Notes under the pieces: model-generated
Seen by the model: the letters and a program-made list of their open reading frames with translations, nothing else
Told to the model about the DNA's origin: nothing
Databases searched by the model: none
Position numbers and translations under genes: made by a program
Shown here: one piece after another, positions 1-48,071 of the stretch
Position numbering within the stretch: position 1 is the first letter of the stretch
Layout: every line of letters starts with the position of its first letter
Assembly (NCBI GenBank): GCA_021805985.1
Contig: JAJZDN010000025.1
Location: forward strand, 1-48,071
Direction of reading: 5' to 3'
Length of the DNA stretch: 48,071 nucleotides
Source of the DNA: Planctomycetota bacterium
GTDB lineage: Bacteria > Planctomycetota > Phycisphaerae > WQYP01

Positions 1-1673
1 CCTCGGATCCCGCAATGATTACAGATGACCGAAGAGAAATCCTTTTGGCTCATGGTATTCTAGCAGAATCGGTCACATCTCGACTCAATGCTCCAATGCT
101 CGTACTTGCGGCAAGGGATGACCATGCGGAGCGAATAATTCAAGGTGCACTACGATGGATCAGGGACACTGAATTTACTGTGTTTTCGAATGAGGCTAAT
201 CGAGTCGCCCAATTTCCGGGAGAGGGAACTTATAAGGTAGCATCCATTATCCAGGAAGTTTGGCGTCCCATTCCAGGAACAGAGGTACAAGATTCCGATG
301 TTCTGGACACCTGGTTCTCGTCCGCGCTCTGGCCGCTGTCCACCCTTGGCTGGCCGAAAAATGGCACCAGCGATAAACCCGAAGACCAATTGTTGCCCTA
401 TTTTTATCCCACCAGCGTCTTATCCACCGCACGGGAAATTTTGACGCTCTGGGTAGCCCGGATGGTCATGTTCGGCCTGTATTGCCAAGGGGATGTGCCC
501 TTCAAACAAGTGTACATACATGCGGTTATTCAGGACGGCAACGGCAAGCCCATGAAAAAATCGCTGGGCAATGGTGTAGATCCCGTGGAGATTGTGGAAA
601 GTCATGGGGCCGATGCATTGCGCTTTACCCTGGCCTCCATGGCCACGGAAACTCAGGACATCCGCCTGCCGGTGGTGAAGGATAAGGAGAGCGGCAAAAA
701 CACCAGCCCGCGTTTTGATGCCGGCCGGAATTTTGCCAATAAAATTTGGAATGCTTCCCGATTTATTTTATCCAACATTGAACTAACCACCGTGCCAACG
801 CTGGATGAAGTCATCCAGATAGCCGATGGCAAATACCTCGAAGACCGCTGGATTTTAAGCCGCCTTAATGACACCGCGGCCCGCGTGGGCGGTATCGGCA
901 CGCCATTGCAGGGGCCGGGTTTGCTTGACGAGTTCCGTTTTCCCGATGTCTGCTCCACGCTCTACAGTTTTTTCTGGAATGATCTCTGCGATTGGTATCT
1001 CGAGATCGCCAAAGCCCGAATCCGCCGGAAAGACCCGCATGCGCAACGGATATTGCTGTATGTTTTGCGCAGCAGTCTGGCGTTGCTGCATCCGGTGATG
1101 CCGTTCATTACGGAAGCAATTTGGGAAAAATTGCCCGGATCAACCCATTTGCTTATGCTCACCGCTTTTCCCCAGGCTGACGAGCGTCTGAATTATCCCG
1201 AAGCCGAAGCAAAGATCCGGACTATTCAAGAAATTACCCGCGCCATTCGCGATATCCGCAATCAATACAATGTGGACCTGAAACGCACGCTGGAAACGAC
1301 GATTCAGACGCAAGCCGCCGATGCTGCGATTATTTCCGGCGGGGCGGAAATTATACAAACTCTGGCGAACGCCAAGCTTATTGCCATCGGCATGGACGCC
1401 CAAAAACCCCAAGATGCTGCCACCGCAGTGGTGGGATCTACGCGCGTTTTTGTTGCCGGGGTTATTGACCGCGATGCCGAACTTGCCCGCCTGGAAAAGC
1501 GCCGAACGGAACTGGAGAAACTCATCGCCTCAAGCAATGCGAAATTAGGCAATGAAGCGTTTGTCAGCAAAGCGCCGGCGGCCGTGGTACAAGGTTTACG
1601 TGATCAACTGCAACGCCAGGAATCCGAAATGGCCACCGTGCAGAACAGCGTATCCGAACTGGCCACCCCGTAA
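1..1673 (+). CDS. valS: Valine--tRNA ligase, C-terminal part, with an atypical N-terminal stretch (partial)
   Basis: Charges tRNA-Val in the cytoplasm. From about base 290 the protein reads as class I ValRS: VLDTWFSSALWP (catalytic core), a KMSKS-loop equivalent PMKKSLGN (near 550-575), GADALRFTLA, the anticodon-binding helical domain, and a C-terminal coiled coil rich in Arg, Glu and Leu (last ~60 residues) that ends normally. The family is usually about 900 residues. Here only ~460 match, and the HIGH motif and editing domain are absent. The frame is open to the left edge, with a first ATG at 15. The ~90 residues before base 290 do not resemble ValRS and use AGA, AGG, CGA, ATA and CTA codons more than the rest of the gene, so this end may be a recombination or assembly junction. 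The KMSKS loop has Pro for the first Lys and Lys for the Ser. Confidence 0.85.
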   Translation, partial: SDPAMITDDRREILLAHGILAESVTSRLNAPMLVLAARDDHAERIIQGALRWIRDTEFTVFSNEANRVAQFPGEGTYKVASIIQEVWRPIPGTEVQDSDVLDTWFSSALWPLSTLGWPKNGTSDKPEDQLLPYFYPTSVLSTAREILTLWVARMVMFGLYCQGDVPFKQVYIHAVIQDGNGKPMKKSLGNGVDPVEIVESHGADALRFTLASMATETQDIRLPVVKDKESGKNTSPRFDAGRNFANKIWNASRFILSNIELTTVPTLDEVIQIADGKYLEDRWILSRLNDTAARVGGIGTPLQGPGLLDEFRFPDVCSTLYSFFWNDLCDWYLEIAKARIRRKDPHAQRILLYVLRSSLALLHPVMPFITEAIWEKLPGSTHLLMLTAFPQADERLNYPEAEAKIRTIQEITRAIRDIRNQYNVDLKRTLETTIQTQAADAAIISGGAEIIQTLANAKLIAIGMDAQKPQDAATAVVGSTRVFVAGVIDRDAELARLEKRRTELEKLIASSNAKLGNEAFVSKAPAAVVQGLRDQLQRQESEMATVQNSVSELATP

Positions 1674-1867
1674 TGGAAAGCTGTGCGCTCCAATGCGTCG
1701 CGTGCTGCATTAATCGCGACGGGTCAAAGCGCATCGTGGCAGCGGGCCGCATTGAGCTAATAACACATTTCGCGGTGTGACGGACAATGGCTGGAAAGTA
1801 CCAAGTTACAGGTTCCGGATTCGAACCCGCTTTGATCAATGTGGGCCTGTATGGTGAACTGTGTTAA
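1674..1867. other. Intergenic region with degenerate relative of the 19.6-kb repeat
   Basis: This gap lies between valS and a convergent minus-strand gene. Bases 1714-1730 match the reverse complement of the right end of the repeat at 19609-19688, apart from about two differences. Bases 1746-1759 (gccgcattgagcta) match the reverse complement of its left part exactly. The spacer between the two blocks is about half as long as in the 80-bp copies. A T-arm-like string (ggttcgaatcc on the minus strand near 1811-1826) is also present, but no tRNA can be folded around it. Confidence 0.4.
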
Positions 1868-2575
1868 TTATTTGTGATACGACAGCAGCAGCAGCATGGT
1901 AATCAGGGAAACCAGTGCCATGACAAACGCGCCGTTGACCATCCAAGTGTTGCGGCTCTTGGATTTTTCAATCCATTCCTGTACTTGCATGGCTGATGAG
2001 GCGTAGCTGTTACGCACCTGTTCCAGACAATCCACCGCGTGGTTGTTGGCCGCCTGTAAACGGTCAATCATCATTGAGAACCGGTTGAACGATTCCACCA
2101 ATTGCCGATCAATTTCATTGCCGGTTTCGATTTGTTCGCGCAGACGCCGCATACATTCGCTGGAATCTTTCCCTACCGTAATACCGGAAAGCGCTTCGTT
2201 GATTTTTTTCTGCTGTTGGGCATGCATCGCCAGGCGATCGGTCACAACATCGAGCATCTGGGCCTGCATCCGGCTGGTTTGCGGCAACGCTTCTACGGCA
2301 TGGGGCATCGCGGTTAAACGCTGCAAAAGTTCTTCCTGCCGCCGCACCTGGCCATCGAGCAATCCGCGCAGTTCCTGCACGGTATCTAACAGTGAATCAT
2401 AACTTTGCTGAAGTTTGTAATTGTTGGTTTCCGGTATTGGCGGCCCCACGCGTGAAAGCACATCCGGATTGTGGGAATCCGTCTCGGATTGCTTTAAAGC
2501 ACCCCACGCCTGATAGTCCACAATCGTCGGCTGATGCCCGCCAATCGCCCGCTTAATCGCTTCCATCATACCCAT
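1868..2575 (-). CDS. Coiled-coil protein with C-terminal membrane anchor, unknown function
   Basis: I do not recognise this 235-residue protein. After ~60 polar residues it is almost wholly helical (about residues 60-205), with heptad-like spacing of Leu, Val and Met and many Gln, Glu and Arg, as in a coiled coil. A short basic stretch (EKSKSRNTW) precedes one hydrophobic helix at about residues 211-231 (MVNGAFVMALVSLITMLLLL), and only four residues follow. That topology is of a tail-anchored inner-membrane protein with a long cytoplasmic rod. It stands alone on the minus strand, convergent with valS, with no linked gene to suggest a role. Confidence 0.7.
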   Translation of the reverse strand: MGMMEAIKRAIGGHQPTIVDYQAWGALKQSETDSHNPDVLSRVGPPIPETNNYKLQQSYDSLLDTVQELRGLLDGQVRRQEELLQRLTAMPHAVEALPQTSRMQAQMLDVVTDRLAMHAQQQKKINEALSGITVGKDSSECMRRLREQIETGNEIDRQLVESFNRFSMMIDRLQAANNHAVDCLEQVRNSYASSAMQVQEWIEKSKSRNTWMVNGAFVMALVSLITMLLLLSYHK

Positions 2576-2686
2576 GGGTAAAAACTCCTACGCGTCCCTT
2601 CAACCTATTATAACAACGCGGCACTCGCATCAATAATGCCTGATGCTGGGCCAGTCCTGATTTGTAGGCCTGAATGGGCAATGGCA

Positions 2687-3406
2687 CTACTTGCTGGTTG
2701 TCGCGGACGTCGTTGCGGGCATGGTCATGGCCGTATTATCAGACGTGGTTGCCTTAAGCGCCTTCGCAGGGGGTGCAGGCTTTTTCATTCCGGAAATCGG
2801 CTTTCCAGCGGGCATGGTGGCCGGGGCGGGCATTTCCGGCTTTACATTCTGTCCGATTGGTAAATCAACCGATTCGCACAGCAGCACCAGGCTGAGCTTG
2901 TTGTTATCCCAGTGGTCATATTGATGATAAACCTGCGTTTTGCCGTTCGCACGAATCTGTAAGGTCATGGCATTGCGCTGATAATTATCCACCGGGCTGT
3001 TCCAATAGTGCCAGGTAAAAGCATTATTCAGCAACCCTTGCCGCGTAATTTCATTCCACATCGCCTGAAGCTGATCATGTGTCAGCGGGGTGTCCACATG
3101 ATCCTGCGATGCAATGTGATTTTTGTAATCAGCAAAAGTCGTATACGTGGTGCGGCTCATCATGTCTCGGGCGGAAATTACCTGATGCACATGCTGCCGG
3201 CTAAAGTACGTATCGGTATTGCGATCAATAACAATCGACAGATCCGCCGGATACGGCGTTACCACCAGAGGCTTTCGCGCTGCAAATGGGTTACTGGTCA
3301 CCGCCCCGCAGCCCGCGAGGCTCAATGCACCGCCTACAGTCAGCAGCATTACGAGGGTCAAAACAACTTTCCGGACATTGAGTCGGCTGGTCCATATTGG
3401 ACGCAT
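2687..3406 (-). CDS. Putative lipoprotein with Pro/Ala/Thr-rich tail
   Basis: I chose the ATG at 3406 (239 residues). It is preceded by AAAGGA at suitable spacing and begins a typical lipoprotein signal: basic MRPIWTSRLNVRK, a hydrophobic core, then the lipobox LAGC near residue 33. The frame is open further upstream to 3610, but those 68 codons lack signal-peptide character. The mature part (~150 residues) is soluble and rich in Tyr, His, Asn and Gln, with no domain I recognise. The last ~55 residues are low-complexity Pro/Ala/Thr/Met, probably unstructured. It is likely anchored to a membrane facing the periplasm. It is divergent from the small gene at 3589. Confidence 0.7.
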   Translation of the reverse strand: MRPIWTSRLNVRKVVLTLVMLLTVGGALSLAGCGAVTSNPFAARKPLVVTPYPADLSIVIDRNTDTYFSRQHVHQVISARDMMSRTTYTTFADYKNHIASQDHVDTPLTHDQLQAMWNEITRQGLLNNAFTWHYWNSPVDNYQRNAMTLQIRANGKTQVYHQYDHWDNNKLSLVLLCESVDLPIGQNVKPEMPAPATMPAGKPISGMKKPAPPAKALKATTSDNTAMTMPATTSATTSK

Positions 3407-3588
3407 AGCGGAATCCTTTCGCCAAACAACGGGTCTCATGTAGCAATAGTATACCGCCGAACCCCTTATATGCGATAGTGTATCGTGGCGATCCGTTCCC
3501 TGATTCCCTGATCTGGCATATCCGCTACAATTACGATTAATGGGCGGCTCAAGGAGCCTGTCCGCCAGACTCTTACAGGAGTTCAAAC

Positions 3589-3834
3589 ATGCAGATGTCA
3601 CAAACCTCACCGGGAAATTTAACCGCTGCCGACGTTCTGGATGCCTATTTCCTTGAAGCCCGTGCCCGGCTTATTGAATTGGCGGCCACCCTGGATCGCA
3701 TTGACCGGGCGGCGGGAAGTCAGGCTGTGCAATCGGATGCCCGGCTGAAGTTTATCCACGATTCCCTGCAAACACTGCAACGCACCCAACCGGGCCGCGC
3801 CAAGGCCGTTCAGGAACTTTACTCCTTGAAATAA
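3589..3834 (+). CDS. Small helical protein paired with a TatD-like hydrolase
   Basis: This 81-residue acidic-to-neutral protein is predicted to be almost entirely alpha-helical, with no signal or membrane segment. The start is supported by AGGAG seven bases upstream of the ATG at 3589. Motifs such as DAYFLEARARLIELAATLDR and the repeated Leu/Arg spacing suggest a helical bundle. It ends 25 bases before the TatD-like gene, so the two are probably co-transcribed, and the small protein may be a partner or regulator of the hydrolase (inference). I do not recognise a named family. Confidence 0.75.
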   Translation: MQMSQTSPGNLTAADVLDAYFLEARARLIELAATLDRIDRAAGSQAVQSDARLKFIHDSLQTLQRTQPGRAKAVQELYSLK

Positions 3835-3859
3835 CCCCGTTAGGCGGAGCATTTAGATA

Positions 3860-4714
3860 ATGTTTTTTATTGACCCCCATATACACATGGTTTCCCGCAC
3901 AATGGCGGATTATGAAATGCTGGCGCTATCCGGTGTGGTGGCCGTAAGCGAGCCGGCGTTTTGGGCCGGCTTTGATCGGTCACCGGCTGGCTTTGTCGAT
4001 TATTTTCGGCAATTAACGGAATTTGAACCGCGCCGAGCAGCCCAATTTGGTATACAGCATTATTCCTGGATTTGTCTGAACCCCAAGGAGGCAGAGGATC
4101 TGGGCAAAGCGCGGGAAGTGCTGGCGGAAATTCCCAAGTTTTTATCCTGCCCCAGCGTGCTGGGCATCGGAGAAATCGGCCTGAATAAAAATACGCCCAA
4201 TGAAGCCAAAGTGTTTCAACAGCATGTGCAGATCGCCATTGATGCAGCAAGCCAAGGCCCGCCTGGCTCCAAGCACGCCCTGATCCTCATTCACACCCCG
4301 CACCTGGAAGACAAACTCAAAGGCACACGCATGATTCTGGAAATGCTGCGCGATTTTGGCTCTGCCATTGACCCCGCCCGCGTCCTGATTGATCATGTGG
4401 AGGAACACACCATCGAACTGGTAAAAGACGCCGGCTACTGGGCCGGCATGACTATTTATCCCATCAGCAAAGCCACCCCCGCCCGCGCTGTGGACATGAT
4501 TGAAATGTACGGGCCTCAACGGCTATGCGTCAACGCCGCCGCCGACTGGGGTATAAGCGATCCCTTAAACACCCACCGCACCATGCTGGAAGCCCAGCGC
4601 CGTGGCCATCAACTGCCGGAACTGTTACAAGTATTTCACAACAACCCCGCAGAATTTTTCGGCCAGAACCCAAAATTTACAGTCAAGCCTCTCACCGTGC
4701 AGCCAGCAGCATAA
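3860..4714 (+). CDS. TatD-family metal-dependent hydrolase
   Basis: This 284-residue amidohydrolase-fold protein is of the TatD/TIM-barrel type. Metal ligands are visible in order: DPHIHM near the N-terminus (HxH), the Glu of GIGEIGLNK, His in LIHTPH, His in LIDHVEEH, and Asp in AADWG near the C-terminus. TatD proteins are Mg/Mn-dependent DNases or phosphoesterases, but the substrate of this branch is not apparent. It follows the 81-residue gene by 25 bases and is probably translated from GGCGGAGC upstream of its ATG. Its stop codon (4712-4714) lies inside the left 26-bp repeat that borders the ATPase/DUF4276 module. Confidence 0.85.
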   Translation: MFFIDPHIHMVSRTMADYEMLALSGVVAVSEPAFWAGFDRSPAGFVDYFRQLTEFEPRRAAQFGIQHYSWICLNPKEAEDLGKAREVLAEIPKFLSCPSVLGIGEIGLNKNTPNEAKVFQQHVQIAIDAASQGPPGSKHALILIHTPHLEDKLKGTRMILEMLRDFGSAIDPARVLIDHVEEHTIELVKDAGYWAGMTIYPISKATPARAVDMIEMYGPQRLCVNAAADWGISDPLNTHRTMLEAQRRGHQLPELLQVFHNNPAEFFGQNPKFTVKPLTVQPAA

Positions 4715-4735
4715 AGCCGCCGGCTATGCCGGTGG
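4710..4735 (+). repeat. Left copy of 26-bp hairpin direct repeat
   Basis: This matches 6824-6849 in 25 of 26 positions. It contains a perfect 8-bp stem (CCGCCGGC at 4717-4724, GCCGGTGG at 4728-4735, with one G-T pair) around a 3-nt loop. The stop codon of the TatD-like gene is inside it. It could act as a terminator hairpin or a REP-like element, or mark the edge of an inserted module. No run of T follows. Confidence 0.75.
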
Positions 4736-4834
4736 GACTCGGTGGAAACGCCATAGCCGTCGTGGTAGTCTTGCGGTATGCTTCATTTAAGAGGAATTGC
4801 AGCGGTAGATGTTTGAAGTGCAGGATAAGTAGCA

Positions 4835-6100
4835 ATGAGTAATGCGCTTGACCATATCCGGATAAAAGGGTTCAAGTCCATCCGTGAATTGGATATAGAG
4901 CTTCGCCCGCTTAACGTGCTCATTGGGGCCAACGGGGCCGGCAAGAGTAATTTCGTAAGCTTTTTTCGCTTTATTCAGGAAATGGCTGTAACAAAATTGG
5001 AGTTAGCCGTGGCCAAGCATGGCGGTGCCGATGCGATCCTGCATTTCGGAGCCAAGGTCACACGGCAACTCGACGCGGAGTTCCACTTTCAAAACAACGC
5101 GTATAGCGTCAGGTTTGTTCCCGTAGCCGAAAATAAGCTGTTTAACGTCGAAAATAAGCCGTTTAACGTCGAAGATAAGCTGTTTATCGCCGAAGAAAAG
5201 GCGGCCTACACCACGCACATCGGGACTCATGCCCCTCCGCCGGAAGCGGTCAGACATAGTTTCGAAGAGCCTATTTCGTCATCGGAGCCAAGGCACCGGG
5301 AATCGGAGTTACTGAAGAAGGGGAGAGTCTATTATCAATTAAAACGGGCGGATATGCCAGCACAGCGTGTCTTTGAGTTTATATCTAACTGGGTAGTTTA
5401 CCATTTTAGTGATACCAGTGAATATGCCGGAATGCGGCAGCAGAAGGCGATCAATGACAACGAGTTCCTCCGGCAGGATGCCGAAAATCTCGCGGCATTT
5501 TTGTTCATGCTCCAGAAAACCAGCCCGGCCGCCTATGAGCAAATTCGTGATGCTGTCCGACTGGCGGCTCCATTCTTCGATGATTTCAAGCTGCGCCCCG
5601 TTACGGCAAACCCGGAATTGATCCAGTTGGAATGGACTCAGGTCGGGTCGGATTATCCATTCCGGCCCAGCCAATTTTCCGACGGCACGCTGCGCTTTAT
5701 CTGCCTGGCCACCGCGCTACTGCAGCCCAATCCGCCGGCCACCATGCTGTTTGATGAGCCGGAATTGGGACTGCATCCGTATGCCCTGACGCTGCTGGCC
5801 AGCCTGTTCAAGCGGGCTGCCAAAAGTGGCGGCCAGGTGATCGCCTGCACCCAATCGGCATCGCTCCTGAATGAATTTGAACCGGAGGATGTAATTGTCG
5901 TGGACCGCCGGGACGGCCAATCGACATTTCACCGCCTGGACAAGGCGGAGCTTTCCGAATGGCTGGAAGATTATGGACTGGGCGAACTTTGGCAGAAAAA
6001 TATTTTCGGCGGAAGGCCGCACGGTGAGGCAGGGAATGGGCCTCCGAAATCGGATGCCGTGGCACCCGGTAACGCACCGCCAGAGGGTGACATCCCATGA
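4835..6100 (+). CDS. AAA (ABC-type, AAA_21-like) ATPase, first gene of a putative defence pair
   Basis: This 421-residue soluble ATPase has an ABC/SMC-like layout. The N-terminus reads IRIKGFKSIRELDIELRPLN, as in RecF/OLD-type ATPases, followed by Walker A GANGAGKS (residues 31-38), a long helical insert, a signature-like FSDGT (281-285), Walker B MLFDEPELGLHP (D307, E308) and a switch-region TQSASLL. Residues 99-119 are three tandem heptads (ENKLFNV, ENKPFNV, EDKLFIA). The last ~35 residues are Pro/Gly-rich and probably disordered. It overlaps the next gene by four bases (ATGA), so the pair is translationally coupled. ATPase + DUF4276 (TOPRIM-like) resembles split OLD-type or AbiL/RloAB-type anti-phage systems. 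The defence role is an inference. Confidence 0.85.
   Translation: MSNALDHIRIKGFKSIRELDIELRPLNVLIGANGAGKSNFVSFFRFIQEMAVTKLELAVAKHGGADAILHFGAKVTRQLDAEFHFQNNAYSVRFVPVAENKLFNVENKPFNVEDKLFIAEEKAAYTTHIGTHAPPPEAVRHSFEEPISSSEPRHRESELLKKGRVYYQLKRADMPAQRVFEFISNWVVYHFSDTSEYAGMRQQKAINDNEFLRQDAENLAAFLFMLQKTSPAAYEQIRDAVRLAAPFFDDFKLRPVTANPELIQLEWTQVGSDYPFRPSQFSDGTLRFICLATALLQPNPPATMLFDEPELGLHPYALTLLASLFKRAAKSGGQVIACTQSASLLNEFEPEDVIVVDRRDGQSTFHRLDKAELSEWLEDYGLGELWQKNIFGGRPHGEAGNGPPKSDAVAPGNAPPEGDIP
5129..5191 (+). repeat. Three in-frame 21-bp tandem repeats inside the ATPase gene
   Basis: Units lie at 5129-5149, 5150-5170 and 5171-5191. The first two differ by one base and the third is more diverged. Each encodes a heptad of the form E-N/D-K-L/P-F-N/I-V/A. 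The repeat sits in the variable insert between Walker A and the signature region, so copy number can change without breaking the frame. Confidence 0.85.
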
Positions 6101-6756
6101 CGCGGGTTCACGTTGTTGTTGAAGGACTCACCGAAGAAACATTTGTCAACGATGTGCTCGCACCCGCGCTTGGTTGGCGGGGTGTTTACCTGACACCGTG
6201 CCGCCTGGGCACGGCCGGCCATCGCGGCGGAAACGTGACTTATGTCCGCGTAGAAAGTCACGTGGTCAAATTACTCAGACAGGATAAAGGTGCCTATTGC
6301 ACCACGCTCTTCGACCTTTACGGTTTGGGAAACGGCTTTTCTGGAAACACACCTGTCCTCAGCGATGCCTGCAGGGCGACGCAAATAGAACACGGGCTGA
6401 TGGCCGATATTATTGCCGCGCATGGCGATGATCTGCGTGCTGATGTTCGATTTATCCCGTATATCCAGAAGTATGAATTTGAAGGCCTGCTTTTCAGCGA
6501 TCCGAAGAAACTGGCATGCGCTATCTCGCAACCGCAACTGCAAAACGAATTCCAAAGCATTCGTGCGAAATTTAAGACGCCGGAAGAGATCAACGACAGT
6601 CCCCAGACCGCACCGTCGAAACGCATACCGCAAATTTACCCGCCATACGAGAAACTCTTCCACGGGGTGCTGGCGGCCAAGGCAATTGGCCTTGCAGCCA
6701 TTCGACGCGAATGTCCACGATTTAACGCGTGGGTCACGCGGCTTGAGTCGTTATGA
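6097..6756 (+). CDS. DUF4276 family protein (TOPRIM-like), second gene of the putative defence pair
   Basis: This 219-residue protein matches the DUF4276 family by its N-terminal VEGLTEETFVNDVLAP, by FDLYGLGNGF, by YEFEGLLFSDPKKLA and by its C-terminal end (KAIGLAAIRRECPRFNAWV). The E-G-x-T-E motif followed by acidic patches suggests a TOPRIM-type metal-binding nuclease fold (family-level inference). Its ATG overlaps the stop of the ATPase gene by four bases. Genes of this family often sit beside AAA_21-type ATPases, and such pairs are candidate phage-defence modules. It is followed after 67 bases by the right-hand 26-bp repeat. Confidence 0.85.
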   Translation: MTRVHVVVEGLTEETFVNDVLAPALGWRGVYLTPCRLGTAGHRGGNVTYVRVESHVVKLLRQDKGAYCTTLFDLYGLGNGFSGNTPVLSDACRATQIEHGLMADIIAAHGDDLRADVRFIPYIQKYEFEGLLFSDPKKLACAISQPQLQNEFQSIRAKFKTPEEINDSPQTAPSKRIPQIYPPYEKLFHGVLAAKAIGLAAIRRECPRFNAWVTRLESL

Positions 6757-6823
6757 AGGAGGAGAACGGCAGCACGTTCTGTTGCCCCTACTTCGGCAGT
6801 TCGCCGACAGCTCCGCTGCCCCC

Positions 6824-6849
6824 CATAAAGCCGCCGGCTCTGCCGGTGG
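6824..6849 (+). repeat. Right copy of 26-bp hairpin direct repeat
   Basis: Same sequence and orientation as 4710-4735 except for one base in the loop. The stem arms are 6831-6838 and 6842-6849. It lies just downstream of the DUF4276 gene, so the two copies bracket the ATPase/DUF4276 module, a span of about 2.1 kb. Confidence 0.75.
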
Positions 6850-6885
6850 TGGCGCATTCAATCGCAGCCTAACCCGGGATTCTAC

Positions 6886-7548
6886 TTACTTACCCGCCTG
6901 AACGGTTGGTAAAGCTTTTATCTTAATAACTCGCTGATTGGTAAATACGCGGCCCGTCAGGGCGTCTTTAAAGGTCAGATGAAATGTGATGCTGTGATTC
7001 ACCGGCGGTTTTTTCCAGGGGCAGTTGAAGCAAAATTCATTGAGGCCGAAATTTCCGTACCACAATTTTTTGGACTGCTGCGGCGTAAAAACCCACTGAC
7101 CAATGCGTTGCGAACCATGCGCTATTCCAAGGTCAAAGGCTTCAATGGTAAATGTGCCCGTGGCTGGTAATACCAGGTTGCCCGGCATCAGTGTGCGGAC
7201 AAACACGCGAAACCCGTTCAAGGCTTTGGCATTTTTCAGATGGGCCACTGCAGTGTCGGCCGTGACTCGCACGGCGCTGACCGTAAAAAGTTCTGATAAA
7301 CGTTTGGGTGCCAGCGTGGCAACAGGCACCGTGTGGGCAGCCAACTGCGCCTTGAGTTCCGCAATGGTGCTTTTTTGCCGGTGAATTGCAGCTTGCAGTG
7401 CGGTATTTTTATTTTGTAATTTGACATTCTGGCTGTAAAACGGCGCGTTGTTTTTGTAGTTGGCGCATCCGCCGGTGCCCAAAATAAACAAGCCACAGCC
7501 CAGCAATGCTGCTACAACTAAGCCCGGGCCTTTGAAAATACATCGCAT
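6886..7548 (-). CDS. Putative lipoprotein with N-terminal coiled coil
   Basis: I chose ATG 7548 (220 residues) because MRCIFK begins a clean signal sequence ending at the lipobox-like GTGGC near residue 28. In-frame upstream starts exist at 7563 (ATG) and 7575 (GTG), the latter two bases past the clpP stop. After Cys comes a coiled-coil stretch (QNVKLQNKNTALQAAIHRQKS, about residues 40-70), then a ~130-residue beta-rich domain that I do not recognise. It follows clpP closely on the same strand and may share its transcript, although no functional link is evident. Confidence 0.7.
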   Translation of the reverse strand: MRCIFKGPGLVVAALLGCGLFILGTGGCANYKNNAPFYSQNVKLQNKNTALQAAIHRQKSTIAELKAQLAAHTVPVATLAPKRLSELFTVSAVRVTADTAVAHLKNAKALNGFRVFVRTLMPGNLVLPATGTFTIEAFDLGIAHGSQRIGQWVFTPQQSKKLWYGNFGLNEFCFNCPWKKPPVNHSITFHLTFKDALTGRVFTNQRVIKIKALPTVQAGK

Positions 7549-7577
7549 AATGGAATCCGTCATCAGGTGCCACACTG

Positions 7578-8300
7578 TTATTGATCCGGCGATTCCGTAT
7601 CCGCGCTGGGCGGGGCCAAGTCACCGCCGCGAGTTGGCGAAGTTGGCTCGATCATCCGGGTAAGTTTTTTATCAACCACGCCATAGGTAATGGCCTCATC
7701 CGCTTCCAGCCACAGGTTGCGGTCGCAATCCCGATGAATTTTATCAACGGTCTGCCCGGAATGCTCGGCGAGAATCTCATACATTCGCTGCCGCAGACGA
7801 ATCATTTCCTTGGCTTCAATGGCCAGGTCCGTGGCGGTGCCCTGCATCACGCCGCCGATCAGGGGCTGGTGAATCATCACGCGGCTGTTGGGCAGCGCAT
7901 AGCGTTTGCCTTTTTTACCCGCGGCCAGAAGCCACGCGCCCATGCTGGCGGCCAGGCCGACACAGGTTGTAGATACATCACAACGCAAAAACTGCATGGT
8001 GTCATAAATCGCCAGACCGGCGGTCACCGAGCCGCCCGGGCTGTTGATATAAAAATTAATATCCGTTTTGGAATCTTCATTGGAGAGGAAGAGGAGCTGT
8101 GCGATCACCAGGTTGGCGATTTCATCGTCAATGGGGCCGGCCAGAAAAATAATGCGATCCCGCAGGAGCCGCGAAAAAATATCGTAAGACCGTTCGCCTC
8201 GGCCGCTTTTTTCAACCACAATGGGAACTAAGTTGTTAGCCGAGGGGTCATTTTGCATCGTTTGCCGCACCACTGAGGCCGGATCATTGGAAAATTTCAT
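7578..8300 (-). CDS. clpP: ATP-dependent Clp protease proteolytic subunit, Asp-to-Asn in the triad
   Basis: ClpP forms the tetradecameric serine-protease core that degrades proteins fed by Clp ATPases. The 240 residues include [17 protein letters not shown], the nucleophile in [11 protein letters not shown] (S119) and the histidine in MIHQPL (H144). The aligned position of the catalytic Asp (D171 of E. coli, in ERDTERDRF) is Asn195 in HRDCDRNLW, with no gap in the alignment. The C-terminal ~25 residues are a polar extension. The start is supported by AAGGAG eight bases upstream. An Asn at this position is known in Listeria ClpP1, where it alters activity, so this may be a specialised paralogue. 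No clpX follows. Confidence 0.93.
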
Positions 8301-8643
8301 TCAATACGCTCCTTCTTGCGTTATATCTATCCCCTTAGCGTAGCGGGGTAAACAATCCATGGCAACTCTGGACGCGCTAGGTGGGCGCGGCGGGCTACGG
8401 GTTAAGGGGTGCCGGGCACAGTTTATAATGAATAAGTTATCGAAATTTCCAAACTCTGATGCGTGGTCATGGATACCTCCTGCGATACTGTTACCGTCTT
8501 GCGCGTGAATGTCTTTTAGCTTCCAAGTTGCCGAATCAGTAATTGTCCGGACTTTTCGCAGCGCGCGATTCGGCTTTTGGGCGGATGCGGGATACAATAA
8601 GCAGCGTTGGCTTTTCAGGCAGACTGTTTCGAGGATCGCGTCA
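8301..8643. other. Divergent intergenic region between clpP and sppA
   Basis: About 340 bases separate the divergent starts. A TATAAT box on the plus strand lies at 8424-8429 without a good -35 partner. If used, it would give sppA a leader of about 200 nt. A GC-rich stretch lies near 8370-8420. Open frames across the region lack ribosome sites, and I see no convincing gene. Confidence 0.4.
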
Positions 8644-10437
8644 ATGATTAGATTTTGTCAGTATCGGAAAATTGCTCTTGCGGTGGCGGCTATGGCGGCC
8701 GGTGCGGTGGCCTTTGTGGGCGCACCGCGTGTCAGGGCCGAAAATCGTATTGCCGAGATCACGCTGAACGGACAACTCCAGGAGCATCCCAGCGGATTTT
8801 CCTTCAGTTGGTTGACCATGGGACCAAGTAAGCAATCATCGTTGACGCAAACCATGACGCAGTTGCTTCGGGCGGCGCGGGATAAATCTATTCAGGGTGT
8901 GTTTCTAAATCTGCGATCATTTGATCTCTCATTAACGCAATCGCAGGAACTGGGCGAATTAATTGCGGACTTGCGGGCCAGAGGCAAAAAGGTTGCGGTG
9001 TTTTCTCCGGATTTTGACACCAATACGTACCTGCTGGCCAGCTATGCTAATGATGCCATTATGTCCCGGCATGGCAATCTGTTTTTGCCCGGCGTGGCGA
9101 TTCAACTCATGTTCTTCAAAGGGCTGTTAAGCAAACTGGATTTGCAGGCCGACATGGTACAGATCGGAAAATTCAAGGGGGCCGAAGAGCCGATGACGCG
9201 GACTTCCGCCAGCCCGGCGTTTGCCAAACAGATTAATCGGTTGATAACGGCATGGTACGGACAGATTGTGGCGACCATCGCGCACAACCGGCCCAAGCTT
9301 ACGCATTCCCAGATTGTCTCCGCCATTAACAGCAGTTGGATGGAAGGGCTTAGCGCTAAGAAAATGGGTTTTGTGGATGCACTGGAAAGTCGGCAGAATA
9401 TTAAAAAATGGGTGGCAACGGATTTTGACGGCCCGGCAAAACTTCTGGCTCATTACGGCGTTAAAAAAGTTTCGCCTATAGATTTGAGCAGTCCGTTCGC
9501 CCTTTTACAGATGCTCGGATCGCCCCGTCATCCGCGGGCCAGTGAGAAGCCGGCGGTGGCGGTAATATGTGCCGACGGTGTGATCACGGATGATTCCCCC
9601 GGAACCAGTTATGACGCCAATCTTGTTACACCGGCTCGGATTCGCCGAGAGGTAAAATCTGCGCTGAAAAATTCTGCTGTGAAGGCCATTGTGCTGCGTG
9701 TGGATTCGCCGGGCGGATCAGCCGAAGCCAGCGAGGAAATTTGGCAGATTCTCCATGCCGCGGGTAAGAAAAAGCCTTTGCTGGTTTCGATGGGGGCTGA
9801 AGCCGCCAGCGGAGGCTACTATATTTCTACCGCCGGCCGAGAAATAATTGCTGACCCCGGTACCATTGCGGGTTCCATTGGCGTGGTGGGCGGCAAAGTA
9901 GTGCTGGGCGGATTGTTTAAGAAAATCGGATTGCATATCCAGACTTTTTCCATGGGTAAGAATGCGGCAATGTTTGACAGCACGACCCCCTTTACCCCGG
10001 AAGAACGCACGTTTATCACCCACATGATGAAGCAGACGTACGCGCTATTTACCCGGCGGGTGATGCAATCACGCGGTAAAAAAATACCGGATATTCAAAA
10101 AGTAGCGCGCGGCCGGTTATTTCCCGGCTCCATGGCCGTCAGCAAGGGGCTGGTGGACCAGGTAGGTTCACTGCATGATTCAATTGTCATGGCGGCCAAG
10201 GATGGAAAAATAAGCGGGGCCTACCGCATCGCAGTGTATCCGCGGGCACAGTCGCTGACGCAATTGATTCGCCAGCGTCTGGGCATGCAAGCGGAGCTTC
10301 CCGCGGGCTTAAAAATCATGGCTGGAGCCATGCCGGATTCTTATCGCAAAACCATTCTCCAAATGTATGACATTCTTCACGTGTTGCGGGAAGATAATGT
10401 GATGCTGGTTGCCCCGGTGGGGATTGTGCAGAAATAA
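8644..10437 (+). CDS. sppA: Signal peptide peptidase SppA, 67K type
   Basis: A membrane-anchored serine protease that degrades cleaved signal peptides on the periplasmic side. The 597 residues start at ATG 8644 (GAGG eight bases upstream) with a signal/anchor (MIRFCQYRKIALAVAAMAAG). Both tandem ClpP-like domains of the long SppA form are present. The N-terminal half carries the general-base lysine in GKFKGAEEPMTR (K178). The C-terminal half carries the nucleophile in GAEAASGGYYIST (S389), preceded by VDSPGGSAEASEEIWQ. The frame is open upstream to 8509, but those 45 codons do not look like SppA. The OppA-like gene follows after ~105 bases. Confidence 0.92.
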   Translation: MIRFCQYRKIALAVAAMAAGAVAFVGAPRVRAENRIAEITLNGQLQEHPSGFSFSWLTMGPSKQSSLTQTMTQLLRAARDKSIQGVFLNLRSFDLSLTQSQELGELIADLRARGKKVAVFSPDFDTNTYLLASYANDAIMSRHGNLFLPGVAIQLMFFKGLLSKLDLQADMVQIGKFKGAEEPMTRTSASPAFAKQINRLITAWYGQIVATIAHNRPKLTHSQIVSAINSSWMEGLSAKKMGFVDALESRQNIKKWVATDFDGPAKLLAHYGVKKVSPIDLSSPFALLQMLGSPRHPRASEKPAVAVICADGVITDDSPGTSYDANLVTPARIRREVKSALKNSAVKAIVLRVDSPGGSAEASEEIWQILHAAGKKKPLLVSMGAEAASGGYYISTAGREIIADPGTIAGSIGVVGGKVVLGGLFKKIGLHIQTFSMGKNAAMFDSTTPFTPEERTFITHMMKQTYALFTRRVMQSRGKKIPDIQKVARGRLFPGSMAVSKGLVDQVGSLHDSIVMAAKDGKISGAYRIAVYPRAQSLTQLIRQRLGMQAELPAGLKIMAGAMPDSYRKTILQMYDILHVLREDNVMLVAPVGIVQK

Positions 10438-10544
10438 CCCATCATGCAATCAAATCCCATTTCCGCCGCAAATGCTGCCGCGTTGGGCTGCGTGGTCACA
10501 ATCTAAATTGCTGCAAGTGCCGCTACGGTGTATCGTTATCAGCT

Positions 10545-12230
10545 ATGAGGCAAACGCTGCTGATTCCATCTCTTGTGCTCTTGATTGTCGGATCGATATG
10601 TTTTTATATTTCCACGCCCCATCGGCAGGGAGCCAACGCCCTTAGCTTCTGCGAAGCAGGGCAGATTCACACACTGGATCCGGACAAAATGACATGGATG
10701 CAGGATATTCGTGTGGCCACCGGTTTGTGGGAAGGCCTGGCGCAATTAAATCCCAAAACGCTGCAGCCGGTTCCTGCTGTGGCAAAGTCATGGAAGATTT
10801 CACCGGACGGTCTGACATATACATTTAATCTTCGCCATAACGCACGATGGTCCAATGGTCAGAGCGTTACCACCGCTGATTTTGTGTTTGCCTGGAAGCG
10901 GATTCTCCAGCCATCTACCGCAGGCGGTTACGTCACCATGCTGTTTCATATTGCCGGCGCGAAAGCTTATTTTAATTCTCTGGCGGCCGGGCGACATGCG
11001 GGCTTTGGCAGTGTGGGAATCCAAGCGCCGACCCCTTATAAACTGGTGGTAACGCTGACTCACCCGTGCGCCTATTTTTTGTCTCTTATGACTTTTCCAC
11101 CCTTTTTTCCACTGAATCCTGCGGCGATGGCGAGATTCCGCTCTAACGGACAATCGCCCGCGCACTATAACCCGCGATGGACCAGGCCGCCTTACCTGGT
11201 TACCGATGGGCCGTATTATCTGGCGGCCTGGAAATTTCATCAATACTTGGAATTACGCCCGAATAAATATTACTGGGATCGTCAAGCCGTTAAATGCCCG
11301 GCATTGTACGTGCGGAATTTTCCGGATTCTCAATCCGCATTTCTGGCCTATCAGAGCGGGGCAGTAAATGTTCTTTCGTTTGTGCCGACACTTTTTGCCC
11401 CGGCACTTTTGCGCCAGCAACGGCAGCATTTGCGGAATGATGTGCATTATCGCCAGGTATTCGGGTCTTATTATTACAATATCAACTCGCGCCATAAGCC
11501 CTTGAATAACCCCCTGATCCGCCGGGCGTTGGATATGGCTATTGACAAGCAGGCGATCGTGAAACATATTTTGCGCCTGCCGGATCGCACGCTGGAGGTC
11601 CTGGTTCCTCCGGAGAGTATCCCCGGTTATGTCAGTCCGCGCGGCCTGGCGATGAATATTCCGGCTGCTAGAAAATTACTGATAAAAGCGGGCTATCCCG
11701 GCGGCCGAGGGTTGCCGGTATTCAAATTTCTGACCAACAGTGGGGCGGCTATTAATATCAGAATCGCGCAGGCGGTTGCGGAAATGTGGCGGCACAATCT
11801 GGGGGTGCGCGTGAGCATCCATCAGGAGGAAAGCAAAATCTTCAATCAGGATGTGGTGCAGGGTAATTATGATATTGCCCGTGCCGGCTGGTACGGCGAT
11901 TACATGGACCCCACAACATGGTTAGATTTATACCGTACCGGAAATCCTAATAATCTCACTGGTTTTTCCAACCCGCGGCTCAACGCGCTGCTGCGTGAAG
12001 CGTCCCGGCAGACCCATGTAACGCAGCGTTTTGCACTGCTGCATCAAGCTGAAAAATTGCTGGTCACGCGATGGATGCCATCAATTCCGCTGTTTCAATA
12101 CAGCGACGGCCTGATGTACAATCCGCAGCGCATTGGCGGAATATCTACCAATGTCCGTATGATCACACTGTTTAAGTATATCCATAAAATACGCCCCCCG
12201 GTTTCACAAGCGGCGGAGGCTAATCGATGA
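10545..12230 (+). CDS. ABC transporter substrate-binding protein, oligopeptide (OppA/DppA) type
   Basis: A 561-residue family-5 extracellular solute-binding protein. Diagnostic stretches are LDPDKMTWMQDIRVATGLWEG, PAVAKSWKISPDGLTYTF, WSNGQSVTTADFVFAWKR, and, near the C-terminus, IARAGWYGDYMDPTTWLDLYR with TGFSNPRLNALL. An N-terminal hydrophobic segment (LLIPSLVLLIVGSICFYI) serves as signal or anchor, and there is no lipobox Cys. It delivers peptides to a membrane permease on the periplasmic side. The start of the permease gene (12227) overlaps its stop by four bases, so the two are coupled. Confidence 0.9.
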   Translation: MRQTLLIPSLVLLIVGSICFYISTPHRQGANALSFCEAGQIHTLDPDKMTWMQDIRVATGLWEGLAQLNPKTLQPVPAVAKSWKISPDGLTYTFNLRHNARWSNGQSVTTADFVFAWKRILQPSTAGGYVTMLFHIAGAKAYFNSLAAGRHAGFGSVGIQAPTPYKLVVTLTHPCAYFLSLMTFPPFFPLNPAAMARFRSNGQSPAHYNPRWTRPPYLVTDGPYYLAAWKFHQYLELRPNKYYWDRQAVKCPALYVRNFPDSQSAFLAYQSGAVNVLSFVPTLFAPALLRQQRQHLRNDVHYRQVFGSYYYNINSRHKPLNNPLIRRALDMAIDKQAIVKHILRLPDRTLEVLVPPESIPGYVSPRGLAMNIPAARKLLIKAGYPGGRGLPVFKFLTNSGAAINIRIAQAVAEMWRHNLGVRVSIHQEESKIFNQDVVQGNYDIARAGWYGDYMDPTTWLDLYRTGNPNNLTGFSNPRLNALLREASRQTHVTQRFALLHQAEKLLVTRWMPSIPLFQYSDGLMYNPQRIGGISTNVRMITLFKYIHKIRPPVSQAAEANR

Positions 12231-13144
12231 AGAAATTTATTTTCTCCCGCATCCTGCAGTCGGTGGTGGTGGTATGGATCGTATACACCGTGACATTCTG
12301 GCTGCTGATGGCCACGCCGGGTGATCCATTTATCGGGAAAAAGCAGCCGCCACCGGCGGTGCTGGCGGCGTTGCGGCGGGAATACCATCTCAACCAAGGT
12401 GATTTTCACGCTTATCTTGCCTACGGCTGGCAGGTCCTGGCGCATGGCGATTTTGGCCCGACGATCAGTTATGCCAATTGGACGGTACTGGATGTGATAC
12501 GCAATAGTCTGCCGGTATCGGTGGCCCTGGGAGCCATGGCGTTACTTATTGCGCTGTGGCTGGGTGTGGCGGCGGGCGTGCTGGGAGCGGTATATCGTGG
12601 ACGCTGGCCCGATGTTGCACTGGCGGTTGGTACATTGCTGGGAATCAGTCTTCCGACCTTTGTCATCGGCTCCGGCCTCCTGATGTTATTTGCGGTGGAA
12701 ACATCGCTGCTTCCCTCGGGCGGATGGGGCTCCATCCAGCAATTAATTTTGCCGGCGTTTACGCTGTCCGTGTTATTTTTGGCCTATTTAGCAAGGTTAT
12801 CCCGTGCCAGCACCTTGGATGTTATTTCCTCGGACTTTGTTCGTACCGCCCGGGCTAAGGGCTTATCACCCATGAAAGTCATTGCGGGGCATGTGCTGCC
12901 CAACGCCTCAATTCCGGTGCTGGCCTTTTTGGGACCGGCCACCGCCAGTGTGCTGACCGGATCATTTATTGTTGAAAAAATATTTGCCATTCCCGGGCTG
13001 GGAGAAGTATTCGTCAATGCCTGTTTGGACAAGGACATACCGTTGGTATTAGGCATCGTCCTTGTTTATACCGTGCTGCTGGTATTGATGAATCTACTGG
13101 TTGATATTGCGTGCGCCTTTGCCGATCCGCGCATACGGTTATAA
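12227..13144 (+). CDS. ABC transporter permease, OppB/DppB type
   Basis: A 305-residue inner-membrane permease with about six transmembrane helices and the BPD_transp_1 fold. Family marks include an N-terminal segment ILQSVVVVWIVYTVTFWLLM, PGDPF in the first periplasmic loop, and the EAA-like coupling loop FVRTARAKGLSPMKVIAGHVLPNA, followed by GSFIVEKIFAIPGLGEVF. It overlaps the substrate-binding gene by four bases. The usual second permease (OppC) and the ATPases (OppD/F) do not follow, because a convergent minus-strand gene starts 10 bases after the stop. The rest of the transporter must be encoded elsewhere. Confidence 0.92.
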   Translation: MKKFIFSRILQSVVVVWIVYTVTFWLLMATPGDPFIGKKQPPPAVLAALRREYHLNQGDFHAYLAYGWQVLAHGDFGPTISYANWTVLDVIRNSLPVSVALGAMALLIALWLGVAAGVLGAVYRGRWPDVALAVGTLLGISLPTFVIGSGLLMLFAVETSLLPSGGWGSIQQLILPAFTLSVLFLAYLARLSRASTLDVISSDFVRTARAKGLSPMKVIAGHVLPNASIPVLAFLGPATASVLTGSFIVEKIFAIPGLGEVFVNACLDKDIPLVLGIVLVYTVLLVLMNLLVDIACAFADPRIRL

Positions 13145-13154
13145 CGCAGCGGTT

Positions 13155-13523
13155 TTATCGCACCGGCAGGCTGGTGAATGGGCCGCACAGGAACGTCAAA
13201 GCGTAAAAGGCAATGTTCGCCACCAGTACCAGAATGCTTAGGGTCAGAGCGGGCTTAATTTTAGGGGAAATTCCCACCGCGACACCGGCAATGGCGCAGC
13301 CTAAAATGTGCAGTTCCAGATCCAAGGCTCCGGCAAAGCCATATTCGGCTATTGGGGCGTGTGGAAGATAGTTAAAGTGTACAATCCAATTAATAATAAG
13401 GCACGCAATAGCGGCCGCCAGTACAATCAACCATGCTAAAGTGTGAATCGGCCCGGCGGATTGATTTTGATCGGGGCACGGGGCAAACGACGCGGGATCA
13501 AGGGTTAACATTTGTTGGCTCAT
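13155..13523 (-). CDS. Small three-helix membrane protein, unknown
   Basis: The ATG at 13523 is preceded by AAGGAAG at seven bases and gives 122 residues. The frame runs on to 13661, but that part overlaps the MATE gene start and is not membrane-like. After a polar ~27-residue N-terminus there are three hydrophobic helices (about residues 30-50, 65-90 and 95-115). I recognise no family. It is divergent from the MATE exporter and convergent with the permease. Confidence 0.65.
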   Translation of the reverse strand: MSQQMLTLDPASFAPCPDQNQSAGPIHTLAWLIVLAAAIACLIINWIVHFNYLPHAPIAEYGFAGALDLELHILGCAIAGVAVGISPKIKPALTLSILVLVANIAFYALTFLCGPFTSLPVR

Positions 13524-13585
13524 GTTGGGGCTTCCTTTATTAAACAATCGGATTTTAGTGTGAAAATGGCTCGGCAGGCAAGTCA

Positions 13586-15019
13586 ATGACCAGAAAAAAT
13601 TCTGCAACATCGCGTGTCGGCACGCTTTCGGGAACGCTGCCCACGCTTTTACGCCTGGCACTTCCCACCATCGCCGGCACGATCAGCTATACGCTTATGC
13701 AATTTATGGATGGCTGGATGCTGTCGATTGTGGATCGGCAGAATCCGTCGCATGGCGTTAATCTGGCGGCGGCATTTAACGGGGGAATCAGCGTGTGGGT
13801 GCTGGTTTCGGCGGGTGTGGGCGTGGCGGGGGTTATCAATACACTGGCCGCACAGTCACTGGGCCGAGGCGAAATAGATGCGCCGGCCCGGTTTGCCTGG
13901 CAGGGGATGTGGCTGGCCCTTGGATCGCTCGTGGCCTTTTATTCGTTAATTCCCCTGGTGCCCTGGTGGTTCCGGTTGTTAGGCCACCACAATCCCCTGC
14001 TGCATCTGGAGACCCTTTTCGCGCAAATCATGCTGCTGATTGCACCGATCAACTTCGCCAATTCCATTTTGGGGAATTTTTTTCTGGGCGTTCATCGCCC
14101 TGTTCATCAGTTTACTGCGGGCGTGGTGGGGAATGTAGTTAATTTGATTTTAGACTGGATATTGATTTTCGGTCACCTTGGCGCACCGCGCTTAGGGTTG
14201 CTGGGGGCCGCTTTAGCCACCAGCATCGCCTCGGCGGTATCGCTGGTAATTCTGCTGGGTATTTTCCTGTCACGCCGCTATAACACCGGCTTTCATACGC
14301 ACCGCGGATTACGATTCGATTTCAAAAAACTATGGCAGATATTGCGCATTGGTTTGCCGGCGGGTGTGCAATCATCCAGCGACATTCTCTGCTGGACCAT
14401 TTTCTCTCTGGCTTGGGTGGATCATTTCGGCAGCGCTGCGGCGGAGGCGCAAAGTGCGGTGATGCGCTATTTAAGTTTGTCGTTCATGCCCGCAGTGGGC
14501 ATGAGTATGGCGGCCTGTGCGCTGGTGGGCAAACGGATCGGCCAGGGAGATATTGCCGGGGCGCGGCATGCGGCCCGTTGGGCAGTGCTTATCAGCATGG
14601 CGTATATGGGCGTTTGTGGGTTGATATTTTTATTCTTTCGCTCAGCGTTGGCGGGTTTTATGCTCGGACCGCCGGCGCAGCGGCATATTGCTGAAAAGTT
14701 GCTGATATATTCCGCGATTTTCCAGATCTTTGACGGCATGAATATCGTGTATATCGGTGCCTTGCGCGGTGCCGGCGATACGCTGGTGCCCACGATCTAT
14801 ACCACAGCTCTGGCGTGGGGATTGTGCGTCGGTGGTGGGGGGCTGGTGATGTGGCTGGAACCGGCCTGGGGAGCCTCCGGGCCATGGATCATGGCGACTG
14901 GGTATGTGTGCATTTCCGGAATATGGAGTTTCTGGCGGTGGAAGGGGCACGCCTGGCAAAACTTTGACGTGCTGGGTAAAAAACTGCGCTCCCAACACGC
15001 ACCAGATGCGGCACTTTAA
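13586..15019 (+). CDS. MATE family efflux transporter
   Basis: A 477-residue polytopic protein with about 12 transmembrane helices in two halves, as in cation-coupled multidrug exporters of the NorM/DinF/MatE group. Typical features are the N-terminal LLRLALPTIAGTISYTLMQFMDGWML, a glycine-rich second helix (VSAGVGVAGVINTLAAQSLGRG), AALATSIASAVSLVIL and, in the second half, SFMPAVGMSMAACALVGKRIGQGD and YIGALRGAGDT. The substrate cannot be inferred. It ends 20 bases from the convergent tyrS stop. Confidence 0.9.
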   Translation: MTRKNSATSRVGTLSGTLPTLLRLALPTIAGTISYTLMQFMDGWMLSIVDRQNPSHGVNLAAAFNGGISVWVLVSAGVGVAGVINTLAAQSLGRGEIDAPARFAWQGMWLALGSLVAFYSLIPLVPWWFRLLGHHNPLLHLETLFAQIMLLIAPINFANSILGNFFLGVHRPVHQFTAGVVGNVVNLILDWILIFGHLGAPRLGLLGAALATSIASAVSLVILLGIFLSRRYNTGFHTHRGLRFDFKKLWQILRIGLPAGVQSSSDILCWTIFSLAWVDHFGSAAAEAQSAVMRYLSLSFMPAVGMSMAACALVGKRIGQGDIAGARHAARWAVLISMAYMGVCGLIFLFFRSALAGFMLGPPAQRHIAEKLLIYSAIFQIFDGMNIVYIGALRGAGDTLVPTIYTTALAWGLCVGGGGLVMWLEPAWGASGPWIMATGYVCISGIWSFWRWKGHAWQNFDVLGKKLRSQHAPDAAL

Positions 15020-15039
15020 CGAGTCAACACCGTGCCATT

Positions 15040-16275
15040 TTAACGCGTTGCCACTTTACATACCCGACGCTTGCCCACCTGCAATATCGGAGAATCGCTT
15101 ATGGATACCTGGATTCTAGGATCACTGATTTTATTGCCGCCAAAGCTCACCGCTCCGCTTTCGACCAGGCGCCGGGCCTCACTGGTGGAAGGGGCGAATC
15201 CTACCGCCTTGATCAGCGCCAGCAGTCCGATATGGCCATCTTTAACCAGTTCGGAATCAATTTCCTGCGTGGCGATTTCCTGAGGTAATTGTCCTTCGGT
15301 AAATCTGCGGCGGAAATCATCGGCGGCGGCCTGCGCCTCGGCGTCGCTGTAAAACTGCCGCACAATGCACAGGGCCAATTCTTCCTTGGCCTGACGTGGG
15401 TGAGTTTGAGTGCCGTCAGTGAGCTTGGCAATTTCCGCTGGCGATAACGGCGTGCAAAGTTCAAACCACTGCTTCATCAGGGAATCGGGAATACTCATGA
15501 CTTTCCCGAACTGTTCCTGCGGTGCCTCAGCAATACCTACATAATTTCCCAGAGACTTCCCCATTTTCTGTACGCCGTCGGTGCCGCACAGAATCGGCAT
15601 GATCAGGACAATTTGCGGATCTTGCCCCTGGCCGGCCTGCAGATCCCGTCCGACAAGATTATTAAACGTCTGATCGGTTCCACCCAGCTCAACGTCGGCC
15701 TTAATCATCACAGAGTCCCAGCCCTGCATTAACGGATACATAAATTCATGGATATATATTGCTTCACCGGCCTTGTACCGCTCGCTGAAGGTGTCGCGTT
15801 CCAGCATACGGGCCACGGTCATCTGTTGCGCCAGGCGTAAGGCGTCGGCAAAGTTCATGGTGGAGAGCCACTCGCTGTTGCGGCGAATTTCCAGTTTCTG
15901 CGAACTGGTATCCAGAATTGTTCCGGCTTGAGCGAAATAGGATGCCGCATTTTCTTCAACCTGCTGTGCCGAAAGTACCGGCCGCGTTTTCTTTTTGCCC
16001 GTTGGGTCGCCGATCATTGCGGTAAAATCACCAATGATCAGTACCGCCCGGTGCCCTAAATCCTGAAATTGTCGCAATTTTCGCAACACGACGGCGTGCC
16101 CTAAATGTAAATCCGGTGCTGTGGGATCCATCCCGAGTTTGATCCGCAACTGCCGACCCTCTTTTGCGGCCTTCATAAGCCGATTCTGCAATTCTTTTTC
16201 GGAATAAATATGATCCACCCCGGCTCGCAGGGTGTGCATGGCGGCGGCGAAGTTGTCCAGGGCTGAATCAGTCAT
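15040..16275 (-). CDS. tyrS: Tyrosine--tRNA ligase
   Basis: Charges tRNA-Tyr. The 411 residues show the class I core: GMDPTAPDLHLGHAVVLRKL (HIGH-type), GDFTAMIGDPTGKKKTRP, DVELGGTDQTFN, and QKMGKSLGN in place of KMSKS, as in the TyrZ-like subgroup. A C-terminal S4 RNA-binding domain (SEARRLVESGAVSFGGNKI) binds the tRNA. The start is supported by GGAG eight bases before the ATG at 16275. The gene is divergent from ubiD and no T-box-like leader is evident. Confidence 0.95.
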   Translation of the reverse strand: MTDSALDNFAAAMHTLRAGVDHIYSEKELQNRLMKAAKEGRQLRIKLGMDPTAPDLHLGHAVVLRKLRQFQDLGHRAVLIIGDFTAMIGDPTGKKKTRPVLSAQQVEENAASYFAQAGTILDTSSQKLEIRRNSEWLSTMNFADALRLAQQMTVARMLERDTFSERYKAGEAIYIHEFMYPLMQGWDSVMIKADVELGGTDQTFNNLVGRDLQAGQGQDPQIVLIMPILCGTDGVQKMGKSLGNYVGIAEAPQEQFGKVMSIPDSLMKQWFELCTPLSPAEIAKLTDGTQTHPRQAKEELALCIVRQFYSDAEAQAAADDFRRRFTEGQLPQEIATQEIDSELVKDGHIGLLALIKAVGFAPSTSEARRLVESGAVSFGGNKISDPRIQVSISDSPILQVGKRRVCKVATR

Positions 16276-16353
16276 TTACGTTGCTCCAATACTTTTTCAG
16301 GCTCTAGTTTAGCCGATGGGATAATTTCCGTCACAATGGCAAATCCTGCCCAC

Positions 16354-16378
16354 CATCCCCTTTCTTTGCAAGGGGATG
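16354..16378 (+). promoter_or_regulatory. Hairpin in the tyrS-ubiD divergent region
   Basis: A perfect 9-bp stem (CATCCCCTT at 16354-16362, AAGGGGATG at 16370-16378) encloses a 7-nt loop, 47 bases before the chosen ubiD ATG. No T-run follows on the plus strand. It would lie in the ubiD leader if transcription starts upstream of it. It may affect ubiD expression or mark a transcript boundary. Confidence 0.45.
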
Positions 16379-16425
16379 AAATTGGACTACTATTATCACT
16401 TCGTGGTTTGTTTATTTGGTGGATA

Positions 16426-17946
16426 ATGCCCTACGAAACCTTGCGAGATTTTCTAACTGAACTGGACAAGATGGGAGAACTGCGGAAAATTTCCGCCCCT
16501 GTTGATCCCGTGCTGGAGGTGGCGGAAATTGCCGACCGTGTGAGCAAAGCGCCCACACGGGATGGGCACTATCCGGCGGGTGATGCGCCGTTTGCGGCAA
16601 AAGCTCCCCGCCATGGAACCCCAGCGGTGAATCAGGCGTTGCTATTTGAACACGTCAAAGGTTCGGATTTTCCCCTGGCGATTAACACGTTCGGGTCTTA
16701 TCGCCGCATTCATACAGCTTTAGGATGTGAGAGTCTCGATGCTTTAGCCCAGCGTATTGCGGATTTAACGCAGCCGCAGTTGCCGGTGCGGTTGATGGAA
16801 AAGATGAAAAAAGGGCTGGATCTGCTGAAACTGGCCGGTTATGGCCCCAAAGTTCGTGCCGGCCCGGGATTGTGCCAGGAAGTGGTTCATACCGATGATG
16901 CCGATATTACGCGCTTGCCTGTGATTCAATGCTGGCCCAAAGACGGCGGAAAATATATTACCCTGGGCCAGGTGGTTACCCGGCATCCGGAAACTGGGGT
17001 GCGGAATCTTGGGATGTACCGCGTGCAGATTTTCGATAAGAAATTGACTGCCATGCACTGGCATACACACCATGACGGCGCGCGGCATTTCAGGGCATGG
17101 GCAAAACTGGGAAAGCCCTGCCCGCTGGCCATTACGCTCGGCGGGGAAAGTGTTTTACCCTATGCCGCTACGGCCCCCTTACCTCCGGGAATTGATGAAC
17201 ATATTTTTGCCGGATTTCTGCTGGGCCGCGGGTTGGACCTGGTGCCCTGTAAAACCGTTCCGCTGGAAGTGCCGGCCAATTGTGAATTTGTTATCGAGGG
17301 GTATGTCGATCCGAATCAGACGGTTCTCGAAGGGCCATTTGGCGATCACACCGGGTTTTATTCCCTGGCGGATCAATATCCGGTATTTAACATTACGGCC
17401 ATAACGCATCGGCGGAATCCGATTTATCCCACGACCATTGTCGGCAAGCCGCCCCAGGAAGATTACTATCTTGGCAAGGCCACGGAGCGCGTATTTCTGC
17501 CGTTGCTGAAAATTATTGTGCCGGATGTGGTTGATTATGATCTGCCAATGTTTGGAGCGTTTCATAATTGTGCGTTTATTAAAATCCGTAAGGAATATGC
17601 GTATCATGCCCGTAAGGTGATTCACGCCATTTGGGGTGCCGGGCAGATGGCGTGGACCAAGATGGTTGTTGTGGTGGATGAACATGTCGATGTGCATAAT
17701 CAGGATGACGTGCTGTTTCACGTAGCAGCCAATGTCGATCCGCGGCGCGATACATTCATTGCCGAGGGGCCATTGGATATTCTGGATCATGCCGCCCCGG
17801 CCATGGGCGCAGGAAGCAAACTGGGCATTGATGCCACGCGCAAGTGGCCCGGCGAGGGAACCGTTCGGGATTGGCCGGATGAAATTGAAATGGACGCGGC
17901 AACCGTTAAAACTGTCACACAGCGCTGGAAGGAATATGGATTCTAA
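16426..17946 (+). CDS. UbiD family (prenylated-FMN) decarboxylase
   Basis: A 506-residue UbiD-type enzyme. These carry out reversible non-oxidative decarboxylation using prenylated FMN and serve in quinone synthesis, or in the futalosine menaquinone route in many planctomycetes (family knowledge). Characteristic stretches are MPYETLRDFLTELDKMGELRKI, the conserved VLEGPFGDHTGFYSLADQYPVF, PIYPTTIVGKPPQEDYYLGKATER, and HARKVIHAIWGAGQMAWTKMVVVVD. I start at ATG 16426, where similarity begins, rather than the in-frame ATG at 16336, whose first 30 codons cross the hairpin. The next gene (gltX) starts one base after its stop. No ubiX is seen nearby. Confidence 0.9.
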   Translation: MPYETLRDFLTELDKMGELRKISAPVDPVLEVAEIADRVSKAPTRDGHYPAGDAPFAAKAPRHGTPAVNQALLFEHVKGSDFPLAINTFGSYRRIHTALGCESLDALAQRIADLTQPQLPVRLMEKMKKGLDLLKLAGYGPKVRAGPGLCQEVVHTDDADITRLPVIQCWPKDGGKYITLGQVVTRHPETGVRNLGMYRVQIFDKKLTAMHWHTHHDGARHFRAWAKLGKPCPLAITLGGESVLPYAATAPLPPGIDEHIFAGFLLGRGLDLVPCKTVPLEVPANCEFVIEGYVDPNQTVLEGPFGDHTGFYSLADQYPVFNITAITHRRNPIYPTTIVGKPPQEDYYLGKATERVFLPLLKIIVPDVVDYDLPMFGAFHNCAFIKIRKEYAYHARKVIHAIWGAGQMAWTKMVVVVDEHVDVHNQDDVLFHVAANVDPRRDTFIAEGPLDILDHAAPAMGAGSKLGIDATRKWPGEGTVRDWPDEIEMDAATVKTVTQRWKEYGF

Positions 17947-17947
17947 T

Positions 17948-19537
17948 ATGATCAAAACCCGATTCGCCCCGTCACCCACCGGATTTTTGCACGTTGGCGG
18001 AGCCAGAACCGCTCTGTTCAACTGGTTGTTTGCCCGCAAGCATGGCGGGCAGTTTGTGCTGCGCATTGAAGATACGGACCAGGTGCGGTCTACCGCGGAA
18101 TCTGCCGCTGGGATTCTTTCAGATCTGCAATGGCTGGGCCTTAACTGGGACTGCGGCCCGCAACCCGGCGGAGTGAAAAATGAATATTTTCAATCCATGC
18201 GGCTGGATCTTTATAACGCGCATCTGGACAAGCTGGTAAAGGACGGTCGCGCGTATGAAGCTTACGAAACACCGCAGCAACTCGCGGCTATGCGCATGGT
18301 GGCGGAAAAAATGAAGCGGCCCTTCCGCTATCGCCGCAACATGCCGGGACGTGCTGAACGTGGCACTGGCCCAACCGTGCTGCGGTTTGAAATGCCGTTT
18401 GAAACTATCACATTTCATGATTTAATTCTGGGCGATATTTCTGTAGGCGGCGAGGAACATGATGATATCATCATACGTAAATCCGATGGCTTTCCTACCT
18501 ATCACTTTGCGGTGGTGGTAGATGACCATGATATGGGCATTACCCATGTGCTGCGGGCACAGGAACATCTGATGAATACGCCCAAACATCTGGGCTTATA
18601 CCATGCTCTGGGATGGCAGCCGCCGGCCCATGCCCACATGCCGCTGGTGTTTAATATGGACAACACCAAAATGTCCAAGCGGGATAAAACCAAAGCCGCG
18701 CGAGCTGCGGCGGCGGCATGGATTAAGCAGGGCAATACGCTGGAAACGCTGATTGCAAAATCCGGTCTTGCGGCAGATCAACTCAAGGAATTTCTGGATA
18801 AAAAGACCGATGATTCGCGACTGGCAGCGGCCATCGGTGCCGCGTTAGCTGTGCCCTTACCGGAAATAGATGTGCAGGACTTTCGGCGCAGCGGATATCT
18901 ATCAGATGCGTTGCTGAATTTTATCGCCCTGATCGGCTGGTCCCCGGGGGAAAACCGGGAAATTCTTACACGGGAGGAAATGCTGCAACTGTTTTCCCTG
19001 GAAACCATTGGCAAAACCAGCGGCCGCTTTGACCGCAAAAAACTGTTGTGGATGAACGGTGAATATATCCGCAAGCGAAGCATGGGCGACCTGTTGCATG
19101 ATCTTACTGCTTTTAATGCGGTCACTAATTACCCGATCAAGCACGCCTCAGAGTCGCAACAGCGCGACCTCTTGGCGATGTATCAGGAACGCACGGGCAC
19201 TTTGGCAGAGATGGCGGACAACTCCCGTTTCTTTTTTGAAGAACCCAACATGGACGCGGCAGCCTTTAAAAAGCATGTTGAATCCGGTAATGGCCAAGCG
19301 GTGTTACAACAGATTCGCGACCTATTGGCTCCAGTCACCGATTGGTCTAAGGAACAGTTGGCCCCACTGATTGAAAAAATTATTGAACTGGGCGAAAAAC
19401 GCGGATCCGCCCCTCAGACGTTGCGCGTGGCCATCTGCGGCGGATCCGTTTCGCCGCCACTGCTGGAAACACTGTGTCTGCTGGGGCGCGGTACCACCCT
19501 GGCGAGGATTGATAAAGCTCTGCAAAAAATCGGGTGA
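17948..19537 (+). CDS. gltX: Glutamate--tRNA ligase
   Basis: Charges tRNA-Glu, and possibly also tRNA-Gln if non-discriminating. The 529 residues begin MIKTRFAPSPTGFLHVGGAR (HIGH-type), then RIEDTD, the ATP-binding AQEHLMNTPKHLGLYHALGW, and KMSKRDKTKA (KMSKS loop), with a helical C-terminal anticodon-binding domain. The ATG at 17948 is one base after the ubiD stop. An ATG four codons upstream (17936) overlaps ubiD and lies close to AAGGA, so either start could be used. Co-transcription with ubiD is likely. Confidence 0.95.
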   Translation: MIKTRFAPSPTGFLHVGGARTALFNWLFARKHGGQFVLRIEDTDQVRSTAESAAGILSDLQWLGLNWDCGPQPGGVKNEYFQSMRLDLYNAHLDKLVKDGRAYEAYETPQQLAAMRMVAEKMKRPFRYRRNMPGRAERGTGPTVLRFEMPFETITFHDLILGDISVGGEEHDDIIIRKSDGFPTYHFAVVVDDHDMGITHVLRAQEHLMNTPKHLGLYHALGWQPPAHAHMPLVFNMDNTKMSKRDKTKAARAAAAAWIKQGNTLETLIAKSGLAADQLKEFLDKKTDDSRLAAAIGAALAVPLPEIDVQDFRRSGYLSDALLNFIALIGWSPGENREILTREEMLQLFSLETIGKTSGRFDRKKLLWMNGEYIRKRSMGDLLHDLTAFNAVTNYPIKHASESQQRDLLAMYQERTGTLAEMADNSRFFFEEPNMDAAAFKKHVESGNGQAVLQQIRDLLAPVTDWSKEQLAPLIEKIIELGEKRGSAPQTLRVAICGGSVSPPLLETLCLLGRGTTLARIDKALQKIG

Positions 19538-19608
19538 CAACTGGCTTGGCCCCGTCACGGGCGGGTGTTTACAACTGTCATGGCGACCGCACGGATAGTA
19601 ATCCCCAA

Positions 19609-19688
19609 ATTTACGTCCCGTAGCTCAATGCGGCAGCGTTGAGTTCAGCGGCGGAACATGGTGTGATAACCCCCAGCGTTGCCCCGTC
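19609..19688 (+). repeat. 80-bp direct repeat, copy 1
   Basis: Identical to 19760-19839 except for one base (g/a near the right end). It contains an 8-bp stem with one G-T pair (CTCAATGC at 19624-19631, GCGTTGAG at 19636-19643) around the tetraloop GGCA. The string TAGCTCAATGCGGC inside it resembles a tRNA D-arm, but no tRNA fold is possible. A shortened relative lies in inverted orientation at 1714-1759. Confidence 0.9.
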
Positions 19689-19759
19689 GCGATCTGCGTG
19701 GCAAGGGCAGCAAGACAACCCAAGCCGAAGTGGTCCACAGATTCTACCGATTAACAAAG

Positions 19760-19839
19760 ATTTACGTCCCGTAGCTCAATGCGGCAGCGTTGAGTTCAGC
19801 GGCGGAACATGGTGTGATAACCCCCAACGTTGCCCCGTC
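19760..19839 (+). repeat. 80-bp direct repeat, copy 2
   Basis: This matches 19609-19688 at 79 of 80 positions, in the same orientation, offset by 151 bases. The hairpin is preserved exactly. Near-perfect identity in a non-coding region suggests recent duplication or active maintenance. Confidence 0.9.
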
Positions 19840-19897
19840 CAGACCGACTCCCGGCGACCGCCGTCGGGCCACTATCCGCCGCATTGTCAGTAATCAA

Positions 19898-21685
19898 TTA
19901 TCTCGTGGATACCGCAGGCACACCATTTGTGGCATCATCCGCCGCTTCGGCGGATTGGGACTGCCCGCGTGGGCCTATGACGTCCGCTGCCTGACGGTCA
20001 ATTTGTTCTTCCAGCATCAGGCGCAATCGGCCCAGCGCCCGGACTTCCAGTTGCCGCACCCGGGCCTTGGTAATGCCCATGCGCTGCGCAATTTGCGATA
20101 GACTCGTGGGACCCTCGCCGGCTTCCAGGCCGTAATGGGCCGCCAAAAGATCATGCTCCCGGCGGGGGAGTTTTGCCATGGCGTCTATAAGCCGGCCCTG
20201 CATCAGCAGCATGTCCACTGCGTCCGGGATGCTTTGCTCCTGGGATTCGCCCAGTTCATCGAGCAAATCCGTTTGGGTTGTGACCATCCGCTGATCAATG
20301 CGTGTGCTGTTATCGCCGATTCTGCGGGCAAAGTTTTTCATCAGCACATACGTCAGGTAGGTGCTGAATTTTACGCCGCGGGAAAAATCAAACGTATCGA
20401 CCGCCCGCATCATCCATAAATTACCATCGGAAATTAATTCAAAGAGATCACGCTGCGACTGCTGATGCTTTCGAGCCACATGCACCACCACCCGCAAATG
20501 CGATTGCAAGATCTGATTGCGTATGGCACCCGCCGTTGCCAGTAGCGATTCAATTTCTTCAATATCGGCCGTGCGGGCGGCATTTACATCAATGCTCGCT
20601 TGCAGCCGCGCGGCCTTTGCTTTGAGATAATTCATTCTTCTAAAGGCATCGGTCATCACCGCGTGGCCCAGCATAGGCTGGCGGAATACATCCGAGAGAT
20701 AGGCGGGAATATCATTGGGCTGCCGGAGCACAATTTGTTCTTTGACTTCCACGCCAGCCAAGGGTAGTACTGGCTCAAGGCGGGCTTTTTCAGGGAGAAC
20801 TTTAAGGATAATCTGATCCGCATCAGGGTGATCGAACAGGGGGTTGGTAACAAAGCGGATGAGAAGTTTTTTAATTTGCTGGGCTTTGTCCTGGCTGACT
20901 ACCCGATAAATACTTGAGGTCGTGCGACAATAACGTTTTGCCAGGCATTCCACGGATATACCGCGATCAAAGCAATCCACAATAATGCGTTTGTCCTGAT
21001 CTGTCAGCGGGCCAGAGGTGTCGGGAAAAACGGCTTGGTCAGGATGCTCGGCATCCCAACGGCGTATGACATAGCGTATGGTTTCCGGGCTGCGTTTGTT
21101 GTGCCGGGCGATGCGACGGGAAATGATCTTCAGGCAACATTTGCAATGCACCGCCAAACGCCGGGCACGGCGAATAATGTCCGTCTTTTCTTCATCAGTG
21201 AGTTGGCGGAATCGGGCGGATTTTTCCACCCGAACCGAAAATTGTGTGGAGAATCGTGTGACATCGGAAGACAAAAAGCCTAAACGTTTGATGCCATCGG
21301 GATAAACAAATCGCATAGCGGCCAAGCCGCGGCGTCGCCAGCGCTGAATCGTCTTGGTGGAAACCTTAAATTTTTGTGTGATTTGTTCCAGAGAAAGAAC
21401 GTCATCGCCTGCTTGGGTTACGGGGATATTCAGCGAATCGGAAACGCTTTCCACCAAAGAGGCAATGTCCGCCAATAAGGCTCTGCCGGAAATAAGATGA
21501 TCCGCCGATTCTTTGGCGCGATAAGCGGTCAGCCGATAAAGAACGAACTCCCATGGGTAATCTTCAGACGCGTCGATCTGCCCGATCAACTTCACTGCCG
21601 CCCGCAATTGCTCGTGCCGCTTGGCAATTGGCGTAAAAGCCATCTGCTTGGCAAGCTCTTCAATTTTTGGGTCTGTCCAGATCAT
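19898..21685 (-). CDS. RNA polymerase sigma-70 family factor with multi-HTH N-terminal extension
   Basis: A 595-residue protein. The C-terminal third is a sigma factor. Region 2 (about residues 388-456) reads DLFELISDGNLWMMRAVDTFDFSRGVKFSTYLTYV, the RpoD-like core- and -10-binding block. Region 4 (about 496-556) reads LPRREHDLLAAHYGLEAGEG followed by the HTH LSQIAQRMGITKARVRQLEVRALGRLR. The linker is too short for a full region 3. The first ~300 residues carry three helix-turn-helix-like segments: about 97-120 (LEQITQKFKVSTKTIQRW), 183-210 and 240-265. This suggests a promoter-selective alternative sigma with its own DNA- or signal-sensing part. No anti-sigma gene is adjacent. No clear ribosome site precedes the start. 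Confidence 0.85.
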   Translation of the reverse strand: MIWTDPKIEELAKQMAFTPIAKRHEQLRAAVKLIGQIDASEDYPWEFVLYRLTAYRAKESADHLISGRALLADIASLVESVSDSLNIPVTQAGDDVLSLEQITQKFKVSTKTIQRWRRRGLAAMRFVYPDGIKRLGFLSSDVTRFSTQFSVRVEKSARFRQLTDEEKTDIIRRARRLAVHCKCCLKIISRRIARHNKRSPETIRYVIRRWDAEHPDQAVFPDTSGPLTDQDKRIIVDCFDRGISVECLAKRYCRTTSSIYRVVSQDKAQQIKKLLIRFVTNPLFDHPDADQIILKVLPEKARLEPVLPLAGVEVKEQIVLRQPNDIPAYLSDVFRQPMLGHAVMTDAFRRMNYLKAKAARLQASIDVNAARTADIEEIESLLATAGAIRNQILQSHLRVVVHVARKHQQSQRDLFELISDGNLWMMRAVDTFDFSRGVKFSTYLTYVLMKNFARRIGDNSTRIDQRMVTTQTDLLDELGESQEQSIPDAVDMLLMQGRLIDAMAKLPRREHDLLAAHYGLEAGEGPTSLSQIAQRMGITKARVRQLEVRALGRLRLMLEEQIDRQAADVIGPRGQSQSAEAADDATNGVPAVSTR

Positions 21686-21854
21686 GCAGCACGTACCCGT
21701 AACATTACACTCATAGTATGTTATCTCGGTTTTAACGGTTAGGAAACAAAAAAATATGGTTTTTTTGCATTTTTGGGACGGAAAAATTGGAATTTACATT
21801 TAGGTATATCCGCAATAAGGAATATATATCTGTCCGCAAGACATTAATTTCTGT

Positions 21855-21860
21855 TATAAT
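21855..21860 (+). promoter_or_regulatory. Probable -10 box of the HAD hydrolase gene
   Basis: A perfect TATAAT lies 29 bases upstream of the ATG, in an A/T-rich stretch (21740-21860) that contrasts with the surrounding sequence. I see no good TTGACA-like box at the usual distance. GGAAGG at 21878-21883 is the ribosome site. Confidence 0.5.
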
Positions 21861-21889
21861 GAGGCAGTCGGTTATGTGGAAGGCCAAAC

Positions 21890-22627
21890 ATGGTTAAGGC
21901 GATACTATTTGATCTGGCGGATACGCTGCTGCAGTTTGATCATCTGGATCATCGAAGTTTATTTCTTTTAGGAGCCAAAGATACATACCGCCATCTGCAT
22001 GGCTTAGATGCTTCGCTGCCGGAATTTGAAGCCTATACGCGGATTCACTTTCGTGCATTTCGTCGTAAATATATCTGGTCTAATATTCGCCGGCGGGACT
22101 TCAACGTCAACGACGTGATTTGTCAGGTGTTAGGTAAACTTAATATTACACTGTCTCAAGATGAAATTTCGGCGTTGGTATGGCGCTGGTACAAGCCGGT
22201 GGTGCGCCGTGCGACGGTTGAGGCTGGCACACATGCCATGCTGCGGGAGTTTCAGCGGCAGGGCCTTAAATTGGCAATCGTGTCAAATACCTGCGCTCCG
22301 GATTACTGTCTGGACCGACATCTCGAAGGTGAGAAACTTCTAGAATTTTTCCCTACCCGTATCTATTCCTCCAATACGATTTATCGCAAACCGCATCCCG
22401 TGATTTTTCGCGTAGCGCTTGAGCAACTGGGGATCAGTCCCGAACAGGCGGTATTTGTCGGCGACACTCTTGGCGCTGACATCCAAGGCGCACGCCGAGC
22501 CGGCATGACCACCGTATGGAAGCCAGCCCTGCGCACCCAAACCACTCGCAAGCGACGCGTGCGCCCGGACCATGAAATTGAAAAAATTATAGACTTGGCA
22601 GAGATTGTTTTAGGCTGTGGCGTATAG
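21890..22627 (+). CDS. HAD family hydrolase
   Basis: A 245-residue soluble phosphatase-like protein of the haloacid dehalogenase superfamily. Motif I is ILFDLADTLLQFD (nucleophile Asp and general-acid Asp), motif II is VSNT, motif III is Lys in IYRKPHPVIF, and motif IV is VFVGDTLGADIQGARRAGM. A helical cap lies between motifs I and II, as in the YjjG/phosphoglycolate phosphatase-like groups. The substrate is unknown. Translation starts at ATG 21890 behind GGAAGG. The last ~25 residues are basic. Confidence 0.9.
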   Translation: MVKAILFDLADTLLQFDHLDHRSLFLLGAKDTYRHLHGLDASLPEFEAYTRIHFRAFRRKYIWSNIRRRDFNVNDVICQVLGKLNITLSQDEISALVWRWYKPVVRRATVEAGTHAMLREFQRQGLKLAIVSNTCAPDYCLDRHLEGEKLLEFFPTRIYSSNTIYRKPHPVIFRVALEQLGISPEQAVFVGDTLGADIQGARRAGMTTVWKPALRTQTTRKRRVRPDHEIEKIIDLAEIVLGCGV

Positions 22628-22704
22628 AACTGTCGAGATTTTAATGGTCAGCGAAATCGCCATGCCGCAAACTTTAATTTATGGCCTCTCCATAGAAGAT
22701 CGCT

Positions 22705-22782
22705 GATGCCGGCTAAGAATTGGTCCGAGGCGTTTCGGGATCAGGCGAGAAGTGATTTTGGCGTTCTGGCCGAAGGACCGTG
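22705..22782 (+). pseudogene. Possible 5' remnant of a gene (25 codons)
   Basis: A short frame reads MPAKNWSEAFRDQARSDFGV and then LAEGP before a stop. The pattern W-x-E-A-F-x-x-Q-A-x-S-D resembles the N-terminus of small helical HEPN-like proteins, but only this first helix is present. It has no ribosome site and lies in the gap between the HAD and SDR genes. I list it as a possible broken gene with low confidence. Confidence 0.25.
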
Positions 22783-22813
22783 AATGTTTACTTGCTAATA
22801 TTGGGTGATCAAA

Positions 22814-23809
22814 ATGCGAGCATTATTTATTGGCGGTACCGGCAACATCAGCACGGCGGTAAGCCGGTTGGCCCTTGAGCGGCACTGGGATTTGTATCTC
22901 CTGAACCGCGGACGCCGTAATGTCGGTCCGGACGGTGCTCACACCATCCTGGGCGATATAACAGACCCGGATAAAATCGCGACGGCGATCCGAGACCAGC
23001 ACTTTGATGTGGTCGTCAACTGGATCGCGTTTAAGCCAGAGGATGTGGAGCGGGATATTGCTTTGTTCGCAGGCAAAACGCGGCAGTACATTTTCATCAG
23101 CTCCGCTTCCGCATACCAGAAGCCGCCAAGCTATTACATTATCACAGAATCCACACCTCTGGCGAATCCATATTGGAACTATTCCCAGGATAAAATAGCC
23201 TGCGAACTGCGATTGCTCGAGGAATACCGCCGCTCCGGTTTTCCGGTCACCATCGTGCGGCCGTCGCATACGTACAATACGATTATTCCCGTTGCCCTTG
23301 GGGACGGCTACACGGTTGTGGACCGATTAAAGCGTGGACAGCCCGTGGTTGTACATGGCGACGGGACCTCTCTATGGACCCTCACGCATGCCGAGGATTT
23401 TGCCAAAGGTTTTGTAGGCCTGATGGGGCACCAGCTAGCCCCCGGACATGCCTTTCATATTACATCTGATGAAGTCCTGACGTGGAACCAAATTTACGAA
23501 GCGGTGGCTGACGCCGCGGGCGTGAAGGCGCAGTTGGTGCATGTATCCTCAGAGTTTATAGCGAATGTCGCCGACGAAATAGGGATCCCGACTGTTCGTG
23601 GCAGCCTGCTGGGCGACAAGATGTACAGCGCTATTTTTGATAACAGCAAAATAAAAGCTTTCGTCCCGGAATATCGCGCCACGATTCCCCTGGCACAAGG
23701 TATACGGAAAACACTCAAGTGGTTTGACGGTGATCCGAGTCGCCAAAACATTATTCCGAAAAACAATGAATTGCTGGACGCAATTATCGCGCGGCAACGC
23801 CGAGATTAG
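22814..23809 (+). CDS. NAD-dependent epimerase/dehydratase (extended SDR)
   Basis: About 331 residues, cytoplasmic. The Rossmann motif is ALFIGGTGNISTAV at the N-terminus (GxxGxxS in place of GxxGxxG), followed by an acidic/Arg strand end (LLNRGRRN), VVNWIAFKPEDV, FISSASAYQKPPSYY, and an active-site-like Tyr-x-x-x-Lys in YSQDKIACE, then VRPSHTYN. It resembles the plant CSP41/isoflavone-reductase-like epimerases that act on nucleotide sugars or other carbonyl substrates. The ATG at 22814 has GGTGA seven bases upstream. A GTG at 22805 is the alternative start. Confidence 0.88.
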   Translation: MRALFIGGTGNISTAVSRLALERHWDLYLLNRGRRNVGPDGAHTILGDITDPDKIATAIRDQHFDVVVNWIAFKPEDVERDIALFAGKTRQYIFISSASAYQKPPSYYIITESTPLANPYWNYSQDKIACELRLLEEYRRSGFPVTIVRPSHTYNTIIPVALGDGYTVVDRLKRGQPVVVHGDGTSLWTLTHAEDFAKGFVGLMGHQLAPGHAFHITSDEVLTWNQIYEAVADAAGVKAQLVHVSSEFIANVADEIGIPTVRGSLLGDKMYSAIFDNSKIKAFVPEYRATIPLAQGIRKTLKWFDGDPSRQNIIPKNNELLDAIIARQRRD

Positions 23810-23840
23810 GTCGCCATTTCGCACCTTATTTGCATGTCGT

Positions 23841-25166
23841 TTATCCCGCCAGGCGGTTTAAGCCGCTCATGGCTTCAAATTGCAGGGCGGTAAATGTGTG
23901 CTTGCCGGGCCAATGGGCGTGCATGATGTCGGCCAGGTCAGTTTGTCCGCCCATGGTAAAAATCTCCGCGCAGATGGGATGAATCTTTGAGAGCCTTTCA
24001 AATCTTTGGCGGCTTGCCTGGGCCACGGACCGGATGGCAGCTTCCAGCATATCTTCGCGCTTGGTTGCAAGGGTCAGGTTTTCAAAGGTGGCGGTGCGAG
24101 CTTCGGTGGCGGTGCGATCTCCCGCCAGATACGGGGCAAAGGTAACGTCGGTGTTCGAGGGTGCATCTATCTTCGCGCCCTGCAGCTTTTCGCCAAGACG
24201 TCGCGTAAGTTTGTGAAACTTTTTGGGGGAATAGTCGGCAAACAAATTATCTTTCAGCCAGTGCATGGTAGATCCGCCCGCCGCGATCGTGCTTACCGCC
24301 AGCCATCGCTTGGGTAATTTGTGGCCTGTGCCCAGCGGGCGACTCAGCAGATCATCGGCCGGAGAGGGCTTTTCCAGACATAACGCCAGTACATCCGTTG
24401 AACCCGCGCTATGAACCAATCGGCCGGGGCGGCAATCCGTAGCCAGCATGGCGGCGCTGGTATCCACCAGCGATGCAAATACCGGGCACCCTTCCGGCAA
24501 ACCAAGTTGATCGGCTGCGCTGCGTGTAACTTTCCCAGCGACCTGGTCGGCAAAAAGTATTTGCGGCAACTGCGATTCCTTCACGCCAATAAGTTGACAT
24601 AATTCCGGAATCCATCCAGAAAGCTTAATCGAATCATATAACCCCAGAAACGCGGCCTGAGATGGGTCAATAACCCATTGCCCCGTGAGGTGATGAATAA
24701 GCAGCGACGTTGGCTGACCGATATGAACGATTCTTTTGAACAGGTCTGGCTGGTTACGCTTGAACCATAGCAGCGTTGTGCTGCCGATACCGCCGGGGAA
24801 AGGACGATTGCCTGTAAGCTGCAAATGACGGTCCTTGCCGATGTGCTGTTCAATTTCCGCACATTCCTTAACGCTGCGCCGATCCTGATGTGTCACGCAG
24901 CCAAATAATATCGCGTTGCTTTTATCAGTTGCGACTACGCCGGGACAGAAGCTGTCCAACGTGATGGCGTCAATCTGGTGATGGGAAGCGGTTATGCGGC
25001 TTATAGCCTTACGCAGGCTTTTTAAAAGTTTTGCCGCAGGTATTTCAACTTCTGCGCCATGGAAGAGGCTGGGCACCTCCACTTTCTCGAGGTGTTTAAT
25101 GGTGCCATTTTTGCATAGCGCCGCCTTAATCGATGATGATCCAACATCCAGAGCCAGAACTTTCAT
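23841..25166 (-). CDS. FGGY family carbohydrate kinase
   Basis: A 441-residue ATP-dependent sugar kinase of the FGGY/actin-like fold. The phosphate-1 loop is LALDVGSSSIKAAL. GVVATDKSNAILFGCVTHQD aligns with the substrate-binding DQ/R region. The C-terminal half holds VHSAGSTDVLALC and FTMGGQTDLADIMHAHW (adenosine and phosphate-2 parts). The sugar cannot be told; the nearest general type is xylulokinase/glycerol kinase. The ATG at 25166 has GGAG six bases upstream. It lies 21 bases after miaA on the same strand and is probably its co-transcribed neighbour. Confidence 0.85.
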   Translation of the reverse strand: MKVLALDVGSSSIKAALCKNGTIKHLEKVEVPSLFHGAEVEIPAAKLLKSLRKAISRITASHHQIDAITLDSFCPGVVATDKSNAILFGCVTHQDRRSVKECAEIEQHIGKDRHLQLTGNRPFPGGIGSTTLLWFKRNQPDLFKRIVHIGQPTSLLIHHLTGQWVIDPSQAAFLGLYDSIKLSGWIPELCQLIGVKESQLPQILFADQVAGKVTRSAADQLGLPEGCPVFASLVDTSAAMLATDCRPGRLVHSAGSTDVLALCLEKPSPADDLLSRPLGTGHKLPKRWLAVSTIAAGGSTMHWLKDNLFADYSPKKFHKLTRRLGEKLQGAKIDAPSNTDVTFAPYLAGDRTATEARTATFENLTLATKREDMLEAAIRSVAQASRQRFERLSKIHPICAEIFTMGGQTDLADIMHAHWPGKHTFTALQFEAMSGLNRLAG

Positions 25167-25187
25167 GTGCCACTCCAAAAAATACAA

Positions 25188-26144
25188 TTACGCCAAAACC
25201 TTAGACTCCAACAGGGCTTCCATCACTTGCCCCGCCAACTCTGATGCAGGCTGCTGGGGAGACGCATCTAGCCACTTTACGCCGTCAAAGCGCTTCAGCC
25301 AGGTGCGCTGTAATTTGGCCAGGTGCCGGGTTTGAATTTTAATGCGCTCCAAAGCCTCATCCAACGGAAGTGTCCCGGCGAGATATTCTATCATTTGCTT
25401 ATAGCCCACCGCTTCGCGGGCCTGCATGGATAAGCCCTTGGGGTGCTCCAGCAACGTGCGAACTTCCTGTAATAATCCTTGCTCCAGCATCAGGCCCACG
25501 CGCTGATTAATACGCCGATTCAGCTCGGTTTTTTCTCGCGCTACACCAATGATGCGATAATTCAGTTGTGGGCGGCCAGCCTGCCATTGCGTCTGGAGCG
25601 TGCTGATGCCCACGCCGGTAATTTGAAACACTTCCAAGGCGCGGATAATGCGTCGCAAATCATTGCGGTGGATCCGTTGTGCTGCCACCGGATCCACCTG
25701 CGTCAATTGCCGATGCAGTTCGGCGGAGCCGGATTTTTCTGCCTGTGCCGTCAGGGCTTGTCGGATTTCCATATTGGCCGCCGGCCCTTCAAACATTCCT
25801 TCTAAAATCGCGCGCAAATAAAGCACGGTGCCGGCCACCAAAATCAGTGGGCGATTCTCCATGCGATGTTGCTGCATAATGGGTTCAGCCATCGCGGCAA
25901 ATCGGGCTGCAGAAAAAGATTCCCATGGATCGGCGACATCAATCATCGTATGCGGTGTGGCCGCCTGGGCGGTGAGGGAAGGTTTGGCAGTGCCAATATC
26001 CATGCCCCGATAAACCTGCATAGAATCGACGGCCATAATCGTGGCGGGCCGCCCATCGGAATGCTGCCATCGCGCCGCAATCGCTTCAGCAAGCTCCGAT
26101 TTTCCGGCAGCGGTGCAACCAACAATGACAAGAATCTTATCCAT
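25188..26144 (-). CDS. miaA: tRNA dimethylallyltransferase
   Basis: Transfers a dimethylallyl group to A37 of tRNAs that read codons starting with U. The 318 residues show the P-loop VIVGCTAAGKSELA, then AVDSMQVYRGMDIGTAKPS, LVAGTVLYLRAILEGMF (the family's GGT.LY element, here GTVLY), RIIRALEVFQITG, and AREAVGYKQMIEYLAG. The C-terminal motif TRHLAKLQRTWLKRF is present. The start has little Shine-Dalgarno sequence, and a TATTAT box lies about 12-17 bases before the ATG, so the message may have a very short leader. It is separated from rsmE by 206 bases and followed by the FGGY kinase. Confidence 0.93.
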   Translation of the reverse strand: MDKILVIVGCTAAGKSELAEAIAARWQHSDGRPATIMAVDSMQVYRGMDIGTAKPSLTAQAATPHTMIDVADPWESFSAARFAAMAEPIMQQHRMENRPLILVAGTVLYLRAILEGMFEGPAANMEIRQALTAQAEKSGSAELHRQLTQVDPVAAQRIHRNDLRRIIRALEVFQITGVGISTLQTQWQAGRPQLNYRIIGVAREKTELNRRINQRVGLMLEQGLLQEVRTLLEHPKGLSMQAREAVGYKQMIEYLAGTLPLDEALERIKIQTRHLAKLQRTWLKRFDGVKWLDASPQQPASELAGQVMEALLESKVLA

Positions 26145-26350
26145 ACCTGAAGTATAATAGCTTATCGGCTGCCTTCATGCGTATCGGCCAAAAGTAATAT
26201 TTCAACACCATGTGTAGCGGATTAGATATGGATCACCCGGCGGCCGTATAATGTTATGGAATATTACCTAAGCGTCGGGAGAGTAGTGACGCTACGCTTT
26301 ACACCCGGCGGCCGTCTTTATGATATTCCCCACGCGCCGCCCTGAGCATT
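26145..26350. other. Gap between miaA and rsmE with a 14-bp direct repeat
   Basis: The 14-mer cacccggcggccgt occurs at 26234-26247 and 26302-26315 in the same orientation. TATAAT directly follows the first copy (26247-26252, plus strand). Between the copies, AGCGTC...GACGCT can pair around an 11-nt loop. No gene is seen. Confidence 0.5.
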
Positions 26351-27112
26351 TCAGTCTCTCTGATTTTCCCTATTACCCAAGACGCACTGCGTGATCGCTG
26401 CGGCCGTGGCGGCGGCGGTTTCAATTCGCAGGATGTTATTTCCCAAACGTACCGGTGCCGTATGCCTGCTTAGAAGTTCCTGCTCCTCCACACTCCATCC
26501 ACCTTCCGGCCCGATCATCACAGTTATACGGGAGTATGCGGGATCCATAGGCCTTGCGGCTCTTTCTGACTGCCACAGTGCCAGGCGTTGCGCCAAGTCG
26601 TGTGTGGCATCAACATGTGTCCATATTATCGTTCCCGTCTCTGCATTTTCCAGAAGCTGCCGGGGCGTTTGCGGAGCGTGGACCGCCAGTATGCGGGATC
26701 GTCCGCATTGTTTAGCCGATTCAACCGCCAGGCGAACCCACTTCTCCATTTTTTTGGCTTCCGCGCTGGGGCGCACCACGCTATAGCGGCAATCCAGCCA
26801 GATCAGGGCGGCGGCACCGAGTTGACTGATCTGTTCTACGAGCTGATAAGCCCGATCAGCCTTGGGGATAGCTGTGGCTATTGTCAGATTATACGGAGGT
26901 GGCACTGCAACCTTGATCGGACCGTTTAACCTGTAAAATACGTGCTTTTTTTCAATGCTGATATTTGCCGGAGCATAGTGGCCGGAACCGTCAAAGAGAA
27001 TCACCGCTTGGTCATTGTCCAGACGCAGCACATCGCGGGCATGATGGGCCTGATCCTCCGGCAATTCACCTGAATCCAGCAGCGGTGAAACATAAAAGCG
27101 CGGTACGCTCAT
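26351..27112 (-). CDS. rsmE: 16S rRNA (uracil-1498-N3) methyltransferase
   Basis: Methylates U1498 of 16S rRNA using S-adenosylmethionine. The 253 residues have the N-terminal PUA-like part (MSVPRFYV, QAHHARDVLRLDNDQAVILFDG) and the knotted SPOUT domain, with LTIATAIPKADRAYQLVEQISQLGAAALIWL, SRITVMIGPEGGWSVEEQELL and the C-terminal LGNNILRIETAAATAAA. It starts 14 bases after the SAM methyltransferase stop on the same strand, so it belongs to the minus-strand cluster 23841-29150. Confidence 0.94.
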   Translation of the reverse strand: MSVPRFYVSPLLDSGELPEDQAHHARDVLRLDNDQAVILFDGSGHYAPANISIEKKHVFYRLNGPIKVAVPPPYNLTIATAIPKADRAYQLVEQISQLGAAALIWLDCRYSVVRPSAEAKKMEKWVRLAVESAKQCGRSRILAVHAPQTPRQLLENAETGTIIWTHVDATHDLAQRLALWQSERAARPMDPAYSRITVMIGPEGGWSVEEQELLSRHTAPVRLGNNILRIETAAATAAAITQCVLGNRENQRD

Positions 27113-27126
27113 GACGGTGACTCTTA

Positions 27127-27864
27127 TTAAATGACAACTTTCGGTAATGCCTTGGACGCACTGATTCGGCGCAACACCAGCAAATCCGCATCAGAATTAA
27201 TGCCTGAGGGCCCCGTCCATTGCAGCACGGAATTGGCAATGCGAAAGCCGCGTTCTACCGCAACGGGGGGAAAATCCGCCGCGCTATTGCGCTGCGGATC
27301 GCTGATCCATACCACGCCCTGCGGTGCCAGCAGGTGATCAATCGCATCCAGCAGAATCGGATGCAGCCGCCGTTCATACAGCACATCGGATGCAATGATC
27401 CAATCAAATTGCTCGTTGATCGGTTCCCGCCAGTCCATGTGGCGGGCCGTCACGCGATGGGGGGGAATCTTGTTGCAATTGGCATTAAAAGCGGCAAAAT
27501 CAACGGCCTCGGGATCATAATCGGTGAAGGTCACATGCCAACCGCGCATGGCGGCGGCGATACCGGCAATGCCCAGCCCACAGCCCAGTTCAATCGCCCG
27601 CGGCGGCACAGAGTCCGGCACCGGCGGTAAGGTCGGCGGCGCATCCTGACTGTTTAAAATATGCTCAGCCAGCATGAGGCTGCTGGGCCAGATCACCGGC
27701 CAATACGGCAAATAATTATCTTTTTTATAGCGTGCTTCAACCGTCGGATCATCCAGTAGCGAGTCCGGGTCGGCCGGCGAAAAAATTTCCAGCCGATGCG
27801 TTCCGGCCAGCAATTCGTGAAGCCGGATCGGATAACGCGATTGCAGTGGCGGCCGATGTGTCAT
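27127..27864 (-). CDS. Class I SAM-dependent methyltransferase (protein-methyltransferase-like)
   Basis: A 245-residue cytoplasmic methyltransferase. The SAM-binding motif I is AIELGCGLGIAGIAAAMRGW, motif II ends VTFTDYDPEAV, and motif IV-like IIASDVLYERRLHPILLDAI follows. A preceding YWPVIWPSSLMLAEHIL stretch is typical of the Methyltransf_16/METTL group, which modifies protein lysines (family knowledge). The ATG at 27864 overlaps the stop of the upstream gene by four bases (ATGA), which fixes the start. An open frame further upstream lies within that gene. Confidence 0.83.
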   Translation of the reverse strand: MTHRPPLQSRYPIRLHELLAGTHRLEIFSPADPDSLLDDPTVEARYKKDNYLPYWPVIWPSSLMLAEHILNSQDAPPTLPPVPDSVPPRAIELGCGLGIAGIAAAMRGWHVTFTDYDPEAVDFAAFNANCNKIPPHRVTARHMDWREPINEQFDWIIASDVLYERRLHPILLDAIDHLLAPQGVVWISDPQRNSAADFPPVAVERGFRIANSVLQWTGPSGINSDADLLVLRRISASKALPKVVI

Positions 27865-28436
27865 GGGCGCGTACTCAATACTGGCGTTGCCGGCGCGGTG
27901 GCGGGGGATGTGGACGTTGCCGCTGGCATTGTGCTGGGGACTGCATGATGCGTGGTAAGAATGATCGTGGCGACAATCCCAATAAACAGCACGATGGCTG
28001 TAGCAATAACAAACCGCGTCCATGGGGATAAATTTAAGCCTTCAATAGGCTCATCTGCGCCGGTGTTTTTCCGCGGAGCTAGCAGCGGATCATAGGCCAG
28101 CATGGATTGCTCATCGGCCCCGCCAAGCGTGGCGGCCTCAATCTGAATCGCGGCGGCAAGGCGTGCCCATACATCCGCAGGCATAGGTAATTCTGCCACC
28201 GGCGCGGCAGAAACCGACATCTCACCAAGTTCTGCGTTAATGTGCTCAACCAGCCATGGCATCTGATCGTCACGGGGGGCTTGATTTCGCACATACTGAC
28301 GAAAAGCGCTGCGGATTCCGCGCTGCAAGGCGGTTTCCGCGACGTTCGGCGTGCCACCCTGACACGCCACGGTGTAGAGCGCACTGCGGTGGACTTCCAG
28401 CAATTCCAGAAATTTGCGTCCGGCGGATTCAATCAT
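27861..28436 (-). CDS. Single-pass membrane protein, unknown
   Basis: A 191-residue protein. The cytoplasmic N-terminal ~130 residues are helical, with several Cys, Trp and Arg, and contain no recognised motif. One transmembrane helix lies at about residues 144-162 (FVIATAIVLFIGIVATIIL), and a Ser/Thr/Pro/Ala-rich tail of ~30 residues lies outside. It is 24 bases after the TPR lipoprotein gene and overlaps the methyltransferase gene by four bases, so all are in one operon. The general shape resembles an anti-sigma or sensor protein, but no sigma factor is adjacent. Confidence 0.7.
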   Translation of the reverse strand: MIESAGRKFLELLEVHRSALYTVACQGGTPNVAETALQRGIRSAFRQYVRNQAPRDDQMPWLVEHINAELGEMSVSAAPVAELPMPADVWARLAAAIQIEAATLGGADEQSMLAYDPLLAPRKNTGADEPIEGLNLSPWTRFVIATAIVLFIGIVATIILTTHHAVPSTMPAATSTSPATAPATPVLSTRP

Positions 28437-28460
28437 CAGCGTGTTCCGTGCCCTGATGGA

Positions 28461-29150
28461 TTACCTAAGGGCCGGCTGGGTCGCCGGCAGGGGCGCTGCT
28501 AGCGCCTCGGAAATCGTTACGCCATCATGTTGCATTTTTTCCACCAGCCCGGGCATGACCGGATCCAGTTGATAAATGCGGATGTATAGCGCCCGGGCAT
28601 CGGACTTGCGGCCAACGCTGTCATCGAATCCGGCAACCTGCATAAGCACTTCGGGATTTGATGGGGCCATGGCCGCAGCTTTCGCGAAATTGACGCGCGC
28701 ATCATCAAGGTCGCCAATACGTTTATAAAACCGCGCTACGCGCAGGCGTCCACTGACTCGGCCGGTAAGTTCTGCATCACGTTCCAGAAAGTTCATCGCC
28801 TCATTGGGCCGGCCGGCGCGGATCAGCGCTTCGGCCAAGGCACTTTTCACATGACCGAAATTGGGATCAACCGTCCAGGCGGTTTTATAGTGGAACGCCG
28901 CCTCCTGATAACGGGCCAGCATGTAATCTGATGCGCCGGCATAATAATTGGCCCGGGGATCAGCGGGGTTGTATTTCAAAGCGTCATTGAATTTCACCAG
29001 GGCCGATTGATAATCGCCCCGATGATATAAAGATAAGCCCTGATTGCGCAATTTCATGGCGGAACTTTCACATCCCGCCAGCAACATCGCACTTGTGGCA
29101 AGCACAAGCAGGCCCATCCGTGACCAGTGTTTTGAACGTCGAATTTCCAT
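28461..29150 (-). CDS. TPR-repeat lipoprotein
   Basis: A 229-residue exported protein. The signal peptide is basic (MEIRRSKHWSR), then hydrophobic, with lipobox MLLAGC (Cys27). About four tetratricopeptide repeats follow, for example AMKLRNQGLSLYHRGDYQSA, LVKFNDALKYNPADPRANYYA, FHYKTAWTVDPNFGHVKSALAEAL, and ARVNFAKAAAMAPSNPEVLM. Such proteins scaffold envelope complexes. The start has AGGAG nine bases upstream. It is the first gene of the minus-strand cluster that ends with rsmE and possibly miaA and the kinase. Confidence 0.85.
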   Translation of the reverse strand: MEIRRSKHWSRMGLLVLATSAMLLAGCESSAMKLRNQGLSLYHRGDYQSALVKFNDALKYNPADPRANYYAGASDYMLARYQEAAFHYKTAWTVDPNFGHVKSALAEALIRAGRPNEAMNFLERDAELTGRVSGRLRVARFYKRIGDLDDARVNFAKAAAMAPSNPEVLMQVAGFDDSVGRKSDARALYIRIYQLDPVMPGLVEKMQHDGVTISEALAAPLPATQPALR

Positions 29151-29200
29151 AAAGTAGTGCTCCTGCCGTATTCTGTCATAGAAGATGGTAACATTGAACC

Positions 29201-29623
29201 ATGGTTTGGCAAGACTTCAAAGAAAAACTTTTTCGATTTGCGGTTTTAAAGCATGTCCGTCAAACCGACATCCACTGGGATTTGCTGCTGCAATTACCCG
29301 ATCGGCCCCTGTTGGCAACGTGGCAGATTCGCGTCGATCCAGCTGTCTGGAATAGCCAAAATAAGGCAATTCCCGCCATTGCGATCCCCGATCACCGTCT
29401 GGTATATCTGGATTTTCAGGGAGAAATCCCCGGCGGCCGAGGGCACGTTACGCACGTCGATGGCGGCCTATTAAAACTTTTACGCACACAGGAAAATTTT
29501 ATCAGCGGCTCCCTGGACGGGCGGGGCCTCCAAGGCTTACTGACGCTTACCCGCCGCAAAACCGACCGCCCTGAGGCAACCCAGCACTGGCAATTACAAT
29601 TCGGTACAGCCTGTGATACGTAG
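29201..29623 (+). CDS. Stand-alone LigD N-terminal (3'-phosphoesterase)-like protein
   Basis: A 140-residue protein similar to the N-terminal phosphoesterase (PE) domain of bacterial LigD. In LigD this domain trims 3'-phosphates or ribonucleotides during non-homologous end joining. Here VLKHVRQTDIHWDLLLQL matches KHDARxLHYDFRLEL, and IPDHRLVYLDFQGEIPGGRG matches EDHPLDYADFEGNIPEG. Thus the His, His-x-Asp, His and Tyr positions are kept, but the Arg after HxD is Leu. There is no ligase or polymerase domain and no ku gene nearby. It is divergent from the TPR lipoprotein gene. Confidence 0.75.
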   Translation: MVWQDFKEKLFRFAVLKHVRQTDIHWDLLLQLPDRPLLATWQIRVDPAVWNSQNKAIPAIAIPDHRLVYLDFQGEIPGGRGHVTHVDGGLLKLLRTQENFISGSLDGRGLQGLLTLTRRKTDRPEATQHWQLQFGTACDT

Positions 29624-29705
29624 TGCAGTGTAATTCAAGATAGAGACCGCGGATCATGCGTATCGACCTACGCCGCCAAGTCCTGTGCCAAAGACAAATC
29701 GCCGG

Positions 29706-30284
29706 TCAAGGAATCAAAATAGCAGAAGAAATAGATTCTTCGCAATCTGGCTTTAAATTTGTTAGGGCGTGCAACGCCACGTCGGCCCTGCCGGATTGTA
29801 CAAACTCACCAATATCCATCGCATGTTTGCGAAGCTTCCACATGGCGCTTACCAGCACCAAAAAGGCTGTAAATACGTACAATCCCGCCCACTGTCCAAA
29901 ATCTTCTGCCCACGGCCATGCGGCGTGCAGCCACGGTGTCGGCGTGGGCACCTGCGTCAGAAAGCTCATTAATTGCAGAATACAAAACGATAAAGCCAAT
30001 CCGAATCCGTCTTGGCCGCTTTTTGTTACACCGTGGGCCTTAAGAAATCGTCGGTAACTCAATGACAAAGGAATCAAGGCAGCAAAACATATCGCCTGGT
30101 AAAAAAAGGGAATGGGAAACAGCAGCAGCCAGATTACCCAAGGCCATCGCATGCGGTAAGGTTGCGGCACGGCCATCGCTGCCGACCAGAGCACCCATGT
30201 GCAGGACACCTCGAAAGCAATGATTGCAACGTTGACAACCGTGAGGAGGGTTAGCCCAAAATCGCCAATGAAATTATTGCCCAT
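29706..30284 (-). CDS. Membrane protein, unknown
   Basis: A 192-residue protein with about four or five hydrophobic helices: residues ~10-38, 45-75 (WVIWLLLFPIPFFYQAICFAALIPL), 95-112 and 135-155. Loops are aromatic and positively charged, such as LSYRRFLKAHG, so the connecting loop faces the cytoplasm. A GAGG site lies seven bases before the ATG at 30284. No family recognised. Its neighbours do not suggest a role. Confidence 0.65.
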   Translation of the reverse strand: MGNNFIGDFGLTLLTVVNVAIIAFEVSCTWVLWSAAMAVPQPYRMRWPWVIWLLLFPIPFFYQAICFAALIPLSLSYRRFLKAHGVTKSGQDGFGLALSFCILQLMSFLTQVPTPTPWLHAAWPWAEDFGQWAGLYVFTAFLVLVSAMWKLRKHAMDIGEFVQSGRADVALHALTNLKPDCEESISSAILIP

Positions 30285-30530
30285 GACTACGCCTCACGCC
30301 GCAGTTTCGTTCACTCAAATCATCTCAATTATAACCCTGCTTTGTACGTATAACAATGGGGCAGCTTGGAGCAAAGGCCGCCTGCAACCAGCCTTGGCCC
30401 GGGGCCCTAACGATAATTTCACGTGCGCTCTTTTTTAGCCGGGGGGCATTGGTTTGCGATTTCGTGTAAACTGATTGTTGAGAGTTTCGGGAAACGAGGA
30501 CGGTCGGGAAAAACCGATCAGGCGCTGGTT

Positions 30531-31004
30531 ATGACTGAAATACAACATCCGCCCCTGCCGCATGTGCAGATTATCAAACAAGCGATTGCCATTTATCTGC
30601 CGTTAGCTTATGGAGAGGGGAAAGTACCGGAGGTGGTTAGGGGGCGGATAGCACCAATTTTAGCTTCCCCGGATTCGGATCGTATCAAACTGGAATGGTT
30701 TGAACCGGCGGATAAGGACGGGCGGGCGGTATATCGCCTGCGCTTGGGGCAGGTGGCGTATCCTCATATGAAGTTAAACGTGGAAGAATCGCCGGATGGT
30801 ACAGGTTATCTGATTTTGGCCGATGCCCATGATACGCATCTGTTGGCACCGGAAACGTCGCCGGATGCTAAATTTTTAAGTGAACTGCGAAAAAATAATG
30901 CGGCTCTGGTGGAAAAAATCCAAGCCGCCTGGACGCAGGCCGGCCTGCCGACATTCCGAAATTATTTCCGTGCCGCGATGGAGCGCCGCGTTCAGGAAAA
31001 ATAG
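30531..31004 (+). CDS. Conserved protein of unknown function
   Basis: A 157-residue soluble protein. I start at ATG 30531, where the sequence becomes protein-like (HPPLPHVQIIKQAIAIYLPLAYG). The frame is open back to 30423 without family-like sequence. Features are the central RLRLGQVAYPHMKLNVEESPDGTGYLILADAHDTH, and a helical C-terminus (AALVEKIQAAWTQAGLPTF). I believe this is a family found mainly in planctomycetes, but I know no function. It lies upstream of carB by ~100 bases. Confidence 0.75.
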   Translation: MTEIQHPPLPHVQIIKQAIAIYLPLAYGEGKVPEVVRGRIAPILASPDSDRIKLEWFEPADKDGRAVYRLRLGQVAYPHMKLNVEESPDGTGYLILADAHDTHLLAPETSPDAKFLSELRKNNAALVEKIQAAWTQAGLPTFRNYFRAAMERRVQEK

Positions 31005-31103
31005 CCCTGGGTAAAATAACCGCGGGCACTTTCGCGACGGCGCGATTTCTGATACAAGTTTACAAGTTTTTTCCCCGACCCTGGTGTAAAAGGTTGTTGA
31101 CCC

Positions 31104-34100
31104 ATGCCCAAAAGAACGGACCTTAACAGTATCCTGATCATCGGCTCTGGCCCCATTGTCATCGGACAGGGGTGTGAATTTGATTATTCCGGTACGCAGG
31201 CGTGCAAAGCTCTCAAAGAAGAGGGCTACCGCGTGATCCTGGTAAACTCCAATCCCGCGACCATTATGACCGATCCGGATATGGCTCACCGCACGTACAT
31301 TGAACCGTTGACCGTTGAAGCGATAACTAAAATAATTGAAATCGAACGGCCTGACGCCCTGTTACCCACGCTCGGCGGCCAGACGGGCCTGAATTTGTCG
31401 GTGGCACTGGAAGATGCCGGAGTTCTGAAAAAATTCGGCGTGCAGATGATCGGTGCCACCCGTGAAGCCATTCATCGCGGGGAAGATCGTCGCAAATTCA
31501 AAGCGATCATGGAATCCATCGGTTTGCAATGTCCACGCAGTGGTTTGGCGTACAACATGGAACAAGCCAAAAAGGTGGCCGAGGACGTAGGATTGCCGTG
31601 CATTATCCGGGCGTCATTTACCCTAGGCGGAACGGGGTCTGGTGTGGCCTGGAACATGGAGGAGTTCGAAAACATCGCCCAGCGCGGAATTGACGCGTCG
31701 ATGATTAATGAAATCCAGATTGATCAATCGCTGATCGGCTGGAAGGAATATGAACTGGAAGTCATGCGTGACAAAGCCGATAACGTGGTGATTGTCTGCA
31801 GCATTGAAAATTTTGATCCCATGGGCGTGCACACCGGAGATTCCATCACGGTCGCCCCGACCCAAACCCTCACGGACAAAGAATATCAACGCATGCGGGA
31901 TGGCGCCATTGCGGTCATCCGGGCCATTGGCGTGGAAACCGGTGGATCCAATATTCAGTTTGCCATTAACCCCGCCAATGGAGATATGGTGGTGGTGGAA
32001 ATGAATCCGCGGGTATCGCGCTCCAGCGCCCTGGCCAGCAAAGCCACCGGGTTTCCCATCGCCCGTATTGCCGCCAAGCTCGCGGTGGGTTACACGCTTG
32101 ATGAGTTGCCCAATGACATCACCCGCCGCACCGTGGCTTGTTTTGAACCGTCGATCGATTATGTGGTGGTGAAAATTCCGCGGTGGACATTTGAGAAATT
32201 TCCCGATGCGGATGAAACGCTCACAACCCAGATGAAGAGCGTCGGCGAAGCCATGAGCATCGGTCGGACATTTAAAGAAGCCCTGCAAAAAGGCATTCGT
32301 TCCATGGAAGTCAAACGCTTCGGCCTGGGGCTGGATCGCATCGACAAATGGTGGCGAAGGCAGGTATTGGAACTCGATACCCAACCTTCCTCTGTCCCAT
32401 CGAGCCTGGGAGATCGCGGGGCTTTTGTAACCCGCATGGCGGCCCTGGAAGAGGCGGCGCAAGTCTGGCCAATACCGGAAGACCGGTTAATTCGTAAACT
32501 ATCCATTCCCTCTCAGGGCCGACTTTATTACATTCGCTACGCTTTTAAAATGCATTATACGCTTGAACGGGTGCATGAGTTGACCCATATTGACCCTTGG
32601 TTTCTCGCGCAAATGAAGGAACTCGTTGATTTTGAAGACGAATTATTTCAGATGCGTCCGCAGGCCGCCGCCTTCATGGCGGGGAAGATTTCTGCCGAAG
32701 ATCGGCAGCGTTTTGCCGCGCTTTTGCGCCGCAGCAAGGAAATGGGCTATTCCGATGTGCAACTGGGTACCATCTGGTCGTTGCAGCCCGCGGAAGTTCG
32801 GGGCATCCGCAAGCGCCTGACCATTGAGCCGGTCTATAAACTTGTCGATACGTGCGCTGCGGAATTTGAAGCTGCCACGCCCTATTATTATTCCACCTAT
32901 GAAAGTCCCATCACCCGGCTGGAAAATGGCCGATCCATGCAGCATATTGATGATGAAGTACGCGTCACCGATCGCAAGAAAATTATTATTTTGGGCGGCG
33001 GCCCCAATCGCATCGGGCAAGGGATTGAATTTGATTACTGCTGCGTACAGGCAGCTTTCGCGTGTCGGGAATTGGACCTTGAAAGTGTGATGATCAATTC
33101 CAATCCGGAAACCGTCAGCACAGATTACGACACGTCCAATCTCCTGTTCTTTGAACCCCTTACGCATGAGGATGTGCTGAACATTGTCGAACGCCTGAAT
33201 GGACGTCCATTAAGCCAGCCCGGGGGATTGGTGCAGGGGGTGATTGTACAATTTGGTGGCCAAACTCCGCTGAATCTCGCCCGCGGACTTAAAGATGCAG
33301 GCGTGCCTATTATTGGCACGGCTGTGGAGTCCATTGAAGCTGCGGAAGATCGGGATAAATTTAACCGCCTGATAAAATCTCTGGGCCTCAAGCAGCCCGA
33401 AGGCGGTATTGCCCGCAGTGCCGAGCAAGCCCGCAAGGTGGCGGCGGAAATTGGCTATCCGGTGCTGGTGCGTCCCTCGTTTGTACTGGGCGGACGGGCC
33501 ATGGAAATTGTTTCCGATGAAACACAGTTGGATTATTACATTCGTCATGCCGTGGAAGTGGCGGACGAACATCCCATTCTTATTGACCGCTTCCTGGGCG
33601 ATGCCACGGAAGTGGACGTCGATGCTTTGGGTGACGGAAGTAACTATCTGGTCATTGGTGTGATGGAGCACATTGAAGAAGCGGGAATTCACTCCGGTGA
33701 TTCGGCATGTTCTCTGCCGCCATTTAGTCTGCCGGCAGAAATTGTGGCTCGCATCCGTGATAACACGCTGGCATTGGCCAAAGCCTTGGCGGTGCGCGGC
33801 TTAATGAATGTGCAGTTTGCAATCAAAGATAATGAAGTCTATGTGCTGGAAGTGAATCCACGCGCCAGTCGCACCGTGCCGTTTGTCAGTAAGGCCACCG
33901 GCGTGGCATGGGCAAAAATTGCTGCTAAAGTCATGTGCGGAAAAACGTTGGCGGAATTGGGCGTCAGCGAAGAAATCATTCCCAAACATCACGTCGCCGT
34001 GAAGGAAAGTGTATTTCCCTTCAGCAAATTCCCCGGAGTGGATGTTATTTTAGGCCCGGAAATGCGCTCCACCGGCGAAGTCATGGGCATAGATGCCAGT

Positions 34101-34565
34101 TTCCCTGTGGCGTATGCCAAATCGCAGATGGCAGCCGGCGGCAGTCTGCCAATGTCCGGAACCGTTTATATTTCGGTGCGCGATGGGGACAAAAAAGCGA
34201 TCATCGAATCAGCACGCAAAATTGCCCAGGCCGGTTTTGAACTCATTTCCACCAGCGGTACATGCGCCGCTCTCAATGAGGCGGGCGTGCCCTGCCGGAA
34301 AATAAATAAAATTCAGGAAGGGCGTCCCAACATTATTGACGCCATTAAAAACCAGCAGGTGCAGTTGTTGATTAACACCCCGACGCACAAAGGCCCCACC
34401 ACGGACGAAGGTCGCATCCGATCCGCCGCCGTGCTGAACCGAATTCCGATTATCACCACAATTACCGGTGCGGAAGCTGCCGCCGATGCGATTGTAAGCC
34501 TCAAGCAAGGGCAATGGACCGTAAAGCCCATACAGGATTATTACGCCCAGATGAAGCAGCCGTAA
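31104..34565 (+). CDS. carB: Carbamoyl-phosphate synthase large subunit
   Basis: Makes carbamoyl phosphate from bicarbonate, ATP and glutamine-derived ammonia for pyrimidine and arginine synthesis. The 1153 residues are somewhat longer than the usual ~1070. Two ATP-grasp halves are visible. The first starts [21 protein letters not shown] and includes [10 protein letters not shown] and [21 protein letters not shown]. The second repeats the pattern with [20 protein letters not shown] and [21 protein letters not shown]. The oligomerisation domain lies between. The C-terminal MGS-like domain (regulatory) contains [11 protein letters not shown] and [15 protein letters not shown]. No carA is adjacent. 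Confidence 0.97.
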
Positions 34566-34722
34566 ATGTGGTCATCGGATCTTAAATAATGTCTCCCCAA
34601 AGACGGGGCCATTGGCGCTGTCTAGATAAGCTATTACTTTTTTAGATCTCCGGCAATACGATTGACGCTCCAACGCAAGCCGACTACTCTATTCGTGCTC
34701 GGATTGTTCTTGGAAGTTCTGC

Positions 34723-35226
34723 GTGCGATGTCCATTTTGTCATACAGTTGATCAGGATCATGTACTGGATTCCCGTCCGGTTGAGGGGGGGCAGTCCATC
34801 CGCAGGCGCCGTGAATGTGAGCATTGCAACCGGCGGTTTACAACGTATGAACGCATCGAAGAAGTTGTACGCTTGACGGTGGTCAAGAAAGATGGCTCCC
34901 GGGTTCCGTTTGATCGCAATCTTATTTTTGCCGGCATTCAAAAAGCGTGTTACAAACGCCCGGTGTCGGCTGAAGTTATCGCCCGGATTGTCGACGCGGT
35001 AGAAGAGAACGTTGTTCAGAAATATCAGCGTGAGGCTCCAAGTTCATATATTGGTGAACAGGTCATGTATTTTCTCAAGCAAACGGATCCAATTGCCTAT
35101 GTTCGTTTCGCCTCGGTCTACCGGGAATTCCGGGACTTAGGAGAACTCGTCAATGAAGCACGCGATATGATGAATCAAACCCAGACCAGGGATCCCGATC
35201 AAACCGACCTGTTTTCACCCCCGTAA
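34723..35226 (+). CDS. nrdR: Transcriptional repressor NrdR
   Basis: A 167-residue zinc-ribbon plus ATP-cone repressor of ribonucleotide reductase genes. The zinc ribbon is MRCPFCHTVDQDHVLDSRP...CEHCNRRFTTYER, with four Cys, and the ATP-cone starts VVKKDGSRVPFDRNLIFAGI. The start is a GTG at 34723, which directly precedes CGA-TGT (Arg-Cys), with GGAAG six bases upstream. It is a little longer than the usual ~150 because of a polar tail. No nrd gene or obvious NrdR box is in the window. Confidence 0.95.
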   Translation: MRCPFCHTVDQDHVLDSRPVEGGQSIRRRRECEHCNRRFTTYERIEEVVRLTVVKKDGSRVPFDRNLIFAGIQKACYKRPVSAEVIARIVDAVEENVVQKYQREAPSSYIGEQVMYFLKQTDPIAYVRFASVYREFRDLGELVNEARDMMNQTQTRDPDQTDLFSPP

Positions 35227-35255
35227 TGGCTGCTGGCCACTTGTGGCGCAGGCCG

Positions 35256-35957
35256 TCATTTTTGTGGCATATTTCCGGATTTCTGCTGTTGCTGCCTGCG
35301 ATGGATAAGGAAGATAAACACGGCCAGCACTACGGCAATTCCCGCGCCAATGTAAATATAATGTTTGACCTTCGTGACTTCCCGGAAAAGCCAGTTAATG
35401 CGCGCCGCTTGCCAGTATCCCAGATAGATCAGCGTCGGCAAGCTTATTAACCCCGCCAAACCGTCCACCAACAGAAATCGCCAGTATGGCATGCGTGAAA
35501 TCCCGCATAGAGCAAAGATCAGCGCCCGCACGCCAGGGACAAACCTTCCAATAAACAAAGTCACATTTCCATGCTTACGGAAATATTTTTCCACGCGTTC
35601 ACGCCGCTTGGAGTGCATGACTTTGCGAATATGGCGTGCGAGAAAATTATCAGCATCGATGCCGCGCTGTCCAACAAAATACAGAATGCTGTCCCCCACC
35701 AGCAAACCGGCCATGCCAAAAAGGATCATTATTTCAAGGTCCGGCACGCGTCCCGGCGTGGCAATCATGGCGTGGTGCGCGGTAGTTGGTCCGGCCGCAA
35801 TATGTGCCAGCGGACTTTGGCGAGGATTGCATAGATAACCGGAAAAAATCAGTGGCACGTCTTCAGGAATCGGCAAACCGCAGCCGGCGGCGATCAGCAG
35901 CATCGCCAGAGCAACGTAGGTAAAGCGGATCAATAATGCCTGAATCAGTGAAATCAT
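35256..35957 (-). CDS. DedA family membrane protein
   Basis: A 233-residue inner-membrane protein of the DedA/SNARE-associated family, linked to membrane homeostasis, lipid flipping and stress resistance. Motifs are GCGLPIPEDVPLIFSGYL near the N-terminus, ILFGMAGLLVGDSILYFVGQRGID, and the conserved TLFIGRFVPGVRALIFALCGI with its basic residues. About five transmembrane segments end with a Gln/Arg-rich tail. A G-rich site lies just before the ATG. It is convergent with nrdR. Confidence 0.88.
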   Translation of the reverse strand: MISLIQALLIRFTYVALAMLLIAAGCGLPIPEDVPLIFSGYLCNPRQSPLAHIAAGPTTAHHAMIATPGRVPDLEIMILFGMAGLLVGDSILYFVGQRGIDADNFLARHIRKVMHSKRRERVEKYFRKHGNVTLFIGRFVPGVRALIFALCGISRMPYWRFLLVDGLAGLISLPTLIYLGYWQAARINWLFREVTKVKHYIYIGAGIAVVLAVFIFLIHRRQQQQKSGNMPQK

Positions 35958-36082
35958 GGTTTGCCCCCTGGCTCCTTCTTATGGATGATACGTTCAGCAT
36001 CGCCCCGCTGGTGCCCTGTCAATTCTGTTTTGCAGGCTTGACAGCATTGAGCAAAACCATGGAAATCCTGAGAGAAGTGGAA

Positions 36083-37507
36083 TTAGATCCGCTTTTTCCG
36101 AAGTTCCGCAAGCCGCTGCCGGGCGTCGCGGAATGCAATATCCCACTGCGCGATGCGGCTGTATGTCTTTTCCGCCTCATCGAATTGCCCCGAGGCCTCC
36201 AAGGCCCGGGCCAGCCAATAATTGATTTCCTTACTCTTGGTATCCCCCGACTCGTTGAGTTCATAACTTTCCACAGACCGCTGCAGCGTTTCCACCGCTT
36301 CCTGATTCATCGACTGCTCAAGGAACGAACGCCCCAACAGATGCAGCGCGTCGGTACGGCAACGTGGATTGTTCTGGGCATGCTGCAAAACTCCGATCGC
36401 CTCTTCAAAGCGTTGCGACCTGAATAGACGATAGCCATATTCAAAAAGTACCTGCAGATCAGAGGGGTAATTTTTTACCCGATCTTCGTATTCCTCTAAT
36501 TCAAATTTCAGACGTTCCTGATCAAATTCCGCCAATTCACGGGCAAGCTCCTGATCGTCCGGATTGGCCCGTACCTTGTCCACCATCGCCCGGTGTTGCC
36601 GCCGGAGTTGTTTAATTCGTACATCACCCATGGTCACTTTGTAACGATAAATTTTGGTCTGGGCGTAAGCCTTTTCCAATACCTCAATGGCGGTTTTTTC
36701 GCTCTCTGCAGATTCCCCATCGACCAAAGCTTTGACATATTTGGCCAGCAACTGTGGATCGGAGGGATCCTTCTCCCAGGCTTCTTGACTTTCCCGGATA
36801 AGTTTGAGTTTGTAGTCTTCGGTTTTAGTTAGATTTTCCTTTTGCAACAGGTCTTTGGTCATTTCCTGGTCGCGCAGAGATTCTTTGAAATCGGGCACCG
36901 ATTCGTATTTACCCTTCTTGAGTGTTTCCCGCGTGCCAAGCTCTTTAACACGGGCCGTCAGTTCGGGATCAGCCGGTGATAGTTCCAGAGCCGCATGGAC
37001 GGATTCGCCGGCTTTGGCAAATTCCCCGAAGCCCTCATACAGGTCGGCCAACTCAAGATACAATTTCGCGTCAGCTTTTTTCTGGGTTCGATTGGCCTGC
37101 ATGACAAACGGCCCAAACCAGAGCACCATTTCTTTGTAGCCGGCCGCCGCGGCCTGCCGCATCATAATCATCATTTGATTGATATTGCCCGGGTCTTTCG
37201 CCAGTGCGTATTCGGCGTTAAGCATCAATTCTTTCGGCGACTTTCCTTTGAAGTAACTTTTGCTTCCCAGCAAGCCGGCGAGACCGCCGCCCGCCTTGCC
37301 GCCTTTAATCTTTCGCCTTAGCGCAATATCCCTCAAGGCTTCGTGCTCCGCCATATTGGTCGGTTCACGTAATAATCCCTGTACGAACATGTCTATGGCG
37401 TAATCATAATTTCCCGTGTCCGCCACCGTATGGGCGCGCGTAAAATAAGCCTGCCCCTTGCCCGGACCTTCTATTGTATTATTTTCAGGCGTTTCCGTTT
37501 CAGCCAT
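36083..37507 (-). CDS. TPR-repeat protein, unknown role
   Basis: A 474-residue soluble, highly charged protein with no signal peptide. TPR-type helix pairs are seen at about residues 18-50 (GQAYFTRAHTVADTGNYDYAI), 150-185 and 355-460 (for example FEYGYRLFRSQRFEEAIGVLQ and DALHLLGRSFLEQSMNQEAV). The middle (~220-340) is a long charged helical stretch rich in Lys, Glu and Asp (KDLLQKENLTKTEDYKLKLI) and may be coiled coil. An early segment is Gly/Lys-rich (KIKGGKAGGGLAGLLGSK). It is likely a cytoplasmic scaffold. The gene is separate, with a structured leader upstream. Confidence 0.8.
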   Translation of the reverse strand: MAETETPENNTIEGPGKGQAYFTRAHTVADTGNYDYAIDMFVQGLLREPTNMAEHEALRDIALRRKIKGGKAGGGLAGLLGSKSYFKGKSPKELMLNAEYALAKDPGNINQMMIMMRQAAAAGYKEMVLWFGPFVMQANRTQKKADAKLYLELADLYEGFGEFAKAGESVHAALELSPADPELTARVKELGTRETLKKGKYESVPDFKESLRDQEMTKDLLQKENLTKTEDYKLKLIRESQEAWEKDPSDPQLLAKYVKALVDGESAESEKTAIEVLEKAYAQTKIYRYKVTMGDVRIKQLRRQHRAMVDKVRANPDDQELARELAEFDQERLKFELEEYEDRVKNYPSDLQVLFEYGYRLFRSQRFEEAIGVLQHAQNNPRCRTDALHLLGRSFLEQSMNQEAVETLQRSVESYELNESGDTKSKEINYWLARALEASGQFDEAEKTYSRIAQWDIAFRDARQRLAELRKKRI

Positions 37508-37861
37508 CGATTACATTCTCTTTAATACGCAACCAAAAAAGTCATACTATCTTATTCTGCCCCCGTCCAAATTTCTAGCGAGCTGCGATCCCATCGCACA
37601 GTAACGCCTGATGGCGGGGGCCAAGAGCCGAATTTCCGACTCTCTGACCGTACCAGATGTACCTTTTCTGTCAAGCGCAAGGGCTTCCATGGGCGTAATT
37701 TATCAGAGAATAAAGCCTGATTTCCGCGATCTCAACATATTGCATGGCTGACCTCATCGGTAATTTGGGGGGTCACGACGTGGTGATGAAATGCGCCGTC
37801 CTTCGCTGGCGGTGGCTGCAACATGGCTTTTGGCGTGTCCCCGATTAATTATTTCATTGAT
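37508..37861. other. Intergenic region with a structured element upstream of the TPR gene
   Basis: No gene is evident. At 37559-37621 GCCCCCG pairs with CGGGGGC (7 bp, 37559-37565 with 37615-37621), and inside it TGCGAT/ATCGCA pairs perfectly (37584-37598). Read from the minus strand this lies about 50-115 bases before the TPR gene start, so it could be part of that gene's leader. The remainder, to 37861, shows no further structure that I can support. Confidence 0.4.
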
Positions 37862-38035
37862 TTATTCGGCCGCCAGGGGGCTGCTATAATTCTCGCGGCT
37901 GATAGGCAGGGATGGGCAGCAGCTCATGCGGCGTTGCGCTTTCATACGCATGGTGTACCGCCAGGTACGAAATGCGAAAATAAGGGCGAACACCAGCGGC
38001 TGAGCCGAGAGAATCCACAATAATGTCATCATCAT
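37862..38035 (-). CDS. Possible small membrane protein (57 aa)
   Basis: The frame from ATG 38035 has GGAG five bases upstream and encodes MMMTLLWILSAQPLVFALIF, then a basic stretch (RTWRYTMRMKAQRRM) and a polar tail. One membrane helix followed by positive charge fits a small inner-membrane protein. The frame is open to 38080 without a better start. No homologue is known to me. It lies in an otherwise empty gap between the TPR and BioF-like genes. Confidence 0.35.
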   Translation of the reverse strand: MMMTLLWILSAQPLVFALIFAFRTWRYTMRMKAQRRMSCCPSLPISRENYSSPLAAE

Positions 38036-38172
38036 TATGACTCCGTTACGCGCGCAATATCCACTCGGCCCAACGCCCATGGTCCGGTATTAACCGCATG
38101 GTATTTGCGATTTTGCTGTCCTAGCCCCTCACAGATGATTTATCGGACAAATCGGCGGCTAAAGTTGAATAA

Positions 38173-39477
38173 TCATGATGAAATCGGACGCAGATGAGTA
38201 TCGCGCAATGTTTTCATGGCTCCAAGCAGAACTTCAATTTGCGCATCAGAATGTGTCGCCATTAGGCTGATTCGCAGACGGGCCGTGTTGGGAGCCACCG
38301 TGGGTGCACGAATCGCGGGAATATAAATGCCCTTGTCACGCAAGGCCGCTGCGGCTTCCAAGGCGTGCTGAGCTGAACCCAGCATCACCGGAATAATCGG
38401 AGATTCTGGGTGTCCCGTTTGATAGCCCATGGCCATTAATTCTGTTCGCACATGCTGGGCCAAGGTTAGCACGCGTTGCCGCCGCTGTGGCTCGCGGCGA
38501 CTAATATTTAACGCGCAACGGGCCGCCGCTGTGCACACCGCCGGCAACGCGGTGGTGTAAATGAATTGCCGGGACCGGTTAATCAACGTCTCAATGACCG
38601 CCCGCGGCCCGGTGACGAAACCACCCGCCGACCCCAGCGCCTTGGACAGCGTCCCCACACTTACCGCCACCGCCGATTCAACATTTTGCAGGGCCGCCAG
38701 TCCACGCCCATCCGGCCCAAGAACGCCCGTGGCGTGAGCCTCATCGGTAACCAGCAATGCACCATGAGCTTGCGCAAGGCGGCCTAACTGTTGCAAATCC
38801 GCCACGTCTCCATCCATGGAAAAAACGGTATCGGTCACAATCCACGCCCGGCTCATTTCGTCGGATATTATTTCATCCGGATTAACCAGAGAATCGTATG
38901 CGAAAGCACCTGTCGGGTGCAGCGGTGAGTGGCCTTGAGTGCGGGATCGGCGATCGAGTAATGCGGCAAGGCGGGAATAATTCTTGTGATGATAGGTTCG
39001 GTGCTTGCAGTGGGACGCGTCGGCGGCATCCAGCAGACTGGCGTGATTAAGTTTATCCGAGAAAATCAGGTCATGCGGGGATGTGAAACAGGTCAGCACC
39101 GCCATATTCGCCGCATATCCGGATGAAAAAACCAAAGCTGCGTCGGCCTGTTTGAATTCTGCCAAGTCCGCTTCCAGTTCATGGTGCGATTGCATGGACC
39201 CGGCGACAAGCCGCGACGCTCCAGAGCCAAAGCCCCATTGATCCATCGCATCCCGGGCGGCATCCAGCACCTCCGGATCCGCGGCCAGGCCCAGGTAATT
39301 ATTGGTACAGAATTGCAGATACCGTTTAGATCCAATGACCAGTTCTGCCCCTTGGGCACCGCTGACTTCCGACAAGCCACGAAACAAATGATCGCGTTTT
39401 CGTTTATCGAGATCTTTTACCAGTGAGTCAAGCCAGTGCTGGACTGCGGGCATATTGGGTGCAGTTTTGTGATCCAT
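38173..39477 (-). CDS. 8-amino-7-oxononanoate synthase / glycine C-acetyltransferase-type enzyme
   Basis: A 434-residue PLP-dependent alpha-oxoamine synthase that condenses an acyl-CoA with an amino acid (BioF: pimeloyl and alanine; KBL: acetyl-CoA and glycine). Marks are LQFCTNNYLGLAADPEVLDAA, GFGSGASRLVAGSMQSHHELE, LIFSDKLNHASLLDA, IVTDTVFSMDGDVADL, LLVTDEAHATGVLGPDGRG, and the PLP lysine in SVGTLSKALGSAGGF. It could be BioF or a related enzyme. No other biotin gene is adjacent, so I leave out a symbol. The ribosome site is weak. Confidence 0.88.
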   Translation of the reverse strand: MDHKTAPNMPAVQHWLDSLVKDLDKRKRDHLFRGLSEVSGAQGAELVIGSKRYLQFCTNNYLGLAADPEVLDAARDAMDQWGFGSGASRLVAGSMQSHHELEADLAEFKQADAALVFSSGYAANMAVLTCFTSPHDLIFSDKLNHASLLDAADASHCKHRTYHHKNYSRLAALLDRRSRTQGHSPLHPTGAFAYDSLVNPDEIISDEMSRAWIVTDTVFSMDGDVADLQQLGRLAQAHGALLVTDEAHATGVLGPDGRGLAALQNVESAVAVSVGTLSKALGSAGGFVTGPRAVIETLINRSRQFIYTTALPAVCTAAARCALNISRREPQRRQRVLTLAQHVRTELMAMGYQTGHPESPIIPVMLGSAQHALEAAAALRDKGIYIPAIRAPTVAPNTARLRISLMATHSDAQIEVLLGAMKTLRDTHLRPISS

Positions 39478-39613
39478 GTAGATGCCGATCCAATTTAGCG
39501 GTCCGTTTTATGAGCCTCGCTCATCAGCTGCTCGGCGGGCGATAGTCAACCCGGCCGCGCACATGATCAGGTAACAAATTTGCATTCAGTCGGGTATACC
39601 GAGGCTTGATACA

Positions 39614-39949
39614 TTACGATACGGCCCGGCCGGCAGTGGGTTGTTTAATGCCGCCAGAACCCGCGCGATCTTCCAGCCGTTTTTTTAGTGTGCTGCTAAC
39701 CTTGAAGCGCAGCCGCAATCGCCTCGGTACCGTGACGGACTGGAGTGTTTTGGGATTTTGTGCTTTATGTTCGGCGCGTTGTCGAACGTCAAAAACACCG
39801 AAGTCGCGAAACTCCAGGCGGTGGCCCCGAACCAGAGAATCACTGATCTCATCAAGGAATGCCTGAACAATTTGCTTAGCTATAGCACGATTGACTTTAT
39901 TGGCATCCGCAATGCGATCCACAATTTCTTTTTTGGTGATGGTTGCCAT
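39614..39949 (-). CDS. HU/IHF family DNA-binding protein
   Basis: A 111-residue nucleoid-associated protein. MATITKKEIVDRIADANKVN is the helical N-terminal dimer part, and FRDFGVFDVRQRAEHKAQNP leads into the beta arm. The C-terminal ~20 residues form a basic/polar tail (LKKRLEDRAGSG). The ATG at 39949 is the natural start. The frame is open to 40009, but that part is not HU-like. It bends DNA as a homo- or heterodimer. The arm-tip sequence (NPKTLQSVTVPRRLRLRF) lacks the usual NPATG, so DNA specificity may differ. Confidence 0.88.
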   Translation of the reverse strand: MATITKKEIVDRIADANKVNRAIAKQIVQAFLDEISDSLVRGHRLEFRDFGVFDVRQRAEHKAQNPKTLQSVTVPRRLRLRFKVSSTLKKRLEDRAGSGGIKQPTAGRAVS

Positions 39950-40093
39950 GGCGTGATGCTCTCCATGGAGTTGCCTGACAATGCGTCCCGATTCAGTTCC
40001 CGCAGCCACGAGCCGGACGGAATTTCCACAGGGCTGAATTATCCAAGTACCGGGTTAGCGCGTCAAGGTAGGGTTATATTTTATCGGAATATT

Positions 40094-40705
40094 TTACCAG
40101 TTCACACTGGGCGGCTTGCCAATAAGTTGGGCGACGCGTTTTTTTATAATTTGGAGTTGTTGCGTTTGCCGGCGCTTGAGTTGGGCCTTTAGCTCGTTGA
40201 TTTTTTTGACCAGTTCATTGAGTTCGTGGAGGCGGATTTTTTGTCGCAGATCAAACTGTGCCGTTACAACCTGTTTCAAACGTGCGCGTAGAAGTTCTGC
40301 CGCCGATGGAGGCAGGCCAGGCTGGCGCAGTTCGCCGGCGAGCCTGAAGGATTCATGGGTGTCGGCCAAATCCAGCAGCGTCAGGTGCAGCAATTTGGGA
40401 TCTCTCTGCCGCAGTCGCTCTAAGCGGGCGAAATTAGGAGCCGCTTCGGCGATGAGTTTGTTAAATTGCTTCGGATCAGATTGCCGGAGAATCTCCGCTT
40501 TATGAAAAACATCAGGTTCGGTGCTCTTTAGAAAGGCCAGGATCTGATTAATTTGCCCCTTGGGCAGGCTTACCAGCGTGCGGGGCGGTATCGGTGCTTT
40601 AGTCGCTGCTGCACTGAAAAGCACCGCATGGGGGATGACCACTACCCACAGAGCCAATAAAGCTGCAACCGATACTTGTCGGCCGATAGTTAAGCGCAAC
40701 GCCAT
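40094..40705 (-). CDS. Exported helical protein in an ECF-sigma operon
   Basis: A 203-residue protein with an N-terminal signal or anchor (about residues 10-33, VSVAALLALWVVVIPHAVLF) and an otherwise helical, Leu/Arg/Lys/Gln-rich body. Its C-terminal part (NELVKKINELKAQLKRRQTQ) looks like a coiled coil. It follows the anti-sigma-like gene by 21 bases and has AAGGA eight bases before its ATG. By position it may be the extracytoplasmic sensor or a target of the sigma factor (inference). It shows general similarity in shape to Spy/CpxP-like helical periplasmic proteins, without motif support. Confidence 0.7.
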   Translation of the reverse strand: MALRLTIGRQVSVAALLALWVVVIPHAVLFSAAATKAPIPPRTLVSLPKGQINQILAFLKSTEPDVFHKAEILRQSDPKQFNKLIAEAAPNFARLERLRQRDPKLLHLTLLDLADTHESFRLAGELRQPGLPPSAAELLRARLKQVVTAQFDLRQKIRLHELNELVKKINELKAQLKRRQTQQLQIIKKRVAQLIGKPPSVNW

Positions 40706-40726
40706 GCGAAAAATCCTTGCTGTTTT

Positions 40727-41347
40727 TTACTGAATATTGTCGGCCTGCGATTCACCCACTTCGGTGCCGGGAATCGCGATTTTGTCCAGCGCATTAAATA
40801 GATGCATAATCCCCGCACTGCCCGCGCCGCTTTCCGCATCGAAGACGTTGCCGCCACCAAAATGTTCAATGCGTGTGCGAATCAGCCGGATGGGTGTATT
40901 GGCTTGATAAGGCAAATGACTTTCCGCCATTTCCTGGAAAGTATTCTCGGCATCCATCACACGGGCCTGATGCGCCTGAATGTGCTGACGGACAATGTAA
41001 ATGCCGGCCATGATAACCACCGCAGCCGCGACGCCGGAGGCGATGGACATGGAGCGATAAAACCAGCGACGCATCATGCGCCAACGCGCCGTTTTTTGCT
41101 GCTGATGGACCGCTTCATGGAGGCTCTGTTTTACCTGCTGCTTCATGCGCTCCAGGGAAACTTGATCCATTTGCGATTCCAGCGGCGGCAGGGCATTAAG
41201 GTGTTTAAAGCGCAAGAGTACCTGATCGTACTCAAGCATTGCCGCCGGATAGGTTTCAACGTGATCGCGCAAAATTCCGCGGGCCTCAGTACCCAATTCT
41301 CCCGATACATCCAGCAAGCAAGCTTGGGAAAATTTATTCGACTTCAT
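40727..41347 (-). CDS. Putative anti-sigma factor (membrane-bound)
   Basis: A 206-residue protein translated from ATG 41347, which has GGAGG six bases upstream. The N-terminal ~95 residues are cytoplasmic and helical (LLDVSGELGTEARGILRDHV), one transmembrane helix spans about residues 100-119 (MSIASGVAAAVVIMAGIYIV), and ~85 residues lie outside. It overlaps the sigma gene by 14 bases, as is typical of sigma/anti-sigma pairs. The canonical zinc anti-sigma motif (HxxxCxxC) is not present, so it would be a non-ZAS type. Function is inferred from position and topology. Confidence 0.7.
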   Translation of the reverse strand: MKSNKFSQACLLDVSGELGTEARGILRDHVETYPAAMLEYDQVLLRFKHLNALPPLESQMDQVSLERMKQQVKQSLHEAVHQQQKTARWRMMRRWFYRSMSIASGVAAAVVIMAGIYIVRQHIQAHQARVMDAENTFQEMAESHLPYQANTPIRLIRTRIEHFGGGNVFDAESGAGSAGIMHLFNALDKIAIPGTEVGESQADNIQ

Positions 41348-41912
41348 GACTGACCTCCATGGTAATGCGCAATTTTCCCAAGGCTCGATGGGCTCTTGCC
41401 AGAACCGTTCCCAGGGGGCAATGCAGCATTTTGGCAATGTCTTTGAATGGCATTTCTCCGTAATGTCTAAGCAGCAGCACCTGCCGATCTATTTCAGGGA
41501 GTTGCTCCAAGGCTTCGTAGAGCCTTTGCACGTCCTCCTGATGGTGCACCGGGTCAGAGGGCTGGCCCGTGCGGGATGCTATATCATCCGTCATTTCGGC
41601 CCCGGTGCTGGAATCCACAACGGTTGATCGTACAGGGCGACGGACGCGCGAGCGGCTTTGATCTCGGATTAAATTTACGAGTATGCGAAAAAGCCACGCA
41701 TCAAACTTATCGCGGTGATCGTAGCGTTCCAGCTTCTGCACGACCCGCAAAAAAGTTTCCTGAACCAGATCATGCGCTAAATCACGATTTTTTGTAGATC
41801 GCCAGGCAAATCCATACAATCGCTGCCAATAGGCGTCCACCAGCGCATCCCATGCACCTTTGTCACCCGCCTGGCACTGGGCCAGTAAAACGGTTACCGC
41901 TTGAGCATCCAT
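41334..41912 (-). CDS. ECF RNA polymerase sigma factor
   Basis: A 192-residue group-IV sigma factor. Region 2 reads WDALVDAYWQRLYGFAWRST and DLVQETFLRVVQKLERYDHRDKFDAWLFRILVNLIRDQ. Region 4 reads YEALEQLPEIDRQVLLLRHY and the HTH GEMPFKDIAKMLHCPLGTVLARAHRALGKLR. AAGGA lies five bases before the ATG. It is co-transcribed with the overlapping putative anti-sigma gene and an exported protein. Such factors direct envelope-stress regulons. Confidence 0.93.
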   Translation of the reverse strand: MDAQAVTVLLAQCQAGDKGAWDALVDAYWQRLYGFAWRSTKNRDLAHDLVQETFLRVVQKLERYDHRDKFDAWLFRILVNLIRDQSRSRVRRPVRSTVVDSSTGAEMTDDIASRTGQPSDPVHHQEDVQRLYEALEQLPEIDRQVLLLRHYGEMPFKDIAKMLHCPLGTVLARAHRALGKLRITMEVSHEVE

Positions 41913-42212
41913 ATCCGTCCTTTATAGCCTGTTTAAGCCCGGGCAATTCGCGTCAATTGCGAGCTTAAGCAGCCTCATTATAATAAACGCCGCCTCCCCC
42001 TCCATATTGCTTTTATTATATTCTATTTCAAGGCTATTTCGCTGCCTTGCCAGCGAGGCGCACAAGTATTATACTCCATGGCTTGAAAATTCCCTTGCTT
42101 AGCAGTGCGGGGACCATCAGCAAGCGTATCTTCTATTGCCCGGCGAACCGGGCTGGTAATGCTTAAAGATGGTGGATTGATGCAGAAAATGGCCGATTTC
42201 GGCGGAGTAACT
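41913..42212. other. Divergent region between the ECF sigma operon and rpsU
   Basis: Three hundred bases carry the rpsU promoter (listed separately) and an A/T-rich stretch at ~41985-42030. An ATG-rich open frame reaches into rpsU from 42105 but lacks ribosome-site support. I see no other feature. Confidence 0.45.
42047..42075 (+). promoter_or_regulatory. Probable sigma-70-type promoter of rpsU
   Basis: TTGCCA (42047-42052) and TATACT (42070-42075) are separated by exactly 17 bases, close to the consensus. Transcription would start near 42082 and leave a leader of about 130 nt before the rpsU ATG. Confidence 0.6.
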
Positions 42213-42464
42213 ATGCTGAAGGTAAAGTCGCGCGGTAACGAAACAGTGGATCAAATGCTTCGTCGCTTCAAGAAGCTCTGTGAAAAAGAGGGGCTTATTA
42301 AAGATATGAAGCGCGTTGCCTATTTTGAAAAACCCAGCGAAAAGCGCCGCCGCCAGTTGCGTAAAGCCCAGAAACGCGAAATGAAAACCCTTATGGAAGC
42401 CAACGGCATTACCCCGCCGGCAACCAAAGAACGCACGGCCCCACGCGAGCGCGAGCGGTCTTAA
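42213..42464 (+). CDS. rpsU: Small ribosomal subunit protein S21
   Basis: A basic 83-residue protein of the 30S subunit. MLKVKSRGNETVDQMLRRFK and KKLCEKEGLIKDMKRVAYFE match S21, followed by the typical Lys/Arg-rich helix (KPSEKRRRQLRKAQKREMK). The ATG at 42213 has GGAG five bases upstream. The final residues (RERERS) derive from a 19-bp repeat that continues past the stop codon, so its C-terminus may be variable in length. Confidence 0.93.
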   Translation: MLKVKSRGNETVDQMLRRFKKLCEKEGLIKDMKRVAYFEKPSEKRRRQLRKAQKREMKTLMEANGITPPATKERTAPRERERS

Positions 42465-42501
42465 CGAGCGTAAGCGGTCTCAACGAGCGCGAGCGGCCTT
42501 A
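42445..42501 (+). repeat. Three 19-bp tandem repeats overlapping the rpsU stop
   Basis: Units are 42445-42463, 42464-42482 and 42483-42501, with the consensus acgagcgcgagcggtctta. The first ends in the rpsU stop codon region (TAA at 42462-42464). Copies differ by one to three bases. Confidence 0.85.
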
Positions 42502-42539
42502 ATTGGTAAGCTTCCTAAAACGCTAAATTTTTAATTGCC

Positions 42540-42562
42540 AGGCGGCTCCCTTCAAGCCGCCT
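42540..42562. terminator. Terminator-like hairpin between convergent rpsU and DUF2127 genes
   Basis: AGGCGGCT (42540-42547) pairs perfectly with AGCCGCCT (42555-42562) around a 7-nt loop. On the plus strand no T-run follows. For minus-strand transcripts the hairpin is followed by A/T-rich sequence. It could terminate both converging genes. Confidence 0.4.
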
Positions 42563-42638
42563 CAGGGCATAGCATATTTGCGGCCGCTTTTTCCGGAATC
42601 TTTTCGCAGTCGCAATTCCCCGGCTCTTTAGGCAAATA

Positions 42639-43127
42639 CTAATGTGTTTCGCTTGCCGGATTTTGCGGGCGATGGGCCAGAAGTGACTGGGTGCGGCGAA
42701 ATCCCAAATATATAAATATCAAAATATTAAATACCAGTGTCGCAATCCGCAGCCAGTTCGGCTGGCGGAAATTTTCCAGCATCTCCGGGGGTAACAGCAG
42801 ACCCAGTTCCACCAGAACCAGGTACTCTGCCCAGGCTTTTTGCCGCAGCATTCCCCCGCCTTCCAGGATAAATATCACCGTATACACCATCAACGCTGAA
42901 AAAAGTATCCAGGTTGCCGGCAGCGGCCCAGTCCCGTTCGGTCCGGAATGCGGAATAAATCCCAGCTGATCCATCCAGTACAAACTGATGCGGGCAATCC
43001 ATGCGTTGGGAACGGTGATTAACAGCACGCCGGTAACAAACACAATCAGTGCCAGTGCCAGCGATAACAAGGCGATTAATTTCACGCCCAGTGCGTTATG
43101 ACCTTTATCGGAGGCGCTTTGTGCCAT
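42639..43127 (-). CDS. DUF2127-family membrane protein
   Basis: A 162-residue protein with about four transmembrane helices. The pattern ALGVKLIALLSLALALIVFV, GGGMLRQKAWAEYLVLVELGLLLPPEM and WLRIATLVFNILIFIYL matches DUF2127, a family of small integral membrane proteins without known function. AAGGA lies seven bases before the ATG. It is convergent with rpsU. Confidence 0.8.
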   Translation of the reverse strand: MAQSASDKGHNALGVKLIALLSLALALIVFVTGVLLITVPNAWIARISLYWMDQLGFIPHSGPNGTGPLPATWILFSALMVYTVIFILEGGGMLRQKAWAEYLVLVELGLLLPPEMLENFRQPNWLRIATLVFNILIFIYLGFRRTQSLLAHRPQNPASETH

Positions 43128-43171
43128 GTAAAGAATCCTTAATTATCCCGTTGAACTATAGCCTGGCATAC

Positions 43172-43846
43172 TTACACCGTGCTGCGGCGATGCGGATCAG
43201 TCACAGGAAGACAATCATGGTGCAACAGCACTTTTTGCAATCCCGGACCATCTTGTGCTCGGGCAAATTGTACCTCGGCATCGGTAATACCTACGCACAG
43301 CAACAAATCAAACACACCGGAATTCAGCCGGGCTTGTGCAGGAATATGTTCAGGTGCAAGAATAAGGAGATTCCTTATCAGCGAACTATCCGATTTATCT
43401 ATTCCACGTCCCAGCGGCACGCGATCAAACGGTTCCACCAGGCCCCCGGCGATAAGTTCCTGCGCGACGAGAATCTGCATGGCCATCAGCGAGGCCAGCG
43501 CCTCCCTGGCCCATGCCGCGGGTTCCGCGGTCTGCATGAAAAATTCAAACCCCAGGCCGCTGTATTGATCGGGCTGTGTCTCCGCCGGATCTATCCCCCA
43601 TGGGTTGGATAAACCGGTGGTGATGTATACCCAGTTATCATGGTGATCATTGGGAGGCGATTCCAGTACGCCATGCGTCAGCCAGCGTGGATCAATGTCT
43701 TTAAATCCCATGGATGCAAACCAATCGGCGGAAAGCGATTCAATGCCGTCCGTCAATGGCCCGAACAACTCCGGGTATACCACTTCCTCACGTTGTTTCC
43801 ATACGCCTTCAAACCATTGTCTCCACTGTTCTTCCGGTGTTTTCAT
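43172..43846 (-). CDS. SUFU (suppressor of fused) domain protein
   Basis: A 224-residue cytoplasmic protein. WVYITTGLSNPWG, then SGLGFEFFMQT, AREALASLMAMQILVAQ, and a C-terminal FDLLLCVGITDAEVQFA match bacterial SUFU-domain proteins. Many bacterial members are thought to be immunity proteins of polymorphic toxin systems (family knowledge). No toxin gene is adjacent here. I start at ATG 43846. The frame continues upstream only through a TTG and a short 11-bp repeat region. Confidence 0.82.
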   Translation of the reverse strand: MKTPEEQWRQWFEGVWKQREEVVYPELFGPLTDGIESLSADWFASMGFKDIDPRWLTHGVLESPPNDHHDNWVYITTGLSNPWGIDPAETQPDQYSGLGFEFFMQTAEPAAWAREALASLMAMQILVAQELIAGGLVEPFDRVPLGRGIDKSDSSLIRNLLILAPEHIPAQARLNSGVFDLLLCVGITDAEVQFARAQDGPGLQKVLLHHDCLPVTDPHRRSTV

Positions 43847-43882
43847 CCGCGATACATTAGCGGATTTGCGTGTTCCACGGAA

Positions 43883-43948
43883 GCGCCAGCACCAGGCGGT
43901 ATCAGGGCGGTACCAAGGCGCCAGCAAGGCGGCATCGGGCCAGCATCA
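43883..43948. repeat. Degenerate 11-bp tandem repeat between SUFU and ygfZ genes
   Basis: About five to six units of 11 bases of the form aggcggtatca are seen in phase at 43894, 43905, 43916, 43927 and 43938, with a weaker unit before them. Units share (a/g)ggcg followed by a purine/pyrimidine-variable tail. Confidence 0.6.
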
Positions 43949-44016
43949 GGTTCCTGAAGCATTCGACGATCGGCGATATAATCCTGTGCAGGTAATATAA
44001 ATGGAGCTTTTTAACC

Positions 44017-45168
44017 ATGCGCGAAAATCCACTGTTTGCTATACATGAGCAGGCCAACGCTGCCTATCTTCCCTACGGACCGGAAATCCAAATTATTGAA
44101 AGCTTTGGCCAGCCGGAAGCGGAATATGCCGCCATACGCAAGGCCGCAACCATCATGGATTCACCTCATCGAGCCGTGGTGGAACTTACCGGCAAAGATC
44201 GCCTGACTTTCCTGCACAATCTGCTGACCAATGACACAAAATCTCTGGTCGTCGGTCATGGCTGCTACGCGTATCTGTTAAACCTTAAGGGGCGCATTGT
44301 TCTGGATGTCAATGTGCTGCATGAACAGGATGCCACGCTTCTGGAAGTCGATGCTCGGCTGGCCGATGAGCTTTGCCGCACGCTCAATAATTATCTATTT
44401 TCAGATCAGGTCCAGATACGCAATGGCGCTGATGCCTTTGGCCGCGTGACGATCATCGGTCCGGATGCAAACGCTCTTCTGGATCGCGTTGCCGGTAAAA
44501 GCATCACCTCCGGTTTGACGGAACTGTTGCGATCCTGCCGCGCGGAATTGCTGGGAACCTCGTGTACCATTTTTCGCAATGATCAATGCGGTGAATCGCA
44601 GTTTGAATTAATTGTTCCGCGCGACGCCCTGCCCGCTCTCTGGACCGGAATACTTGATGCCGCCAATGGTGAACCCACTGACGGAGATTTCAAGCCGGGG
44701 ATGGTGAAATTACGCCCCATCGGCTGGTCGGCGTATAACATCGCCCGCATTGAAGCTGCCACTCCGCTGTTGGGAATTGATCTGACGGACCAAAATTTGC
44801 CCATGGAAACGGCACACTGGTACGCCCGTGCGGTGCACATTTCCAAGGGGTGCTATCTGGGGCAGGAGGTTGTAGCACGCATGCACGCGCATAAAGCGGT
44901 TGCCCGGATGCTCGTAGGATTAAAAAATCCGGGGGATGTTCCCCCGGTGGCTGGTGAACCTTTGCGCGACGGGGAAACAATCGTGGGGGCCGTTACCAGC
45001 AGTTGCATGTCGCCGATGCTCGGGAATCAGGCCATTGCCATGGCGTATGTGAAAAAGGCCTACGCCGAACCCGGTCGTGTTTTAACTGTGTATACGCCAC
45101 ACGGCGAAGTCCGCACAACGATTACCCCGTTGCCCTTCTGGGCCGCCCCAGAGGCCGGAAGCATCTGA
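44017..45168 (+). CDS. ygfZ: YgfZ/GcvT-like folate-binding protein for iron-sulfur assembly
   Basis: A 383-residue soluble protein related to the aminomethyltransferase GcvT. YgfZ members support iron-sulfur enzyme maturation through tetrahydrofolate. The signature ISKGCYLGQEVVARMHAHK (K-G-C-Y-x-G-Q-E) is at about residues 275-295. Other parts are VVELTGKDRLTFLHNLLTND near the N-terminus and LEVDARLADELCRTLNNYLF. Its Cys in the signature is conserved. A TATAAT-like box lies about 40 bases upstream, and GGAG lies ten bases before the ATG. Confidence 0.88.
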   Translation: MRENPLFAIHEQANAAYLPYGPEIQIIESFGQPEAEYAAIRKAATIMDSPHRAVVELTGKDRLTFLHNLLTNDTKSLVVGHGCYAYLLNLKGRIVLDVNVLHEQDATLLEVDARLADELCRTLNNYLFSDQVQIRNGADAFGRVTIIGPDANALLDRVAGKSITSGLTELLRSCRAELLGTSCTIFRNDQCGESQFELIVPRDALPALWTGILDAANGEPTDGDFKPGMVKLRPIGWSAYNIARIEAATPLLGIDLTDQNLPMETAHWYARAVHISKGCYLGQEVVARMHAHKAVARMLVGLKNPGDVPPVAGEPLRDGETIVGAVTSSCMSPMLGNQAIAMAYVKKAYAEPGRVLTVYTPHGEVRTTITPLPFWAAPEAGSI

Positions 45169-45257
45169 GATTCGGCAAACGGCCGGATTTTAAGGGGAGT
45201 AATGTACAGAATGGCACATAATCGGGCCAATGCTCAGCAACGTACCGCGTGAGAAAA

Positions 45258-46205
45258 TCAGGATTCAATTTCCGGGCTATTATGGCAGAATTCGGATTTG
45301 CCGCGCAGCAGGTTTTTTGCCAATACTCCAGGTGCTTCACGGATCGCCCGGACGGGGTCAAACCCGACCGCAGCCAGGCGGTAGCGCAGAAATTCCGCAA
45401 AACGCCCCGCATAAAAAGCTTGGCGCGACAAGTCGCAAAGCTGCGCAAAATGCCAATCCCGTTGAATCTTCCATGCGATATTCAGGGATCTGCGGCAATC
45501 CGGGCAGCGTCTTGCCACCGAGGCTCGGTATTTGTTCTGAATGCGGCACTCCATGGAAAAGCGGCTCTTAACTCCGGAAAGATGGCCCGGCGTGCCTTCC
45601 TGATATTCACAAAGCACTTCGGGAATGCCGGCAAGAATATATTTCTGTGCAATACGAATGCACAGCTCCCAGTCTTCCGATGCCACCAGCGTTTCGTCAA
45701 AGCCACCCATTTCCAGCAGCACGTCCCGCCGCACCATCATCGCTGTAGGCCATGGGATTCGCAGTGCCAGCACATCGTGCAATGACAATTTGTCACCAGG
45801 ATAATATAGCCCTTTGGTCCCGGCACGGGCGGTATGCACCATGCGAATAGCACAATGCACCGCACCAATCGCTGTGGTGGAAAATAATGCCGCCTGTCGT
45901 GCGAGTTTCTCCGGGTACCACGTGTCATCCGAATCGAGAAAAGCAATCAATGTTCCGCACGCCTCGTGAATGCCGCGATTCCGGGCCGCACTGGCACCCG
46001 CGTTACTCTGCCGGAGGTAGCGTATTTTTCTGCCATATGTCGCCACAATTTCAGCGGTATTATCTGTAGATCCATCGTCAATAACAATAACCTCAGTTGG
46101 CCGGTGGGTTTGCCGCAGAACACTGTCAATGGCGCGCGGCAAAAAAGCCGCCCGATTAAATGTCGGAATAATAGTGCTTATAAGGGGCGACGCGATACAA
46201 GTCAT
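45258..46205 (-). CDS. Glycosyltransferase family 2
   Basis: A 315-residue GT-A-fold sugar transferase. The N-terminal motif is STIIPTFNRAAFLPRAIDSVL, then VIVIDDGSTDNTAEIV, ARNRGIHEACGTLIAFLDSDDTWYPEKL (DxD nucleotide-sugar site), and GGFDETLVASEDWELCIRI (acceptor/base region). The C-terminal ~90 residues are helical and Arg/Cys-rich (ASVARRCPDCRRSL). Substrate unknown. It stands alone on the minus strand, with no strong ribosome site and no sugar-biosynthesis neighbours. Confidence 0.9.
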   Translation of the reverse strand: MTCIASPLISTIIPTFNRAAFLPRAIDSVLRQTHRPTEVIVIDDGSTDNTAEIVATYGRKIRYLRQSNAGASAARNRGIHEACGTLIAFLDSDDTWYPEKLARQAALFSTTAIGAVHCAIRMVHTARAGTKGLYYPGDKLSLHDVLALRIPWPTAMMVRRDVLLEMGGFDETLVASEDWELCIRIAQKYILAGIPEVLCEYQEGTPGHLSGVKSRFSMECRIQNKYRASVARRCPDCRRSLNIAWKIQRDWHFAQLCDLSRQAFYAGRFAEFLRYRLAAVGFDPVRAIREAPGVLAKNLLRGKSEFCHNSPEIES

Positions 46206-46292
46206 GATTTAAATCTTTGAGAGTAAAAATAATACTGTTGTGCGCTGGTTTACTCTCGGCCTTCAACTCATTGCCCGCACGGTACAATGAAT

Positions 46293-47750
46293 CTATGGCA
46301 ATTCCGTGCGGCCCATGAGATACAGGTCGCACTGGCGCGCCGCGCCCCGCCCTTCGTTGATCGCCCAGACCACCAGAGATTGTCCCCGGCGGCAGTCGCC
46401 TGCGGCAAATACGCCTTCCACGGATGTGGCATATTTGTCGTACTCAGCTTTGAAGTTGCTGCGTGCGTCGGTTTCCAATCCCAGTTGCTTGACGATTGAA
46501 TCTTCAGGGCCAAGAAAACCCATCGCCAGCAGCACCAGGTTTGCCGGCCAGATTTTTTCCGTGCCCGGTATTTCCGTCATCGCCGTTTTGCCGTTGGTAA
46601 CGGTCCATTGCAATTCAATGGATTTCACGGCCTTAACATGCCCCTGCTCATCGCCGATGAATTCTTTCGTCGCCAGGCGATAATTTCGCGGATCATGCCC
46701 AAAAGCCGCTGCCGCTTCCTCATGACCGTAATCTGTGCGGTAGATTTTCGGCCATTGTGGCCACGGATTATCCACAGCGCGCGTGCCCGGCGGTTGGGGC
46801 ATGAGTTCAAAGTTCACCAGACTGCGGCAGCCGTGCCGCAACGATGTCCCGATGCAATCTGTTCCCGTGTCACCGCCGCCAATAACAATTACATCTTTAT
46901 CTTTCGCTGAGATATATTGCCCATCCTGCAGATTTGAATCCAGCAGGCTTTTGGTATTCCCATGGAGAAACGGTACGGCAAAATGAACGCCTTTCAGGTC
47001 CCGTCCCGGAACTTTTAGATCACGCGCTTTGGTGGCACCACAGGCCAAAACCATGGCGTCAAATTCATGCATCAATTCATGTACATCCACATCTTTTCCA
47101 ACGTGGGTGTTAACAACAAATGTGACGCCTTCCTGTTCCATAAGTTTGGTGCGGCGATCTACCACGCCACGCTTATCGAGCTTCATGTTGGGAATGCCGT
47201 ACATCAGCAGCCCACCCACGCGGTCGGAGCGTTCAAACACTGTTACCAGATGGCCGGCTTTATTCAGTTGGTCTGCCGCCGCCAGTCCCGCCGGCCCTGA
47301 TCCAATCACCGCCACTTTTTTACCCGTGCGCACAGTGGGGGGGCGTGGTACCACCCAGCCATTTTCCCAGGCATGATCAATGATCGACTGCTCAATATTT
47401 TTAATCGTCACCGGCGGTTCGTTAATGCCCAGCACACACGATCCCTCACATGGCGCCGGACATACCCGGCCGGTAAATTCCGGAAAGTTGTTGGTGCGCC
47501 AGAGCCGCGTGATGGCTTGTTTCCATTGATTCTTGTAAATCAGATCATTCCATTCCGGAATGAGGTTATTCACCGGACAGCCGCTCTGGCAAAAGGGCAC
47601 GCCGCAATCCATGCACCGTGCGCCCTGCGTGCGGAGTTTTTCATCCGGTAAATGCTCATGAAATTCATTCCAGTCCAGCACCCGTAAGCGGGCCGCACGA
47701 CTGGCGGGAATTTCCCGGGCGAATTCCATAAAGCCGGTAGGTTTACCCAT
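46293..47750 (-). CDS. gltD: Glutamate synthase small subunit
   Basis: A 485-residue NADPH-linked partner of GltB. It passes electrons through flavin and iron-sulfur centres for the conversion of glutamine and 2-oxoglutarate into glutamate. Cys clusters are [19 protein letters not shown] and [10 protein letters not shown]. The FAD motif is [17 protein letters not shown], the NADPH motif is [16 protein letters not shown], and [19 protein letters not shown] ends the FAD domain. ATG 47750 has AGGAGG six bases upstream and overlaps the gltB stop by eight bases. Confidence 0.96.
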
Positions 47751-48071
47751 GACCCACCTCCTGCTTGATATTCCCGCCGGCCATCGCTGCTTTCTTTTCC
47801 AAAGCCTTGCGATACTCAATGGGCATAACCTTGTGGAATCGCGTAAGCGCTGATTTCCAGTGAGCTAAAATCGCCTTTGCCACCGCACTTCCCGTGAGCT
47901 TCTGATGCTCTTCAATCATTTCTTTCAACTCGGCTATATCTCCAGGATCCAGTACTTTTTCCAGTTCAACCATGGCCAGATTGCACCGGGCCAGGAAAAT
48001 ATCCTCGGGATCGTACACGTACGCTATGCCGCCGGACATCCCCGCGGCAAAATTGCGACCCGTCGGGCCAA
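47743..48071 (-). CDS. gltB: Glutamate synthase large subunit, C-terminal end (partial)
   Basis: The C-terminal ~109 residues of GltB remain, and the gene runs off the window. [21 protein letters not shown] belongs to the C-terminal beta-helix, followed by [25 protein letters not shown] and [13 protein letters not shown]. GltB normally has ~1500 residues. The stop is eight bases inside gltD, so gltB and gltD are translationally coupled. Confidence 0.93.

Follow-up and report, generated by a model that had tools for sequence, protein, structure and literature searches.

In the window analysed here, which is the whole 48,071-nucleotide stretch of DNA from a Planctomycetota bacterium (genome G000), two neighbouring genes encode an ATPase and a DUF4276 protein (Table 1). 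The preliminary description of this DNA had reported that they overlap by four bases; this was borne out as an ATGA stop/start junction with both reading frames on the forward strand, and such overlaps are common among relatives of the pair. It had also placed them in an ordinary housekeeping setting, and the pair is indeed surrounded by TatD-like, ClpP and tRNA synthetase genes, with no other defence system around this stand-alone copy. Comparison of G000 with a congener (G001) gave dN/dS values of 0.22 for the ATPase and 0.18 for DUF4276, which represent purifying selection, and therefore both genes are real and maintained. Inside the ATPase gene, three 21-base tandem units were observed in frame at positions 5128-5203; they give the protein 14 residues more than that of the congener and fall in a lower-confidence part of its structural model. 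The 5' leader is nearly identical to that of the congener, although silent sites of the genes differ by about 30%, and its part beyond the palindrome was not found elsewhere in the genus. A fold test of the leader gave no support for a structured RNA (z-score 0.18, i.e. the fold is not unusual), and promoters and terminators around the pair were not above shuffled controls.

Table 1. Features of the ATPase/DUF4276 locus, in window coordinates.
Feature	Position	Strand	Remarks
HEC-01A, ABC/OLD-type ATPase, 421 aa	4835..6100	+	Walker A 31-39, FSDGT 281-285, Walker B/D-loop 303-315
HEC-01B, DUF4276 protein, 219 aa, predicted TOPRIM-like metal-dependent nuclease	6097..6756	+	Acidic residues invariant (n=55)
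ATGA stop/start overlap of the two genes	6097..6100	+	
5' leader	4712..4834	+	121/123 bases identical in congener; within the genus found at the pair locus only
Upstream flanking gene, TatD-like hydrolase (weak Pfam match)	3860..4714	+	Conserved with and without the pair
Downstream flanking gene, uncharacterised, no Pfam match	6886..7575	-	Adjoins clpP; conserved with and without the pair
Left REP-like palindrome copy	4710..4735	+	
Right REP-like palindrome copy	6824..6849	+	Same orientation as left copy

All motifs that had been noted in the first protein are present, including Walker A (GANGAGKSN), the FSDGT signature and Walker B (LFDEPELGLHP), and their core residues show no or almost no variation across 49 relatives. 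Its earlier designation as an AAA ATPase was right as to the ATPase but not as to the AAA+ class. Because Pfam matched AAA_21, AAA_15 and SMC_N, and because the predicted structure (pLDDT 90.7) had its best matches in the heads of SMC and Rad50 and in PtuA of retron/Septu systems (Z about 19-21), the protein is an SMC/Rad50/OLD-type ABC ATPase. The second gene product belongs to DUF4276 as proposed (PF14103, E 6.7e-52), and the EGLTEE motif lies within VVEGLTEETF at its N-terminus.

Searches against defence-system HMMs, as suggested in the preliminary description, returned HEC-01A and HEC-01B as the best PADLOC matches of the two proteins. The ATPase matched HEC-01A over residues 3-395 (E 5e-138, 458 bits), with the AriA model far below (E 6e-31) and the AbiLi model at E 6.5e-25, while DUF4276 matched HEC-01B over its full length (E 6.3e-75, 250 bits). 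For the latter protein, Pfam (E<=0.001) found DUF4276 alone and PADLOC (E<=0.1) found HEC-01B alone, with no RloB domain; PADLOC gave no hit to AriB (E<=0.1), Pfam none to DUF4435 and PHROG none at all. A search by sequence for solved structures of the pair proteins returned none. Since both HMMs are the best matches and the genes are adjacent, co-directional and joined by the ATGA overlap, we assign the pair to HEC-01, a catalogued candidate anti-phage system that stands alone here and would consist of a PARIS-like sensor/restraint ATPase and a nuclease effector, a reading to which we give roughly two chances in three.

HEC stands for Hma-embedded candidate, meaning genes that lie between the genes of an Hma system (PMC12111858); the Hma system itself was described in PMC8565338. 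According to a preprint (10.1101/2024.01.29.577857) as far as it is cited in PMC12988326, several HECs, taken as a group in general, are anti-phage. In the open literature that we searched, DUF4276 was not mentioned and HEC-01 was scarcely discussed, a defence paper merely listing it. Thus, the earlier remark that the system may be under-described is fair with regard to the literature, but this kind of system is already catalogued in PADLOC, and the pair is a new stand-alone member of it in Planctomycetota.

Both flanking genes make it possible to compare the site within the genus. The congener G001 carries the pair at the same site, with protein identities of 86% (ATPase) and 89% (DUF4276), whereas G003, G004, G005 and G002 keep both neighbours with no pair between them (gaps of 288, 298, 33 and 36 bases, respectively). 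The site is polymorphic and the pair is accessory: it is not universal at this locus, being absent in four of the six genomes that were informative (G006 and G007 were left out, as one flank match is missing in each). DUF4276 was found above the cut-off in seven of the eight genus genomes and in 20 of 28 family genomes, and its distribution over the phylum is patchy (43 of 294 sampled genomes). Within the species collection, metagenome-assembled Planctomycetota are the nearest named relatives. Such a distribution bears on the idea of a housekeeping ATPase-nuclease that acts in DNA repair or the cell cycle and has no phage role. The ATPase fold is SMC/Rad50-like, and the archaeal OLD-family ATPase Cran1 works in the cell cycle (PMC12796447); nevertheless, the empty sites and the patchiness over the phylum make this explanation very improbable. 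A further observation concerns contig C12 of G005 (L041, 9096-10711), where a related ATPase is full length and the reading frame of its DUF4276 partner is cut short, possibly a decayed effector with the restraint retained.

The preliminary description had also given the pair its own repeat borders. Repeats do exist at both sides and are identical at 25 of 26 positions, but the expression is misleading because about 80 copies of the core of this imperfect palindrome are dispersed over the genome (80 matches in G000 on both strands, allowing up to three mismatches). With up to two mismatches, there are 67 copies in G000, 114 in G001 and 2 to 26 in the other six genomes. Some copies adjoin Y1-transposase genes (Y1_Tnp, RAYT-like), such as those at C58:560-1470 and C6:7330-7857 of G000. 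The palindrome is a REP-like family that is expanded in the two genomes with the pair at this site, and the data suggest a REP/RAYT family in Planctomycetota whose expansion took place in some species of the genus only. A mobile element bounded by the repeats was considered and rejected: the matches are spread genome-wide on both strands, integrase and transposase genes are absent between the two repeats, and the empty sites of G003 and G004 already have a related palindrome at their right border. That recombination between REP copies helped the insertion of the pair is speculation.

To examine the relatives, we scanned one genome per species and obtained 67 loci from at least 16 phyla. At every DUF4276 locus with enough upstream sequence, the ATPase gene directly precedes it on the same strand, usually with an overlap; the loci that lack it start at a contig end. 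A tree of 55 proteins from 16 named phyla required 29 phylum changes versus a minimum of 15, which fits, but does not prove, frequent transfer. A strong association between relatives of the pair and restriction-modification (R-M) genes was observed. In the relatives, 47 genes lying no more than two positions from the pair hit 153 PADLOC families (E<=1e-20), versus 11 families for 47 genes at least four positions away, two gene sets whose loci overlap but are unmatched and in which one gene can match many models. The families near the pairs include type I methyltransferase and specificity subunits and DrmD/HmaA helicases, and Pfam added N6_Mtase, SNF2, Methylase_S, ResIII and one BrxL. A paralogous pair of G000 itself (68% identical; contig C166, L042 9163-14290) lies between a type III methyltransferase gene and a type III restriction gene, in an operon that also encodes a DrmD-like helicase.

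These neighbourhoods raise the question of whether the module guards R-M as a back-up, becoming active and aborting the infection only once restriction in the host is inhibited by a phage. Relatives within type I, type III and BREX-like operons are consistent with this, and OLD-ABC/TOPRIM pairs have been recruited to BREX as back-up effectors (PMC12839542). However, the pair in the window stands alone, and for this reason we regard such a role as doubtful.

Relatives of the pair also occur on mobile replicons: with SNF2 and methyltransferase genes on an Aeromonas plasmid, with helicase, methyltransferase and Mrr genes on an Ideonella plasmid, and beside VapBC on an Acinetobacter plasmid. In IMG/VR, two viral contigs carry the pair; on one of them (L162, 3898-5660) it lies between a probable repressor and Mu-like-looking genes. 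From a reading of the ORFs, the neighbours on both sides look Mu-like and the pair looks like phage-borne cargo. A similarity search of a 50,697-record phage collection revealed no phage that carries it. Carriage on plasmids and prophage, together with the overlap of the two genes, would also be expected of a selfish addiction (toxin-antitoxin) module that persists through post-segregational killing, and pairs of an AAA antitoxin and a TOPRIM_OLD toxin are known (PMC10440598). On the other hand, the chromosome-like housekeeping surroundings, the purifying selection and the strong tie of relatives to R-M genes all argue against addiction, which we consider unlikely.

The AlphaFold model of DUF4276 is confident, with a pLDDT of 92.4 and a pTM of 0.90. 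Foldseek by itself gave no significant match (best E 0.036, mostly unrelated folds), and the matches described here come from realignment of Foldseek candidates rather than from raw Foldseek E-values. After realignment, the top solved matches were the C-terminal TOPRIM domains of Bp and Xcc OLD (6nk8, 6njx, 6njw and 6njv; Z 8.3-9.6, rmsd 4.4-4.6, 168-178 residues), led by 6nk8 (Z 9.6, rmsd 4.6, 178 aligned) and also including 6njx (Z 8.7, rmsd 4.5, 171 aligned). P. horikoshii PH0156 likewise reached Z 9.6, followed by GajA (Z 7.5) and Ts OLD (Z 7.0), with unrelated folds from about 6.7; RloB and AriB structures were absent among the matches listed, an absence that carries no weight against them. 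The TOPRIM prediction that the preliminary description had proposed for DUF4276 was therefore recovered, at the level of the model, as an OLD-like TOPRIM. We regard the TOPRIM-like fold as well supported but not proven, because Foldseek's own E-values are not significant.

Residues E9, G10, E13, D73, E127, E129, E163 and P173 of DUF4276 are invariant among 55 sequences. In OLD, the metal ligands are E400, D455 and D457 for metal A and E404, T506 and E508 for metal B (PMC7049728). E9 and E13 are spaced i,i+4, like E400 and E404; in the model, D73 after strand 3 would fit D455, and E127/E129 after strand 4 would fit T506/E508, an equivalence drawn from order, spacing and position after predicted strands, i.e. 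from topology and not from superposition. The predicted fold thus keeps an acidic cluster as a candidate metal site; like the empty sites in four relatives, this does not refute the defence reading. At the position that would correspond to OLD D457, DUF4276 has a tyrosine (D73-x-Y75) conserved in at least 90% of sequences. Because this conserved Y75 appears to take the place of the second Asp in the DxD of TOPRIM domains, catalysis may differ. A broader view is tentative: with its metal site altered (DxY for DxD, extra invariant E163), DUF4276 would be a TOPRIM-like nuclease that possibly cleaves a substrate new to ATPase-TOPRIM systems, and these uncultured planctomycetes would use it both within R-M operons and alone.

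The similarity to OLD and GajA leads to another explanation, namely a standing OLD/Gabija-like holoenzyme in which the TOPRIM subunit cuts phage DNA and the ATPase licenses it, with no release of a toxin. The proximity of the DUF4276 model to both TOPRIM domains is in line with this idea, as is the fact that OLD proteins are metal-dependent DNA nucleases (PMC7049728). It is a possible but not the favoured explanation, as the genes are separate and overlapping like those of PARIS and AbiL, a helicase partner is absent at the locus, and DxD is reduced to DxY.

By analogy, the likeliest arrangement for HEC-01 is that of PARIS, in which an ATPase senses and restrains and a TOPRIM nuclease is the effector. 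There, a phage trigger acts on the AriA ATPase, which sets free AriB, a two-metal ribonuclease that cuts tRNA (PMC12409363; PMC12839542). HEC-01A would similarly act as infection sensor and restraint, presumably assembling with HEC-01B, the putative TOPRIM-like metal-dependent nuclease effector. Infection, or a phage anti-restriction protein, might serve as the trigger; an ATP-dependent rearrangement of the ATPase would then free or activate the nuclease, which may cut host or phage nucleic acid so that phage production stops. A two-gene ATPase/TOPRIM defence module, as first proposed, is supported by the HEC-01A/B matches, the OLD-like model, the presence/absence pattern and the R-M neighbourhoods of relatives, but the nucleotide trigger that had been attached to it found no support. 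The useful additions are the assignment of DUF4276 to TOPRIM and the apparent loss of the second Asp of the DxD motif. With a TOPRIM-like fold and named residues, the mechanism becomes directly testable, and the R-M-embedded and stand-alone copies of one genome offer a natural comparison of whether the module needs a host system.

Compared with known systems, the pair has the same gene order and pairing as HEC-01. The naming context of HEC-01 is an embedded one, whereas the pair here lies outside Hma and R-M systems, embedding not being required of members. PARIS (AriA/AriB) also combines an ABC ATPase and a TOPRIM protein in two genes, but the effector here is DUF4276 and has no AriB match. 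OLD and GajA share the ATPase fold family and have the TOPRIM domains structurally closest to the DUF4276 model; however, they are single polypeptides instead of two ORFs, their complete DxD contrasts with the DxY of DUF4276, and Gabija differs further in that no GajB helicase is present at the locus. The earlier comparison with OLD-like or AbiL/RloAB-type modules holds for the architecture but not for the family: AbiL/RloAB likewise pairs an ATPase with an OLD_TOPRIM-related protein in two genes, but the second gene here is DUF4276/HEC-01B and not RloB/AbiLii. HEC-04/IbfA, for which phage blocking has been shown (PMC12111858), also joins an ABC ATPase with TOPRIM, in one fused protein instead of the two genes observed here.
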